Positions 1 through 64,000 of a DNA stretch of 64,000 nucleotides are shown here, in pieces. A program made the position numbers and the translations under genes. The notes beneath the pieces are model-generated. The model was not told the origin of the DNA and did no database searches. It was given only the letters and a program-made list of their open reading frames with translations. Source of the DNA: Mesorhizobium sp. M2A.F.Ca.ET.046.03.2.1 (GTDB taxonomy: Bacteria; Pseudomonadota; Alphaproteobacteria; Rhizobiales; Rhizobiaceae); NCBI RefSeq assembly GCF_003952425.1, contig NZ_CP034449.1, positions 2,852,001 through 2,916,000 on the forward strand, read 5' to 3'. Every line of letters begins with the position of its first letter. The stretch's first letter is position 1.

Positions 1-18
1 CCAATATCCCTTGGGCAT
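1..18 (-). CDS. 5' end of a gene running off the window, possibly DUF1330 family
   Basis: Only six codons lie inside the window: ATG followed by PKGYW, read leftwards from base 18. A strong ribosome-binding site (AGGAGGAA) sits just upstream on the minus strand. Many rhizobial DUF1330 proteins begin with this peptide, and such a gene often follows pyrF. The family is therefore a guess from the first residues and context; the presence of a translation start is better supported. Confidence 0.45.
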
Positions 19-96
19 TGCGTTCCTCCTGTTTGCGCGCACGGAGCGAGGACCGGTTCCGAAAGTCGCTCCGGTGAGGCAGCTGGTGGTTTTTTC

Positions 97-145
97 GAGA
101 ACCGGAGCGGAGCGTACTTAAAGTACGTGAGTACCGGAAGCGCAG
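97..145 (+). repeat. Dispersed repeat A, copy 1 (palindromic CGTACTTAAAGTACG core)
   Basis: This 49-base segment recurs in inverted orientation at 61659-61707 with a single mismatch. Its centre is a near-perfect palindrome around TACTTAAAGTA. It lies in the gap between pyrF and the gene at the left edge. It looks like a dispersed intergenic palindromic element; no coding capacity is seen. Confidence 0.75.
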
Positions 146-179
146 AAAACGCGCCGGAGTAGAGTTTCAGAACCGGTCC

Positions 180-863
180 TCAGGCCGACTGCATCTCGGC
201 GATTATCGCCTCGGCCGCGGCGCGGCGGTCCGGCGCCTTGACGATCGGCCGGCCGACGACGAGATGGCTGGCGCCGTTGCGGATCGCCTGCGCCGGCGTC
301 ACCACGCGTTTCTGGTCGCCATGGTCGCTGCCCGACGGGCGGATGCCCGGCGTCACCACCGCCAGGTCGGGGCCGACGATGCGGCGCACCGCTTCGGCCT
401 CTTCCGCCGAGCAGACGATGCCGCCCATGCCGGCATGCAGCGCCTGTTCGGAGCGCCTGAGCACCAGCGTGTGCGGGTCGTATTCATAGCCGGCGTCGAT
501 CATGTCCTGCTCGTCCATCGAGGTCAGCACCGTCACACCAAGCAGGCACAGATCGCTGCCTTTGGCCGCCTCGACAGCCGCTCTCATCGTTTTGGGATAG
601 GCATGCAGCGTCAGCATCGAGACACCCATTTTGACGATGTTCTCCACGCCCTTGGCCACGGTGTTGTCGATGTCGAGCAGCTTCATGTCGAGGAACACTT
701 TGGTGCCGCCGCTGGCGAGCTCCCGCGCGAAGTCTAGCCCGCCGGCAAAGGCCAGCTGGTAGCCGATCTTGTAGAAGGAAACGGCGCCTTCGAGCTCGCG
801 TACCGCCGTCTCGGCCTCCTTCAGCGTCGGAAGGTCGAGCCCGACGATCAAACGGCCCCGCAT
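180..863 (-). CDS. pyrF: Orotidine 5'-phosphate decarboxylase
   Basis: PyrF decarboxylates OMP to UMP, the last step of de novo pyrimidine synthesis in the cytoplasm. The 227-residue product begins [12 protein letters not shown] and carries the catalytic [10 protein letters not shown] segment (the Lys and Asp residues of the family) and the phosphate-binding TPGIR and VVGRPI segments. The reading frame stays open upstream to about 1025, but the ATG at 863 is preferred: GGAGG lies 8 bases before it and the longer form would overlap the neighbouring reductase. It is in line with the upstream reductase on the same strand, 23 bases away. Confidence 0.95.
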
Positions 864-886
864 CGTGTCTGCCTCCGCGAAATTGA

Positions 887-1483
887 TCACACCTCGATCC
901 GGGTCGACAGCATGCGCGAGGTTTCCATCAGTGTACGGCATAGGCGCTCCATCGATTGGTGTAGTCTGGCGTCCCTGAATTGTCCGTCCTCGGCGAAGGC
1001 TTCGTCGGCCTCGGAGACTGAGCATTCCGGCGTGATCACCTCCATCTGGCAGCGCACCAGCACCGCGCGCAGATGGTTGATGCAGCGTATGCCGGCGAAC
1101 TTGCCCTCGGAGGACGAGCAGAGCCCGACCGGCTTGCCGGCAAGCGGCCTGAAGGTGCGGCTGCCCTCACGGCGTATCCGGCTCACCCAGTCGATCGCGT
1201 TCTTGAGCAATGGCGGGATCGAGCCGTTATATTCGGGCGTCGCGATCAGGACCCCGTCATGCGCCGCGATCTGGCGGCCGAGCCTGAGCGCGTTCTCGGG
1301 GATGCCTTTTTCCTTTTCGAGGTCCTCGTCCATGATCGGCAGCGGATAGTCGCCGAGCGAGATGCGCGTCACTTCCGCGCCCTGCACGGCCAATTCCTTC
1401 TGCGCCACATCGGCGGTCCGGCCGCTATAGGCGCCGGTCCGGACCGAGCCGGCGAAGACGAGGATTCGTAGGATCACTGCCAT
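887..1483 (-). CDS. NAD(P)H-dependent FMN reductase family protein
   Basis: A 198-residue flavodoxin-fold protein of the NADPH-dependent FMN reductase (ChrR/azoreductase-like) family. The N-terminal LVFAGSVR segment matches the flavin phosphate-binding loop and PEYNGSIPP (residues 83-91) is the family signature. Such enzymes reduce FMN, quinones or azo compounds in the cytoplasm. Its physiological substrate cannot be read from sequence. It lies directly upstream of pyrF on the same strand. The ATG start has no strong ribosome-binding site. Confidence 0.85.
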
Positions 1484-1498
1484 GGGCCTGCTTCGCCA

Positions 1499-1593
1499 AG
1501 GGAGTAGGGGAGTAAGGGAATAGGGCAGTAGGGATAGTGCGGAAACTGAATGTTCATTCCCTATTCCCCTACTGCCTTACTCCCCTACTCCCT
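1499..1593. repeat. Long imperfect inverted repeat built from CCCTACTCC-type units
   Basis: Two 35-base arms (1499-1533 and 1559-1593) are inverted copies with about 31 of 35 positions matching; 25 bases separate them. Each arm is itself made of short units such as CCCTACTCC and CCCTATTCC. It lies between pmtA and the FMN reductase, both on the minus strand. It could fold as a large hairpin in RNA and reduce read-through from pmtA. Confidence 0.7.
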
Positions 1594-1598
1594 TAACC

Positions 1599-2204
1599 CT
1601 AATGCGCCGCGCGGCGATAGATCCACAGCTGCGTCGGCGGGATGTTGCGGAAGATGAAATCGAAATGCTCGACGGTGTAGTCGCCGCGCCCCGCCGGGAT
1701 CGGCGACAGCGGGCCGTAGGTCAGCTGCACGATCGGCCGTCCGGCGGGAATGCGGTCGAGCAGGCTTTCGATATAGGCGATGCGCTGGGCGACCGGGAAA
1801 TTGAGCAGCGGCACGCCGGAGACGACCGAATCGAACACCATGTCGCGCTTCTCGCCGAGCGTGGCATTTAGATTGAAGGCGTCGCCCTCGATCACGTTGA
1901 CGCCGGGATAGAGCCCGCGCAGATGGCGCACGAAGTCGGTCGAATATTCGACCGCGTAGAGATTTTCCGGCTTTACACCCTGGGCGAGGATGGCGCGGGT
2001 GATTACGCCGGTGCCTGGCCCCACCTCAAGCACGGGCAGGCCAGATCTCGGATTGACGATCGAGGCCATCTTGCGGGCGGTGACGGAACTGGTGGGGACG
2101 ATCGAGCCGACCGTTTTCGGCTTGTCGATCCAGCCTTTGAAGAACTTCAGCTCGTCGTCGAATTTTTCCGCCAGCGCTTTGCGCAATCCGGGACTACGTG
2201 CCAT
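1599..2204 (-). CDS. pmtA: Phospholipid N-methyltransferase (PmtA type)
   Basis: A 201-residue SAM-dependent methyltransferase. Residues 59-69 (LEVGPGTGVIT) form the SAM-binding motif, preceded by the FFKGWIDKP segment and followed by SGVPLLNFP, as in rhizobial PmtA. This enzyme methylates phosphatidylethanolamine stepwise to phosphatidylcholine at the inner membrane, a lipid important in rhizobia. An alternative TTG five codons upstream exists, but the ATG at 2204 follows GAGGAGA at good spacing. It lies downstream of dnaJ on the same strand. Confidence 0.88.
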   Translation of the reverse strand: MARSPGLRKALAEKFDDELKFFKGWIDKPKTVGSIVPTSSVTARKMASIVNPRSGLPVLEVGPGTGVITRAILAQGVKPENLYAVEYSTDFVRHLRGLYPGVNVIEGDAFNLNATLGEKRDMVFDSVVSGVPLLNFPVAQRIAYIESLLDRIPAGRPIVQLTYGPLSPIPAGRGDYTVEHFDFIFRNIPPTQLWIYRRAAH

Positions 2205-2349
2205 CAGAGCTCTCCTCAATGCTCGCCCCCCGATCCGCTACTTAGCAGGTGGGTGGGACAAGGCAAGGCGTCAAGCTGGCATAAGATGTTGCTGACGCTT
2301 GGGAAGCGGATCGCCCTCCCAGGCCGTGCGCAATGCTGGCGTGTGACGA

Positions 2350-3477
2350 TCAGTTTTCGCCGAACGACTCGAAGAAGTCCTTCATGCGGGCGAAGAAGCC
2401 GCTCGACTGAGGCGAGTTGTCCTTCGAGGAGAGCTGCTCGAACTCTTCCAGCAATTCGCGCTGGCGGCGCGACAGGTTCTGCGGCGTCTCGACCGCCGTC
2501 TGGATGTAGAGGTCGCCGACATTGGCCTGGCGCAGCACCGGCATGCCTTTGCCCTTGAGGCGGAACTGGCGGCCGTTCTGCGTGCCTTCCGGCACTTTCA
2601 CCTTGGTCTGCGTGCCGTCGAGCGTGGTGACCTCGAAGGAGCCGCCAAGGGCGGCCGTCGTCATCGAGATCGGCACTTTGCAATAAAGGTCTGCGCCGTC
2701 GCGCTGGAAGAATTCGTGCGGCTTTACCGCCAGGAAGATGTAAAGGTCGCCGGACGGCCCGCCGCGCAAGCCCGCCTCGCCCTCATTGGCCAGCCGGATG
2801 CGAGTGCCGTCCTCGATGCCGGCCGGGATGTTGACCGACAGCGAGCGCTCCTCGGTGACGCGGCCCTGTCCAGCGCATTTCGGGCAAGGGTCCTTGATCG
2901 TCTGGCCGCGGCCCTGGCATTGCGGGCAGGTGCGCTCGATCGAGAAGAAGCCTTGCGTGGCGCGCACCTTGCCGTGGCCGTGGCACATCGAGCAGGTCAC
3001 CGGCTGCGTGCCGGGCTTGGCGCCGCTGCCGGAGCATTCCGAGCAGGAAATGGAAGCCGGCACGTGGATCTGCGCGGTCTTGCCGGAAAAGGCCTCTTCC
3101 AGCGTGATTTCCATGTTGTAGCGCAGGTCGGCGCCGCGTTCGCGGCCGCCCGACGAGCGGCGCTGGCGGCCACCCATCATGTCGCCGAAAATATCCTCGA
3201 AGATGTCCGCGAAACCGCCGGCGCCGAAGCCGTGCGCGGCGCCGTTCATGCCGCCCTCGAAGGCGGCGTGGCCGAAGCGGTCATAGGCGGCGCGCTTCTG
3301 CGGGTCCTTCAGCGTCTCGTAGGCTTCGTTGATTTCCTTGAACTTGTGCTCGCAGGCATGGTCGCCGGGGTTGCGGTCGGGATGGAACTGCATGGCGAGC
3401 TTGCGAAAAGCGCTCTTGAGTTCCTTTTCGTCGGCGCCTTTTTGCACGCCCAGCGTTTCGTAGAAATCAGCTTTCAT
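2350..3477 (-). CDS. dnaJ: Chaperone protein DnaJ
   Basis: Full-length 375-residue Hsp40. The N-terminal J domain contains HPD at about residues 33-35, followed by a Gly/Phe-rich segment. Four CxxCxGxG zinc-binding repeats follow ([32 protein letters not shown]), then the C-terminal substrate-binding domain. It stimulates DnaK ATPase and delivers unfolded clients. It lies downstream of dnaK on the same strand, but a strong terminator at 3645-3677 separates them, so dnaJ probably has its own promoter in the 170-base gap or depends on read-through. Confidence 0.97.
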
Positions 3478-3644
3478 TTTTTCCCGCTGTCCGGATGCTC
3501 AATGTCTTCAAGCATTGTTGGCGACGTTTGCCGGCATGGCCTTGGATTTAGGAGCGATGTTTCCCGGATGCTAGTACCAAGCAGGCTAGCTCCGGTTTTT
3601 TCCGTCACTTTTTCAAGCAGGCCCGTACTTTTTCAACGAAGGTT

Positions 3645-3677
3645 GCAAAAAAGCCCGGCTTTGCACCGGGCTTTTGC
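3645..3677 (-). terminator. Rho-independent terminator after dnaK
   Basis: The stem pairs AAAAGCCCGG with CCGGGCTTTT around a 7-base loop and has T/A runs on both sides, so it could work in both directions. It starts 21 bases after the dnaK stop codon in the direction of transcription. Confidence 0.85.
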
Positions 3678-3698
3678 ACTTAATCGCCGTCAGCCGGC

Positions 3699-5615
<1,917 letters not shown>

Positions 5616-5738
5616 TGTTCTAGTCTCTCCTCTAAGCAGGCTCTCAGGACCCTTCAAAAGGCGTTCCGACGAAAGCCCCTGTTCACAAGAAATCCCGTCA
5701 TGGTCACCGGTTTTCGGGGGCCGGGACGGCTGGGGCGT

Positions 5739-5767
5739 ATATAAGAACAGCCGATACGGGGCGCAAG
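5739..5767 (-). promoter_or_regulatory. Candidate RpoH (sigma-32) promoter of dnaK
   Basis: On the minus strand the sequence shows CTTGCG (-35, bases 5762-5767), a 16-base spacer, and CTTATAT (-10, bases 5739-5745). This resembles the alphaproteobacterial heat-shock consensus CTTGAA with CYTATNT. The implied transcript starts near 5731 and has a leader of about 115 bases before the dnaK ATG. Confidence 0.6.
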
Positions 5768-6041
5768 CATTCTGCGCAAGCTGTTCATTGTCTCGGCAAG
5801 GCTTTGGCAGCGATCCGCCGCGCGTTGCGGCGCGCTCGGCGCGAGCCCGCGCTATCGTATTGTTCCGACTGGCTTTTTTGGACGCGACGCCGCTGGCGGC
5901 GCCTGGAGCCGTCATCCGGTGAGGGTAACGCTCGCCTCGGGGGGCGTGACTTTCGGTCGCGAAAGGCCGGAAAATCGGCGTCTCGGCGACCTTTCACGCA
6001 TCCGGCGGCTAGCTTGTCAGGGGAGCGCCTCGCGCTCGGGC

Positions 6042-6072
6042 AAAACCCTGCCGGGCGCGTGGCCCGGCAGGG
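6042..6072 (-). terminator. Rho-independent terminator of the sugar ABC operon
   Basis: An 11-base-pair perfect stem (CCCTGCCGGGC with its complement, bases 6046-6056 and 6062-6072) with a 5-base loop. On the minus strand it is followed by TTTT. It begins 9 bases after the stop codon of the binding-protein gene. Confidence 0.88.
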
Positions 6073-6080
6073 CTCCGGAC

Positions 6081-7049
6081 TTAGAGCCCGTTGTCCTTGA
6101 GGATCTTGGCGGCGTTCTCCTTGGTGATCTTCTCCGTCGGCAGCGTGATGGTCTTCTCGACCTTCTCGCCGTTGAGGAACTTGATCGCCTGACGCAGGCC
6201 CTCGGCGCCCGGCGTGACATAGGTGAAGGTCGCGGTCAGCTCGCCCTTGTTCACCATCTGCACGCCTTCGTTGGGCAGACCGTCGATGCCGATGAACTTG
6301 ATGTCCTTCTCGCGCCCGACATCCTTCGCCGCGAGATAGGCGCCATAGGCCATCGGATCGTTGTGGCCGTAGACGAGGTCGATCTTCTCGTTGGTCTTCA
6401 GCGCGTTGGCCATGATGTTGTAGGCCTGGTCCTGCTTCCAGTCGCCCGACTGCTGGTCGAGCAGATACTTGATGCCCGGCTCCTTGTCGGTGAATTCATG
6501 GAAACCGTCATGGCGGTCATGCGCCGGCTGCGTGCCCATGCCGCCCCAGATCTCGACGACGTTGCCGGCGGCCTTGCCCTTGCCGCCCAGAAGCTCGACG
6601 GCATATTCGCCGGCAGCCCGGCCGATCAGCTTGTTGTCGCCACCGACGAACTGCGTGTAGTCCTTGGTGTCGACATTGCGGTCGAGCACGAAGACCGGGA
6701 TCTTGGCGTCGATCGCCTGTTGCACCACGCCGGTGAGGCCGGCCGATTCCTTCGGCGACACCAGCAGCGCGTCGACCTCCTGGCGGATCAGGTTCTCGAC
6801 GTCGGCGACCTGCTTTTCGGTCTTGTCCTCGCCGTCGGTGATGATCAGCTCGACTTCCGGATGCCTGGCGGCCTCGGCGATGATGTCCTTGTTGAACTGG
6901 GCGCGCCAGGGTTCGATGGTCGTCACCTGCGAGAAGCCGATCTTCCACTTCTTGTCCTGGGCAAAGGCATGGTTGCCGGACAGAATTGCGGTGGTCGTCA
7001 GAAGTGCCGCCGCGAAAGTGGCGAGCTTCAGCATTTCACGTCGTTTCAT
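6081..7049 (-). CDS. Sugar ABC transporter, periplasmic binding protein (ribose/galactofuranose type)
   Basis: A 322-residue periplasmic binding protein of the RbsB/YtfQ type (Peripla_BP_4). An N-terminal signal peptide ends near AFA|QD (about residue 30). Family segments include IGFSQV, FVLDRNVD, VVEIWGGMG, YGHNDPMAYGAY and GIDGLPNEG. It should deliver a sugar to the permease encoded 18 bases upstream. It is the last gene of a three-gene operon (ATPase, permease, binding protein) that is divergent from a LacI-type regulator. The sugar itself cannot be told from sequence. Confidence 0.88.
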   Translation of the reverse strand: MKRREMLKLATFAAALLTTTAILSGNHAFAQDKKWKIGFSQVTTIEPWRAQFNKDIIAEAARHPEVELIITDGEDKTEKQVADVENLIRQEVDALLVSPKESAGLTGVVQQAIDAKIPVFVLDRNVDTKDYTQFVGGDNKLIGRAAGEYAVELLGGKGKAAGNVVEIWGGMGTQPAHDRHDGFHEFTDKEPGIKYLLDQQSGDWKQDQAYNIMANALKTNEKIDLVYGHNDPMAYGAYLAAKDVGREKDIKFIGIDGLPNEGVQMVNKGELTATFTYVTPGAEGLRQAIKFLNGEKVEKTITLPTEKITKENAAKILKDNGL

Positions 7050-7067
7050 GGTCCTGTTTCCTCCGGA

Positions 7068-8359
7068 TTATAGAGACGAGGTCTCCTGTGACGGCCGCTT
7101 GGCCGCGGCCGTTTCCTTTTGCGCCGCCCGTCCGCCGGGCAGGCGCAGATAGCTTAAAATGTCGCCGGCGTTGCGCTCCTGAACGAGCACCGTGCCGATG
7201 ATGATCGCCCCCTTCAGCACCAGCTGAAGGTTCGAATTGATGTTGTGCAGCTGCAGGATGTTGGACAGCAGTCCGAAGATCAGCACGCCGCAGAAGGTGC
7301 CGATCAGGCTGCCGCGCCCGCCCATCAGGCTGGTGCCGCCGATAACCACGGCGGCGATGGCGTCGAGCTCCAGCCCCGCGCCGGCATCCGGCTTGCCTTG
7401 CCGGTATTGCGCCACGTAGAGCGCCGCCGCGATGCCGGCGAGCAGGCCGGACACCGCATAGGTGGCGATCTTGACGCGTCCCGCCGCGATGCCGGAAAGC
7501 CTGGCCGCCTCCTCATTGCCGCCGATGGCGTAGACATAGCGGCCGAAGGGCGTGAAGCGCAGCACCGCGCCGTAGATCACGACCGCGCCGAGGAAGAACA
7601 GGCCTGGCATCGGCACGACGCCGAACACCAGCGAGCGCAGGATCTCGAACTCTTCCGTGGCGTTGGAGCCGGTATAGACCGGCAGCACCGCATTGTTCTG
7701 GCCGGCGGTCAGCCTGGCGATGCCGAGCGCTGTCACCATCATCGCCAGCGTCACGATAAAGGGCTGCAGGCGGCCGGCGACGATGATGAAGCCGTTGATG
7801 GTGCCGAACAGCAGGCCGACGCAAGGCGCCACCAGAAGCACGCCGAGCACGCCGAACTTGGTCTCGACCTGCGGCAGCAGGTACCACAGCGAGAGGCAGC
7901 AAAGGATCACGCCGACCACGCCCGGGATGACCAGCCCGCGCGTCGTGTCCAGCCGCACGTCGCGGCCGGCTTCCGCGCCGGCGCGGGATTTCTGGATGTT
8001 GAGCAGGATGAAGCGGGTGGCGAGTGCGCCGAGGCTGAGAGCCACCAGCGCGGTCGTCGGCACGCCAAGCGCCGCCGACGGCGTGATGCCCGGCACGGTG
8101 AGCAGCATGGCGCAGACGACCGAGCAGATCGCCATCAGCGAGCCGACGGAAAGATCGATGCCGCCGGTCAGGATCACCGCCGTCATGCCGGTGGCGATGA
8201 GGCCGGTGGTCGACACCTGGCGCAGCACGTCGAGCAGGTTACCGTAGGACAAGAAGATGTTGTTGCCCTTGGAGCTGATCGGCGAGCCGAACACGCCGAT
8301 CAGGAAGATGGCGATCAGCCCCCAGTAAAGTTTGGTGCGGGAGACAAGGCTGATGAGGT

Positions 8360-8363
<4 letters not shown>
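7068..8363 (-). CDS. Sugar ABC transporter permease (RbsC family)
   Basis: A 431-residue inner-membrane permease of the branched-chain/ribose family (BPD_transp_2). It has many hydrophobic helices and the family segments GGIDLSVGS, YAIGGNEEAARLSGI and GGTSLMGGRGS. It is longer than E. coli RbsC (321 residues), mainly through an extra loop after the third helix near residues 120-170. Its ATG overlaps the stop of the ATPase gene by 4 bases, which indicates translational coupling. Confidence 0.9.
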
Positions 8364-9940
<1,577 letters not shown>

Positions 9941-9987
9941 GACAAAGGACGGCCTCCCTCCGTCGTCTTCGGCGACTTGAACGCTAA

Positions 9988-10001
9988 TCGAAACGTTTCG
10001 A
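9988..10001. promoter_or_regulatory. LacI-family operator upstream of the ABC operon
   Basis: TCGAAACGTTTCGA is a perfect 14-base palindrome with the central CG and AAACGTTT core typical of LacI/GalR-family sites. It lies 48 bases before the ATPase start codon, between this gene and the divergent regulator. A second, partly matching site is at 10097-10108. Confidence 0.7.
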
Positions 10002-10096
10002 ACGTGTCAAGCGCCTATCTGTTCTCTGAGGATTGATGCATTTCAATTCTTGCGAAAAATGCCGGGTTTACGTAGGTTTAGCCAGATAAGGGCGGC

Positions 10097-10108
10097 TAAA
10101 CGTTTCGA
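10097..10108. promoter_or_regulatory. Second LacI-family operator, just before the regulator gene
   Basis: TAAACGTTTCGA shares the AAACGTTTCGA half and core of the palindrome at 9988-10001. It ends 2 bases before the regulator ATG, overlapping where ribosomes would bind, which suggests autoregulation. Confidence 0.6.
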
Positions 10109-10110
10109 AA

Positions 10111-11178
10111 ATGACGGCGTCAGAGCAGAAAAAACAGCGGAAATCCACGGCGCCGACCATGCTGCATGTGGCTGAGGCGGCGCGTGTGTCCGTAGCCACG
10201 GTCTCTGCATTGCTCAACGGTACCGCCACCGTCAGTCCCGAGCTTACGCAACGCATCGAGCAGGCGATCCGCGACATCGGCTACAAGCGCAATGCCATCG
10301 CCCGCAGCCTGAAGATGGGCACCACGCGCACAATCGGCCTCACCGTGCCGCACATCACCAACCCGTTCTTCACCGATGTCGTCTCGGTCATCCAGCAGGC
10401 CTTCGACCGCGCCGGCTATGCCGTCATGCTGTGCTGCACCGACGAGGATCTGAACACGCAGGACGAGCAGATCCGCCTGCTGCTCGACCGCATGGTCGAC
10501 GGGCTGATCGTGGCGCGCGTCGGCGACGGCGGCCTTCTGAAGAGCATCGTCGAGGACACCAATGTGCCGGTGGTGCTGCTCGACCGCCTTTGCGAAGGCG
10601 TCGACACCGACGCGGTGGTGCTGGACAACCAGCGTGCCGTGTTCGACGCCGTCACCTATCTAATCCATCTTGGCCATCGGCGCATCGGCTACATCACCGG
10701 CACGTCCGACATATCTCCCATGCATGACCGCATGATCGGCTATCGCGAGGCGCTGCAGGCGGCCGGCCTGCCGGTGGCGGAGGAACTCATACGCTCCGGC
10801 AATTTCCACGAGATCGACGGCTACAACGCCACCATGCAGCTCTTGTCGCTGCACGACCGGCCAAGCGCGATCTTCTCGGCCAACAACCCGATGGTGATCG
10901 GCACGATGAAGGCGATCCGCGACATCGGCCTCTCTTGCCCCGAGGACATTTCGGTCGCCTGCTTCGACGACTTTCCCTGGTCGGACGTGTTCGTGCCGCA
11001 GCTCACCACCGTCGCGCAGCCGGTGCAGGCGATCGGCGAGCAGGCGGCGAACCTCCTGCTCGACCGGCTGGCCGGCAACCGCGACGCGCCGCCGCGCAAG
11101 CTGGTGCTGAAGGGCCGGCTGATGATCCGCAATTCCTGCCGGCCGCTGGGCGCGATCGCGCAGAGCGTCAGCGCGTAG
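10111..11178 (+). CDS. LacI-family transcriptional regulator
   Basis: A 355-residue repressor. The N-terminal helix-turn-helix (MLHVAEAARVSVATVSALLNG, about residues 17-37) is followed by a hinge helix and a periplasmic-binding-protein-like effector domain (IGLTVPHITNPFF onwards). It is divergent from the sugar ABC operon, and two AAACGTTT palindromes lie in the gap, so it most likely represses that operon and itself until the sugar binds. Its 3' end overlaps the convergent phosphatase gene by 11 bases. Confidence 0.92.
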   Translation: MTASEQKKQRKSTAPTMLHVAEAARVSVATVSALLNGTATVSPELTQRIEQAIRDIGYKRNAIARSLKMGTTRTIGLTVPHITNPFFTDVVSVIQQAFDRAGYAVMLCCTDEDLNTQDEQIRLLLDRMVDGLIVARVGDGGLLKSIVEDTNVPVVLLDRLCEGVDTDAVVLDNQRAVFDAVTYLIHLGHRRIGYITGTSDISPMHDRMIGYREALQAAGLPVAEELIRSGNFHEIDGYNATMQLLSLHDRPSAIFSANNPMVIGTMKAIRDIGLSCPEDISVACFDDFPWSDVFVPQLTTVAQPVQAIGEQAANLLLDRLAGNRDAPPRKLVLKGRLMIRNSCRPLGAIAQSVSA

Positions 11179-11968
11179 CTTCGAGAGCCTCTGCGCACAG
11201 CGCCTGCAATCTCGGGAAGATGCGGCTGCCGCCGGTGATCACCCGCGTGCCCTGGCCGAGCACCGTCTTCGGATCCGCTCTGAGCACCGTGCCGCCGGCC
11301 TCTTCGACCAGCAGCATGCCGGCGAGGCAATCCCAGGCGTTCATGTGCTCCTCGACATAGCCGAGCAGCCGGCCGGACGCCGCATAGGCGAGCATCAGCG
11401 CTCCGGAAGCATTGCGGTAGAAGACGCCGCCCTCCGCCATGATCAGGCTGATGAGAGTGACGACATTCTTGGTCGAGGCGCGGTTGGACAGCCCGGTGCC
11501 GACGGCGCCCTCGGAAAGCGACGCGGCATTGCTGGTCTTGATCGGCTTGCCGTTGAGGAAGGCGCCGCCGCCCAGGCGGCCGTAGAACGTCTCGTCGGTC
11601 GAAGGCTCATGGATGACGCCGACCACCGTCTCGCCGTCCTTGGCGCAGGCGATCACCACGCACCAGGCGGGAATGCCGCGCACGAAATTGGCGGTGCCGT
11701 CGATCGGGTCGATCACCCAGACATGGCCGGTTGTTCCGGTCACCGCAGCATGCTCCTCGCCGATGATGCCGTCTTGCGGATAGGCCTCGGCGATCGCCGC
11801 GCGGATGAACAGCTCGACCTCGCGGTCGGCTTCCGAAACCAGGTCCTGGTGACCCTTGCTCTCGACGGCCAGGTTGTCGAGGTCGCGGAAATATTTCAGC
11901 CCCAGCTCGCCGGCGCGGCGCGCCAGGTCGATGGCAAAATGCATGCGGTCGTCGAGATCTTTGGTCAC
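11168..11968 (-). CDS. Inositol monophosphatase family protein
   Basis: A 266-residue Mg-dependent phosphatase of the IMPase/CysQ/SuhB superfamily. Metal-binding residues are visible as GEE (residues 70-72), DPIDGTANF (87-95) and AWDCLAG (211-217). Substrates in the family include inositol phosphates, histidinol phosphate and PAP, so the substrate is open. The start is read as GTG at 11968; an ATG eight codons later (11944) is possible. It is convergent with and overlaps the LacI-type regulator. Confidence 0.85.
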   Translation of the reverse strand: MTKDLDDRMHFAIDLARRAGELGLKYFRDLDNLAVESKGHQDLVSEADREVELFIRAAIAEAYPQDGIIGEEHAAVTGTTGHVWVIDPIDGTANFVRGIPAWCVVIACAKDGETVVGVIHEPSTDETFYGRLGGGAFLNGKPIKTSNAASLSEGAVGTGLSNRASTKNVVTLISLIMAEGGVFYRNASGALMLAYAASGRLLGYVEEHMNAWDCLAGMLLVEEAGGTVLRADPKTVLGQGTRVITGGSRIFPRLQALCAEALEATR

Positions 11969-12040
11969 GGGGAACTCTTGGCTGAGAGGGACATCTGCGC
12001 CCTTAACAGACCAATATGTCAGGCGAAAGTGACAGCGCGA

Positions 12041-13039
12041 TCACGCCGCCTTGGACATCGATTTGTGCACGTCGGCGAGAATTTCGTAGGAGCGCACGCG
12101 CGCAGCGTGATCGAAGATCTGCGCCGTCACCATCAATTCGTCGGCGCCGGTGCGGCGGATGAAGGCGTCGATGCCCTGGCGCACCGTCTCCGGCGAACCG
12201 ATGACGGCGCAGGACAGCGCCTGGGCAAGCATGGTTTTCGCCATAGGATCGAGATCGCGGTCGTAATTCTCGACCGGCGGCGGCAATTGCCCCGGACGGC
12301 CGCTGCGCAAATTGACGAAGGCCTGCTGCAGCGAGCTGAACAACAGCTTCGCCTCAGCGTCCGTCGGCGCGGCGGAGACATTGAGGCCGAGCATGACATA
12401 AGGCTTGTCGAGCTGCGCCGACGCCTGGAACCGCGTGCGATAAACCTCCAGCGCATGGTCGAGCTCGGCCGGCGCGAAATGCGAGGCGAAAGCGTAGGGC
12501 AGGCCGAGAAGCGCTGCGAGCTGCGCGCCATAGAGGCTGGAGCCGAGTATCCAGACCGGCACGGTCTGGCCTTCGCCCGGCACGGCACGGATGCGCTGGC
12601 CTTCCTCGGCCGGCTGGAAATAGCCCATCAGCTCGACCACGTCCTGCGGGAAATTGTCGGCAGACTCCAGGTTGCGGCGCAGCGCCCGCGCGGTCAGCAT
12701 GTCGGTGCCCGGCGCGCGGCCGAGTCCGAGGTCGATGCGGCCGGGAAAAAGTGCCGCCAGCGTGCCGAACTGCTCGGCGATCACCAGCGGCGCATGGTTG
12801 GGCAGCATGATGCCGCCGGCGCCGACGCGGATTGACTTGGTGCCGCCGGCGACATGCGCGATCACGACGGATGTCGCGGCGCTCGCGATGCCCGGCATGT
12901 TGTGGTGCTCGGCCAGCCAGTAGCGCTTGTAGCCCAGGCGCTCGGCATGGCGGGCGAGGTCGAGCGAATTGGCGAGCGACTGCGAAGCGGTGCTGCCTTG
13001 GGTGATCGGCGACAGGTCGAGAACCGAAAGGGCGGTCAT
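12041..13039 (-). CDS. LLM class flavin-dependent oxidoreductase
   Basis: A 332-residue luciferase-like monooxygenase of the MsnO8/YhbW type. Visible family segments are [11 protein letters not shown] near residues 41-51, [13 protein letters not shown] and GLGRAPGTD. These TIM-barrel proteins use reduced FMN to oxidise small organic substrates; the substrate is unknown. Its stop and start lie close to the N-acetyltransferase gene, which ends 3 bases upstream, so the two are probably cotranscribed. Confidence 0.87.
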
Positions 13040-13042
13040 TGG

Positions 13043-13864
13043 TCAGGTCTCCACGATGCGTTTTTCCCTGAGCCTTGCCTCGAAAGCGGCGCGGTTGGGA
13101 ATGACGATGGCGAGCTGGTTCTCCAGCACGTCGGCAAGTTCGACGGCGGTCGCGATCTCGCGCTGCTCGCTGCGGCCCCTGGCATGATGCGTCGAAAGGC
13201 GGTTGTTGCGCAGCGCGTAGCGCCGGTCGGGCAAAGCGAGCGCGGCGACCAGCGTCGACAGGAAATGCGAGCTCGGATGCGTCGACAGGAAATGGCTGGC
13301 GACCCGGTAGTCGACCTCATAGGCCCGGCTCAGGTCGAAGCGGTAGAGCGTGCGCCAATCATCGCCGATATCGGCCTGCAGGCGGAATTGTCCGCCGGTC
13401 TCGACGAGGCGGAAGGTTTCGTGCGGCGTCTGCTGCTCGAGCCCTGGTTCCAAAAGCAGCGGCGCCGTCAGCGTCAGGCCGCCGAAGCCGACATCGCCGA
13501 TGTAAGTGCGGCCGCCAAGCTCGATGCGCAGCAGCATATGGCTGCGCGCCGTGACGGCGTCATCCGGCTGGCCCCACAGCACGCGGGCGGCAAGGCCGCT
13601 GACGGTGAAGCCCAGCGCGTCAAGCGCGTGCATGAAGATCAGATTGTGCTCGAAGCAATAGCCGCCGCGGCCCTGGCGAAAAACCTTGTCCTGCAGCGAA
13701 GCGACGTCGAGGCCGACGGAGACGCCCATCAAGGCATCGATGTTCTCGAACGGGATCGCCCGCGGGTGCGCGGCGTGCAGCGCCTGCAGCGTGGCAAGCG
13801 AAGCGTCGGCCGGTCCGCCGTAACCGATGCGGGCAAAATAGCCATCGAGATCGAAGTCGCTCAT
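13043..13864 (-). CDS. nat: Arylamine N-acetyltransferase
   Basis: A 273-residue NAT. The catalytic triad is visible: Cys70 in RGGYCFEHN, His109 in ARSHMLL and Asp124 in GDVGFGG. These enzymes transfer acetyl groups from acetyl-CoA to aromatic amines and hydrazines in the cytoplasm. A short internal duplication (HFLST occurring twice, 9 residues apart) is near residues 190-205; similar spacing of THP-like segments occurs in the family. It precedes the flavin oxidoreductase on the same strand with a 3-base gap. Confidence 0.93.
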
Positions 13865-13952
13865 TCAGGACGGGTCCGGCTTGACCGGTCCGATATAGGC
13901 ACTGGGCACCGGCGTCGCAAACAATGGCCGGGATTTGGGATTGGGCCAGCCC

Positions 13953-15122
13953 TCAGGCTGCTTGATTGTGGTTGTTCTCGGCCGGCTCGTCATCGACGAC
14001 AGCCGTCTGCTGCGCCGCCAGGAAATTGCCGAACGGGCTCAGGCTCTCGAAGTGGTCGCAGAACACCTTGATGACGACCAGCAGCGGCACCGCCATCAGC
14101 GCGCCGACGAAGCCCCACAGCCAGGACCAGAAGGCGATGGCGATGAAGATCGCCACGGCGTTGATCTCAAGACGCCGCCCGACCACCGTCGGCGTCACGA
14201 ACTGGCCTTCGACAATGTCGCACAGCACCACGAAGGCCGGCGCCAAGAGCGCATAGGCGATCGTGTCGAAGCTGATCAGCGCAATGACGGCGACAATCAG
14301 GACGGTCATCAGCGCCCCGACATAGGGCAGGAAATTGAGCAAGGCCGCCATCGCCCCCCAGACGAGCGGGTTGGGCATGCCGAGCCCCCAGAGGCCCAGC
14401 CCGATCACCGTGCCGAGACTGACATTGATGACGGAGACCGTGAGCAGATAGTGCGAAATCTCGCGCTCGACGTCATAGACGACGCGCAGCGCCCGCTTCT
14501 TCTGCGTCATGCTGGCGAAGGATTGGACGATCTTCTCGTAGAACAGCGTGCCGGAGGCGAGCAGGAACAGCGACAGCACGAAGACGATGGTGATCGCGGT
14601 GCCTGCTTCCAGGATGTTGCTGGCCGCGGTGGAGAGGATGCCGGAAGGCGCCACCGCGACCCGCTGCAGGCCGGGCTCCTGCGAGGTCTCGGTCAGCGCT
14701 TCCAGTTGATGCGCGAGGTCCGTCATTCGTTCGAGCGGCCGCCTGAACGGCGCCAGCCGCTCGGTCAGCTGCTGGCCGATCGAATAGGAGTTGTTGATGA
14801 GGTCGATAACCGGGCCGCTGAGCAGATAGCCGGCGGCGGTGAAAATGAAGATCGACAGCAGCACCAACAGCGTCGCCGACACCACTTCCGGGATCCCGTG
14901 CTTTCTCAGAAAGCGCACGATCGGCGTCAGCGTCAGCGCCAGCAGGAAGGCAAGCATCACCGGCATGAAGAAGGCGCGGGCGAAGTATAGCGCCGCCGCG
15001 GTCATCAGAATGAAGATCCCGATCACCAGCGACCGCATCAGGCGTATGTCCGCCCTGGCATCGGCACGCGGGTCAGGGCTTTCGGCAGCGCTTGCGCCCG
15101 AAGCGGTCTGTTCGGCTTTCAT
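13953..15122 (-). CDS. AI-2E family transporter (PerM-like)
   Basis: A 389-residue inner-membrane protein with about eight hydrophobic segments: a pair near residues 30-75, one around 80-100, one near 190-215 and a cluster from 240 to 350. It belongs to the AI-2E/PerM exporter family; members have been linked to autoinducer export or Na/H antiport, and the role here is unknown. The frame is open back to 15218, but AAGGGAA precedes the ATG at 15122, so this start is used. Confidence 0.88.
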   Translation of the reverse strand: MKAEQTASGASAAESPDPRADARADIRLMRSLVIGIFILMTAAALYFARAFFMPVMLAFLLALTLTPIVRFLRKHGIPEVVSATLLVLLSIFIFTAAGYLLSGPVIDLINNSYSIGQQLTERLAPFRRPLERMTDLAHQLEALTETSQEPGLQRVAVAPSGILSTAASNILEAGTAITIVFVLSLFLLASGTLFYEKIVQSFASMTQKKRALRVVYDVEREISHYLLTVSVINVSLGTVIGLGLWGLGMPNPLVWGAMAALLNFLPYVGALMTVLIVAVIALISFDTIAYALLAPAFVVLCDIVEGQFVTPTVVGRRLEINAVAIFIAIAFWSWLWGFVGALMAVPLLVVIKVFCDHFESLSPFGNFLAAQQTAVVDDEPAENNHNQAA

Positions 15123-15248
15123 CGGTTCCCTTGCAAGCCGCCAGCCGATAATGCATGGCGGGCCTGTGCCGGAAACGCGGGAGTTCCGGGCAAGGTTCCA
15201 AGAGCCGGCTTTCCGCATCCGGGGGGCCGGTTTAGAGCGGATCGCTCG

Positions 15249-16301
15249 TCAGGCAGCCGGCGCTGGCGCCGCCTTGGCCGTCTCCTTGCGCACGATCGGC
15301 GCCACCTTGGTGCCGTAGAGCTCGATCGCCTTCATGATCTTGGCATGCGGCATGGTGCCGATCGCCATCTGCAGCAGGAAGCGGTCGTTGTTGAAGATCC
15401 TGTGCTGGGCGACGATCTTTTCAGCCACCTGCTCGGGGTTACCGACGAAGAGCGCCCCATTGGGACCCCGCGCCTGGTCGAAATGCGCCCGCGAGGTCGG
15501 GCCCCAGCCCCGCTCGCGCCCGATGCGGTTCATCACCTCGGCCTGCGGTCCGTAGAAATCGTCGGCCGCCTGCTCGGTCGTCTCGGCGATGAAGCCGTGC
15601 ACGTTGATGCTGGTGGCAAGCGTTGCCGTATCGGTGTTGGCGCGGCGCGCCGCCTCGCGATAGATATCGAACAGCGGCGCGAAACGCGCCGGCTCGCCGC
15701 CGATGATGGCCAAAGCCAGCGGCAGGCCGAGCACGCCGGCGCGGGCTGCGGATTGCGGTGTGCCGCCAATGGCGATCCAGATCGGCAGCTTCTCCTGGAA
15801 GGGACGCGGGTAGACGCCGCGGCCGTTGATCGGCGCGCGTAGCTTGCCCTGCCACATCACCTTCACCTGGTCGCGGATGGCGAGCAACAGATCGAGCTTC
15901 TCAGCGAAAAGCTCGTCATAGTCTTCCAAATTGTAGCCGAACAGCGGGAAGGATTCGATGAAGGAGCCGCGCCCCGCCATGATCTCGGCGCGGCCGTTGG
16001 ACAGAAGGTCGAGCGTGGCGAATTGCTGGAAGACGCGCACCGGATCGTCGGAGGAAAGCACGGTGACGGCGCTGGTAAGCCGGATCTTCTTCGTGCGCTC
16101 GGCCGCCGCGGCAAGCGCCACGACCGGCGCGGAGGCGGCATAGTCGGGGCGGTGATGCTCGCCGAGCCCGAACACGTCGAGGCCGACCTGGTCGGCCAGC
16201 TCGATTTCCTCGATGAGATTGCGCAGCCGCTCATGCGGACCGATGGCGCCGGGACCCGGCTCCGGGCTGACATCGGCAAAAGTGTAGAGACCGAGTTCCA
16301 T
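15249..16301 (-). CDS. LLM class flavin-dependent oxidoreductase
   Basis: A 350-residue luciferase-like protein, different in subfamily from the one at 12041. Family segments: [11 protein letters not shown] at the N-terminus, [40 protein letters not shown], and [12 protein letters not shown]. It should use FMNH2 in a TIM-barrel active site; the substrate is unknown. The C-terminus is Ala-rich. It stands alone on the minus strand behind the AI-2E transporter. Confidence 0.87.
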
Positions 16302-16535
16302 CTGGTTGCGTCCTGAACCTGTTCATGTGGGTTTTTTGCCTGTTGGCACTCTAGGTAACCGTATGCCTTGCCGCCCGCCAGAGGCGCGATCGGTGAACAG
16401 TGCATCGCGCATCGCCAAGCCGTATCCCTGCGGCAACAAGCCCGGTTTTTTCATGGCTGGCATACCGTTTTGACGCTTGAACTCGCCGCTTTCACGCGTA
16501 TGTAAGCGTCGCGAATAGACTGCAGGGAAGTACAC

Positions 16536-16964
16536 TTGGCTATCTACAGGGAAAAAGACATTTTCGAGCGGCGCAATGCCGCGAACGAGGCAAAGAAGGC
16601 GCTGCTCGCGCGCTTCAAGGCAAAGCCGGCGGCGGATGATCCCGCTGTGCTGGCGCGCCAGGCCGAACGCAAGGCGATCCTCGAGGCCCGCGCCATCCGC
16701 GAAGCGGAGAAGGCAAGGCTGAAGCAGGAAAAGCTGGCTCGCGAAGCGGCCGAGAAGGCCGAACGCGAAGCCGCCGCCGAAGCGGCGCGTATCGCCGCCG
16801 AAGAGGCTGCTGCCGCCGAGGCCAAAATCCGCGAGGCCGAGGAAGCAGAGCGCATCGCGTTCGAGCTTGCCGACGAGGCCGCGCGCAAGGCCAAGCGTGA
16901 CGCACGCTACGCCGCCCGCAAGGCGCGCGTCGGCAGGACGCCTCCGGGCTTCTCGGCCCGCTAA
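16536..16964 (+). CDS. DUF6481-like charged coiled-coil protein
   Basis: A 142-residue protein that is almost entirely Ala, Glu, Lys and Arg from residue 30 onward, predicted to form a long helix or coiled coil. The N-terminus AIYREKDIFERRNAANEAKKAL resembles small uncharacterised alphaproteobacterial proteins (DUF6481). The start is TTG at 16536, preceded by AGGGAAG at suitable spacing; no in-frame ATG is near. No enzymatic motif is seen, and its function is unknown. Confidence 0.75.
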   Translation: MAIYREKDIFERRNAANEAKKALLARFKAKPAADDPAVLARQAERKAILEARAIREAEKARLKQEKLAREAAEKAEREAAAEAARIAAEEAAAAEAKIREAEEAERIAFELADEAARKAKRDARYAARKARVGRTPPGFSAR

Positions 16965-17039
16965 GTCCGGGTTGTTTGGAAGATCGGTCAGGGTCGCCGA
17001 AAGCGGCCCTGAACGCGTTTGTGCCGTCGGCTCTAATTT

Positions 17040-17145
17040 AAAGCATGTCTCCCGAAAGTGGGAACCGGGTTCGGGATAAAGACATGCGTAAAATCAAAAA
17101 ACTAAAGCGCATGGAGCGAATCTGAAAGATCGCGACGCGCTTTAG
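17040..17145. repeat. Dispersed repeat B, copy 1
   Basis: The left half contains GCATGTC and GACATGC as inverted ends of a hairpin; the right half is a segment ending CGCGACGCGCTTTAG. Related copies are at 27763-27866 (close), 35043-35142 (diverged) and 41653-41700 (left half only). Its last bases supply the TAA stop codon of the minus-strand sugE gene. Confidence 0.8.
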
Positions 17146-17456
17146 GCTACCAGCTTCAGCCCGACGATGCCGCAGACGATCAGGCCGATGCAGGCCAGCC
17201 GGACGACGGTCGCAGGTTCGCCGAGCAGCCAGATGCCGAGCAGCGCCGTGCCGACGGTGCCGATGCCGGTCCATACGGCATAGGCGGTGCCGACGGGCAG
17301 AGTCTTCAGCGCCAGGCCGAGCAGGCCGAGGCTGACGATCATCGAGGCGATGGTGAGAAGGGTCGGCAGCGGCCTGGAGAAACCATCGGTGTATTTGAGG
17401 CCGATCGCCCAGCCGATCTCGAACAAGCCGGCGAAGCATAGAAAGATCCAGGACAT
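17142..17456 (-). CDS. sugE: SugE/Gdx small multidrug resistance-family exporter
   Basis: A 104-residue four-helix membrane protein. The essential membrane Glu lies in [13 protein letters not shown] (about residue 13), followed by [10 protein letters not shown], which fits the SugE/Gdx subfamily, shown in other bacteria to export guanidinium in exchange for protons. ATG at 17456 is used; a TTG directly before it is possible. A candidate guanidine-II riboswitch lies in its leader, which supports the Gdx assignment. Its stop codon falls inside repeat B. Confidence 0.9.
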
Positions 17457-17498
17457 CAAAAACGCTCGGTCATTCCAGCATCGCCTGAGATGCTTGGT

Positions 17499-17547
17499 GG
17501 CGGGTCGTCACGGCCGGTTTTTCCGGGAAGCGAGGTCGTCCTCCCTC
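17499..17547 (-). promoter_or_regulatory. Candidate guanidine-II (mini-ykkC) riboswitch in the sugE leader
   Basis: Guanidine-II riboswitches are two small hairpins with ACGR loops. Here, on the minus strand, hairpin 1 is GAGG-ACGA-CCTC (17532-17543), a perfect match. About 20 bases further an ACGA loop occurs again, flanked by CGTG and CCCG (17501-17512), where one of four pairs is mismatched. A separate perfect stem AGCATC/GATGCT (17477-17494) follows before the sugE start. The gene context is right for this class; the imperfect second hairpin lowers confidence. Confidence 0.5.
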
Positions 17548-17579
17548 CTTGAAAATAAGATGGCCTGTTTTCCGATCAA

Positions 17580-17611
17580 CAAAACACCGGCAGCATTGTC
17601 ATGCCGCCGGT
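17580..17611 (-). terminator. Terminator after the 41-residue protein gene
   Basis: A 10-base-pair stem (17586-17595 with 17602-17611) closes a 6-base loop; on the minus strand it is followed by GTTTTGTT. It lies 38 bases after the stop of the small gene and upstream of the sugE leader, so it separates the two units. Confidence 0.75.
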
Positions 17612-17649
17612 TCAGATCTGCAGGGAGCCGGTCGACCGATTCGGGCCGC

Positions 17650-17775
17650 TTACTTTTCCTTGATGCGCATCGCCTTGACCGGCGGCGCCTTGGGAGCCGG
17701 GGCCGCGGCGGGCTTCTTGGCGTCCTTCTTCGGTTTGCGGGCTTCCTTGCCCGCCTTCATCGCACCTTTAGCCAT
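17650..17775 (-). CDS. Small basic Lys/Pro/Ala-rich protein (41 residues)
   Basis: The translation runs M-A-K-G-A-M-K-A-G-K and continues rich in Lys, Pro and Ala, ending MRIKEK. GGAGGAG lies at good spacing before the ATG, and a terminator follows the stop, so this has the signs of a complete small gene. Very similar small basic proteins of unknown function are widespread in rhizobia, from memory. No domain is recognised; nucleic-acid binding would be a guess based on charge alone. Confidence 0.75.
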   Translation of the reverse strand: MAKGAMKAGKEARKPKKDAKKPAAAPAPKAPPVKAMRIKEK

Positions 17776-17986
17776 GATTCGCTCCTCCGATTGTGGGCAA
17801 GCCGAGTGAAACAAGAGAAATGACGGACTGCAAGAGGCAGTGCGGCTTTGCTAAGCCGGCCGGCCGGCTGTCAACCGATTTTGCGGTCGCGACGCCAGTT
17901 CGAAACCTCGCATGGACTGGCGCATTGTCTGTAGAGCTTTGCTGGGCGGGCCGCTAAGCTCGCGCGCAGGGCTAGCCGGGGATCGG

Positions 17987-18946
17987 ATGGCAGGACATAG
18001 CGGATCGAGACGGGTGATCTACGCCGCGCTTGCCGGCAATCTGGCGATCGCGGTCACCAAATTCGTGGCGGCAGCCTTCACCGGTTCGTCCGCCATGCTG
18101 TCGGAAGGTGTGCATTCGTTGGTCGACACCGGCAATGGCACGCTGCTCCTTTACGGCATGCATCGCGCCGCGCGGCCGCCCGATCACACCCATCCGCTCG
18201 GTCACGGGCGCGAGCTCTATTTCTGGAGTTTCATCGTCGCGCTTCTGGTTTTCGCGCTTGGCGCCGGCGTTTCCTTCTATGAGGGCATCATCCACATCAT
18301 GGCGCCCGAACCGGTCGTCAACGCCAAGGTCAACTATATCGTGCTCGGCCTTTCGTTCTTGTTCGAGGGCAGCTCGTGGCTGGTGGCGCTGAGGGAGTTC
18401 CGCCGGCAGAAGGGCCGACAGGGCTGGTTCGAGGCCGTGCAGTCGAGCAAGGATCCGAGCGTCTACACCGTGTTGTTCGAGGACAGCGCCGCGCTGCTTG
18501 GCCTCGTCGTCGCCTTCGCCGGCATCCTGTCAGCGCAACTCCTGGAAAGGCCGGAGCTCGACGGCGTCGGTTCTCTTGGCATCGCCCTCATCCTTGGCGC
18601 CACAGCGATTTTTCTGGCGCGTGAGAGCAAGGGCCTGCTGCTCGGCGAACCTGCGTCGCCCGAGGTCCAGAAGAAGGTTCTGGCGATCGTCCAGCAGGAT
18701 CCGGCCGTCCAGCAGGCGAACGGCATATTAAGCGTCCATGTCGGCCCGGAGGAGATCGTCGCGGGCTTGAGCATCGAATTCGAGGATCACCTCACCGCGC
18801 CGGAGATTGAAGCCTGCGTCGAGCGCCTGGAGGCAAGGCTCAAGAAGGAAATGCCGCAAATCTCCAGGCTCTTCGTCAAGCCGCAGGCGACTGGCACATG
18901 GGAGCGGCGGCGCAAGGCCATGGCCGAGGCTTCGGACGATAGTTAG
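17987..18946 (+). CDS. Cation diffusion facilitator family transporter
   Basis: A 319-residue metal transporter with about six transmembrane helices and a cytoplasmic C-terminal domain. Family features: SAMLSEGVHSLVDTGN (HxxxD metal site in helix 2), HPLGHGRELYFWS, and LFEDSAALLGL in helix 5. It should export a divalent cation such as Zn, Co, Fe or Mn by proton antiport. The frame is open to 17912, but alignment of family N-termini and GGGGAT before the ATG favour 17987. Confidence 0.88.
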   Translation: MAGHSGSRRVIYAALAGNLAIAVTKFVAAAFTGSSAMLSEGVHSLVDTGNGTLLLYGMHRAARPPDHTHPLGHGRELYFWSFIVALLVFALGAGVSFYEGIIHIMAPEPVVNAKVNYIVLGLSFLFEGSSWLVALREFRRQKGRQGWFEAVQSSKDPSVYTVLFEDSAALLGLVVAFAGILSAQLLERPELDGVGSLGIALILGATAIFLARESKGLLLGEPASPEVQKKVLAIVQQDPAVQQANGILSVHVGPEEIVAGLSIEFEDHLTAPEIEACVERLEARLKKEMPQISRLFVKPQATGTWERRRKAMAEASDDS

Positions 18947-18981
18947 GTTGAACGCAGCGAAGTTTGTGAGGAGCATAGTCT

Positions 18982-19386
18982 ATGAAGATCGACGGCGGAT
19001 GCCATTGCGGCGCGATCACCTATGAGGCGGAGGTCGACCCGGAAAAGACCTCGATCTGCCACTGCACCGACTGCCAGCAACTGACCGGCACGGCATTCCG
19101 CGTCACCGTTCCGGCACCGGAAAGCGACTACAAGATCATCAAGGGCGCGCCGAAGATCTACATCAAGGTCGTGGCAAGCGGCGCCAGGCGCGCCCAGGCC
19201 TTTTGCGCCGACTGCGGCTCGCATCTTTATGCAACGTCTGTCGGCGACGGTCCGAAGGTCTATGGCATCAGGGTCGGGACCGCCAGGCAGCGTCAGGACC
19301 TGGTTCCCAGACAACAGAAATGGCACCGCTCGGCGTTGCATTGGCTGCCGGAATTCGAGGGCATGACGACTCTCGAAGAGCAGTAG
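18982..19386 (+). CDS. GFA family protein (glutathione-dependent formaldehyde-activating fold)
   Basis: A 134-residue zinc protein. Cysteine pairs typical of the fold are present: CHCG near residue 7, CHCTDCQ near 26-32, and FCADCGSH near 75. Founding members were linked to glutathione and formaldehyde; most family members have no known substrate. A GAGGAG ribosome-binding site precedes the ATG. The gene is convergent with rmuC, with almost no gap. Confidence 0.87.
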   Translation: MKIDGGCHCGAITYEAEVDPEKTSICHCTDCQQLTGTAFRVTVPAPESDYKIIKGAPKIYIKVVASGARRAQAFCADCGSHLYATSVGDGPKVYGIRVGTARQRQDLVPRQQKWHRSALHWLPEFEGMTTLEEQ

Positions 19387-19387
19387 G

Positions 19388-20635
19388 CTATTCGCCGTCC
19401 TCGACGACCCTGAGCCTCAACTGGCCCGTCTTGGAGTCCGCCACACGCGCGCCGCCTTCGGCCTTCGCCGGGCGCGGCGCCTCGGTCTCGCCCTCGGCGA
19501 ATTCCAGCGCCTCGATCTTCTGGCCGCGCTTGGTGACCTTCGACGTCGAGACCAGAATGTCGTCGATGTCCTTGGCCGCTTGGCCGAAATGCGTCTGCAG
19601 CCGGCGCACCCGCTCGTCGACCCTGGCCACATCCTCCATCAGCCGGATGACCTCGCCCTGGATCAGATGCGCCTGCTCGCGCATGCGGGCGTCCTTGAGG
19701 ATCGCTTGGATAACCTGGATCGACAGCATCAATAGCGACGGCGAGACGATGACGACGCGGGCGCGGTGCGCCTTCTGCACCACCGCCTCGAAATTCTCGT
19801 GGATTTCCGCGAACACCGATTCCGAAGGCACGAACATGAAGGCGGTGTCCTGCGTCTCGCCCTGGATCAGGTATTTTTCCGCGATATCGCGGATATGCAC
19901 CTCGATGTCGCGCCGAAAGGCCTGCGCCGCCACCTTCTGCATGTCGGCGCCCTCGGCGGCGCGGATGGCGTTCCACGCTTCCAGCGGGAACTTGGCGTCG
20001 ATGGCCAGCATCGGCGCGCCGTTGGGCATTCGCACCAGGCAGTCTGGCCGGCTGCCATTGCTGAGGCTGGCCTGGAACTCATAGGCGCCGTGCGGCAGCC
20101 CGTCGGCGACGATCGCTTCCATCCGCGATTGGCCGAAGGCTCCGCGCGTCTGCTTGTTGGAGAGGATCGCCTGCAGCTGCACGACCTGCCCGGCAAGCGA
20201 CTGGATATTGCCCTGCGCGGTGTCAATCACCGCCAGCCGCTCCTGCAGCTTGGCCAGGCTTTCATGCGTCGACTTGGTCTGCTCGGCCATGGTCTGGCCG
20301 ATGCGGCCGGTCATGGCGTCGAGCCGCTGCCCGAGCGATTGCGTAAGCTCCGCCTGCCTGGCGCCGAAGACGTCGGCGATCGCGCCCATGCGCCCCTGCA
20401 TCTCGGCCTGCGCCTGCATGATGTCGGCCATCCGCGCCTCGGTGTCACGGGCATGGTCGGCCGCTTCCGCCGCGGCGACCGCGCGCGCCTTGGCGGAGCG
20501 CCACAGGGCGATGACGAGCGCGGCGAACAGCACGACGAATAGGACAGCGACGATACCAAGCGCCTGTCCGAGCGTGACCGTGGTGGCGCCGAGCCGCGCG
20601 ACCGGCTGCGAAAGGATGGAGGTCATGTCGTTCAT
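19388..20635 (-). CDS. rmuC: DNA recombination protein RmuC homologue
   Basis: A protein of about 415 residues with one N-terminal transmembrane helix (about residues 17-45), a long coiled coil (45-150) and the RmuC nuclease-like domain (AIDAKFPLEAW, YLIQGETQDTAFMFVPSE). RmuC limits inversion at short inverted repeats in E. coli. The start is uncertain: 20635 is used, with 20659 and 20626 also possible, none with a clear ribosome-binding site. Confidence 0.9.
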   Translation of the reverse strand: MNDMTSILSQPVARLGATTVTLGQALGIVAVLFVVLFAALVIALWRSAKARAVAAAEAADHARDTEARMADIMQAQAEMQGRMGAIADVFGARQAELTQSLGQRLDAMTGRIGQTMAEQTKSTHESLAKLQERLAVIDTAQGNIQSLAGQVVQLQAILSNKQTRGAFGQSRMEAIVADGLPHGAYEFQASLSNGSRPDCLVRMPNGAPMLAIDAKFPLEAWNAIRAAEGADMQKVAAQAFRRDIEVHIRDIAEKYLIQGETQDTAFMFVPSESVFAEIHENFEAVVQKAHRARVVIVSPSLLMLSIQVIQAILKDARMREQAHLIQGEVIRLMEDVARVDERVRRLQTHFGQAAKDIDDILVSTSKVTKRGQKIEALEFAEGETEAPRPAKAEGGARVADSKTGQLRLRVVEDGE

Positions 20636-20738
20636 GTGCGCAGCATAACCGATTCGCATCGCCGGAACAGATCAAAACGTGAACAGGGAAAAGCTGCCCC
20701 CGTTGACGCTTCTCCAGTGAAGTCTTAGGTGAGACGCC

Positions 20739-21269
20739 ATGTCGATCAAGCCGCTCATCATCCTTCCCGATCCCGTCCTGCGCCAGGTTTCCAAGCCGGT
20801 CGAGCGCGTCGATGCCGATTTGCGCAAGCTCGCCGACGACATGCTGGAGACCATGTATGACGCGCCGGGCATCGGCCTTGCGGCGATCCAGATCGGCGAG
20901 CCGCGTCGGCTCCTGGTCATCGACCTCGCCAAGGAAGGCGAGGAGCCTCAGCCGCATGTCTTCATCAATCCCGAAGTGCTCGAGAGTTCCGACCAGCGTT
21001 CCGTCTATGAGGAAGGCTGCCTGTCGATTCCCGATTATTATGCCGAGGTCGAGCGCCCGGCTTCCGTGCGGGTGAAATATCTCGACCGCGAGGGCAAGCT
21101 GCAGGAGATACAGGCGGAAGGCCTGATGGCCACCTGCCTGCAGCACGAGATCGACCATCTCAACGGCGTGCTGTTCATCGACCACATCTCGAAGTTGAAG
21201 CGCGACATGGTGGTGCGCAAGTTCAAGAAGCTCGCCAAGGACAAGGCGCCGGGCAAGATGGTGGGCTGA
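20739..21269 (+). CDS. def: Peptide deformylase
   Basis: A 176-residue metallohydrolase with all three motifs: GIGLAAIQ (44-51), EGCLS (92-96, metal Cys) and HEIDH (136-140, metal His pair and catalytic Glu). It removes the formyl group from nascent proteins. It is followed 58 bases later by fmt, which adds the formyl group to initiator tRNA; the pairing is conserved. Confidence 0.98.
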
Positions 21270-21327
21270 GGGCCGTTTCGGCCGCGCGAGCACTTGAGCC
21301 TCCCGTAAGACAGGATCGCAGGACCTC

Positions 21328-22263
21328 ATGCCGCATCGCGTCATCTTCATGGGCACGCCGGACTTTTCCGTGCCGACCTTGCGCGCCATCGCCGAAGCCG
21401 GTCACGAGATCGCGGCCGTCTACACGCAGCCGCCGCGTGCCGCCGGCCGGCGCGGGCTGGAACTGACGCCGTCGCCGGTGCAGCGCGAGGCCGAGCGGCT
21501 GGGGCTTGAAGTGCGAACGCCGACATCGCTGAAGGGCGAAGCCGAGCAGGTGTCATTCGCGGCCCTGCAGGCCGATGTCGCCGTGGTCGTCGCCTATGGA
21601 TTGCTGCTGCCGAAAGCCATTCTGGACGCGCCGTGGCTCGGCTGCCTCAACGGCCATGCCTCGCTTTTGCCACGCTGGCGTGGTGCTGCTCCCATCCAGC
21701 GCGCCGTCATGGCGGGCGATGCCTTGACCGGCATGATGGTCATGAAGATGGAAGAGGGTCTGGATACCGGGCCGGTGGCTTTGGTTGAAAAAGTCGCCAT
21801 CGCACCCGATATGACGGCCGGCGAATTGCATGACCGCCTGATGGTTCAGGGCGCCTCGCTGATGGTCGAGGCGCTCGCGCAGTTGGGGATAAATTGTCTG
21901 ACATTTACCCCGCAGGCGGCGGAAGGGGTGACCTACGCCCGAAAGATCGATAAATCGGAGACACGCGTAGACTGGACGCGGCCTTCTGGCGAAGTCCACA
22001 ATCACATTCGCGGCCTCTCGCCCTTTCCGGGCGCGTGGTGCGAGGTCGAAATTGGCGGCCGCATGGAGCGGCTGAAACTGCTTCGCTCGGCGCTCTCGGA
22101 GGGCGTCGGCGAGTCGGGAGGAATTCTCGATGACCGGCTGACGGTCGCCTGCGGATCGGGCGCGGTCAGGCTGGTCGAAGTTCAACGGGCGGGCGGAAAG
22201 CCTGCCGCCGCGCAGGAGTTCTTGCGCGGCGCCAAGATCGCAAAAGGAACGAAACTGACATGA
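21328..22263 (+). CDS. fmt: Methionyl-tRNA formyltransferase
   Basis: A 311-residue enzyme. [11 protein letters not shown] opens the formyl-folate-binding domain, and [17 protein letters not shown] carries the catalytic Asn, His and the SLLP signature; the C-terminal tRNA-binding domain is complete. It formylates Met-tRNAi. Its last bases overlap the next start codon by 4 (ATGA), coupling it to the N-acetyltransferase. Confidence 0.97.
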
Positions 22264-22766
22264 GCATGATGTCGATACGCGCGGCGACGCCGCGGGATCG
22301 CGAGGCGATCCGCCTCGTCGAAGAACATGCCTTTGGCCAGCAGGCGGAAGCCGGGCTGGTCGATGCCCTGGTCACCGGCGGCGACGCCGTCGTCGAGCTG
22401 GTTGCCGAGGAAGACGGCCAGGTCGTCGGCCACATCCTGTTTTCCAGGCTTTACGTGCAGAGTGGCGGCAAGCGTTTCGCGGCCGTCGCCCTGGCGCCGC
22501 TGGCGGTCGAACCCTCCTTCCACGGCACCGGCATCGGCGGTGCGCTGATCCGCGAGGCGCATATCCGCCTCAAGGAAGCCGGCGAGACGCTGGCCGTTGT
22601 CCTGGGCGATCCAGTCTATTACGGCCGCTTCGGCTACACCCATGGCCGCGCCGCAAATTTCGACAGCGAGTATCAGGGCGAGGCGCTGCAGGCGCTGGCC
22701 TGGGGCGATGCGCCCGAGACCGGCAGGCTGGTCTACGCTTCCGCTTTCACCGCCTTGGCCGCCTAG
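22260..22766 (+). CDS. GNAT family N-acetyltransferase (YhbS-like)
   Basis: A 168-residue acetyltransferase. The core has [20 protein letters not shown], the acetyl-CoA-binding segment (Q/R-x-x-G-x-G/A type), and [14 protein letters not shown] typical of the YhbS group. The acceptor is unknown. It is embedded between fmt and truA in the same operon, overlapping fmt by 4 bases. Confidence 0.88.
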
Positions 22767-22787
22767 GCTAAGGCAGCACAAGCTGGC

Positions 22788-23576
22788 ATGCCGCGTTTTC
22801 GGCTCGATATCGAATATGACGGCAGCCAGTTCGCGGGCTGGCAGCATCAGGCCGACCAGCCCTCGGTGCAGCAGGCGATCGAGCAGGCGATCGAAAAGTT
22901 CTGCGGCGAAGACGTAAGAATACGGGCCGCCGGCCGCACCGATGCCGGCGTGCACGCCACCGCCCAAGTGGCGCATGTCGATCTTGCCAAAGCGTGGCCG
23001 GGCGACAAGGTGCGCGATGCGGTGAATGCCCATCTGCAGGCGGTCGGCGCGCGCGTCGCCATCCTCAAGGCGGCGGTTGTCGCCGATGATTTCGACGCGC
23101 GCTTTTCCGCCACCGGCCGCCACTATCTCTATCGCATCCTCAACCGTCGCGCGCCGCCGGCCCTGGAAAAGGGCAAGGTCTGGTGGGTGCCGAAACGGCT
23201 CGACGCCGAGGCCATGCACGAGGCGGCGAAAGTGCTGCTCGGCAAGCACGACTTCACCACCTTCCGCTCCACCCAGTGCCAGGCCGAAAGCCCGGTCCGC
23301 ACGCTTGACCGCCTCGAGGTCAGCCGCGATGGCGATTTCATCGAGGTGCGCAGCTCGGCGCGCTCCTTCCTGCACAACCAGGTTCGCTCGATGGTGGGCT
23401 CCTTGCGGCGGGTCGGCGACGGCTCCTGGGGCGCGGCCGATCTCAAGGCTGCGCTCGAAGCGCGCGATCGCGCCGCCTGCGGCCAGGTAGCGCCGCCGGA
23501 CGGGCTTTTTCTCGTCGGCGTCGACTATCCGGAGGCGCCCGGCAAATTCACCATCGCCGGGGACCCCGACACTTAA
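22788..23576 (+). CDS. truA: tRNA pseudouridine(38-40) synthase
   Basis: A 262-residue pseudouridine synthase. The catalytic Asp52 lies in [24 protein letters not shown] and [11 protein letters not shown] are further family segments. It modifies the anticodon stem-loop of many tRNAs. It closes the def-fmt-GNAT-truA run and meets a convergent membrane-protein gene with a 4-base overlap. Confidence 0.97.
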
Positions 23577-24178
23577 CCCGTCGTGCTGTCCGGTATGTCG
23601 ATGCCGAGCAGCGCCTGCAGGCCGAACAGGACGAGCAGCGAGGCGATGAACATGCCGACAAAGACGGCGGTGCCCACGGCGGCGCCCTTGCCGATCGACG
23701 CATTGGTCATGCGCCAGGTCAGCAGCGCCGACAGCGCGAACAGGAACAGCGAGACAAGGCTGCTGATCTCGCTGGTTGAGGGCAGGAACAGCCTGAGCAG
23801 CGCCGAGGGCAGCATCAGCCAGGCGATGATCGCCGACGCCCAGTTGGAGGCAACGACATAGTGGACGAAGCGGCCGCCGATGCCGGTGCGCGGCGCGACC
23901 AGCGCCAGCGCCACCAGCGGCAGCACCCAGGAGCCGATATCCACCGTCGCCAGCCTGATCAGCATGCCGAGGCGCCCGGCGAAGGCCTCCGGATCGCCGA
24001 TCTCATTGGCGATCCCCACCCAGCCGACGATCAGCGCCGGCGCCGCCACGACGATGGCGTAGAAGGAATTCCAGAAACCGTCCGCCGAAAGGTCGAGCAG
24101 GCGCAGCCCGTCGGCCTTGCCGAACATCAGCCGCCAAGCGCCGACCAGCGAAGCATAGGTTTCGTCCGCCGATAGCAT
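23573..24178 (-). CDS. Membrane protein of unknown function (five to six helices)
   Basis: A 201-residue protein with hydrophobic stretches at about residues 38-58, 78-95, 108-125, 138-155 and 172-192. I do not recognise a motif; a Yip1-like membrane fold is possible. The frame is open far upstream, through dapE, but that part is out-of-frame shadow; the ATG at 24178 lies 3 bases before the dapE stop (AAAGG nearby), so the two genes are probably cotranscribed. Confidence 0.75.
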
Positions 24179-24180
24179 GG

Positions 24181-25380
24181 TCACGAAAGGCCTTTTGCGA
24201 ACCAGTCTTCGATGAAACGTTCGTAGATCTGCGTCAGCGTCTCGAGGTCGGCAAGCGCGACGCGCTCGTCCACCATATGCATGGACTTGCCGACCAGCCC
24301 GAACTCGACCACAGGGCAATAATCCTTGATGAAGCGCGCGTCCGACGTGCCGCCGGAGGTGGAGAGCGCCGGCGTCCTGCCGACCACCGTCTTGACGGAG
24401 CTGCTCAGCGTATCGATCAGCCTGTCGTCGCGGGTGAGGAAGACATGGCTCGGCCGGTCGCGCCAGACAAGCTCGTAGTCGACCGGCGTCTTCTTGCCCG
24501 GTCGGTATTTCTTGCGGCCGGCCGCCTGGTCGAGCCGGTTGTGGATCTCGGCTTGTATCGTCTGCGCGTCCCATGTGTCGTTGAAGCGGATGTTGAACGT
24601 CGCCGTCGCCTTGGCCGGGATGACGTTGGTCGCCGGATTGCCGACGTCGATCGACGTCACTTCGAGATTGGTCGGCTGGAAATCCTTGGTTCCCTTGTCG
24701 AATACGGGATGGAGCAGCGCGTCGACCAGGCTCATCAGCCCGCGCACCGGATTGTCGGCAAGCTGCGGATAGGCGGCATGGCCCTGGCGTCCGTTGACGG
24801 TCACGGTACCAGACAGCGAGCCGCGCCGCCCGATCTTGATCATGTCGCCCAGCGCATCCGGATTGGTCGGCTCGCCGACGATCGAGGCGTCCCACTTCTC
24901 GCCCTTGGCCGCCGCCCAGTCGAGCAGCTTGGTGGTGCCGTTGATCGCCGGCCCTTCCTCGTCGCCGGTGATGAGCAGCGAGACCGAGCCTTTCGGCCCG
25001 CCGTTTTTCTCCACGTGGCGAGCCACCGCGGCGATGAAGCAGGCGATGCCGCCCTTCATGTCGACGGCGCCTCGGCCATACATCTCGCCTTTGGCGATTT
25101 CGGCGGCGAAGGGCGGATGCGTCCATGCCGATTCGTCGCCCACCGGCACGACATCGGTATGGCCGGCAAACATGAGATGCGGGCCGTTGCCCGAGCGCCG
25201 CGCATAGAGGTTTTCGATGTCCGGCGTGCCGTCTTCCGAGAAGACTGGGCGCTCGACCGAAAAGCCAAGCGGCTTCAGCATGTCCCCCAGTGCGGCAAGA
25301 GCCCCACCTTCTGCGGGTGTGACGGACGGACAGCGGATCAGGGCGGCAAGATTCGCGGCGGGATCGGTCGGCAATGTCAT
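24181..25380 (-). CDS. dapE: Succinyl-diaminopimelate desuccinylase
   Basis: A 399-residue M20-family metallohydrolase. Metal and catalytic segments are visible: [20 protein letters not shown] and TGDEEGPA. It releases succinate from N-succinyl-LL-diaminopimelate in lysine and cell-wall synthesis. dapD, acting earlier in the same pathway, lies 3.3 kb away on the same strand with unrelated genes between. An upstream GTG at 25416 is an alternative start; the ATG at 25380 fits the usual family N-terminus better. Confidence 0.95.
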
Positions 25381-25555
25381 GGGCAAAGCGATAGTCGAAA
25401 GCGTTTGTCGTGTCACGGTGGCAGATCATCGCCGGTGATGCCGCCGACAATATGGTTTTCATCACGTATAAATGCATGTCGCCCGGACGTTTGCAGCAGT
25501 TCTGGGAGAACGACAGGACATCATGGCAAGTCGGGAGCCAAGCGAGGACAAATTC

Positions 25556-26590
25556 ATGGCCAGCGAAACAAGCACCATCGCGATAGCCGGCGCCGGCAGC
25601 ATCGGCTGCTATGTCGGCGGCTGCCTGGCGCTCGCCGGGCGCAAGGTCGTCTTCCTAGGCCGCGGCCGCGTCGTCGAGGCCATGCGAGAAAGCGGGTTGC
25701 GCGTCAGCGATCTTGATGGCCGCGACCGCCGCATCGAAGCGCAGGCGATTTCGGCGACCGTCGATCCGGCGATCGCACTGGCGGACGCCGATGTCATCCT
25801 GGTGACGGTGAAGAGCGGCGCGACCGGGGAGATGGTGAAGCTGATCGCCGCCCACGGGCGTCCGGATGCCGTGGTGGTCAGCCTGCAGAACGGCGTCGAC
25901 AATGCCAACCGGCTGCGTGACGGGCTCCCCGGACGGCGGGTGCTGACCGGCATGGTGATGTTCAACGTCGTGCAGTCGGCGGACGGCGAGCTGCCGTTCC
26001 GCATCCATCGCGCCAGCCAGGGCGAGGTAATGATCGACGACGGCGTCGATGGCCTTGCCGAGCTGCTCGATGTCGACGGGCTTGCCGTCGAGGCGCGCGC
26101 CGACATGAAGGCGGTGCAGTGGAGCAAATTGCTGATGAACCTCAACAATGCTCTGGTGGCGCTCTCCGACCTGCCGCTGGAAAGCCAACTGGCCGACCGG
26201 AGCTGGCGCGTGATCCTGGCCGCCCAGGTCGACGAGGCGCTTGCCGCGATGAGGGCGGCGGGGATAGCGCCGGCGCGCATCACCGGCCTGCCGCCGGCGC
26301 TGCTGCCGAAAGTGCTGCGGCTGCCCGACTGGCTGTTCGGCCTCCTGGCGCGCCGCATGCTGGCGATCGGCCCTCAGGCGCGTTCGTCGATGTGGGACGA
26401 TCTCAAACGCGGCCGTCCGACCGAGATCGACGAATTGCAGGGCGCGGTCATTCGCCTGGCCAGGCAGGCCGGCATCCCGGCGCCGATGAACGAACGGGTC
26501 GCGGCTCTGGTGCGTCAGGCCGAAGCGGAAAAGCGCGGTCCCCCCGGCCTCGGGCCGGACGCGGTCAGCGCAATTCCAGGAAAAGTGTGA
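25556..26590 (+). CDS. 2-dehydropantoate 2-reductase family protein
   Basis: A 344-residue NADP-dependent reductase of the ketopantoate reductase family. GAGSIGCYVGG near the N-terminus binds the dinucleotide; VKSGAT, LQNGVDN and KLLMNLNNAL are typical. The ATG at 25556 follows GAGGA; ATGs at 25523 and 25472 are in frame but less well placed. Its last codons and TGA stop lie within dispersed repeat C, which has replaced or extended the native C-terminus (residues SAIPGKV). Whether it makes pantoate or acts on another 2-oxo acid is not clear. Confidence 0.87.
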   Translation: MASETSTIAIAGAGSIGCYVGGCLALAGRKVVFLGRGRVVEAMRESGLRVSDLDGRDRRIEAQAISATVDPAIALADADVILVTVKSGATGEMVKLIAAHGRPDAVVVSLQNGVDNANRLRDGLPGRRVLTGMVMFNVVQSADGELPFRIHRASQGEVMIDDGVDGLAELLDVDGLAVEARADMKAVQWSKLLMNLNNALVALSDLPLESQLADRSWRVILAAQVDEALAAMRAAGIAPARITGLPPALLPKVLRLPDWLFGLLARRMLAIGPQARSSMWDDLKRGRPTEIDELQGAVIRLARQAGIPAPMNERVAALVRQAEAEKRGPPGLGPDAVSAIPGKV

Positions 26591-26620
26591 GCGGTTTTCC
26601 GTCCGGAATTGCGCAAAAAC
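26570..26620. repeat. Dispersed repeat C, copy 1
   Basis: An approximately 51-base palindromic element: GCAATTCC at one end and GGAATTGC at the other, with CAGGAAAA and TTTTCCGTCC inside. Copies are at 37563-37613 and 52962-53013. This copy contains the stop codon of the upstream reductase gene. Confidence 0.8.
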
Positions 26621-26628
26621 AAACGGAT

Positions 26629-26667
26629 AGAGCGGTTCGCCGTTTCCTTGAAACGGTGAACCGCTCT
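26629..26667. terminator. Strong hairpin between two convergent genes
   Basis: Two 18-base arms (26629-26646 and 26650-26667) pair with one G-T wobble around a 3-base loop. It lies between the ends of convergent genes and overlaps the TAG stop of the minus-strand one. It lacks a clear T-run but should impede transcription from both sides. Confidence 0.6.
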
Positions 26668-27367
26668 AGCGGCGGCCTTCGATCAGCGTGATCTTCTGCC
26701 AGATCTTGCGCGACAGGTTGGAGCTCAGGTTCTCGATGTCGTTGACCCCGTCGATGACGACATCGTCATTGACCGACTGCGCGAACAGCGCCGCCACCTT
26801 GCCGGCGATCGACAGCATCTCCGAGCAATAGTCGAGATAGCGCGCAAGGTCCGCGGCGTTGGTCATGCGGGCGGGCGAGTGCGCGGTCGGCTTGAAATCG
26901 GCCGACAGCGCCGCCGGGTCCTTGGTCAGCTGATGCATGTCGATGACATGGATCAGCGAGCGCAGCCCGTGCAACTGGCGGAAGACTTTCTTGCGCTTGA
27001 TGCGCTCCTCGGTGCGGACCAGCGCCAGCAGCCCGAGCGCGGCCAGGATGACGGTGTTGATCGTCGCTTCGATGCCTTGCATCGACTGTACGGCGTCGTC
27101 GGCGCCCGAAATGCGGTCGAGCGGCAGGATCGTGCCGACGAACAGGAACACCGCCACGCCGGCGATGAAGGCCGCGATGATGACGCCGCGCAGCCACCAG
27201 ATCGGCGTCTCCAGTTCCCTGGCCGCCTTGGCGAGGTCCCGCGACAGCGACACCAGCTCGGCGGCGACGCCGCGCAGGCCGGCATCCGGAAAACGCTCGC
27301 CGATCCGCCCCTCCAGCCTTTCGGCCGTCTCGATGATCAGTTGCGGATCGAGCGCGCGGTAGCGCAT
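26666..27367 (-). CDS. Uncharacterised two-helix membrane protein
   Basis: A 233-residue protein. An amphipathic N-terminal part (1-55) is followed by hydrophobic segments at about 57-80 and 104-120, then a cytoplasmic C-terminal half with charged helices. I recognise no family for certain. It lies 7 bases downstream of the DUF805-like gene on the same strand and is likely cotranscribed with it. Confidence 0.75.
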   Translation of the reverse strand: MRYRALDPQLIIETAERLEGRIGERFPDAGLRGVAAELVSLSRDLAKAARELETPIWWLRGVIIAAFIAGVAVFLFVGTILPLDRISGADDAVQSMQGIEATINTVILAALGLLALVRTEERIKRKKVFRQLHGLRSLIHVIDMHQLTKDPAALSADFKPTAHSPARMTNAADLARYLDYCSEMLSIAGKVAALFAQSVNDDVVIDGVNDIENLSSNLSRKIWQKITLIEGRR

Positions 27368-27374
27368 GACAGCC

Positions 27375-27764
27375 TCACGAATCGGCCGGCGCGTTGGTGC
27401 GCCTGCCGTAACGGTTCGGTCCGGGATCGCTGCGGAAACAGGAGAGGATGATGAGCAGGATGGGACCGATGATGAGCGAGATCAGCGCAAAATAGGTCGG
27501 CTTGCCGAAATCGTGGAAGCGCTTTGCCGTCACCGCGAAGGTGGCCCAGGCCGAGATCAAGAGCACGCCCCAGCAGATCATGGCCCAGTTCTGGCTGGCG
27601 GTGGTGTTCAACTCCACCCGCGCGAACTGGTAGAACGGGAAAAACTGAACGAGCACCAGCAAAACTCCGGCCAGCGCATAGGCGACCGGGCTCAGCCGCC
27701 CCGAAAGGCTGAAGAACAGCCAGAGGAATTGCGATCTTTCAGACAACCGCGTCCGCTCCGTCAA
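27375..27764 (-). CDS. DUF805 family small membrane protein
   Basis: A protein of up to 129 residues with the DUF805 pattern: FLWLFFSLSGRLSP at the N-terminus, four hydrophobic helices, and AKRFHDFGKP. Function unknown. No ATG is available near the expected start; TTG at 27764 follows GGGAGA, which comes from the adjacent dispersed repeat B, so the repeat may supply the ribosome-binding site. A later TTG at 27746 is the alternative. Confidence 0.75.
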   Translation of the reverse strand: MTERTRLSERSQFLWLFFSLSGRLSPVAYALAGVLLVLVQFFPFYQFARVELNTTASQNWAMICWGVLLISAWATFAVTAKRFHDFGKPTYFALISLIIGPILLIILSCFRSDPGPNRYGRRTNAPADS

Positions 27765-27866
27765 AGCATGTCTCCCGAAGTGGGAACCGGTTTCGGGACA
27801 AAGACATGCGCAAGATCAAAACCTAAAGCGCAGGGAGCGAATCTGAAAGATCGCGACGCGCTTTAG
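27763..27866. repeat. Dispersed repeat B, copy 2
   Basis: Close match to the element at 17040-17145 over its whole length, including the GCATGTC/GACATGC hairpin and the CGCGACGCGCTTTAG end. It fills nearly the entire gap between the dapD stop and the DUF805 start. Confidence 0.85.
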
Positions 27867-27872
27867 GAAGGA

Positions 27873-28727
27873 TCAATCGCGCAGCAATTCGTTGATCGAG
27901 GTCTTCGAACGCGTCTTGGCGTCGACGCGCTTGACGATGACGGCGCAGTAGAGGCTCGGGCCCGGCTCGTTGTTCGGGAAATTCTTGCCCGGCATCGAGC
28001 CGGCGACCACCACCGAGTTGGGCGGCACCTCACCGTAGAAGACCTCGCCGGTGGCCCGGTCGACGATCTTGGTCGACTGGCCGATGAACACGCCCATGCC
28101 GAGCACCGAGCCTTCGCGCACGATGCAGCCTTCCACCACTTCGGAGCGCGCGCCGATGAAGCAATTGTCCTCGATGATGGTCGGGCCGGCCTGCATCGGC
28201 TCCAGCACGCCGCCGATGCCGACGCCGCCGGAAAGATGCACGTTCTTGCCGATCTGGGCGCAGGAGCCGACCGAGGCCCAGGTGTCGACCATGGTGCCCG
28301 TATCGACATAGGCCCCGACATTGACGAAAGACGGCATCAGCACCGCGCCCGGCGCGACATAGGCCGAGCGGCGCACGATCGAGGACGGCACGGCGCGGAA
28401 GCCGGCCTTCTCGAAATCGACGGCGCTCCAGCCGTCGAACTTGGACGGCACCTTGTCCCACCACACCGCCTGGCCGGGGCCGCCCTTGATGATCTCCATC
28501 GGGTTCAGCCGGAAGGAGAGCAGCACCGCCTTCTTCAGCCACTGGTTGACGTGCCACGTGCCGTCGTCCCGCCGCTCCGCGACGCGGGCGACACCGCGGT
28601 CGAGCAGGTCGAGCGCGGACTGGATGGCGTCGCGCGTCTCGCCGCGCGTGGCGGTCGAAATCGTGTCGCGCTCCTCGAAGGCCTTCTCGATAGTCGTTTC
28701 GAGGCTCGCCAGATCGGGCTTCGACAT
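27873..28727 (-). CDS. dapD: 2,3,4,5-tetrahydropyridine-2,6-dicarboxylate N-succinyltransferase
   Basis: A 284-residue left-handed beta-helix acyltransferase. The hexapeptide-repeat region runs from [23 protein letters not shown] through [18 protein letters not shown]. It succinylates tetrahydrodipicolinate in the lysine/diaminopimelate pathway; dapE acts two steps later. ATG at 28727 fits the family length. Confidence 0.97.
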
Positions 28728-28861
28728 GATTTCGCTCCATTACCAAGCTGTTAAGGGGCTGAGCCTTAACCTGTTTAAAAGTCGCGCGGACCCTATGTTA
28801 AGGCTGAATGGGGGTCAATCGCGCCAGCGTCACGGGACGGCGCAAGTAAGGAATTGGACGG

Positions 28862-29716
28862 GTGGATTCGATGACTCCCATGGAAAAGGCGGGGTGGACG
28901 CCGCTGCCGCATTCGGACGAGGACCTGGAGCGCGCGAAAAGCGTGCCGGATACCCCGCAGACACGTGCCGAAACCTACCGGCTGGCCTGGAACGATCCGG
29001 ACTTCATGACGCGGCGCGAATTGCGCGCCGTGCGGCTGCAGCTGGAGCTCTTGAAGCCGGAAATGATCCTGGCCGAACGCGGCATCCGCTCGACGGTGAT
29101 CCTGTTCGGCGGCGCCCGCCTGCCCGAGCCGGGCGGCGAAGCCTGGGCTGCGAAGAACGAGACGCAGAAGAAGAACCTCGAGGCGAACAGCAAATATTAC
29201 GAGGAAGCGCGCAAATTCGCCCGTCTGTGCTCGCAGCAATCGGCCACCTCCTATTATCGTGAATATGTCGTCGTCACCGGCGGCGGCCCTGGCGTCATGG
29301 AAGCGGGCAACCGCGGCGCCGACGATGTCGGCGCGCCGTCGATCGGCTTGAACATCGTGCTGCCGCACGAGCAGGCGCCCAACGCCTATGTCACGCCGGA
29401 GCTCTGCTTCAACTTCCACTATTTCGCCATCCGCAAGATGCATTTCGTCATGCGCGCCAAGGCGGTTGCCGTGTTCCCGGGCGGCTTCGGCACGATGGAC
29501 GAGTTCTTCGAGACGCTGACCCTGATCCAGACCGGGCGCATGGAGCGCGTGCCGGTGATCCTGTTCGGCAAGGCCTTCTGGCGAAGGGTGATCGACCTCG
29601 ATTTCCTTGCCGAGCAGGGCACGATCTCGCCCGGCGATCAGGATATCATCGATTTCGTCGACACCGCCGAGGAAGCGTGGGAAATCATCCGACGCTTCTA
29701 CAAGTTGGGGGAGTAG
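28862..29716 (+). CDS. LOG family protein (cytokinin riboside phosphoribohydrolase-like)
   Basis: A 284-residue Rossmann-fold protein of the LOG family. VTGGGPGVMEAGNRGA and PGGFGTMDEFFE are the nucleotide-binding signatures. Plant and some bacterial LOGs release free cytokinins from their monophosphates; others hydrolyse AMP or other nucleotides. For a plant-associated bacterium the cytokinin role is attractive but not shown. GTG at 28862 is used with AAGGA upstream; the ATG at 28871 is equally possible. Confidence 0.88.
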   Translation: MDSMTPMEKAGWTPLPHSDEDLERAKSVPDTPQTRAETYRLAWNDPDFMTRRELRAVRLQLELLKPEMILAERGIRSTVILFGGARLPEPGGEAWAAKNETQKKNLEANSKYYEEARKFARLCSQQSATSYYREYVVVTGGGPGVMEAGNRGADDVGAPSIGLNIVLPHEQAPNAYVTPELCFNFHYFAIRKMHFVMRAKAVAVFPGGFGTMDEFFETLTLIQTGRMERVPVILFGKAFWRRVIDLDFLAEQGTISPGDQDIIDFVDTAEEAWEIIRRFYKLGE

Positions 29717-29803
29717 GAACTGATGAATTGAAGAACTAAACAATTGAAGAACGACTCGGACTCCCTTTTTCGTCAATTCTTCAATTCTCCAATTCCTCTA
29801 CTC
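29711..29803. repeat. Imperfect inverted repeat between LOG gene and response regulator
   Basis: The arms share GAGTAGGAA / TTCCTCTACTC at the outer ends and several inverted AATTGAAGAA / TTCTTCAATT units inside. It lies between two convergent genes and may terminate both. Its build from short repeated units resembles the element at 1499-1593. Confidence 0.55.
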
Positions 29804-29828
29804 GGGGATCCATCCCGGCCATGCCGGC

Positions 29829-30473
29829 TCACACCGGCAACTCGGCCAGCCAGCCATTCGAGTGCGCGAAGCGCACAATGGCCGCCCGCGAGCGGAGCTC
29901 GAGCTTCTCGGACGCCCTTGTGCGATAGGTTTCGATCGTCTTGATGCTGAGGTTGAGTCGGGACGAGATTTCCTTGTTGCTGTAGCCGAGCGCCACCAGC
30001 TGGATCACCGACCGCTCCCGTTGGCTGAGATTGCCCGGATCGCCCTGCGGGGCGCTGCGCGGGCTCAATATGCGCGCCGCGAGTGCGGGATCGACATAAT
30101 TGTCGCCGGCCAGCACGCATCGGATGGCCTGCAGCAGGTCCGTCGCGGTCGAGCGCTTGACCACGAAGCCGCGGCCACCCGCCGCAAGCACCTGGCGCAG
30201 GCAGCCGGGGTCCTCATGCGCTGTCAATGCTATGCAGCTGACCTCGGGAAAGCGCTCGCCGAGCCTTTCGATCAGCACGACCCCGCTGTCGCCGGGAAGC
30301 GATATATCGACCACGGCGATATCGGGCAGCGTCTTGCCGATCCCTTCAAGGGCATCCTCGGCATTCCCGGCCAGGCCGACGACCGTCAGATCGTCCTGGC
30401 TGTTGATCATCGCCCCGACCCCCGACAGCATGATCGGGTGGTCGTCGACCAGAAATATCCGCCTGCAGCGCAC
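29829..30473 (-). CDS. NarL/FixJ-type response regulator
   Basis: A 214-residue regulator. The receiver domain has the phosphoacceptor Asp56 in VVDISLPG, with DDH at 10-12 and KRS near residue 108. A LuxR-type helix-turn-helix follows (LSQRERSVIQL to KTIETYRTRASEKL, about 149-195). The start is GTG at 30473, preceded by GGAGG. The kinase upstream on the same strand, 363 bases away, is its probable partner. Targets are unknown; the repeat-protein genes divergent from the kinase are candidates. Confidence 0.92.
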   Translation of the reverse strand: MRCRRIFLVDDHPIMLSGVGAMINSQDDLTVVGLAGNAEDALEGIGKTLPDIAVVDISLPGDSGVVLIERLGERFPEVSCIALTAHEDPGCLRQVLAAGGRGFVVKRSTATDLLQAIRCVLAGDNYVDPALAARILSPRSAPQGDPGNLSQRERSVIQLVALGYSNKEISSRLNLSIKTIETYRTRASEKLELRSRAAIVRFAHSNGWLAELPV

Positions 30474-30836
30474 CTTTAACCTCCATCAGTCGTGAAGAGC
30501 CCTTCCTCCGGAAGAGGCCTCTTGTCCTTGATGGTCTAGGCAACAGCCCCGCATGGCGCGGGACGCCCGTCTGTATCGGCAAGCCCTGAGGCGGCCGTAG
30601 CGGGTAAAGCTATCCCCCCGCCTAACCCATGCGGCGCGGATTGTAAGCCGCAGCTAATGTCCGGGATGTGCGGCGCTTCACGTAGACGAGTTTAGGAAAG
30701 GAACGTCGCGTTGTGCTGTCCGAACCCGTGCAAAACCAGACACTTGGCAAAACGCGACGAACAGGCCCGAAGCCGACGCAACCATTTCCCCACCAATCAG
30801 ACTGTCCTTGGAAGGCGCAGCCCTTTCCCCCACTAT
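30474..30836. other. Gap between sensor kinase and response regulator
   Basis: These 363 bases contain no open frame with a ribosome-binding site and no repeat I recognise. The regulator probably has its own promoter here. Confidence 0.5.
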
Positions 30837-31514
30837 TCAATGTGCCAACGGCACATCCGCATAAACGGCAGTTCCTTTCATCGTGGCGCTTTCGACCGTC
30901 AGTTCACCACCGACCAGCGCCAGCCGCTCCCGCATTCCGGCAAGTCCCAGATGGCCCGGACCGGGGTCGGCGCGGCCGTCAAAGCCGCGGCCATCATCCT
31001 CGATTGTCAGGCGCATCCGATCGTCCTGAATATGGGCCGTTACGCTTACCCGGCTCGGCAGGGCATGCTTGCCGATATTGGTGATCGCCTCCTGCGCGAC
31101 ACGATAAAGCGTGAGCGCGGTCTCTGCGGGCAGCGGGTTCGAAAGGGCGTCGAGATCCATCTCGCATGGAATGCCGAGCTGGCTGCAAAGCATTGTCGTC
31201 AGATCCTCGACCGAAGCGCGCAGGCCGAGACGATTAAGGTCGGCGGGCCGCAGGTTCCAGGCAGCGTCATGCACCTTGGCGCTGAGCCGGTCGATAAGCA
31301 TCGCGGCGCGCTCGAGACGGCCGTCCATCTCCTGCGTGCCGGCACGTACGTTGTGCAACTCCAGCGCGACACTGGCCAGCATCTGGCCGAGGTCGTCATG
31401 CAGCTCCCGCGACAGGCGCAGGCGCTGCTCTTCCTGCACGGCGATCAAGCGCCGCGCAAGCCTGCGGCGCAGGGCCCTATCGTCCTTACCTGTGGTCATA
31501 CCCGCCCACATCAA
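30837..31514 (-). CDS. Soluble sensor histidine kinase (HisKA_3 type)
   Basis: A protein of about 225 residues. EEQRLRLSRELHDDLGQMLASV holds the phosphoacceptor His38 of NarX/DegS-type kinases; ATP-binding boxes are seen in EAITNIGKHA, EDDGRGFDG and GHLGLAGMRERL. No transmembrane or sensory domain precedes the dimerisation helix, so the signal must come from a partner or the cytoplasm. The start is uncertain: 31514 has AAAGG near; 31499 and 31529 are alternatives. Probable partner of the regulator at 29829. Confidence 0.87.
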   Translation of the reverse strand: MMWAGMTTGKDDRALRRRLARRLIAVQEEQRLRLSRELHDDLGQMLASVALELHNVRAGTQEMDGRLERAAMLIDRLSAKVHDAAWNLRPADLNRLGLRASVEDLTTMLCSQLGIPCEMDLDALSNPLPAETALTLYRVAQEAITNIGKHALPSRVSVTAHIQDDRMRLTIEDDGRGFDGRADPGPGHLGLAGMRERLALVGGELTVESATMKGTAVYADVPLAH

Positions 31515-31793
31515 CCTTTCTCTTCCCATTGCCGTCGCGAGGATCGCAAGCCACCCGCGGGTCGGCGAGAAAAGGCATGAATGTTTGCGCAGTATACACC
31601 CGCCAGATGCCTTTATGCCTGTCAGTTTTTTCCTGATTGCTTCAACTTTTCCTGACATGGGGATCAGCAGAAAAACCGACAACCTCCGCTGATCAGCCCG
31701 AATGTATCGCCGCTATTTCTGCGTGCATCCTTCAAGCGTCCTCCCGGTCATCTTGAACTGCCCGGGAAGCTCAACGCAACGAAGGAGAACGTC

Positions 31794-32209
31794 ATGAGAT
31801 CATCCTGGCCGCGGCCGTACTGTCGGCTCTGACCGGTACGGCATCCGCGCTTTCGATCGGCAGCGGCAATGGCAACGGCAACGGCAATGTCGGCGTCGGC
31901 AACGGCAACGGCAACGGCAACGCCAATACCGGCGCCTACAACGGCAACTTCAACGGCAACGGCAACTTCGGGTTCGGCAACGGCAACGGGAACGGCAACG
32001 GCAACTGGGGCGCCTTCAACGGCAACTACAACGGCAATCTGAATGCCGGCGTCGCGAACGGCAACGGCAACGGCAACGGCAATTTCGGCCTCGGCAACGG
32101 CAACGTGAACGGCAACGGGAACTGGGGCCTCGGAAACGGCAATGCCAACGGCAACGGCAACTGGGGCGCCGGCAACAACGGCAACGGAAACGGCAACGCC
32201 AACCACTAG
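31794..32209 (+). pseudogene. Secreted Asn/Gly repeat protein 1, frameshifted at codon 2-3
   Basis: GAAGGAG precedes the ATG at 31794, but that frame stops after 12 codons. One missing A after base 31797 would join ATG-AGA to an open frame running from 31799 to the TAG at 32207. The repaired product of about 138 residues has a signal peptide (IILAAAVLSALTGTASA) and eight perfect-length 13-residue units of the form GNxNGNGNxGxxN, then an NGN tail. Function unknown. The frameshift may be a sequencing error or a phase-variation-like disruption. It is the first of three related genes. Confidence 0.7.
31865..32176 (+). repeat. Eight tandem 39-base units in Asn/Gly repeat gene 1
   Basis: The units are exactly 39 bases each and encode 13 residues. 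Position 10 is always Gly, and Asn is fixed at 2, 4, 8 and nearly always 13; positions 9, 11 and 12 vary (V, T, F, W, A). The DNA is dominated by GGCAAC. Confidence 0.85.
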
Positions 32210-32404
32210 CGCCGACCAACCGCCAGCGTCGCCAAGTCGACGCTGACGCCTCTGGGATCGCCGAGCCACGCGCCCGTCCCCCGCGCAAAGGCTATCGCGA
32301 CATGTCGCCGGCGGTCCCAGTCCTTTTCGAAGAATGGTCCTTTTCGAAACGGGGGCCAATTTCGAAAGCCCAATTTCAAGCTTAGCCATGGAAGGAGCTC
32401 GCAG

Positions 32405-32857
32405 ATGAAACGCTACGTCATACCGGCGCTATGCCTGGGGTTGTTGAGTGCAACCGCGGCGAAGGCCGACACCACGACGGGCAGCCAGGCCTTCGGCATG
32501 TCGGCTGTCCAGGCGGCGGTCGGCAAATACGGCCAGGCCATCGGCTCGGACGTCAGGAGCATGAATCCGCTCGGTAACTTCGGCGGCAATCTCGGCTACA
32601 AGAACAGCGGCACCGGCAATGTCGGCGCCTTCAACAGCGGTACCGGCAATGTCGGCGCGTTCAACGGCAACAACAACACCTCGGCGACGAGCGGCAACGG
32701 CAACATCGGCTCCTTCAACGGCAACGGCAACACCGGCGAATACAACGGCAACAGCAACATCGGCGCCGGCAATGGCAACTTCAACGGCGGATCGTTCAAC
32801 GGCAACGGCAATGTCGGCGCCTTCAATGGCAACTTCAACGGCCGGGGGAACCGCTGA
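32405..32857 (+). CDS. Secreted Asn/Gly repeat protein 2
   Basis: A 150-residue protein. A signal peptide (1-21, ending near AKA|D) is followed by a short non-repetitive part (22-65) containing GMSAVQAAVGKYGQ. From about residue 67 come two 10-residue SGTGNVGAFN units and then 9-residue units of the form GNxNxGxFN to the end. A strong ribosome-binding site (AAGGAGCT) precedes the ATG. The pattern recalls the xNxGx repeats of mycobacterial MPTR/pentapeptide proteins but I know no characterised homologue. TGA overlaps the ATG of gene 3. Confidence 0.85.
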   Translation: MKRYVIPALCLGLLSATAAKADTTTGSQAFGMSAVQAAVGKYGQAIGSDVRSMNPLGNFGGNLGYKNSGTGNVGAFNSGTGNVGAFNGNNNTSATSGNGNIGSFNGNGNTGEYNGNSNIGAGNGNFNGGSFNGNGNVGAFNGNFNGRGNR

Positions 32858-33345
32858 TGACCGGCCTGAAATCATCCGGGCCCGCCCGGCCCCGCGAGCG
32901 TCGGGTGGCGGCGAGGCTGCTTGGTGGCAACGGCCTCGCGCTCGGCACCCTGCTTGCCGCGTTGCTTGCCGCCGATGCCTCGACCCTGGTCAGGATTGCC
33001 GATCTTCCAATCGGCGCCGGTGTCGCCAACGGCCTTGGCAACACCGGAAATTTCAATGGCCTTGGCAATACCGGACATTTTAACGGCAATGGGAATGCCG
33101 GCAACTTCAACGGCAACGGCAACAGCGGCAATTTCAACGGCAACGGCAATGCCGGGAGCTTCAGCGGCAATTTCAATGGCGGCAGCTTCAACGGCAACGC
33201 CAATTGCGGCAACGGCCACGGCAACGGCTACGCGTCCGACGGCAACGGTACGGGAGCAGCCGGCAATCCGGACCTCTGCCGGTTCTTGAAGGAGCTGAAC
33301 GGCCGGCTGGGACTGCCGCCCGGCACGATTCCGGATTTCGATTAG
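32857..33345 (+). CDS. Secreted or anchored Asn/Gly repeat protein 3
   Basis: A 162-residue protein. A basic N-terminus (MTGLKSSGPARPRERR) and hydrophobic segment (about 20-40) suggest a signal peptide or anchor. Residues 59-121 are seven 9-residue units, consensus GNGNxGxFN. A Cys lies in the last unit and another in the C-terminal tail (NPDLCRFLKELNGRLGLPPG), which could form a disulfide. The start overlaps the stop of gene 2 (TGATG), so translation is coupled. Function unknown. Confidence 0.82.
   Translation: MTGLKSSGPARPRERRVAARLLGGNGLALGTLLAALLAADASTLVRIADLPIGAGVANGLGNTGNFNGLGNTGHFNGNGNAGNFNGNGNSGNFNGNGNAGSFSGNFNGGSFNGNANCGNGHGNGYASDGNGTGAAGNPDLCRFLKELNGRLGLPPGTIPDFD
33031..33219 (+). 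repeat. Seven tandem 27-base units in Asn/Gly repeat gene 3
   Basis: Seven units of 27 bases encode the 9-residue repeat. The first two begin GLGNTG, the others GNxNxG. The 27-base unit equals the 39-base unit of gene 1 minus one GNxN block (12 bases), so the arrays probably share an origin. Confidence 0.8.
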
Positions 33346-33406
33346 GTTCCGCAGTCCGCGCCAATAGTGCTCGCGCCGGGACAGCGTATAGGCAATCCGA
33401 AGTTGG

Positions 33407-34114
33407 TCAGGCCACCACGTCGACGATCGCGGTCAGGAAGCCGGCGAGATCGTCGGTGACGAAATCGACGTCGTCATCATTCGCCGGGTCGCGTTCCCAG
33501 ATTTCCGAGAAGGTCGGTTCGAAATTGCGCGGCACCACCAGCACGGTCGTCATGCCGAGCGATTTCGGCACGGCCAGATTGCGCGCCAGATCCTCGAACA
33601 TCACCGCATTGTGCCCGGTCACCGAGTGCAGTTCGGCGAAGCGTTCATAGGTCTGGCGCTCCGGCTTGGGATTGAGCCCCGCCGCGACGATGTCGAAGAT
33701 GGCGTCGAAATGCTCCAATATGCCGAGCTGGCGCGCGGTGCGCTCGGCATGCCTGCGGTCGCCATTGGTGAAGATGAATTTGCGCCCCGGAAGCTGGCGG
33801 ATCGCCGCGCCCAGCACCGGATCCGGCACCAGTCGCGAATAGTCGATATCGTGCACCTTCTCGAGGAAATCGTCGGGATCGATGCCGTGCCGCTTCATCA
33901 GCCCGTTCAGCGTCGTGCCATATTCCAGGTAGAGTTCCTTCTGCAGCTTGCGCGCGTCGTCGCGCGAAAGCGTCAGCAGCTCGCCGACATAGGCGGTCAT
34001 CTTCACATCGATCTGCGCGAACAGGTTCGAGTGATGCGGATAAAGCGTGTTGTCGAGGTCGAACACCCAGTCCGTGACATGGGCAAAGCGGGCGGGATCG
34101 GGTGTCATTGTCAT
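33407..34114 (-). CDS. HAD-family pyrimidine 5'-nucleotidase
   Basis: A 235-residue haloacid-dehalogenase hydrolase of the SDT1/pyrimidine nucleotidase group. Motifs: DLDNTLYP (nucleophile Asp), FTNGD, Lys-Pro near NPKPE, and FEDLARNL (the D/E metal motif). It should dephosphorylate pyrimidine nucleotides in the cytoplasm. It is divergent from the diguanylate cyclase gene. Confidence 0.9.
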   Translation of the reverse strand: MTMTPDPARFAHVTDWVFDLDNTLYPHHSNLFAQIDVKMTAYVGELLTLSRDDARKLQKELYLEYGTTLNGLMKRHGIDPDDFLEKVHDIDYSRLVPDPVLGAAIRQLPGRKFIFTNGDRRHAERTARQLGILEHFDAIFDIVAAGLNPKPERQTYERFAELHSVTGHNAVMFEDLARNLAVPKSLGMTTVLVVPRNFEPTFSEIWERDPANDDDVDFVTDDLAGFLTAIVDVVA

Positions 34115-34263
34115 GGCTTCTTATGGCATGCCGGCGCTGAAGTTATCCACAACTTATGCGCGTCACGGTATGTGAAAATGGCGTCTCGCTTCAAATTTTA
34201 AAAGTTCCGGAAAGGTCGCCTTCAGCGCTTGCTGGCACAGAGGCTATCCCTTGGGAGCAAGTG

Positions 34264-35025
34264 ATGAGCCGCATATTTCTAAAGGCCGCTACCGTAGCAT
34301 TCGCTTCGGTCGCCGTCTCGCTGTTGTTGACGCTGATTGTGGTTCCGGCAATCGGCTTCCCGATGAGCCGCACGATCTGGCTGGCATCGACGCTATGCCC
34401 GCTCGTGCTCGCCTGGGCCGCCAGCGCGGGCAGCTTCTGGCACAGCGACCGGTTGCAGAACGCGCATCGCGAACTTGCCCGCGCCCACGCGCAACTCGCC
34501 GCGGCGCACAGGCGCCTCTCCGAAAAGGCAAGCCGCGACGACATGACCGGCATGCTCAATCGCGAAACCTTCTTTGCCGCGCTCGATGGGTCGCGGCGCA
34601 AGAGCGATCGTGGCGCGCTGCTCATTATCGACGCCGATCACTTCAAGAGGATCAATGACAGCTACGGTCATCTGACGGGGGACGAAGCGCTGCTTCTGAT
34701 CGCCGGCGCCATCGAGCGTGGTGTGCGCAACGGCGACGTGCTCGGCCGCATCGGCGGCGAGGAGTTCGCGGCTTTCCTGGTCGGCGCCGGCGAGCGTGAG
34801 GCCAAGCATGTCGCCGAACGCATCCGTCGCGAGGTCGAGCTGATCCGTTTCCGCCCTACCGACGGGCGCACCGTGCCGCTCACGGTCTCGATCGGCGGCA
34901 TAAGCTGCGGCGAAGGTGCAACCGTTTCCGATTTGATGCGCGCGGCCGACCGCAGGCTCTACGAGGCGAAGAACCGCGGCCGCAACCTTTCGATACTCGA
35001 CCGCGAGCTTCCCGAAGCGGCTTGA
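34264..35025 (+). CDS. Membrane diguanylate cyclase (GGDEF)
   Basis: A 253-residue protein: two transmembrane helices (about 8-30 and 38-58), a coiled coil (65-90) and a GGDEF domain. The active-site loop is GGEEF (164-168), DADHFKRINDSYGH is intact, and an RxxD inhibitory site (RNGD, 155-158) lies five residues before it. It should make cyclic di-GMP and be product-inhibited. GGGAG precedes the ATG at 34264; the open frame back to 34156 is not used. Confidence 0.92.
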   Translation: MSRIFLKAATVAFASVAVSLLLTLIVVPAIGFPMSRTIWLASTLCPLVLAWAASAGSFWHSDRLQNAHRELARAHAQLAAAHRRLSEKASRDDMTGMLNRETFFAALDGSRRKSDRGALLIIDADHFKRINDSYGHLTGDEALLLIAGAIERGVRNGDVLGRIGGEEFAAFLVGAGEREAKHVAERIRREVELIRFRPTDGRTVPLTVSIGGISCGEGATVSDLMRAADRRLYEAKNRGRNLSILDRELPEAA

Positions 35026-35042
35026 GGCCCCTCGCGGGCGTC

Positions 35043-35142
35043 ATGCATGTCGCCCAAAAGTGCGAAGCGGTTTTGGGGCAACGACATCGAAACAAAACTC
35101 AAAAGCCCGGCGCCTGAACCGCTCCAATGCGACGCGCTTTAG
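35043..35142. repeat. Dispersed repeat B, copy 3 (diverged)
   Basis: Starts GCATGTC and has CGACAT about 40 bases later; ends GCGACGCGCTTTAGG like copies 1 and 2. The middle part differs in sequence. Confidence 0.6.
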
Positions 35143-35296
35143 GAAAACCCTAACCATGTCCATATTCAACCGCGCTAAACTTCCGGGTGTAACGCCGTCT
35201 TCACCCGGGTTTGGCACGGAGTTTGGCCTCCTCGGCGGCATGTGTGCCGTTCAGGAACGGCATGCGTGGATCGAGCCCCCTATCGAAAGACGTATC

Positions 35297-35470
35297 ATGA
35301 GCAGGTTCATAAGAAAAATATCGCGCCGCGTGATCCTGCAGGCCTTGATCACGTTGCCGGCACTGTCGCTGTTCCGCAACCCACCGGCCCCCGCCAACCC
35401 TGACGAGATCGACCGTGATGAAATCGTCGAGATCAACGGATGGATCCTGCGGCGGAGCGACCTCGCATGA
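35297..35470 (+). CDS. Small Tat-signal-like protein preceding the GMC oxidoreductase
   Basis: A 57-residue protein. ISRRVILQALITLPALSLF (about residues 7-25) resembles a twin-arginine signal peptide, followed by a short acidic tail (DEIDRDEIVEINGW). Its TGA overlaps the ATG of the GMC gene by 4 bases. Small Tat-bearing subunits accompany several membrane-bound GMC dehydrogenases, whose large subunits lack their own signal and are exported with the small one; that role is inferred here. The frame is open upstream but GAAAG and the signal favour this start. Confidence 0.65.
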   Translation: MSRFIRKISRRVILQALITLPALSLFRNPPAPANPDEIDRDEIVEINGWILRRSDLA

Positions 35471-36906
35471 TCTTCGACAGCTACGAAGCCTATAAGCAGG
35501 CCGGCTTCAAACCCAGGGCCTGCATCCTCGGCTCCGGGCCGGCCGGCACCACGATCGCCAGGAAGCTGGGCGCCGCCGGCATCCCGGTCGTCGTCCTGGA
35601 GGCGGGCTCGCGCGAGTTCAGCGACGAGTCGCAGGATTTCTACCGCGGTAAGACGGTTGGCGATTTCTACTTCGACCTCGACATCACTAGGCTGCGCTTC
35701 ATGGGCGGCTCGTCCAATCACTGGGCCGGCTGGTGCCGCGTGCTCGACAGCCAAGACTTCGAGCCCAAGGCCTGGGCGCCGGACACCGGCTGGCCGATCA
35801 GCCGCGCCGATGTTGAGCCCTAATCTGAAGGAAGTCCACGACATCCTCGAGCTTCCCGACTTCCGGCCCGACGTGCCGGTTTCGGACGACATACGCTGGG
35901 TGCAATTGATCAAGAGTCCTGCGGTTCGCTTCGGCGAGAAATTCGCCGACGAGCTCGACCGGAGCAAGAACATCGCCGTCGTGCTCAACACCTATGCGAC
36001 CGAGCATATCGGCGACGGCAAGCGCGTCACCGGCGCGAAGCTGTGGTCGAACGGCCAGGACGCCGGCACTTTCAGCGCGGACTATTTCGTCACCTGCACC
36101 GGTGGGCTGGAAAACTCGCGGCTGCTGTTGTGGTCGAATGAGCGTTCGAATGGCGGCGTGGTGCCCAACGCGGCGGCGCTCGGCCGCTACTGGATGGAGC
36201 ATCCGACCTTCGAGGGCGGCAACGCCATTCTCGCCAGCTATTCGGAGTTCGAGGTCGACGCCTCGAACGAAGCCTTCTTCTCGCCGACGCTTGCCGCGAT
36301 GGAGCGGCTGCAGATCATGAATTTCGGCATCCGCCTGATCGAGAGCCCCTATCCCAATGTCAAGAAGTTGATCGCCGACCTCGCCTGCACCGCGCCGAAC
36401 ATGGCGGAGTGGATGTCTTCGCAACTGGACCAGAGGCTGCGTTGCGCCGCCCAGCTCTATGTCGCCTGGGAGCAGGCGCCACTCGCTTCGAACCAGATCG
36501 AGCTGTCGAAGACCGACGTCGATCACGCCGGCGTTCCGCGCATCGAACTGCACTGGAAGAAGTCGCCGCTCGAGCGCCGCACCCTGCTCGAGGGGCTGAA
36601 GCTCTTCGGCACGACGCTGGCGCAGAAGAATCTCGGCCGCGTCCGCATCGACGACTGGATCAGCAACGGCGGCGATTACCCGACCAACGAGGAGACCGCC
36701 GGCCACCATCATATGGGCGGCACCCGCATGGGCACCGATGTCTTGAAGAGTGTCGTCGACGTCAATTGCAAAGTGCACGGCATGGACAATCTCTATGTCG
36801 GCGCCTCATCGGTGTTCTGCACGTCGGGCCAGTGCAACCTACGACGACCATCACCGCGCTCGCCTGCCGCTTGGGCGAGCACCTCGGCAAGCTGATCGCC
36901 GTCTGA
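35467..36906 (+). pseudogene. GMC family oxidoreductase, with two frameshifts
   Basis: A product of about 479 residues is recovered by reading three frames in turn. Part 1 (35467 to about 35821) has the FAD-binding ILGSGPAGTTIARKLG and MGGSSNHWAG. An extra A near 35822 makes a stop (CCC-TAA; expected Pro-Tyr). Part 2 runs to about 36841 and contains HHHMGGTRMG. A missing C in AACCT (expected AAC-CCT) shifts the last part, PTTTITALACRLGEHLGKLI, which ends at 36906. The shifts cancel. The family oxidises alcohols or sugars. Sequencing errors or recent decay are both possible. Confidence 0.8.
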
Positions 36907-37057
36907 TCTCCGAAACGCCGGCGGCGCCGGCGCCTGGTGTGGCAACCGGCGCCGCCTGGGCGCTTTTGGCGAAATTGCAACCGCGTTCAAAGGCCGTAGA
37001 CGGCAATGCGCACCAGCACGGCCGCGGCGGCCAGCGCCACCAGCCGGCGTTGCCGTC

Positions 37058-37480
37058 ATGCGCTGGCAGGACGCCACCCAGGCTTATGACGAGGCGGTGG
37101 GCGCGCGGCTGGGCCTGATCGCGGCCGAGCGGCATTGTCTGGGCCTGCTCTATGCTGGACCGCAATCGGCGGGCGCCGTGGCGGCGGCGACCGGACTGAC
37201 GCCGGCCGCCGTCACTGCATTGATCGACCGGCTGGAGGCGCGCGGCTACGTCACCCGGGCCCGCAGCCTCGAGGACAGGCGCAAGGTGGTGATCGAGGCG
37301 ACCGAGCTGACCAGGGAATTGTCGGAGCGCTATTACGGCACGATCGCGCGCGAGGGGGAGAAGGTGGTGGCGAGCTTCAGCAATGCGGAGCTCGCGACCG
37401 TCCTGCGCTTCATCAATGCCGCGCTGGACCTGCAGAGCGAGCAGTTGGCCAGGATCAAGGCCGAGCCCAATAAGGCTTAG
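37058..37480 (+). CDS. MarR-family transcriptional regulator, N-terminus possibly short
   Basis: A 140-residue protein. The winged-helix core is clear: AAATGLTPAAVTALIDRLEARGYVTRARSLEDRRKVVIEAT. Relatives usually have 10-20 more residues before MRWQDATQAYDEAVGARL, and no ribosome-binding site precedes this ATG, so the true start may be upstream with a base error between. Target unknown. Confidence 0.72.
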   Translation: MRWQDATQAYDEAVGARLGLIAAERHCLGLLYAGPQSAGAVAAATGLTPAAVTALIDRLEARGYVTRARSLEDRRKVVIEATELTRELSERYYGTIAREGEKVVASFSNAELATVLRFINAALDLQSEQLARIKAEPNKA

Positions 37481-37562
37481 ACATCCGCAAGACAAAGCGG
37501 CTCAGCTGCCTCTCGGCAACTGAACCGCCCTGAATGTCGGTTGGGCGAAAACCGACCTCAGA

Positions 37563-37613
37563 ACAATTCCAGGAAAAGCGCTGCCCAGTTTTCCGTCCGG
37601 AGTTGCGTAAAAA
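37563..37613. repeat. Dispersed repeat C, copy 2
   Basis: ACAATTCCAGGAAAAG at the left and TTTTCCGTCCGGAGTTGC at the right match the element at 26570-26620. It ends 2 bases before the phhA stop codon. Confidence 0.8.
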
Positions 37614-37615
37614 GC

Positions 37616-38449
37616 TCAGACCATCGACGGGTCGAGCGCCGGCCGGCCTTTGAACCGCGCCACGATGCCGGCAAGGTCTCCATTAGCGAAGGCATCGCGC
37701 AGCGCATCGAAGGACGGCAGCACGAAATAGGCGCGCTGAAACTTGTCGATCTCGTAGCCGGTGCGCATCACCGTCTCGAGGTCGAACCGCACATGGTGGG
37801 CGTCCTTGCTCTCGACCGCGAATTGCAGCTCGGTGAAGGACGACATCAAGCCGGCGCCGAACGCCTTCACGGGCTGGCCGGGTTCCTGGATGAGGCCGTA
37901 TTCGGCGCTGTACCAGTAAAGCCTGGTGATCATCTCGTCGCCGCCGAGCGCGATCATGTCCTCCGCCTTCTCACCATACATCTGCATGAAATCGGCAAAC
38001 ACCGGCTGGGTCAGGATCGGCACATGGCCGAAGAAATCGTGGAACATGTCCGGTTCGACGATATAGTCGAGCTCCTTCTTCGTCCGCAGCCAGTTGGTGA
38101 CCGGGAAGCGCCGGTTGGCGAGATGGTCGAAGAAGGGGCCGGCCGGAATGAGGCCGGGCACAGCGACGATCTCCCAACCGGTCAGCTTGCTGAGCTTTTC
38201 GCTCACCGCGTCGAAATCGGGAATCCTGTCGAGCAGCCCGAGCGCGGCGACGCCGTCCAGATAGGAACGGTGCGCGAGCTTCTGGGTAAGCTTCGTCTGG
38301 CGGTCGCACAGCGTGCGCCACACCGCCTGTTCCTCGGCGGAGTAGTCGTAGCCTTGCGCCACCGTGAAATCGCCGCGGCAGACCGAATAGTCGCCGCGAA
38401 GGCCCTGCGCCGCGCATTCGGCGGCGTAATCGGCAACGCTGATCGTCAT
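37616..38449 (-). CDS. phhA: Phenylalanine 4-monooxygenase
   Basis: A 277-residue pterin-dependent hydroxylase. The iron ligands are visible: His137 and His142 in MFHDFFGHVP and Glu183 in YWYSAEYGL. It converts phenylalanine to tyrosine, the first catabolic step. A very good ribosome-binding site (GAGAGGAGG) precedes the ATG. The divergent Lrp-type gene is the likely regulator. Confidence 0.96.
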   Translation of the reverse strand: MTISVADYAAECAAQGLRGDYSVCRGDFTVAQGYDYSAEEQAVWRTLCDRQTKLTQKLAHRSYLDGVAALGLLDRIPDFDAVSEKLSKLTGWEIVAVPGLIPAGPFFDHLANRRFPVTNWLRTKKELDYIVEPDMFHDFFGHVPILTQPVFADFMQMYGEKAEDMIALGGDEMITRLYWYSAEYGLIQEPGQPVKAFGAGLMSSFTELQFAVESKDAHHVRFDLETVMRTGYEIDKFQRAYFVLPSFDALRDAFANGDLAGIVARFKGRPALDPSMV

Positions 38450-38588
38450 CGTTTCCTCCTCTCAGATCGTGATCCGTGGATCGTGAAGCGGAGTTTAGAG
38501 GCGGCTGATGAGGCAAATCAGCCTTGTTTGTAGCTTGCCGGCGGATATTGAGGTAAAATCACTCCAATCAACGAGAGATCGACAAGAC

Positions 38589-39065
38589 ATGCCTCAGTTC
38601 GACGAATTTGAGATAAGGATGCTCGACATCCTGCAGCGCGACGGCCGCAAGCCCGTATCGGAGCTGGCGCAGGAGATCGGACTGTCGACAACGCCTTGCG
38701 CGCGCCGCTTCGAGGCCTTGCAGGAAACCGGGATCATAAAGGGTTTTGCCGCCGTGCTCAGCCGCCGCGCCGTCGGCCTGACCGTCGAGGTGTTCATCCA
38801 GGTGCGGCTGGTCAGCCACAGCGACGGCTCACCTGAGAGCTTCATCGCGGCTGTGCAGCGTATGGACGAGGTGTCGTCCTGCTGGACGATGACCGGCGAC
38901 CACGATTTCCTGCTGCATGTCATGGTGCCGTCGGTGGACGATTTGAACGCCTTCGTCATGCACCGGCTGATGCGGTTGCCCGGCGTGCGCGACGTCCACA
39001 CGCAACTGGTGTTGCAGAACATCAAGGGCCCCGGCCATGTGCCGCTCAGCCATCTGCGGAAATAA
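38589..39065 (+). CDS. Lrp/AsnC-family transcriptional regulator
   Basis: A 158-residue regulator. An N-terminal helix-turn-helix (VSELAQEIGLSTTPCARRFEAL) is followed by the AsnC/RAM effector domain. It is divergent from phhA across 139 bases; such an arrangement is common in rhizobia and points to phenylalanine- or tyrosine-responsive control. The ATG at 38589 fits the family length; the frame is open back to 38508. Confidence 0.92.
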   Translation: MPQFDEFEIRMLDILQRDGRKPVSELAQEIGLSTTPCARRFEALQETGIIKGFAAVLSRRAVGLTVEVFIQVRLVSHSDGSPESFIAAVQRMDEVSSCWTMTGDHDFLLHVMVPSVDDLNAFVMHRLMRLPGVRDVHTQLVLQNIKGPGHVPLSHLRK

Positions 39066-39176
39066 CCGTTCACCGGGGCGAATTTTTCCGGAAAAGCTGC
39101 GTGGAAACTGCTGAACCGCGCCAAGGTGGCTTCGTCATCGGCAATTAGCACAAGCGGACCAACATGGAGGTCCGCC

Positions 39177-40727
39177 TTGAACACCGTGCTGATCAACCCG
39201 CCGCATACCGCAATCGGCAGCCGCGTGCCCGACGACCATCTGCCGCCGCTCGGGCTGCTGGCGATCGGCGGCCCGCTGATCGATTCCGGCCACCAGGTTC
39301 GCCTCGTCGATGCCGAGTTTGGGCCGATGTCGCTTGCGGTGCTGGTCGATGATGCTCTGTGTGGCGATCCGGATCTCATCCTGATCGGCCATTCCGGCTC
39401 GACCTCGGCGCATCCGACCGCCTTGAAGATTGCCGAAATGATCAAGGCGCGCGCTCCGGGCGTCATCGTCATCTATGGCGGCGTGTTTCCGACCTATCAC
39501 TGGCGCGACATCCTGACCGCGACCGATGTCTTCGACTTCATCGTGCGCGGCGAGGGCGAGGCGACCGCGACGGCGCTGGTCGAGGCAATCGAGATGCGCC
39601 AGCCGGTGGGAAGTGTCGCCGGCATCGCCTATCGCGACGATCTCGGCCGCCCGGTCGCGACGCAGGCGGCAATGACCATTGCCGACCTCGATGCCTGGCG
39701 CGTCGGCTGGGAGCTGATCGATCATCGCCGCTATTCCTATTGGGGCGGCAAGCGCGCGGTGGTCATGCAGTTCTCGCGCGGTTGCCCGCATCTGTGCAAC
39801 TATTGCGGCCAGCGCGGCTTCTGGACCCGCTGGCGCCATCGCGACCCGGTCAAATTCGCCAGGGAGATCGCCTGGCTGCATCGCGAGCACGGCGTCGAGC
39901 TGGTGAATCTGGCGGATGAGAATCCGACCTCCTCGAAGAAGGCCTGGCGCGCCTTTTTGCACGCCATGATCGCCGAGAACGTGCCGGTGCTGATCGTCGG
40001 CTCGACCCGCGCCGACGACATCGTGCGCGACGCCGATATCCTCCACCTTTACCGCAAGGCCGGTGTCATCCGCTGGCTGCTCGGCATGGAAAACACCGAC
40101 GAAGAAACGCTGTCGTTGATCCGCAAGGGTGGCAGCACCAAGTCGGACCGCGAAGCGATCCGGCTGCTTCGCCGGCACGGGATATTGTCGATGGCGACCT
40201 GGGTGGCCGGCTTCGAGGACGAGACCTTGCGCGATCTCTGGCGCGGCTTCCGCCAGCTCATCGCCTATGATCCCGACCAGATCCAGGCGCTCTATGTCAC
40301 GCCGCACCGCTGGACGCCGTTCTTCCGCATCGCTGCCGATCGCAAGGTGATCCAGAAGGACGTGCGCCTCTGGGATTACAAGCACCAGGTGCTGGCGATG
40401 ACCCGGCTGAGACCGTGGATGCTGTTCTTCGCCGTCAAGCTCATCGAGGTCGCCGTGCAGTCGCGGCCGAAGGCGATGGCGCGCATCCTCTTCCACCCCG
40501 ATCCGGGGCAGCGGCATTCGATGCGCTGGTACACCAAGATGGGCCGCCGCGTCTGGTTCCGCGAGGTGTGGGGTTTTCTCGCCCGTGATCGCCGGGTCAC
40601 GGACGGCCCGACGCTCGCCGAATTCTGGGGCGCGCCGCAGGACGCCGAGGAGGAATCAATGATCGTCCGGCGTCCGGTGAGAAAGCCGGCCGCAATTATC
40701 GAAGACCAGAGAAGATTAGCTGGCTAA
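39177..40727 (+). CDS. B12-binding radical SAM protein, BchE-like
   Basis: A 516-residue protein. The N-terminal part (1-140) resembles a cobalamin-binding domain but lacks an obvious DxHxxG. The radical SAM core (about 190-400) has C203, C207 and C210 in RGCPHLCNYCGQRGFW, a CxxxCxxC cluster site. The closest type I recall is BchE, the anaerobic Mg-protoporphyrin ester cyclase, but no bacteriochlorophyll gene is nearby, so the substrate is unknown. TTG at 39177, 6 bases after GGAGG, is the best start. Convergent with argB. Confidence 0.78.
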   Translation: MNTVLINPPHTAIGSRVPDDHLPPLGLLAIGGPLIDSGHQVRLVDAEFGPMSLAVLVDDALCGDPDLILIGHSGSTSAHPTALKIAEMIKARAPGVIVIYGGVFPTYHWRDILTATDVFDFIVRGEGEATATALVEAIEMRQPVGSVAGIAYRDDLGRPVATQAAMTIADLDAWRVGWELIDHRRYSYWGGKRAVVMQFSRGCPHLCNYCGQRGFWTRWRHRDPVKFAREIAWLHREHGVELVNLADENPTSSKKAWRAFLHAMIAENVPVLIVGSTRADDIVRDADILHLYRKAGVIRWLLGMENTDEETLSLIRKGGSTKSDREAIRLLRRHGILSMATWVAGFEDETLRDLWRGFRQLIAYDPDQIQALYVTPHRWTPFFRIAADRKVIQKDVRLWDYKHQVLAMTRLRPWMLFFAVKLIEVAVQSRPKAMARILFHPDPGQRHSMRWYTKMGRRVWFREVWGFLARDRRVTDGPTLAEFWGAPQDAEEESMIVRRPVRKPAAIIEDQRRLAG

Positions 40728-40770
40728 AGGCAAGTTCACCGTTTGCAGAAACAACGAACTCGCGCGCTCT

Positions 40771-41635
40771 TTACGGAACGATCAGCGTGCCGGCGCCGTG
40801 CTCGGTGAAGAGCTCCAGCAGCACCGAATGCGGCGTCTTGCCGTTGAGGATGACGACGCCCTCGACGCCGCGTTCGATCGCCTCGATGCAGGTCTCGACC
40901 TTCGGGATCATGCCGCCGGACACTGTGCCGTCCTTGATCAGCGCCTTGGCTTCGGCGACCGTCAGCTCGTCGATCAGCTTCTTGTTCTTGTCGAGCACGC
41001 CCGGCACGTCGGTGAGAAACAAGAGGCGCGAGGCGCGGCAGGCGCCGGCAATGGCGCCTGCAAACGTGCGGCGAGTCGCGGCGGGCCGACCGGCCAGCAC
41101 GGATCATTCCGAGCGCGCGAAGGTCGAGCAGCGTGCGGTCGACCTCGACCGGCTCGCCGACGAAGCCGAGATCCAGCACTCGCTCGATGTTGGAATCGGG
41201 GTCGATCATGGTCTTGCGCGCCTTTTCGGCGAACACCATGTTGCCGTCCTTGCCGCAAAGCCCGATCGCCCACTCGCCCTCGGCGTTGATCAGCGCCACG
41301 ATCTCCTTGTTGATCGAGCCGGCCAGCACCATCTCGACGATCTCGACCGTCTTCTGGTCGGTGACGCGCAGCCCGCCCTCGAACTTGGATTCGATGCCCA
41401 TCTTGGTCAGCATCGCCCCGATCTGCGGCCCGCCGCCATGCACGACGATCGGGTTGACGCCGGACTGTTTCAAGAGCGCGATGTCGCGGGCGAAGGCCTT
41501 GCCGAGCTCATGGTCGCCCATGGCATGGCCGCCATATTTCACCACCACTGTCTTGTTCTCGTAGCGCTGCATGTAAGGCAGCGCGCGCGAGAGCAGCGCG
41601 GCCTGCATTTCGGCGTTGGCGGCGACGTCCGTCAT
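40771..41635 (-). pseudogene. argB: Acetylglutamate kinase, interrupted by clustered indels
   Basis: The N-terminal two thirds (from [33 protein letters not shown]) and the C-terminal third ([45 protein letters not shown]) are well conserved but in different frames. Between about 41060 and 41130 the usual segment (LLARSEMIPVLAPV ... YNVNAD) is replaced by a shorter, frameshifted stretch missing roughly 25 bases. ArgB phosphorylates N-acetylglutamate in arginine synthesis. Either a consensus error or a true lesion. Confidence 0.85.
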
Positions 41636-41652
41636 CGGTATCGATCCCAGCT

Positions 41653-41700
41653 GAGCATGTCTCCCGAAAGTGGGTTCCGGTTTCGGGATGAAGACATGCT
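41653..41700. repeat. Dispersed repeat B, copy 4 (left half)
   Basis: GCATGTCTCCCGAAAGTGGG to GAAGACATGC matches the first half of the copy at 17040. It lies 17 bases upstream of the argB start codon. Confidence 0.75.
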
Positions 41701-41874
41701 TGAACATCAAGTCTTGATTGGCGGCCTCTTAGCGGGAATTGCCGCGAGCCGCAAACGGCTTTGCGGTCACAATGATGAAATCTGCCAATTCCCCGGCGCA
41801 GGGATTTTGACCGTTCGGCTATGTCTGCGTTGGCAGGCGGCATGCGGTTGAGATTGGCCGAAACGCCTAACCCA

Positions 41875-42060
41875 GTCGTCATCCACGGGCGGAGCAAGGA
41901 GCGTAGCGACGCGCGCAGACCCGAGGATCCATTCCGTGACATGCGGGCGCTGCTGCGGTGCAGAATTCTGTTCCGCTGCACTCTTCGATCAGGGTCACGG
42001 AATGGATTCCAGGGTCTCCGAGACGCCGCTGCGCGGCTGCTCCGCCCTGGAATGACGAGG
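41875..42060. repeat. Dispersed repeat D, copy 1 (composite palindromic element)
   Basis: The outer ends GTCGTCAT and ATGACGAG are inverted. Inside, GAGGATCCATTCCGTGAC and GCAGAATTCTGT match the element at 57287-57360, and GTCACGGAATGGATTCC is an inverted copy of the first. It looks like a nested set of palindromic intergenic repeats. Confidence 0.7.
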
Positions 42061-42191
42061 TTGGAAGGTTTCAGCCGATCTCCAGCTAGCGACACCCCGA
42101 TTCGTGAGATGCGTCGGGCCGGCCCGCGCCTGCTGGTGAACGACGCTTCCGCACCCGTTGCAATTAAATCGCAATCTTCTAATTTGCCGCC

Positions 42192-42731
42192 ATGGCGCCG
42201 CAGGACATCAGCAAGCTGATCGTCCGGACTTCGATGAAGGACCGGGCCGCGTTCGATCTGCTCTACAAGCAGACCAGCGCGAAACTTTTCGGTGTCTGCC
42301 TGCGTGTCTTGAGGGACAGGGGAGATGCGGAAGAAGCGCTGCAGGAGGTCTTCGTCAAGATATGGACGAAGGCGGACCGCTTCGCGGTTTCCGATCTGAG
42401 CCCGATTTCCTGGCTGGTGGCCATCGCGCGCAACCATGCGATCGATCGCATCCGGGCGCGGCGCGGTCCTTCCGCCAACATCGACGCGGTCCTCGACGTC
42501 GCCGATCCGGCACCGGGACCCGAGGCGATGGCTGTGGCGGGCGGCGAGGCCGTACGCATCCACCATTGCCTCGACGAACTTGAAGAAGACCGGGCGGCGG
42601 CCGTCCGGGGCGCCTATTTGAACGGCGAAAGCTATGCCGAGCTGGCGGAGCGCTTCAAGGTTCCGCTGAACACGATGCGGACCTGGCTGCGGCGAAGCCT
42701 GCTCAAACTGAGGGAATGCCTGGAAAGATGA
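42192..42731 (+). CDS. ECF-type RNA polymerase sigma factor (SigK-like)
   Basis: A 179-residue sigma factor. Region 2 is seen in AAFDLLYKQTSAKLFGVCLRVL and EEALQEVFVKIWTKA; region 4 in SYAELAERFKVPLNTMRTWLRRSLLKLRECL. It overlaps the next gene, an RskA-type anti-sigma factor, by 4 bases (ATGA). In mycobacteria the SigK-RskA pair controls fasciclin-domain proteins, and a fasciclin gene lies just downstream here. No ribosome-binding site is clear before the ATG. Confidence 0.92.
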   Translation: MAPQDISKLIVRTSMKDRAAFDLLYKQTSAKLFGVCLRVLRDRGDAEEALQEVFVKIWTKADRFAVSDLSPISWLVAIARNHAIDRIRARRGPSANIDAVLDVADPAPGPEAMAVAGGEAVRIHHCLDELEEDRAAAVRGAYLNGESYAELAERFKVPLNTMRTWLRRSLLKLRECLER

Positions 42732-43450
42732 CACTGGCGGAAGACAACGGACCGGAACGCGGAGGCGACGACCTGCTCGCCGCCGAATACGTTCTCGGCG
42801 TTCTGCCAGCCGACGAACGGCAGATCGCGTCCCGCCGCATCGACACCGAGACGGCGTTCGCCCGCCTGGTCGATGCCTGGGAGGTCCATTTCGCGCCGAT
42901 GGCCGCCGCCTATGCCGCGGTCGAGCCGCCGGCGTCGGTCAAGGTGGCGATCGACCGGCGCCTCTTCGCGTCGACGGCTTCCACATCCGGCGCGCCCATT
43001 GGCAGCCTGTGGACAAGCCTTGCCTTCTGGCGCGGCCTCGCCGTCGCGGCCATTGCCGCCCTCGCTGTCTATGCCGCCCTGCCTTACGTCAATCCGCCGG
43101 TTCAGCCGCCCGGAACCAGGCTGGTCGCGTCGCTGGCCGCCGACAACAGCAACGTCAAATACCTCGCCGTCTATGACGCCGCCCGCCATGAGGTCGGCCT
43201 GTCGCTGGTCTCCGGCGATCACGCCGCCGGCAAGGACTTCGAGCTGTGGATGATCGAAGGCAAGAACGCGCCGGTCTCGATGGGCGTTATCCCCACCGGC
43301 CAGACCGCGCGCATGGCCGTTACCCCGGCTGTCCAGCAGAAGCTGGCGCAGGGCGCCGTGCTCGCCGTCAGCCTCGAGCCTTCGGGCGGTTCGCCGACCG
43401 GCCAGCCGACCGGCCCTGTCGTCGCCGCGGGTGACCTGAAGGGCATCTGA
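42728..43450 (+). CDS. Anti-sigma factor, RskA family
   Basis: A 240-residue single-pass membrane protein. The cytoplasmic N-terminal zinc-less anti-sigma domain (LLAAEYVLGVLPADER) is followed by a transmembrane helix (about 100-118) and a periplasmic RskA domain with FELWMIEG and VSMGVIPTG. It should hold the sigma factor at the membrane until an envelope signal triggers release. ATG at 42728 follows GGAAAG; an ATG at 42716 is also in frame. Confidence 0.92.
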   Translation: MTLAEDNGPERGGDDLLAAEYVLGVLPADERQIASRRIDTETAFARLVDAWEVHFAPMAAAYAAVEPPASVKVAIDRRLFASTASTSGAPIGSLWTSLAFWRGLAVAAIAALAVYAALPYVNPPVQPPGTRLVASLAADNSNVKYLAVYDAARHEVGLSLVSGDHAAGKDFELWMIEGKNAPVSMGVIPTGQTARMAVTPAVQQKLAQGAVLAVSLEPSGGSPTGQPTGPVVAAGDLKGI

Positions 43451-43665
43451 TCCCCGCTTCGGCATAATCACGCCTATAAAGACCAATCGCAGTTTATCCT
43501 ATTTCTGCCGAAGGCAGGGAAAGTCTGCCGACGTCATGAGCGGCGCGGATCAAATAAACCGCATGAAGAAAAAATCTTGCGACGGGCGTGAAACTAGATT
43601 TTCGGCGCACCCGTATCTCCTCACGTTCCCAAGAATGGGAAAAACAACCCGAGGAGACTGACACA

Positions 43666-44220
43666 ATGCGTAAACTCGCCACGCTTTTGCTCGCCTCTAC
43701 GCTCGGCCTTTCCGCGCTCGGCGCCGCTGCCTATGCCAATCCGATGGTCGGCGGCGCGCCGATGTACGCCAAGAAGAACATCATCGAGAACGCCGTCAAT
43801 TCGAAGGACCACACCACGCTGGTCGCCGCCGTCAAGGCTGCCGGCCTGGTCGACACGCTGCAGGGCGCCGGTCCGTTCACCGTCTTCGCGCCGACCAACG
43901 AAGCCTTCGCGGCGCTGCCCGCCGGCACGGTCGACACGCTGCTCAAGCCCGAGAACAAGGACAAGTTGACCAAGGTGCTGACCTGCCATGTCGTCGCCGC
44001 CAAGGCCTTGGCCGCCGACGTGGCCAAGATGGCGAAGGCCGATGGCGGCGCCCACCAGGTCAAGACCGTCGGCGGCTGCGAGCTGACGCTGAAAGCCGAG
44101 AAGGGCAAGGTCACCGTCACCGACGAGAACGGCAATGTCGCCCACGTCACCATCGCCGATGTCCGCCAGTCGAACGGCGTCATCCACGTCATCGACAAGG
44201 TTCTCTTGCCGAAGATGTAA
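43666..44220 (+). CDS. Secreted fasciclin (FAS1) domain protein
   Basis: A 184-residue protein. A signal peptide (1-24, ending AAYA|N) precedes one FAS1 domain: KKNIIENAVNSKDHTTLVAAVKAAGL, GPFTVFAPTNEAFAALP, and VIHVIDKVLLP at the end. FAS1 proteins mediate adhesion; Nex18 of Sinorhizobium meliloti, a related protein, is needed for effective symbiosis. GAGGAG precedes the ATG. It follows the sigma/anti-sigma pair and is a likely target of that sigma factor. Confidence 0.95.
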   Translation: MRKLATLLLASTLGLSALGAAAYANPMVGGAPMYAKKNIIENAVNSKDHTTLVAAVKAAGLVDTLQGAGPFTVFAPTNEAFAALPAGTVDTLLKPENKDKLTKVLTCHVVAAKALAADVAKMAKADGGAHQVKTVGGCELTLKAEKGKVTVTDENGNVAHVTIADVRQSNGVIHVIDKVLLPKM

Positions 44221-44420
44221 CGAAGCGGGCCTGGCCGGCGAAGACATGGCTGAGCGCCGGCCGCGACATCCAAGATCCGCGCCGCCGGCAAGGGTGTGCT
44301 CCGCGCCGTCCCGCAAGGGCGGCGCGGAACTGCATCACCAAGACGAACGGATGGGGCGTCACCGGCTTTTGATTTCCGGGCCGGGCTCTATCTTGGCAAA
44401 ATGCGTCAGGAGGAACGGCC

Positions 44421-44924
<504 letters not shown>

Positions 44925-44950
44925 GCGGTCCCCCGGCGCCAACACAGCTC

Positions 44951-45149
44951 AATCGCATAGGGTAGCGCCGCCCCCTCATCCGGCCGCTTCGCGGCCACCT
45001 TCTCCCCCAGGGGAGAAGAGATTGGCGCCGGCGCCGACAGTCTCCTCTCCCCTCGGGGGTCCGAAGGACGGGCGAGATCCGTGGCTCGCCCCGGAATGGT
45101 CAGCCGAGTGAAGCGGAGGCTGGGTGAGGGGGAGCGCCCTATGCGATTT
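44951..45149. mobile_element. MITE-like element with terminal inverted repeats
   Basis: About 199 bases bounded by inverted ends: AATCGCATAGGG... at the left and ...CCCTATGCGATT at the right, continuing inwards as CCCCCTCATCC / GGGTGAGGGGG. No coding capacity. The internal part (CGGCCGCTTCGCGGCCACC, TCTCCCCAGGGGAGA-like) is rich in small hairpins. It fills most of the 304-base gap between msrB and the efflux gene. A non-autonomous element is the likely explanation. Confidence 0.55.
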
Positions 45150-45160
45150 CTCCAAAAGAA

Positions 45161-45194
45161 TGACCCCGGAAATCGTCGCCGATTTCCGGGGTCA
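45161..45194 (-). terminator. Terminator of the emrB-like gene
   Basis: Perfect 15-base-pair stem (45161-45175 with 45180-45194) and a 4-base loop. On the minus strand it is followed by TTCTTTTGG. It lies 34 bases after the stop codon of the efflux gene. Confidence 0.8.
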
Positions 45195-45228
45195 CATGTT
45201 GAGGAGACCAGGCGGGGGTTCCGGCTCC

Positions 45229-46842
45229 TCAATGGCCTCCGCCGCCACCGCCGCCCTGCTGGGCCGGCTTGTTGATGAACAGCACGAAGAATCCAAGCGA
45301 GGCGAACAGCACGGTCAGCATCATGAACACGTCCATGAAGGACAAGAGCGCCGCCTGCTGGTGCACCATGCCCGACAGTTTCGACATCGCCGCGCTGCCC
45401 GCGTCGAGGCCCGCGGTCTGCTCGAAGTTCAGCGTCATGTTCTGCAGCTTGGTCTGTGCGGCCTGGCTGCCCCACTGCACATGCTCGGCAAGCCGCGCAT
45501 AGTGGAAAGCGTTGCGGTCGATCAGCACCGTGTTGATCAGCGCGAGGCCCACGGCACCGCCGAGATTGCGGGTCAGGTTGAATAGGCCGGACGCATTCTT
45601 CAGCCGTTCCGGCGGCAAAGTGCCGAGCGCGATGTTGTTGATCGGCACCATGCACAGCATCATCGAGCAGCCGCGCAGGATCTGCGGGATCAAGAGTTCG
45701 TAGAAATCCCAGTCGGCGGTGAGATGCGTCATCCACCAGGTGCCGGTGGCGAAGCCGGCGAAGCCGATCATCATCATCAGCCTGAGATCGATCTTGTTCG
45801 ACAGGATGCCGGCGACCGGCGCGGTGAAGAACATCGCCAGGCCGCTGACGAACAGCGCCTCGCCGATCATCATCGAATCGTAGCCGCGGATGCGTCCCAG
45901 GAACACCGGATAGAGGTAGGTGAGCCCGTAAAGGCCGATGCCGACGACGAAGGAGAACAGCGAACCGAAGGCGAAGTTGATGTTGCTGAAGGCCCTCAGG
46001 TCGACGATCGGCTCCTCGGCGGTGAAGACGCGCCAGAAGAAGATGACGCCGCCTATGGTCATGATGATGGCGCAGGCAAACACGGCCGGCTCCTGCAGCC
46101 AGTCATGGTTCGGGCCTTCCTCCAGCACATATTCCATGCAGCCGAGGAAGGCGGCCATGCCGGCCAGGCCCCACCAGTCGAACTTGGAGAACAGCTTCAG
46201 GTTGGGCTTGTCGAAATCGATCAGCGCCCAGGCGGCAGTCGCCACCAAAATGCCGGGCACGACATTGATCAGGAACAGCCAGTGCCAGGACATGGCATGG
46301 CTGATATAGCCGCCGACCGTCGGGCCGATCGTCGGCGCCAGCGTCGCCACCAGGCCGATCATCGGCGAGACGACGGCGCGCTTGGAAGGCGGGAAGATGG
46401 TGAAGGCGGCTGCGAACACGCTGGGGATCATGCCGCCGCCGATGAAACCCTGGATGGCGCGGTAGACGATCATCTGGTCGATATTGGTGGCCGTCGCTGC
46501 CAGCGCGCTGGCAGCGGTGAAGCCGGCGGCCGCGGCGGTAAACAGCACGCGCGTCGACAGCATGCGGCTGAGGAAGCCCGACAGCGGGATCATCACCACC
46601 TCGGCGATCAGATAGGCGGTCTGCACCCACGGGATCTCATCGGAGCTGGCGCTGAGCCCGGCCTGGATTTCCGACAGCGATGCCGAGACGATTTGGATGT
46701 CGAGGATCGCCATGAACATGCCGAACACCATCGCCAGGAAGGCGATGACGCGGCGCACCGGCATATGGTCCGCGGGCAGGGCCGGCGCGGCGGCTGCCGG
46801 ACGTGCGGGCATTGATCCTGCGGTGATGGTTGCGGTTGCCAT
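45229..46842 (-). CDS. DHA2-family MFS multidrug transporter (EmrB-like), system 1
   Basis: A 537-residue permease with 14 predicted helices and MFS segments such as MAILDIQIVSASLSEIQAGL, GPTVGGYISHAMSWHWLFLINVVPG and GLFNLTRNLGGAVGLALINT. The C-terminus is a Gly run. It pairs with the membrane-fusion protein encoded 118 bases upstream to pump compounds across both membranes with TolC-type help. AGGAGG precedes the ATG. Confidence 0.93.
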   Translation of the reverse strand: MATATITAGSMPARPAAAAPALPADHMPVRRVIAFLAMVFGMFMAILDIQIVSASLSEIQAGLSASSDEIPWVQTAYLIAEVVMIPLSGFLSRMLSTRVLFTAAAAGFTAASALAATATNIDQMIVYRAIQGFIGGGMIPSVFAAAFTIFPPSKRAVVSPMIGLVATLAPTIGPTVGGYISHAMSWHWLFLINVVPGILVATAAWALIDFDKPNLKLFSKFDWWGLAGMAAFLGCMEYVLEEGPNHDWLQEPAVFACAIIMTIGGVIFFWRVFTAEEPIVDLRAFSNINFAFGSLFSFVVGIGLYGLTYLYPVFLGRIRGYDSMMIGEALFVSGLAMFFTAPVAGILSNKIDLRLMMMIGFAGFATGTWWMTHLTADWDFYELLIPQILRGCSMMLCMVPINNIALGTLPPERLKNASGLFNLTRNLGGAVGLALINTVLIDRNAFHYARLAEHVQWGSQAAQTKLQNMTLNFEQTAGLDAGSAAMSKLSGMVHQQAALLSFMDVFMMLTVLFASLGFFVLFINKPAQQGGGGGGGH

Positions 46843-46960
46843 GTCATGGCCTCCTTAAGCAATTCTCGAAGACAAGCGCGTGGCGCTCCGGAATTGCGTC
46901 GAAACGGATAAAGCAGGCTGGGCGGCTCGGCGCTCGATTGGCCACCGAACCGCCCCCCAA

Positions 46961-48154
46961 TCAGTTGGTCGTCGGGGCCGGCGCGGTACGGCTGTCGACG
47001 GCGACGACGACGCTGAGGCCGGCGCGCAGCTTGCCGGTCTTCAAGACGTCGGCCGGCACGTCGATGCGCACGGGCACGCGCTGCACCACTTTGGTGAAGT
47101 TGCCGGTGGCGTTTTCCGGCGGCAACAGCGAGAACACCGCGCCCGAAGCCGGCGCCAGCGAGGAGACCGTGCCTTCGAAGCTCTGGCCGTCGATCGCGTC
47201 GACGGTGATGCGGACCTTCTCGCCGGGCACCATGCGGCCGAGCTGCGTCTCCTTGAAGTTGCCGACGATGTAGAGCTTGTCCATCGGCACGACGACGGCA
47301 AGCTTCTGGCCGGGGCTGACGAGGTCGCCCTGCTCGACCGAGCGGTTGCCGACGACGCCGTCATAGGGCGCCTTCAGCACGGTGAAGGAGAGGTCGCGCT
47401 GGGCCTTGTCGCGGGTGAGCTGCAGCGAGGCGAGCGTCGAGGCCGATTCCGCGCGCTGGGCTTTCAGAACGCCGATATTGGCCTGCGCCGCGGCGATCTG
47501 CGCATCGGCGCCGACAAGCGCCGCCTTGGCCTGGTCGAGCGCGGTCTGGGCGTCGTCGAGCTGCGCCTGCGTGCCGACATGGGTCTTGAGCAGTTGCGCG
47601 GCGCGCACCTGGGCGCGGCCGGCATTGTCGGCGGCGGCCTGGTCGGCGACCTTCTGCGCCTCGGCCTGCGACAGCGAGGCCTGCGCGGCCTTGGTCTGCG
47701 CGTCGATGCGGTCGAGCGTCTTCGCCAGCGTGGCGATCTGCGCTTCGGCCTGGGCGACGGCTATTCTGTAGTCGCCATTGTCGATGACGAACAGCGGATC
47801 GCCGGCCTTGACCTGCTGGTTCTCGCTCACCAGCACCTTGTCGATATAACCGGAGATTTTCGGCGACACGAACGACATGTCGGCCTGGACATAGGCGTCG
47901 TCGGTGGAGATCATGAACCGGCCGTCGGTCCAGTAGTTATAGCCATAGTAGGAACCGGCGCCGAGCAGGGCGAGGCCGATGACCGGCAAAAGGAAAGAGC
48001 GCACCGAACGCTTCTTCTTGGCGGGTGCTTCACCCGCGGGCGCGGCAACCGGGGCGGCGGGCTGGACAGGGATTTCCGGAGCCTCGGTCGACGGTTGGAC
48101 CTTGGCGTTGGGAAACGTGCGGACTTCGGCGGTGGCGGGCGCGTTGGAGGACAT
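46961..48154 (-). CDS. HlyD-family membrane fusion protein (EmrA-like), system 1
   Basis: A 397-residue adaptor: Pro/Ala-rich cytoplasmic N-terminus, one transmembrane helix (about 52-72), lipoyl halves around TDDAYVQADMSFVSPKISGYI and VLKAPYDGVVGNRSV, and a long coiled-coil hairpin of Ala/Gln-rich repeats between them. It links the EmrB-like pump to an outer-membrane channel. It is the first gene of the operon; the divergent TetR gene and two operators lie upstream. Confidence 0.92.
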   Translation of the reverse strand: MSSNAPATAEVRTFPNAKVQPSTEAPEIPVQPAAPVAAPAGEAPAKKKRSVRSFLLPVIGLALLGAGSYYGYNYWTDGRFMISTDDAYVQADMSFVSPKISGYIDKVLVSENQQVKAGDPLFVIDNGDYRIAVAQAEAQIATLAKTLDRIDAQTKAAQASLSQAEAQKVADQAAADNAGRAQVRAAQLLKTHVGTQAQLDDAQTALDQAKAALVGADAQIAAAQANIGVLKAQRAESASTLASLQLTRDKAQRDLSFTVLKAPYDGVVGNRSVEQGDLVSPGQKLAVVVPMDKLYIVGNFKETQLGRMVPGEKVRITVDAIDGQSFEGTVSSLAPASGAVFSLLPPENATGNFTKVVQRVPVRIDVPADVLKTGKLRAGLSVVVAVDSRTAPAPTTN

Positions 48155-48181
48155 GGGTATCTCTCTGGATGTCAGTCATAC

Positions 48182-48198
48182 TGAACCGTTCGGTTCGA
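48182..48198. promoter_or_regulatory. TetR operator 1
   Basis: TGAACC-GTTC-GGTTCGA is an inverted repeat with a 4-base centre, near the start of the fusion-protein gene. The second copy is at 48245-48262. Confidence 0.65.
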
Positions 48199-48244
48199 AT
48201 TGGTGATTGACATAGCGCGGAAAGAGGACCATATCAAGAGGAAA

Positions 48245-48262
48245 TCGAACCGAGTGGTTCGA
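48245..48262. promoter_or_regulatory. TetR operator 2
   Basis: TCGAACC-GAGT-GGTTCGA is a perfect inverted repeat with the same arms as operator 1, centred 63-64 bases away. It lies 24 bases before the TetR start codon, which suggests that the regulator controls both itself and the efflux operon. Confidence 0.7.
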
Positions 48263-48285
48263 AATATTTTCAAGGAATGACTTCC

Positions 48286-48984
48286 ATGGTCGACACGACA
48301 GCCGATAGCGATCTGCTCGACTTACGCAAGGGCCGGCCGGCAGCCGGGCAGGACCCAGTCAAGCGCGCCCAGATCATCGAAGGCGCCCGCCGCGTCTTCA
48401 TAGACAAAGGCTTCGAGGCCGCCTCGATGAACGACATCACGCGCGAGGCCGGCGTCTCCAAGGGCACGATCTACGTCTATTTCGAAAACAAGGAAGAGCT
48501 GTTCGAGGCTCTCATCGAGGAAGAACGCGGCACCATCTTCAAGAACTTGTATGAGGTGCTCGATCATTTCGAGGACCTGCGCAAGACGCTGGTGAAGTTC
48601 GGCATGGCGCTTTCGATCAAGATCACTTCGGCCAAGGTCATCCAGGCCCAGCGCACCGTCGTCGGCGCCGCCGACCGGATTCCCGAGCTCGGCGCGCGTT
48701 TCTACGAGCGCGGCCCGAAGCGGGGCCATGACAAGGTCATGGCTTTCCTCAATGAAGCCATTGAACGCGGCCTGCTCAAGATCGACGATGTCGACGTTGC
48801 CGCCTATCAGTTCACCGAGCTTTGCCTCGCCGGCCTGTTTCGCCAGTGCATCTTTTCCTACCGCACCAAGGCGCCGACCCAGGCCGAGATCGAGCGTATC
48901 GTGAAATCCGGCGTCGACGTCTTCCTCAAGGCCTACGGCACGGAAAAATTCCTCGCCGAGGAAAAGGCGCTGCAATCGGCCTGA
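48286..48984 (+). CDS. TetR/AcrR-family repressor of efflux system 1
   Basis: A 232-residue regulator. The helix-turn-helix is ASMNDITREAGVSKGTIYVYFENKEELF; the C-terminal ligand domain is of the TetR_C_7-like kind. Divergent from the emrA/emrB-like operon with two identical-arm operators between. AAGGA fits the ATG at 48286 better than the one at 48277. Confidence 0.92.
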   Translation: MVDTTADSDLLDLRKGRPAAGQDPVKRAQIIEGARRVFIDKGFEAASMNDITREAGVSKGTIYVYFENKEELFEALIEEERGTIFKNLYEVLDHFEDLRKTLVKFGMALSIKITSAKVIQAQRTVVGAADRIPELGARFYERGPKRGHDKVMAFLNEAIERGLLKIDDVDVAAYQFTELCLAGLFRQCIFSYRTKAPTQAEIERIVKSGVDVFLKAYGTEKFLAEEKALQSA

Positions 48985-49145
48985 CCACTCCGGGCATGTG
49001 AATCCCAAAGCGTGCGAAGCAAGGCTGGGAGGCCTCGCCGTGTCTTGTGACGCTCGTCGCGATCGTCCCCCCGACCCCTCTGAAAATATTGGTAGGCATC
49101 CCTCCGGCACGCGCATTCGGAAGGACCTGTTAACCATCGCTTCCT

Positions 49146-51602
49146 ATGTCTCGGGGGACGTTCAATCGGCGAGTCTCGAGTATGACATCCATGCGCTTTC
49201 CCCGTGCCAATCTTTCCGGCGCTTCCGCTTATCAGGGCGACGACGATCACGGCGCGGACGGGCGCCGGAGCGGGGTTCCGCAGACGCAAACTGGGCAGGT
49301 GGTCGCGTTGCGCGTCGCGCCGGCGAGCGAATCGGACGATGGCGAGTTCAGCCGCCCGGCTTGGCAGGACTATTTTTTCCTTGCGCCCAATGTGCGGTTC
49401 ACCCGCACACCGGACACCGATCTCGCCCGGCGAGCCGCCCCGCAGGAAGATGCCGCGCCGGCCAGGACACCGGCCCGCGAGCCCGTCCGGCCTGCACCGC
49501 CGGCTCCGCCGCCAGCCAATTCAGTTCGGACGATTCCTGCGGCTCGAGCCGCGGCGCCGGCGCAAGCGAAACCGGTCATCGCGCCTTCCGCCGCCACGCC
49601 CGTCGCTCCCGCTGCGCCGCTCCAGCCCACCGCCGCTCCGGCACAAAAGCCGCGCCCGAGCGGACTGCGCTGGTCCTATCTTTCCGATCACGCCTTCTTC
49701 GAATTCGGCATGCCCTTCCTCGCCGAGCGCCTGGCGCGGACGCGCCTGAATGAAGCGGGCCAGGCCTCCGCAGTGCCAGTGTCGCCGCCCGTCAGGCCGA
49801 TGCCGGCGCCGGCGGCGCGACCGATGCCGCCTCGCGCCGCCTTCATGGGCGAGGCGACATCACTCTATCGGGTCATCGAGTGGCGCTCCAACGCGGCGGA
49901 TATAAGCCCTGCTCCGGCGCCGACGCCGTCCCAAGTGGCCGCCCAGCCGATACCTGCCGAGGCCATCACGACTCCGGCACCGGCAAGCGCAAGGATGGCG
50001 AGGCAGGCACCCTCCTTGCCCATTGCCGGCGAGGTCGTGCCGTTGCCGGCTTCCGTCGGCTATGAGCTTCCCTCCGAGGAGCTCCTGCAGATGCCGCCGG
50101 AAGGCCAGGGCTTCTACATGTCGCAGGAGCGCATGGAGCAGAATGCCGATCTGCTCGAGAGCGTGCTGGAGGATTTCGGCGTCAAAGGCGAGATCATCCA
50201 TGTCCGGCCGGGTCCGGTCGTCACACTCTATGAGTTCGAGCCGGCGCCGGGCGTGAAATCCAGCCGCGTCATCGGCCTTGCCGACGACATCGCCCGCTCG
50301 ATGTCGGCGATCTCGGCGCGCGTCGCCGTGGTGCCGGGCCGCAATGTGATCGGCATCGAATTGCCCAATGAGACGCGCGAAACGGTCTATTTCCGCGAGC
50401 TGATCGGATCGGCCGGTTTCCGCAACACCTCCTGCAAGCTGGCGCTCGGCCTCGGCAAGACGATCGGCGGCGAACCGGTCATCGCAGAGCTCGCCAAGAT
50501 GCCGCATCTGTTGGTGGCGGGCACCACCGGTTCCGGCAAGTCGGTCGCCATCAACACCATGATCCTGTCGCTACTCTACCGAATGAAGCCGGAGGAATGC
50601 CGCCTCATCATGGTCGATCCCAAGATGCTGGAACTCTCCGTCTATGACGGCATCCCGCACCTTCTGACGCCGGTCGTCACCGATCCCAAGAAGGCGGTCA
50701 CGGCGCTCAAATGGGCGGTGCGCGAGATGGAGGACCGCTACCGCAAGATGGCGCGCCTCGGCGTGCGCAACATCGACGGCTACAACCAGCGCGCGGCAAG
50801 CGCCCGCGACAAGGGCGAGGTCGTGACCATGCGGGTGCAGACAGGTTTCGAGAAGGGCACCGGCGAGCCGCTGTTCGAGGAACGCGTGATCGACCTCGCG
50901 CCGATGCCCTATATCGTCATCATCGTCGACGAGATGGCCGACCTGATGATGGTGGCCGGCAAGGAGATCGAAGGCGCCATCCAGCGACTGGCGCAGATGG
51001 CGCGCGCCGCGGGCATCCACCTGATCATGGCTACGCAGCGCCCCTCGGTCGACGTCATCACCGGCACGATCAAGGCCAATTTCCCCACCCGCATCTCCTT
51101 CCAGGTTACGTCCAAGATCGACAGCCGCACGATCCTGGGCGAGCAGGGCGCCGAACAGCTGCTCGGCCAGGGCGACATGCTGCACATGGCCGGCGGCGGA
51201 CGCATTTCGCGCGTGCACGGTCCTTTCGTTTCCGATCTCGAGGTCGAGCATGTCGTGGCGCATCTGAAAGCGCAGGGGCGTCCTGAATATCTCGACACCG
51301 TCACCGCCGACGAAGAGGAGGCTGAAGAGGCGGCCGATGCCGGCCCGGTCTTCGACAAGAGCGCGATCGCCGAGGAGGATGGCGATGCGCTCTTTGAGGA
51401 AGCGGTCAAGGTGGTCAAGCGCGACAAGAAATGCTCGACCTCCTACATCCAGCGGCGCCTCGGCGTCGGCTACAACCGCGCCGCCTCGCTGGTCGAGCGC
51501 ATGGAGAAGGAAGGTCTGGTCGGCGCCCCCAACCATGTCGGCAAGCGCGAGATCCTCACCGGCCGGCGCGATCGCGAGCCCGAACGCGAAGAGACGGAGT
51601 GA
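49146..51602 (+). CDS. ftsK: DNA translocase FtsK, lacking the N-terminal membrane domain
   Basis: An 818-residue protein. The first 300 residues are Pro/Ala-rich and disordered, with no transmembrane helices, unlike canonical FtsK. The motor follows: alpha domain, Walker A GTTGSGKS (about 459-466), Walker [14 protein letters not shown] (about 588-600), and the gamma winged helix ([20 protein letters not shown]) near the C-terminus that reads KOPS DNA. Probably a second, soluble FtsK, as in other rhizobia. The start is uncertain (49146, 49182 or 49191). Confidence 0.9.
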
Positions 51603-51633
51603 TTCGCGGCTGATCGGCCTCAGGCGGACGGCG

Positions 51634-52305
51634 TCAGCCGCCGTTCGCCACCAGCACGATCGCGGCGCGCAACTCGTCGAGACCCGAGGCTTTTTCCGAT
51701 GATGTCGCCAGGACCACGGGAAAAGCGGCCGGCCGCTTCTTGATCTTGGCCAGCGTCTCCTCGATCAGCCTCGGCACGCCGGCGGCCTTGATCTTGTCGG
51801 TCTTGGTCAGCACCACCTGGTAGGACACTGCCGCCTTGTCGAGCAGGGTCAGCACTTCCTCGTCCTTGGCCTTGATGCCGTGGCGCGCGTCGATCAGCAC
51901 ATAGACGCGCTTCAGCGTCACGCGGCCCTGCAGATATTCATAGATGAGCTTCGTCCACTCATCGACCTTGTCCTTCGGCGCGCTGGCATAGCCGTAGCCG
52001 GGCATGTCGACCAGCGCCATCGGCGGCAGGTCGGCGCCTTCGCCGGAGAACCCGTCCGGCACGAAATAGTTGAGCTCCTGCGTGCGCCCCGCCGTGTTCG
52101 AGGTGCGCGCCAGGCCCTTGTGTCCGACCAGCGCGTTGATCAGCGACGACTTGCCGACATTGGAGCGGCCGGCGAAGGCGATCTCCGGCGGGCCTTCCGG
52201 CGGCAGGAACTTCATCGATGGCACGCCGCGGATGAAGATCCAGCCGCGGGTGAACAGCTCCGGATCAACCGCCATCTTGTCGCTTTTCGTGTCGGGTGCG
52301 CTCAA
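51634..52305 (-). CDS. yihA: Ribosome biogenesis GTP-binding protein YihA/YsxC
   Basis: A 223-residue GTPase. G1 is [10 protein letters not shown]3 is DMPGYG, G4 is TKTDK. It acts in assembly of the large ribosomal subunit. In related genomes it lies next to yidC and argB; here about 10 kb separates it from argB. The start is TTG at 52305 with GGAGG 7 bases before, overlapping the TGA of the upstream acetyltransferase; the ATG at 52275 is the alternative. G2 region reads SNTAGRTQ where SNTPGRTQ is usual. Confidence 0.93.
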
Positions 52306-52940
52306 GCCGCTGCCTCCAGTCTTGCAATGTCGACGCCGCGGATAGCGTTGAGATTGCGGCTGATCTTGTCGACCGGCCAGTCCCACCAGGCCGCCTTCAA
52401 AAGCCGCCGCACCGTGAATTCGTCGAAGCGCATCTTCACTGTCCTTGCCGGATTGCCGGCGACGATCGCATAAGGCGCCACGTCGTGTGTGACAACCGAT
52501 TTCGCCGCAACGATGGCGCCATTGCCGATCCTGACGCCCGGCATGGTCACCGCATCCATGCCGATCCACACGTCATTTTCGACGTTCGTGTCGCCGCGGA
52601 TCTCCTTCGACCAGGTCTCAGGATCGAACCCTTCCTCCCAGCCGTGGCCGAAGATGTTGAACGGATAGGTCGAGAAGCCGGACATGGCATGGTTGGCGCC
52701 GTTCATGATGAAGCGCGCGCCTTCCGCGATGGCGCAGAACTTGCCGATCACCAGCCGGTCACCGATGAAGTCATAGTGGTGCAGCACGCATTTCTGGGCG
52801 AATTTGTCGGGACCATCGGGATCGTCATAGTAGGTGAAGTCGCCGATCTCGATGTTGGGCGACGTCACCAGCCCCTTCAGGAAGCCGACGCGCGGATACG
52901 TCGCGATCGGATGCTTGATGTTGGGATTGGGTCCGGTCAT
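52302..52940 (-). CDS. Hexapeptide-repeat xenobiotic acetyltransferase (CatB/Vat-like)
   Basis: A 212-residue left-handed beta-helix acetyltransferase of the XAT family. Segments: [57 protein letters not shown], and [11 protein letters not shown]. Relatives inactivate chloramphenicol or streptogramins; many chromosomal members have no known substrate. GGAGGGA precedes the ATG at 52940. Its TGA overlaps the TTG start of yihA. Confidence 0.9.
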
Positions 52941-52961
52941 CGCGGTCCCTCCGTGGCTAGA

Positions 52962-53013
52962 GCAATTCCAGGAAAAGTGTGAGCGGTTTTTCCGTCCGGA
53001 ATTGCGTAAAAAC
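52962..53013. repeat. Dispersed repeat C, copy 3
   Basis: GCAATTCCAGGAAAAGTGTG matches copy 1 base for base over this stretch and the right end is TCCGTCCGGAATTGCG. It lies just upstream of the acetyltransferase gene. Confidence 0.85.
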
Positions 53014-53083
53014 AGAAAGACAATGCGTTCCGGCGCGGTCAACGTCCGATCAAACTAACGTGATCCGGCCCCGGCACAACTGT

Positions 53084-53398
53084 TCAATGATTGCCGCGGC
53101 AGATCACGATCGGGTTGGAAAGGGCGCTGTCGAATCCGCTGCCCTGATAGACCTGGACGTTCGACGCGCCGGGCGGCAGCGAGAAGCTGCCTTCGACGAT
53201 TTTCTGGTCGCTGGTCATCGTGTGCAGTGCCCAGCTGAAGGTGCAGAATTGCGGCGGCGCCTTGGGTTGCACGTGGCTGCAGTTGAGCTGCGCGCCGCCC
53301 AGCATCGCCGCCCCGCCGCAGCTCACCGCGTCCTTCGCGGCGGCCGGAAAAGCGTATCCCATGAGCAGCGCCAGCATGGTGATCTTGAGCCGGTTCAT
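53084..53398 (-). CDS. Small secreted protein of unknown function with four cysteines
   Basis: A 104-residue protein. A signal peptide (1-22, ending AAA|K) is followed by a mature part with Cys residues in SCGG, NCSHV, FCTF and VICRGNH, which could make two disulfides. AAGGA precedes the ATG. I recognise no domain. It stands alone between the acetyltransferase and the MarR gene. Confidence 0.8.
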   Translation of the reverse strand: MNRLKITMLALLMGYAFPAAAKDAVSCGGAAMLGGAQLNCSHVQPKAPPQFCTFSWALHTMTSDQKIVEGSFSLPPGASNVQVYQGSGFDSALSNPIVICRGNH

Positions 53399-53565
53399 TG
53401 TCTTGTCCTTGCCGAAAACCCAAGCCGAGCGGGCCGGGTTCTGGCCTATGCGATATTTTTAGCAAGCGCCTTAGTCGGTCTTGCGCTCGGCGTCCAGCGG
53501 GATTATGTGCATGATGATAATAAGCATGCTCACGAAAGTTTGTCCGCCGGCCCCGAAGTTCTCCC

Positions 53566-54030
53566 ATGCCCTCCTCGCCCAATATCAGCTTCGTGCTGCA
53601 CGATGTCGCGCGCCTGCTCAGGAAGTGGTTCGAGCAGCGCTCGCGCGCCTTTGGGCTGACCCGCGCGCAATGGCAGGTGCTGGCCTTTCTTTCGGTGCAT
53701 GAGGGCATCCACCAGAACAAGCTGGCCGACCTCATCGAGATCATGCCGATCACGCTCGCAAGGTTGCTCGACAAGATGGAAGCGCGCGGCTTCATCGAGC
53801 GCCGGCCCGATCCTGCCGACCGCCGGGCGTGGCTCCTCTATCTGACCCCGCAGGCGCATCCATTGATTGAGGTGATGCGCAGCAACGGCCGGAAAACGCG
53901 TGACGAAGCCTTCGCCGGCCTGTCCGCGGACGCGCAGCAGCAACTGCTGCAAACCCTTTGCCTGATCAAATCCAATCTGCTCGAGGCCTGCACCCAGCCG
54001 GCCGTCGACCGGGAGAAAGTCCATGTCTGA
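53566..54030 (+). CDS. MarR-family regulator of efflux system 2 (EmrR-like)
   Basis: A 154-residue winged-helix regulator. The DNA-binding part is LTRAQWQVLAFLSVHEGIHQNKLADLIEIMPITLARLLDKMEARGFIERRPDPADRRAW. Its end overlaps the membrane-fusion gene by 8 bases, so it heads a marR-emrA-emrB operon. A GCATG-N11-CATGC dyad at 53509-53529 is a possible operator. Ligand-induced relief of repression is expected for this family. Confidence 0.92.
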   Translation: MPSSPNISFVLHDVARLLRKWFEQRSRAFGLTRAQWQVLAFLSVHEGIHQNKLADLIEIMPITLARLLDKMEARGFIERRPDPADRRAWLLYLTPQAHPLIEVMRSNGRKTRDEAFAGLSADAQQQLLQTLCLIKSNLLEACTQPAVDREKVHV

Positions 54031-55318
54031 AGGAACCTCACCCAGAAAGCCCGCCGACGGAGAAAATGCCGGCGAAAGAGCAAGCGACCAGGTCATTCGC
54101 CTGGACAGCCAGCGCGAGCAAAGGCGCGGCAATAATCCGCCTGTCGTCGAAGACGATGAGCTGGAAGCGCCCGTGGCGCCGGAGCCGGCGACGCTGGAGG
54201 CGCCTTCGGCGCAGCCGAAGCCGGCTTCCGTCACCGTAACTCCGCCCGCTCCCGCCAAGCCGCGCCGCGGCCTCACCCGGCCGATCCTGTTCGCGCTGCT
54301 GCCCGTCGCTCTGGTGGCCGGCGGCTACTACTATGTCGTCGGCGGCCAGATCATGACCACCGACAACGCCTATATCCAGGCGCAGTCGCTCGGCGTGTCG
54401 ACCGACGTCTCCGGCACCGTCGACGAGATCGATGTGCACGACAACCAGGCGGTGAAGAAGGGCGACGTGCTCTTCCGGCTGCGGCCCGCCTCCTTCGAGA
54501 CCGCGCTCGCCGGCGCCAAGGCGCAGCTCGGCACGGTGCGCAACCAGGTGCTGACGCTGCAGGCAAGCTACCAGCAGTCGCTGGCCTCGATCGACCAGGC
54601 CGAGGCCGACATTCCCTATTACGAGTCCGCCTTCCAGCGTCAGCAGGATCTGCTCAAGACCTCGACCGCCTCCAAGGCGACATTCGACAGCGCCCAGCAC
54701 GATCTGATCGCGGCCCGCCAGAAGGTGACCGTCGCCAAGGCGCAGGCGCAGGCAATGCTCGCCCAGCTCGGCGGCGACGCCAGCCAGCCGGTCGAGCAGA
54801 ACCCGTTCTACCTGCAGGCCCAGTCGGCGGTGGACGACGCGCAGCGCAACCTCAACGATTCCGTCGTCAAGGCGCCGTTCGACGGCATCGTCACCAATGT
54901 CGACGCCTTGCAGGTCGGCAAATACCTGCCGGCCTCGCAGCCGGCCTTCAGCCTGGTGTCGTCGACCGACATCTGGATCGCCGCCGAGCCGAAGGAAACC
55001 GAGCTCACCTATGTGCGGCCGGGACAGAAGGCGACGATCAGCATCGACGGCTATCCGGGCGATGTCTGGCACGGCACCGTCGGCTCGATCAGCCCTGCAT
55101 CGTCGTCCAGCTTCTCGCTGCTGCCGGCGCAGAACACCTCGGGCAACTGGGTCAAGGTCGTGCAGCGCATTCCGATGCGCGTGACGATCGACGATCCGGA
55201 CGGCAAGCCGCCGCTGCGCGGCGGCATGAGCGCGGTGGTCGACATCGGCACCGGCCATGCCCGCGGCCTGCCCGATTTCATCGCCAACCTCCTCAAGCAA
55301 TCCGGACCAAAGTCATGA
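54023..55318 (+). CDS. HlyD-family membrane fusion protein (EmrA-like), system 2
   Basis: A 431-residue adaptor with a long charged cytoplasmic N-terminus (1-85), one helix (about 86-107), lipoyl halves (TTDNAYIQAQSLGVSTDVSGTV; SVVKAPFDGIVTNVDALQ) and a coiled-coil hairpin. It overlaps both neighbours: the MarR gene by 8 bases and the permease gene by 4. Confidence 0.93.
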   Translation: MSEGTSPRKPADGENAGERASDQVIRLDSQREQRRGNNPPVVEDDELEAPVAPEPATLEAPSAQPKPASVTVTPPAPAKPRRGLTRPILFALLPVALVAGGYYYVVGGQIMTTDNAYIQAQSLGVSTDVSGTVDEIDVHDNQAVKKGDVLFRLRPASFETALAGAKAQLGTVRNQVLTLQASYQQSLASIDQAEADIPYYESAFQRQQDLLKTSTASKATFDSAQHDLIAARQKVTVAKAQAQAMLAQLGGDASQPVEQNPFYLQAQSAVDDAQRNLNDSVVKAPFDGIVTNVDALQVGKYLPASQPAFSLVSSTDIWIAAEPKETELTYVRPGQKATISIDGYPGDVWHGTVGSISPASSSSFSLLPAQNTSGNWVKVVQRIPMRVTIDDPDGKPPLRGGMSAVVDIGTGHARGLPDFIANLLKQSGPKS

Positions 55319-56859
55319 CAACGGCTTCCGCGACAGGCGCGCCCGTGGTCGCCAATCGCGGCGCCATCACCGCCTGCGTCATCCTGGCGGTCATCATGCA
55401 GGCGCTGGACACCACCATCGCCAATGTCGCGCTGCCCTATATCCAGGGCAGCGTTTCGGCCAGCGCCGACCAGATCAACTGGGTGCTCACCTCCTATATC
55501 GTGGCCGCCGCGGTGATGACGCCGCCGTCCGGCTATCTCGCCAATCGCTTCGGCCGCAAGCGCATCCTTCTGGTGGCGATCACCGGCTTCGTCGTCGCTT
55601 CCGTGTTGTGCGGTTTCTCGCAGTCGCTGCCGCAGATCGTCGGCTTCCGCCTGCTGCAAGGCCTGTTCGGCGCGGCGCTCGTGCCGCTGTCGCAGTCGAT
55701 CCTGCTCGACATCTACAGCGTCGAGGAGCGCGGCTCGGCCATGGCGCTGTTCGGCGTCTCGGTCATGGTCGGCCCGGTGCTGGGGCCGGTCATCGGCGGC
55801 TGGCTGACCGAGAACGTCTCCTGGCGCTGGGTGTTCTACATCAACGTGCCGGTCGGCGCGCTGGCCTTTATCGGCGTCTCCATGTTCGTCCAGGAAACCA
55901 AGCTCGACCTCAAGGCCAGGCTGGATTGGCTGGGCTTCGGCATGCTCAGCCTCGCCATCGCCTCGCTGCAGATGTTCCTCGACCGTGGCGAGCAGCTCAA
56001 CTGGTTCTCCTCGGCCGAGATCATTGTCGAGGCGCTGGTCTGCGCGTCGGCCTTCTACATCTTCATCGTCCACACCTTCACCGCGCGCGACACTTTCGTG
56101 AACCCGCGGCTGTTCCTCGACCGCAACTTCGCCGTCGGCATGATCTTCATCTTCATCATCGGCATCACCTATCTCGCCTCGCTGGCCCTGATGACGCCCT
56201 ATCTGCAGACGCTGATGGGCTACCCGGTGGTGACGGCCGGCATCGTCATGGGGCCGCGCGGCCTCGGCACCATGGCCTGCATGTTCCTGGTCGGCCGGCT
56301 GGTCGGCAAGGTCGACACGCGCTGGCTGCTGTTCATCGGCCTCGCCATCACCGCCTGGGCGATGTACGACATGACCGGCTGGACGCCGGACGTCTCGCAA
56401 TGGACGATCATCAGCACCGGCTTCATCCAGGGCGCCGGGCTGGGCTTCCTGTTCGTGCCGCTCACCACCATCACCTTCGCCACGCTGGCGCCGGAGCGAC
56501 GGGCGGAAGGCACCGGCCTCTACAACCTGTCGCGCAACATCGGTTCCAGCGTGGGCATCTCGGTGGTCTCGGCGCTGTTGACGCAGAACCAGCAGATCAA
56601 CCACGCCAACATCGCCACCTATGTGACGCCCTACAATCCGGCCTTCGGCGATGCGGCGGTCTCGCAGGCGCTGAGCCCTTACACCGCCGCCGGCCGCGCC
56701 GCGCTCGACGGCCACGTCACGCTGCAGGCGACGATCATCTCCTATGTCGACGACTTCAAGCTGATGATGATCCTGTCCTTGGCCGCGATCCCGCTGGTGC
56801 TTCTGCTGCGCAAGCCCGGCGCCCCGGCCAAGGTCGATCACAGCGCGGTCATGGAATAA
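55315..56859 (+). CDS. DHA2-family MFS multidrug transporter (EmrB-like), system 2
   Basis: A 514-residue 14-helix permease. Family segments include MQALDTTIANVALPYIQG, VLTSYIVAAAVMTPPSGYLANRFGRK, GPVLGPVIGGWLTENVSWRWVFYINVPVG and GTGLYNLSRNIGSSVGI. With the fusion protein it should export drugs or plant compounds. It ends the marR-emrA-emrB operon. Typical EmrB, closer to the E. coli protein than system 1. Confidence 0.94.
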   Translation: MTTASATGAPVVANRGAITACVILAVIMQALDTTIANVALPYIQGSVSASADQINWVLTSYIVAAAVMTPPSGYLANRFGRKRILLVAITGFVVASVLCGFSQSLPQIVGFRLLQGLFGAALVPLSQSILLDIYSVEERGSAMALFGVSVMVGPVLGPVIGGWLTENVSWRWVFYINVPVGALAFIGVSMFVQETKLDLKARLDWLGFGMLSLAIASLQMFLDRGEQLNWFSSAEIIVEALVCASAFYIFIVHTFTARDTFVNPRLFLDRNFAVGMIFIFIIGITYLASLALMTPYLQTLMGYPVVTAGIVMGPRGLGTMACMFLVGRLVGKVDTRWLLFIGLAITAWAMYDMTGWTPDVSQWTIISTGFIQGAGLGFLFVPLTTITFATLAPERRAEGTGLYNLSRNIGSSVGISVVSALLTQNQQINHANIATYVTPYNPAFGDAAVSQALSPYTAAGRAALDGHVTLQATIISYVDDFKLMMILSLAAIPLVLLLRKPGAPAKVDHSAVME

Positions 56860-57077
56860 AGGACCGGGATCCCGCCGCCCGCGGGACCCCGGGTCTGCCG
56901 GACCAGCCTCCCAAACACCGGCGTCGCTGCGCCGGAAGCCGCCCGGCCCTTTTTGGGGAGGACGGGAATCATACGAAGCGGGGGCGGGCGGAGTTTCACC
57001 AGCCTCGGACAATTTGCCGAAAATCATTCTGGTGTATCGAGGTCACGTATGGGTTTATCGGCGAAGGCCAACGCAAT

Positions 57078-57188
57078 GCCGTCATCCCCGCGCTTGTCCC
57101 GAGCATCCGCCGCCGCATGCGGAGGATGTAGCGCGTCCAGTTCAGAGAGGCCGGTAGATCCTCTGGACAAGCCCGAGGATGACGGCGA
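57078..57188. repeat. Dispersed repeat D-like palindromic element
   Basis: GCCGTCATCC at 57078 and GGATGACGGC near 57188 are inverted ends; inside each arm lies a GCTTGTCC / GGACAAGC pair. The outline (GTCATCCTCGGGCTTGTCC type) matches palindromes common in rhizobial gaps. Confidence 0.65.
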
Positions 57189-57286
57189 TCAAGGCATGCC
57201 GGTTATCTGAACTCCAAAAGCCATCGCGATCGCCTTGCCCCAAAATGCCGCCGACGTTGGTGATTGACCGAAAACCTCCGTGACGT

Positions 57287-57360
57287 CGTCATCCTCGGGC
57301 CTGACCCGAGGATCCATTCCGTGACCTTTGCGGCAGAGTGTGAGGGTGCAGAATTCTGTA
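57287..57360. repeat. Dispersed repeat D, copy 2
   Basis: It starts with a hairpin (ATCCTCGGG at 57291-57299 and CCCGAGGAT at 57305-57313) and continues with GATCCATTCCGTGACC and CAGAATTCTGT, both shared with the element at 41875-42060. Confidence 0.7.
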
Positions 57361-57469
57361 ACCGTTACAACGCCTTAGCGTGATAGTAAGGGTCTGCGCG
57401 CGTCGCTCCGGGATGTAAAGCCACGGCCAATCGCGAATGTTGGCGCAGTCCCGTTGGCATCTCCAACGA

Positions 57470-57493
57470 AAAACCCCGGCCAATGGCCGGGGT
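57470..57493 (-). terminator. Terminator of yidC
   Basis: A 9-base-pair GC-rich stem (ACCCCGGCC with GGCCGGGGT) around AAT. On the minus strand it is followed by TTTTTCG. It begins 24 bases after the yidC stop. Confidence 0.88.
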
Positions 57494-57517
57494 TCGCTTT
57501 GTAAGGTCGGGTGCCTT

Positions 57518-59350
57518 CTATTCCGCCGGCGATGGTTTCTTGCGGAACATCGCCGCCAGATTGTCCCACAATTCGATCTTGGCACCCTGGCGCTTCATGA
57601 TCACGCCCTGCTGCAGGATCGACAGCGTGTTGTTCCAGGCCCAGTAGATGACGAGGCCTGCCGGGAACGAGCCCATCATGAAGGTGAAGATCACCGGCAT
57701 CCAGGTGAAGATCGCCGCCTGCGTCGGGTCCGGCGGCGCCGGGTTCATGCGCATCTGCAGGAACATGGTGATGCCCATCACCACCGCCCAGGCGCCCATA
57801 TGCGGCAGGAAGGCGGGCGCCGCGAAGGGCAGCAGGCCGAACAGGTTGAAGATCGACGTCGGATCGGGCGCCGCAAGGTCGTGGATCCAGCCGAAGAAGG
57901 GCGCGTGCCGCATCTCGATGGTGATGTAGAGCACCTTGTAGAGCGAGAAGAAGACCGGGATCTGCAGCGCCACCGGCCAGCAGCCGGCCAGCGGATTGAT
58001 CTTCTCGGTCTTGTACAGCTCCATCATCGCCTGCTGCTGCTTCATCTTGTCGTCCGCGTATTTCTCGCGGATCTCGACCATCTTCGGCTGCACCTTCTTC
58101 ATGTTCGCCATTGAGGCGTAGGACTTGTTGGCCAGGGGGAAGAAGATCGCCTTGACGACGACGGTGGTGGCGAGGATCGCCAGGCCGAAATTGCCGAAGA
58201 ATTTGTAGAGCGTGTCGATGAGCCAGAACATCGGCTTGGTGATGAAATAGAACCATCCCCAGTCGATCAGCAGGTCGAACTGGCGGATGTGCCGGTCCTT
58301 TTCATAGGCGTTGATGGTCGAGACTTCCTTCGCGCCGGCGAAGATTTCGGACTCGATCGTCGTCGACTGTCCCGGCGCGACGCTGATCGCGTCGGACAGA
58401 AAGTCTGACTGATAGCTGTGGCTGTGCGGCCCGTCCTTGAATTCGAAATAGGAGAATTTCGGCTGGAAGGGCTGCTTCTCCGTCGGCACAAGCGTCACGG
58501 CCCAGTATTTGTCGGTGATGCCGAGCCAGCCATCGGTCGATTTGCCTGGCTTGACTTCCTTGTCCTTCTCGATGGCCGCGTATTTGTACTCCGTAAGCCC
58601 TTCGCTGCCGGTCACGCCGATCAGACCTTCATGCAGCACATAGGTGCTGGCGACGGCCGGTTTGTCGAAACGGGTGACGCGCCCGTAATTGTAGAGCGAG
58701 ACGGCGGCCGTTCCCGAATTCTGCACCGTGTCGGAAACGGTGAACATATATTCGTTGTCGATAGAGATGGTGCGCTTGAACGTCAGGCCCTTGTCGTTGG
58801 TGAAGGTCAGCGTCACCGGCGTCGAGGGCGTCAGCGTCGGATTGCCTTCGACGCTCCACACCGTATCCGCGCCCGGTACAGCGCCGGTCGCATCGTTGCC
58901 GACGAAGCCGATCTCGGCGAAATAGCCGTTGGGCAGCGACGACGGGTTGAGCAGCTCGATCTCGGGCGAATTCTTGTCGACCGTCTCGGTATAGTGCTTG
59001 AGCTTCAGGTCATCCAGGCGCGCGCCGGTCAGGTTGATCGAGCCTTCGAGGCTTTGCGTGTCGATCTTGACGCGCTTGGTGGCGGCAATGGCCTGGTCGC
59101 GGCTGGCGGCGGTCACCGCTTCACCGCCGGGTGCGCCGGGAACGCTGCCGGCCGCCGGGGCCGACGTTCCGGTCGCGCCGGAATTGGCGCCGCCGCCCGC
59201 TTCCTTCTTCTGCGCCTCGACGCGCTGCTGCTCGATGCGGGCCTGCTCGCGCTGCTGCTCCATCTTGGGGTTCATGTAGAACACCTGCCAGAGCGTCAGG
59301 ATCAACACCGACAGCGCGATGGTGATGAAGAAATTGCGGTTGTTTTCCAT
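57518..59350 (-). CDS. yidC: Membrane protein insertase YidC
   Basis: A 610-residue insertase. An N-terminal anchor helix (MENNRNFFITIALSVLILTLW) is followed by a large periplasmic domain (about 90-370) and the conserved five-helix core from IDWGWFYFITKPMF to the C-terminus, including PLANKSYASMANMKKVQPKM. It inserts proteins into the inner membrane with or without Sec. It follows rnpA by 14 bases; rpmH-rnpA-yidC is a conserved order. Confidence 0.97.
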   Translation of the reverse strand: MENNRNFFITIALSVLILTLWQVFYMNPKMEQQREQARIEQQRVEAQKKEAGGGANSGATGTSAPAAGSVPGAPGGEAVTAASRDQAIAATKRVKIDTQSLEGSINLTGARLDDLKLKHYTETVDKNSPEIELLNPSSLPNGYFAEIGFVGNDATGAVPGADTVWSVEGNPTLTPSTPVTLTFTNDKGLTFKRTISIDNEYMFTVSDTVQNSGTAAVSLYNYGRVTRFDKPAVASTYVLHEGLIGVTGSEGLTEYKYAAIEKDKEVKPGKSTDGWLGITDKYWAVTLVPTEKQPFQPKFSYFEFKDGPHSHSYQSDFLSDAISVAPGQSTTIESEIFAGAKEVSTINAYEKDRHIRQFDLLIDWGWFYFITKPMFWLIDTLYKFFGNFGLAILATTVVVKAIFFPLANKSYASMANMKKVQPKMVEIREKYADDKMKQQQAMMELYKTEKINPLAGCWPVALQIPVFFSLYKVLYITIEMRHAPFFGWIHDLAAPDPTSIFNLFGLLPFAAPAFLPHMGAWAVVMGITMFLQMRMNPAPPDPTQAAIFTWMPVIFTFMMGSFPAGLVIYWAWNNTLSILQQGVIMKRQGAKIELWDNLAAMFRKKPSPAE

Positions 59351-59364
59351 CGAAAGCCCTTGGC

Positions 59365-59718
59365 CTATCGTGCGCCGCGTAGCCGGCGGGAAAGCTCGGC
59401 CTTCAACTGGCCGAACGGAGTGGCGAGCACGTCTTCACGCCCGACGATGACATAATCATTGCCGGGCGCCATGTCATCGGCGGCGTGAACGCGCACGGCT
59501 TCCCTCAGCCGCCGCCGGACGCGGTTGCGCACCACGGCGTTGCCGACCTTCTTGGTGACGGTGTAGCCGACACGCGGCGCAAGGTCGTCGCCGCGGTCGA
59601 GAACTTCAACGAGAAAAAGCCGTCCGCGGCGTTTCTCGCCGCCGCGCACAGCCAGGAAGTCCGCGCGTTTCAGAAGCCGCCCGGGAGTTTTCCCCTTTGG
59701 CTTGCCGGTTGCGGGCAA
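59365..59718 (-). CDS. rnpA: Ribonuclease P protein component
   Basis: A protein of about 117 residues. The core [18 protein letters not shown] and the RNR motif ([18 protein letters not shown]) are intact. It assists the RNase P RNA in maturing tRNA 5' ends. No ATG is in frame after the rpmH stop; TTG at 59718, 17 bases after that stop, is used. The frame remains open back through rpmH on another frame, which is a shadow. Confidence 0.92.
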
Positions 59719-59734
59719 CGATCTCGTCTTTCGT

Positions 59735-59869
59735 TCAGGCGCTGAGCCGCTTGCGGCCGCGATTACGGCGGGCAGCAACGACGCCACGGCCACCCTTGGT
59801 GGCCATGCGGGCACGGAAACCATGCCGGCGCTTCCGGACGAGCTTGGACGGTTGGTATGTACGCTTCAT
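59735..59869 (-). CDS. rpmH: 50S ribosomal protein L34
   Basis: A 44-residue protein starting [10 protein letters not shown] and ending KRLSA, read leftwards from the ATG at 59869. The sequence is the complete bacterial L34 ([14 protein letters not shown] in the middle). It heads the rpmH-rnpA-yidC operon. Confidence 0.98.
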
Positions 59870-60122
59870 TTGTTTTAATACCGCGGGGTGCGGCCCTTCT
59901 TGATTCTGTCACTCTGTAACAGGAGCTTTGCCGGGCCGGCTTAGGCGCGATCGAAACCGCGCCGGGACGAATGGCCCGAGCGTGAGCGGGCTTATAGAAA
60001 GAAGGTTTTTGGAAGTCAATCCGCCCGCCGCGAGGCAATTTTTTGCGGGGTGACGATGAAATTGGCAAAAAAGCCGCAAATCGCATAATCTTGCCCGATC
60101 AAGCCTTTGTGAATGCGCGTCA

Positions 60123-61613
60123 ATGACGAGTGAAACTCTGTCCACGAACGAGAAGGCAACCCCGGCGGCAAACCCGACGCGCCGGGTGCCGCTGTCGCGC
60201 GGCCTGTCGACAAAGCTTCTTCTGCTCACCATCGCGTTCGTGCTTTTGGCCGAAATCCTGATCTTCCTGCCCTGGATCGCCAGCTACCGGGTGAACTGGC
60301 TGAAGGAGCGGTTGAGCACCGCCGCCGCCGTGTCGATCGTTTTGTTGCAGGGCGAGCCCAACGCGCTGTCGCACAATGCCCAGAACGATGTGCTGATGGC
60401 GATCGGCGCCAAGGCGATCGCCGTGCGCGACGGCGGCGTGTCGCGGCTGCTCGTCGTTTCCGACATGCCGCCGCAGGTCGACGAGCATATCGACATCGCC
60501 AATGTCGGCCTGGTCAACGGCATGACCGGCGCGCTCGACACTTTGTTCTTCGGCGGCAAGCGCATGCTGCGCGTCTTCGGCCCGGTCGGCGACAGCGACA
60601 AGGAATTCGAGCTGATCATGCCGGATTACCGTCTGCGCGACGCTATGCTCAGATACTCGCGCAATGTCGCCGTCGTCTCGCTGCTCATCTCGCTGTTCAC
60701 CGCAATGCTCGTCTATGCGGCGATCGACCTGATCATGATCGGGCCGATCCGCACCATGACGCGCTCGATCCTGTCCTTCTCCGAGGCGCCAGACGATCCC
60801 GGGCGCATAATCTGTCCGACCGAGCGCGCCGACGAGATCGGCGTGGCCGAGCGCGAGCTGGCGCAGATGCAGGACCGGCTGCAGAAGATGCTTTCCGAAC
60901 AGAAGCATCTCGCCGACCTCGGCCTCGCCGTCTCCAAGATCAATCACGACATGCGCAACATCCTGGCTTCCGCGCAGCTGATGTCCGACCGCCTGCGCCA
61001 GGTGAAGGATCCGACTGTGCAATCCTTCGCGCCGAAACTTGTGCGCGCGCTCGACCGCGCCGTTGCCTATTCGGAGGGCGTGCTCGCCTATGGCCGCACG
61101 CAGGAGCCGGCGCCGTCACGCCGACGCCTCAGGTTGCGCCAGTTGGTCGACGACGTGCACGGCCTGCTCGACATCGAGACAGGCATCGAGTTCATCAACG
61201 CCGTCGAGCATGCCTTCGAGGTGGACGCCGATTCCGACCATCTCTTCCGCGTGCTCACCAATCTGTGCCGCAACTCCATTCAGGCGATGGCCGCCGATAC
61301 GGAGAGGACGGTTGTGCGCCGGCTGGCGGTGGCGGCCGAGCGTCACGGCAGCGTCAGCCGCATCACCGTCACCGACACCGGCCCCGGCCTGCCCCCCAAG
61401 GCGCGCGAGAACCTGTTCGCCGCCTTCCGGGGCTCGGCGCGCAGCGGCGGCACCGGCCTCGGCCTGGCGATCGCGCACGAATTGATCCGCGCCCATGGCG
61501 GCTCGGTCGAGCTTGTCGAATCGATCGGCGGCCGCACCGTCTTCGCCGTCACCATCCCCGACCAGCCGGTCCGGCTCGACCAAGCGCGCAACGGCTTGCG
61601 CCGCCCCGCTTGA
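60123..61613 (+). CDS. Membrane sensor histidine kinase with HAMP domain
   Basis: A 496-residue kinase: helix 1 (about 30-52), a periplasmic sensor part (53-182), helix 2 (183-207), HAMP, dimerisation helix with His275 in SKINHDMRN, and an ATPase domain (TNLCRNSIQAM, TDTGPGLPP, GGTGLGLAIAHELI). No response regulator gene is adjacent, so its partner is elsewhere. It is divergent from rpmH. No ribosome-binding site is evident before this ATG. Confidence 0.9.
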   Translation: MTSETLSTNEKATPAANPTRRVPLSRGLSTKLLLLTIAFVLLAEILIFLPWIASYRVNWLKERLSTAAAVSIVLLQGEPNALSHNAQNDVLMAIGAKAIAVRDGGVSRLLVVSDMPPQVDEHIDIANVGLVNGMTGALDTLFFGGKRMLRVFGPVGDSDKEFELIMPDYRLRDAMLRYSRNVAVVSLLISLFTAMLVYAAIDLIMIGPIRTMTRSILSFSEAPDDPGRIICPTERADEIGVAERELAQMQDRLQKMLSEQKHLADLGLAVSKINHDMRNILASAQLMSDRLRQVKDPTVQSFAPKLVRALDRAVAYSEGVLAYGRTQEPAPSRRRLRLRQLVDDVHGLLDIETGIEFINAVEHAFEVDADSDHLFRVLTNLCRNSIQAMAADTERTVVRRLAVAAERHGSVSRITVTDTGPGLPPKARENLFAAFRGSARSGGTGLGLAIAHELIRAHGGSVELVESIGGRTVFAVTIPDQPVRLDQARNGLRRPA

Positions 61614-61658
61614 GGTGTACCGATATTCAGGTGATGCCGGCCTGCAAATGACAGCTTC

Positions 61659-61707
61659 CTGCGCTTCCGGTGCTCACGTACTTTAAGTACGCTCCGCTCC
61701 GGTTCTC
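61659..61707 (-). repeat. Dispersed repeat A, copy 2 (inverted)
   Basis: Reverse complement of the 49-base element at 97-145, with one mismatch (C for T in the CGTGAG-ACC part). It lies in the 280-base gap between the sensor kinase and tRNA-Arg. Nothing else is recognised in that gap. Confidence 0.75.
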
Positions 61708-61893
61708 GGAATCCACCATTTTCGTCTCGGCCTGACCTGAATCTCGGCACACCTCCACATCGGGGAACCGCCTGCGACAAAACTTTTGCCGGATCGGCTT
61801 GCAATTCTCAAATTCAGTCGTTAGGGAACACTCCACATCGCGGCCGGCCGTCTCGACCGGAACGCGAGGCTTGTGTCACACACGGCCTGTTGC

Positions 61894-61970
61894 GCGCCCG
61901 TAGCTCAGCTGGATAGAGCACCAGACTACGAATCTGGGGGTCAGGAGTTCGAATCTCTTCGGGCGCGCCA
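61894..61970 (+). tRNA. tRNA-Arg (anticodon ACG)
   Basis: A complete cloverleaf: acceptor GCGCCCG paired with CGGGCGC, D-arm around AGCTCAGCTGGATAGAGC, anticodon stem CCAGA/TCTGG with loop CTACGAA (anticodon ACG), T-arm with GTTCGAATC, discriminator G and an encoded CCA end. The A34 is expected to be changed to inosine to read CGU, CGC and CGA. Confidence 0.97.
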
Positions 61971-62024
61971 TTTCCGCTGCCATCGCCGAAATTTACCGCT
62001 GGTAGCCGCCGGGACCACGCTCGC

Positions 62025-62822
62025 TCAATCGCGAATGATCGCGCAGCTTTCATCCTTCGCCCAATCGGCGAAGCTGAGGTAATAGGCGCGAACATCGCGA
62101 TAGCCGGCCCGGGCCGCTGCGGCGGCAGCGAGAGCGGCGCGGCCGCCGCCGTCGCAATGGGTGACAATATGGTCGCCGGATTGGAAACCAGCCTGCGCGA
62201 GAAGATCGTGCAATTCCGCCGCCGGCATCAGGCGCGAGCCGTCAAGCAGGTTCGCGTGCGGCAGCAGCCTTGCGCCGGGCAGATGGCCGCCGCGCGCATT
62301 GCGGCGCAGGTCTTCGCCTGTGTATTCACCAGCGGTGCGGGCATCGAAGATGCGCACATCACCGTCGAGTTCAGCCTTCAAGGTCTGCCGATCGACGAGA
62401 CCGACAGGACCCGCGCCGGGCCTGGCTCGAAAGACAGCCGAGGCGCCGGCTGCCTGGGCCGCCCCCGGCAGGTCGTCGTGTCGTTCGACCGCCGGCCATC
62501 CACCGTTCAGGATGAACGCCTTCGCTCCGAAATACTGCAAGATGAACCAGACCCGCGCGGCCTCGGTCATTCGCCCGTCATCATAGACGATGGCCGGCAC
62601 TTCCCCATCGACACCGAGTTCGCCAATGGCGCGCTCCCAATAAGCGACGTTCTCGAACGACGTCTCTCCGGCTTTTGCTGCAGCCTCCCACACCTCGATC
62701 GGAACGCGGACGGCATTGGGCGCGTGGCCCAAGGAGAAGGCAGCCTGATCGCGCACGTCGAGCAGGCGGAAAGTGGGCAACGTGCTCAGAGCGGACTGTT
62801 CGACGACGGGGTCATGGGGCAT
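62025..62822 (-). CDS. Sulfurtransferase with two rhodanese domains
   Basis: A 265-residue thiosulfate/3-mercaptopyruvate sulfurtransferase-type protein. The N-terminal rhodanese domain has Asp in place of the active Cys (VYDDGRM); the C-terminal domain has the catalytic Cys223 in THCDGGGRA, an unusual loop. AAAGG precedes the ATG at 62822. The start overlaps the end of the TetR gene by 11 bases, so the two are likely cotranscribed. Confidence 0.88.
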   Translation of the reverse strand: MPHDPVVEQSALSTLPTFRLLDVRDQAAFSLGHAPNAVRVPIEVWEAAAKAGETSFENVAYWERAIGELGVDGEVPAIVYDDGRMTEAARVWFILQYFGAKAFILNGGWPAVERHDDLPGAAQAAGASAVFRARPGAGPVGLVDRQTLKAELDGDVRIFDARTAGEYTGEDLRRNARGGHLPGARLLPHANLLDGSRLMPAAELHDLLAQAGFQSGDHIVTHCDGGGRAALAAAAAARAGYRDVRAYYLSFADWAKDESCAIIRD

Positions 62823-63450
62823 GGGGGACCTTTCTTTCACCACGGCTTCCCGGCCAGGCTGAAAGCGCGATATCGACCAGACGTCTCAACCTTTCGGTAC
62901 AGGCGCCGTCACAGGCTTGCACCGACATTCCTTGCACGAAAGCTCCGTAGAAGCGTGCAAGCGAATCCGTGTCGGTGCCGGTGGCAAGTTCCCCTTCGAC
63001 GACCGCCCTGTCGAAACGTTCGCGTATGGCTTTGATGGCAGCCTCGCGCCTTGCGGTTACGGATTTCGCCACCGTCTCGTTTTCCGCCGCGCATTGAACA
63101 ACCGCTGTCGAGACGATGCATCCGCGCGGATCGTCGGGACGCGAGATGCCGGTCGCGACGTCGTGCAGGTAGAAGGACAAAGCCTCATAAGCGCTCATAT
63201 CGCTCCGTAGCGCGTCCATCCGGGCCTTGCTCTCCCGCTCGGTGGCACGGTCGAGCGCCTGCCTGTACAGCTCCTCCTTGGAGCCGAACGTCGCATAGAG
63301 CGACGGCGGGGTCACGCCCATGGCCGCCGTCAAGTCGGCGATCGATGTTCCTTCATAGCCGTGTTCCCAGAACAGCCGCGCCGCGACATCAAGCCCGACA
63401 TTACGATCCAGGGTCCTCGGCCTGCCCCGTTTTTTTGGAGGCTCGGTCAT
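62812..63450 (-). CDS. TetR-family regulator
   Basis: A 212-residue regulator. The helix-turn-helix is TSIADLTAAMGVTPPSLYATFGSKEELY; the C-terminal part (CIVSTAVVQCAAEN) resembles the TetR_C_33/AcrR-like group. It starts 89 bases from a divergent SDR gene and is followed by a sulfurtransferase gene. Two similar ATATATCGATC sites lie in the gap. Confidence 0.9.
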   Translation of the reverse strand: MTEPPKKRGRPRTLDRNVGLDVAARLFWEHGYEGTSIADLTAAMGVTPPSLYATFGSKEELYRQALDRATERESKARMDALRSDMSAYEALSFYLHDVATGISRPDDPRGCIVSTAVVQCAAENETVAKSVTARREAAIKAIRERFDRAVVEGELATGTDTDSLARFYGAFVQGMSVQACDGACTERLRRLVDIALSAWPGSRGERKVPHAP

Positions 63451-63470
63451 TTATATATCGATCCCTATAA
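63451..63470. promoter_or_regulatory. Candidate TetR operator, regulator side
   Basis: TTATATATCGATCCCTATAA begins directly next to the TetR start codon. It shares ATATATCGATC-CTAT with the site at 63497-63518. Confidence 0.55.
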
Positions 63471-63476
63471 AATCTG

Positions 63477-63506
63477 TTGACAACCATCGACCGGGATTAA
63501 TATATC
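63477..63506 (+). promoter_or_regulatory. Candidate promoter of the SDR gene
   Basis: TTGACA (63477-63482) is followed after 18 bases by TATATC (63501-63506). The -10 lies inside the second operator-like site, so a bound repressor would block it. Confidence 0.5.
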
Positions 63507-63518
63507 GATCGCTATTAA
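63497..63518. promoter_or_regulatory. Candidate TetR operator, SDR side
   Basis: The outer six bases on each side (TTAATA and TATTAA) are a perfect inverted repeat, and the centre includes TATCGATCG. It overlaps the predicted -10 of the SDR promoter. Confidence 0.6.
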
Positions 63519-63538
63519 AAATCGCAACGGAGTTGCAA

Positions 63539-64000
63539 ATGTCCGGACGCCTCTCGAACAAGGTCGCACTCGTAACCGGCGGGTCGCGCGGTATCGGGCG
63601 AGCAGTGGCGCTCGCCTTCGCCAGGGAAGGCGCTGCGCTCATCGGCGTGCACTACGCCAGCAACAAGGAAGCCGCGGACGCTACGGTGCGGGATATCGAG
63701 GCACTGGGGACGCGAGCTGTCGCCATCGGCGCGGATTTGCGCGACGCCAAGGCGGCTGCCGACAGCATTGCCGGAGAGTTTAGGGCCGCGGCGCTGGCCG
63801 CGACTGGCAAAGCCGGCCTCGACATCCTCGTCAACAATGCGGGCATCGCGGTGGCAACGCCGTTGGCGCAGACCAGCGAGACCACATTCGATGACCTCAT
63901 GACCATCAACTTCAAGGCGCCGTTCTTCCTGATCCAGGCGCTGGCCAATGACATCCGGGACGACGGACGCATCATCAACATTTCCACCGGCTTCACGCGC
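63539..64000 (+). CDS. SDR family oxidoreductase (3' end beyond window)
   Basis: The first 154 codons of a short-chain dehydrogenase. TGGSRGIG near residue 12 binds NAD(P), and NNAG is present near residue 99; the INISTGF segment holding the first catalytic Ser-region is just reached, the Tyr-Lys pair lies outside. Substrate unknown. It is divergent from a TetR-family gene that probably represses it. Confidence 0.9.
   Translation, partial: MSGRLSNKVALVTGGSRGIGRAVALAFAREGAALIGVHYASNKEAADATVRDIEALGTRAVAIGADLRDAKAAADSIAGEFRAAALAATGKAGLDILVNNAGIAVATPLAQTSETTFDDLMTINFKAPFFLIQALANDIRDDGRIINISTGFTR

Follow-up and report, generated by a model that had tools for sequence, protein, structure and literature searches.

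The window, that is, the whole 64,000-nucleotide stretch of DNA analysed here, comes from a 7.37 Mb genome assembled as a single contig, whose closest sequence relatives are Mesorhizobium. Open-reading-frame translations confirmed what a first-pass annotation had described, namely three consecutive plus-strand frames encoding Gly-Asn repeat proteins, and we refer to genes 1, 2 and 3 as A, B and C (Table 1). The stop codon of B and the start codon of C overlap by one base. Divergent from A lie the genes of a short histidine kinase (HK) and a response regulator (RR), matching the pattern of a HisKA_3 and HATPase_c kinase paired with a response regulator that carries a LuxR-type domain (Pfam). 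HK likely starts at 31529 or 31499, the mechanical ORF reaching 31682. Pfam found no sensor domain in HK, and NCBIfam gave nothing over cut-off among 15 HK matches or the best 25 of 100 RR matches. The first-pass annotation missed this two-component system, together with a conserved upstream site, a frameshift in gene 1 and copies on phage contigs, all of which are described below.

Table 1 Coordinates of the features of the Gly-Asn repeat locus in the window.
Feature	Position	Strand	Evidence
RR, LuxR-type response regulator (Response_reg + GerE)	29829..30473	-	Pfam PF00072 7.2e-22, PF00196 1.4e-17
HK, short histidine kinase (HisKA_3 + HATPase_c)	30837..31529	-	Pfam; start candidates; 37/38 B-positive genomes
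16-bp conserved site between HK and A, proposed RR binding site	31620..31635	+	pattern search
ATG expected to start gene A, not in the repeat frame	31794..31796	+	comparison with relatives
Gene A: repeat frame, with a frameshift near its start in the strain in hand	31799..32209	+	translation, genus orthologues
A: eight 13-residue units GNxNGNxNxGxxN	31865..32176	+	translation, periodicity
Gene B, 150 aa, signal-peptide-like N-terminus, 10- and 9-residue units	32405..32857	+	
Conserved central part of B, remotely similar to Pentapeptide_2 (PF01469)	32585..32719	+	
Gene C, 162 aa, N-terminal hydrophobic segment, 9-residue units	32857..33345	+	
C: six 9-residue units	33031..33192	+	
C: conserved C-terminal tail with one Cys	33268..33342	+	

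The repeat periodicity of A, B and C is not due to chance. Self-match at lag 13 in gene A was 0.631 versus 0.291 ± 0.041 in shuffles (reached by 0 of 5000), and at lag 9 it was 0.750 versus 0.237 in gene C (0 of 5000) and 0.388 versus 0.197 in gene B (1 of 5000). The count of eight 13-residue units originally given for gene 1 holds, all eight fitting GNxNGNxNxGxxN, but the form GNxNGNGNxGxxN proposed with it fits only six. Seven GNGNxGxFN units had been claimed for gene 3; its translation contains six full 9-residue units of a looser form, two of which match exactly, while gene 2 does consist of two 10-residue units followed by 9-residue units, as first described. The DNA of gene A is low in complexity, with a hexamer period of (GGCAAC)n.

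As sequenced, gene A is broken at its start in the strain in hand. The ATG at 31794 meets a stop after 12 codons in a frame other than that of the repeats, and the repeat frame holds no ATG, GTG or TTG between the preceding stop and the array. Compared with the nearest relative (L032), the window is 4 bases shorter at 31797, and genus orthologues of A start in frame at the ATG corresponding to 31794. A is intact in all 29 of the other genus loci fetched (L003-L031; 27 recognised automatically, L007 and L023 by eye), and B and C are intact in the strain in hand. Downstream, a GMC-type oxidoreductase (35440-36895) is split over two frames; several other relatives have it as a single 479-residue open frame. 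Because the window also differs from L032 in this oxidoreductase, by one inserted base (35818) and one deleted base (36841), the indels in the two genes reflect either residual assembly errors or several broken genes in the strain. With A broken as sequenced, the module in the strain in hand may be inactive or altered.

Across relatives, the gene set and synteny of A-B-C are conserved, and a survey of the neighbourhood, as had been suggested at first pass, found A intact in the 29 of 29 loci above. The A protein is 138 aa long in 26 of the 27 automatically recognised orthologues, and that of L007 is shorter by three whole 13-residue units, a whole-unit change. All 189 distances from one recognised spacer to the next in A equal 13 (27 distinct orthologue sequences), 66 of 67 in C equal 9, and those in B are 5, 9 and 18. 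Amid the Gly-Asn background, spacer positions 1 and 3 of A are mostly hydrophobic (mostly F, A, W, V, T or M at position 1; A, L, V, I or F at position 3). In 13 A proteins, taken from Mesorhizobium and out as far as distant MAGs, the Asn/Gly pattern is near-invariant, the first units showing few exceptions. Within the repeats, the median pairwise dN/dS was 0.153 among 26 A sequences and 0.248 among 16 B sequences, the pairs not being independent; the set comprised sequences of the commonest length, leaving out one A and six B of other length as well as loci where the search pattern failed to recognise the gene. By these comparisons, A-B-C is a conserved operon under purifying selection. Export is supported by the signal-peptide-like N-termini of B and of intact A orthologues (assessed by eye), and more weakly for C; the signal peptide or hydrophobic N-terminus originally attributed to every gene fits B and intact A, less so C, and does not apply to gene 1 as sequenced.

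Family searches, which the first-pass annotation had proposed for Pfam, PF01469 and the curlin families, gave no clear match to a characterised family for the three repeat proteins. Pfam returned nothing for window A, B or C at E<=1, NCBIfam yielded matches far below cut-off only, and neither database has a family that covers A or C. The suggestion that MPTR-type pentapeptide proteins are the nearest relatives holds in part for B, since seven of the 13 B proteins match PF01469 at E values of at most 10 (best 1.5e-5), although window B itself scores 7.7 bits where the curated cut-off is 26.4. It fails for A, with matches in 0 of 13 A proteins. In precomputed annotation, PF01469 is assigned to some relatives of B.

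We noticed that the kinase and the repeat genes are inherited together. B is present in 38 of 146 genus genomes and HK (E<=1e-40) in 37, all of them among the 38 with B; each of these 37 genomes has one HK match on the contig of B, within about 3 kb. Fisher's exact test on these counts gives 6e-34, a number that overstates the association because the genomes are related. In the single B-positive genome without HK (G090), locus L111 lacks RR, HK, A and B, and just a broken C lies between the usual flanking genes. L058 retains a deletion scar (7591-8093): between intact neighbours, a piece of RR adjoins the final 31 residues of C. Stronger evidence for linkage than the Fisher test comes from three genomes (G129, G046 and G120) in which the module lies elsewhere in the genome, with a longer kinase that is 42-44% identical, and still comprises HK, RR, A, B and C. 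Counting against a strict linkage of HK and repeat genes, a second kinase-regulator copy in G132, one of the 37 genomes (L122, contig C495, 4782-6919), which carries the 16-bp site, has no Gly-Asn frame in 8.7 kb, the contig ending about 1.8 kb beyond the site. Judged from this gene linkage, the HK/RR pair belongs to the A-B-C module.

The 16-bp site, TGTC[AG]GNNTTTTCC[CT][GC], occurs once in the window, 174 bases upstream of the ATG of A. The genus loci fetched cover 29 of the 37 other B-positive genomes plus six more that are divergent or weak (G075 and G110 were left out), and the site lies upstream of A, once each, in 29 of 29 of the former (L003-L031) and in 5 of 5 further modules (L107-L110, L112); it is absent from L111 and from the twelve loci examined outside the genus. 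A narrower pattern, TGTCAGNTTTTTCCYG, has a single match in the 7.37 Mb of the own genome with up to 1 mismatch. We infer that the site may be the target of RR.

Outside the genus, surveys returned matches in 13 of 397 genomes of the order, 4 of 385 of the class and 8 of 398 of the phylum, with at most 10 first-look candidates scored per genome, the own genome counted in each survey and genomes overlapping between surveys. Among the matches inspected, Gly-Asn clusters occur in G264, G340, G292, G431, G289 and G187 (A only, at a contig end), and G655 holds longer, distant relatives; the candidates in G473 and G170 proved to be unrelated Gly-, Asn- or Met-rich proteins, and G270, G511, G524, G884, G974 and G987 were left out of inspection. 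Two genomes of Methylobacterium (L055, L060) and two MAGs (L059, L063) have clusters of three or more genes; in another MAG (L062) the contig breaks off after A and part of B. Of the 12 loci outside the genus, 11 have a LuxR-type regulator close to the cluster: nine by Pfam (L055, L059, L060, L063, where it lies about 2.8 kb past the cluster, L098, L099, L100, L101 and L102) and two by tblastn with the L098 regulator (L103, 89% identity; L062, 29%), tblastn finding none at L106 of G655. The twelve loci are not independent, with L098, L099 and L103 from one genus, L101 and L102 from another, and L055 and L060 from a third. The G655 locus (6189-12095) encodes five tandem longer Asn/Gly repeat proteins, in a genome from the same class and another order. 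Most of these proteins have an N-terminal motif of ITIN type and finish at the C-terminus with, or close to, PGLP/TLP. Genes of HlyD type (L055 1962-5364, L060 4666-6237) and, in L055 only, MacB type are divergent from the Methylobacterium clusters. The L059 cluster is flanked by a phage terminase large subunit and a radical SAM/SPASM protein (1598-3508 and 8865-10391).

A fourth gene, D, accompanies the clusters of L055 (10319-10957), L060 (13876-14472), L062, L098 (6695-7318) and L099. It encodes a signal-peptide-like start, a Gly-Asn stretch and a conserved Cys-containing C-terminal part, for which no Pfam family scored over cut-off. A search of the own genome gave no match to D, a result to which the search tool attached a warning. 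The D copy on a phage contig (L114, 4628-5125) matches phrog_20531, a family of unknown function.

AlphaFold2, run in line with the structure prediction proposed at first pass, placed a strand every 13 residues in A, but with a mean pLDDT of 64.9 (pTM 0.52; 13 sequences), and strands at 10- and then 18-residue steps in B (mean pLDDT 61.2), with block means of 80-86 over residues 61-110; Foldseek found no PDB match at E<=0.001. The initial suggestion of a regular solenoid therefore gains from the regular strands modelled in A and B and is weakened by the low to moderate confidence and by the tendency of AlphaFold2, described by Pratt and colleagues (PMC11795689), to give confident but unrealistic solenoids for perfect repeats. 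The same authors report that four methods agree on a solenoid for PF01469 and PF07012, and this agreement for PF01469 makes the predicted fold of the centre of B more credible than that of A.

We give about an even chance to the reading that A-B-C is an exported module under two-component control, whose products stack as a beta-solenoid coat or fibre outside the cell. The fold, function, export, subunit roles, polymerisation and coat role that we infer would combine as follows. In a five-gene module with RR-HK divergent from A-B-C, the two-component system would switch on the A-B-C operon through the 16-bp site, and the products would be small Sec-exported Gly-Asn repeat proteins. A, usually with eight full units of 13, would be the probable main building block; B, with its conserved pentapeptide-like centre, might serve as a minor or starter subunit, and C, with its Cys-containing tail, as an end or anchor subunit. 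On the outside of the cell, the proteins would most likely assemble, as stacked Asn-ladder beta-solenoids, into a coat or fibre. No description of the Gly-Asn module turned up in our literature searches; it would add an exported repeat-protein module with its own regulators to the soil and plant-associated Hyphomicrobiales. Having one site, one operon and one kinase/regulator pair, the module is unusually easy to test by deletion.

The products might instead be a disordered, hydrated secreted polymer, whose Asn/Gly repeats bind water and protect against desiccation, osmotic stress or freezing, rather than a folded fibre; we consider this unlikely. The analysis yielded no evidence for the ice or desiccation role speculated on at first pass. 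The repeats are hydrophilic and nearly uncharged (0 acidic residues in window A beyond residue 22 of its repeat frame, and 1 in window B from residue 57), and both the low AlphaFold2 confidence in A and the solenoid bias noted in PMC11795689 would fit such a polymer. However, it would have no obvious need for the conserved unit length, unit number and hydrophobic spacers, and the centre of B weakly resembles PF01469, for which PMC11795689 reports that four predictors agree on a solenoid.

Phage-borne copies raise the question of why phages would carry up to four small exported repeat proteins. A-B-C-D lies on two IMG/VR contigs, L114 (IMGVR_UViG_3300032205_000007, 42,957 bases) and L120 (IMGVR_UViG_3300048939_000043, 44,111 bases), and A and B lie on a third, L115 (IMGVR_UViG_3300037119_007752, 5,611 bases). 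L114 also carries genes for a helicase, an exonuclease, an Enc34-type ssDNA-binding protein, a DNA polymerase, an amidase and virion, tail and tail-fibre proteins, while L115 adjoins head-closure, neck and tail-terminator genes. Near the L120 copy are genes for a ribonucleotide reductase and a DNA-polymerase exonuclease subunit; its own genes alone are insufficient proof of phage origin, and the IMG/VR classification is taken as given. In these three stretches, tblastn found no kinase, regulator or L098 LuxR-type protein. Two B proteins and one D protein had no match in 50,697 annotated phage records, and one B protein had none in 72,556 plasmid records. The viral counts are lower bounds, because scanning viral sequences with the A alignment returned no relative, even though three contigs contain A.

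These copies would suit a surface shield against phages, in which the coat blocks adsorption and phages carry the cassette to exclude competitors, for which there is a precedent in curli protecting E. coli from T7 (reported in PMC9778933). With just three contigs, no match in the annotated phage records, and chromosomal copies whose two-component system points to a host role, we regard the shield as quite improbable. The fuller proposal, in which the Gly-Asn module represents a new kind of Asn-ladder coat outside the cell, its lineage distinct from that of curli, run by bacteria through a dedicated two-component system, and in which a phage-carried A-B-C-D cassette re-coats the host and excludes rival phages, seems to us quite unlikely.

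A role in binding minerals or metals at the surface, on the model of the NG domain in nacre pearlins, appears very improbable. Pearlin, N14 and N16 share a Gly-Asn alternating stretch within a secreted matrix protein, and PMC7677314 presents the NG-repeat domains as hypothesised to regulate crystal growth. The likeness is one of composition only: pearlins are animal proteins with acidic regions, conserved Cys and a short NG stretch, whereas the A and B repeats are almost without acidic residues. Finally, that the array is neutral simple-sequence DNA produced by (GGCAAC)n slippage in an open frame, as its low-complexity hexamer period and the frameshifted A in the strain in hand might suggest, is scarcely credible given dN/dS of 0.15-0.25, fixed lengths, co-inheritance with the kinase and 29 of 29 other genus loci intact.

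Among known repeat proteins, the beta-helices of Antigen 43 type show 7% identity and a generic beta-helix likeness, at a Z level that according to the search tool may reflect just an arrangement common among repeats, and Pfam gave no match to an autotransporter barrel. The centre of B shares the XNXGX pentapeptide pattern of the PPE-MPTR and Pentapeptide_2 (PF01469) proteins (PMC4858275), although the units of 13 and 9 in the module are not multiples of 5. Neither the window proteins nor 13 A and 13 B proteins match a PE or PPE domain in Pfam.

The closest parallel in design may be with curli. CsgD, the curli regulator, is LuxR-type, and a LuxR-family regulator encoded with subunit genes is likewise found in the window RR and in the 11 of 12 outside loci, a likeness of LuxR type only. 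Like curli, the module would comprise a major and a minor repeat protein, small and exported, of similar length (CsgA of Enterobacteriales has about 152 residues; PMC3521004). The curlin repeat, as given in PMC10192328, combines N-x-hydrophobic-x-hydrophobic-x-Q strands with X-G-X-X arcs; the repeats of the module also contain Asn, and its X-G-X-X spacers resemble the arcs. In contrast, the module has no Gln ladder and its unit is 13 or 9, not about 23 residues. The curlin repeat PF07012 was absent from window A, B and C (Pfam E<=1) and from 13 A and 13 B proteins (E<=10), the CsgG exporter PF03783 had 0 matches in the own genome versus 4 of 14 control genomes, and no outer-membrane exporter for the module was identified. 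In the AlphaFold2 model of A, xGxx falls in strands and not in arcs, a placement that counts against a literal curli arrangement. An Asn strand joined to xGxx can nevertheless be read in the Gly-Asn unit, and for this reason we call the module curli-like in design; the likeness would be one of logic and not of ancestry.
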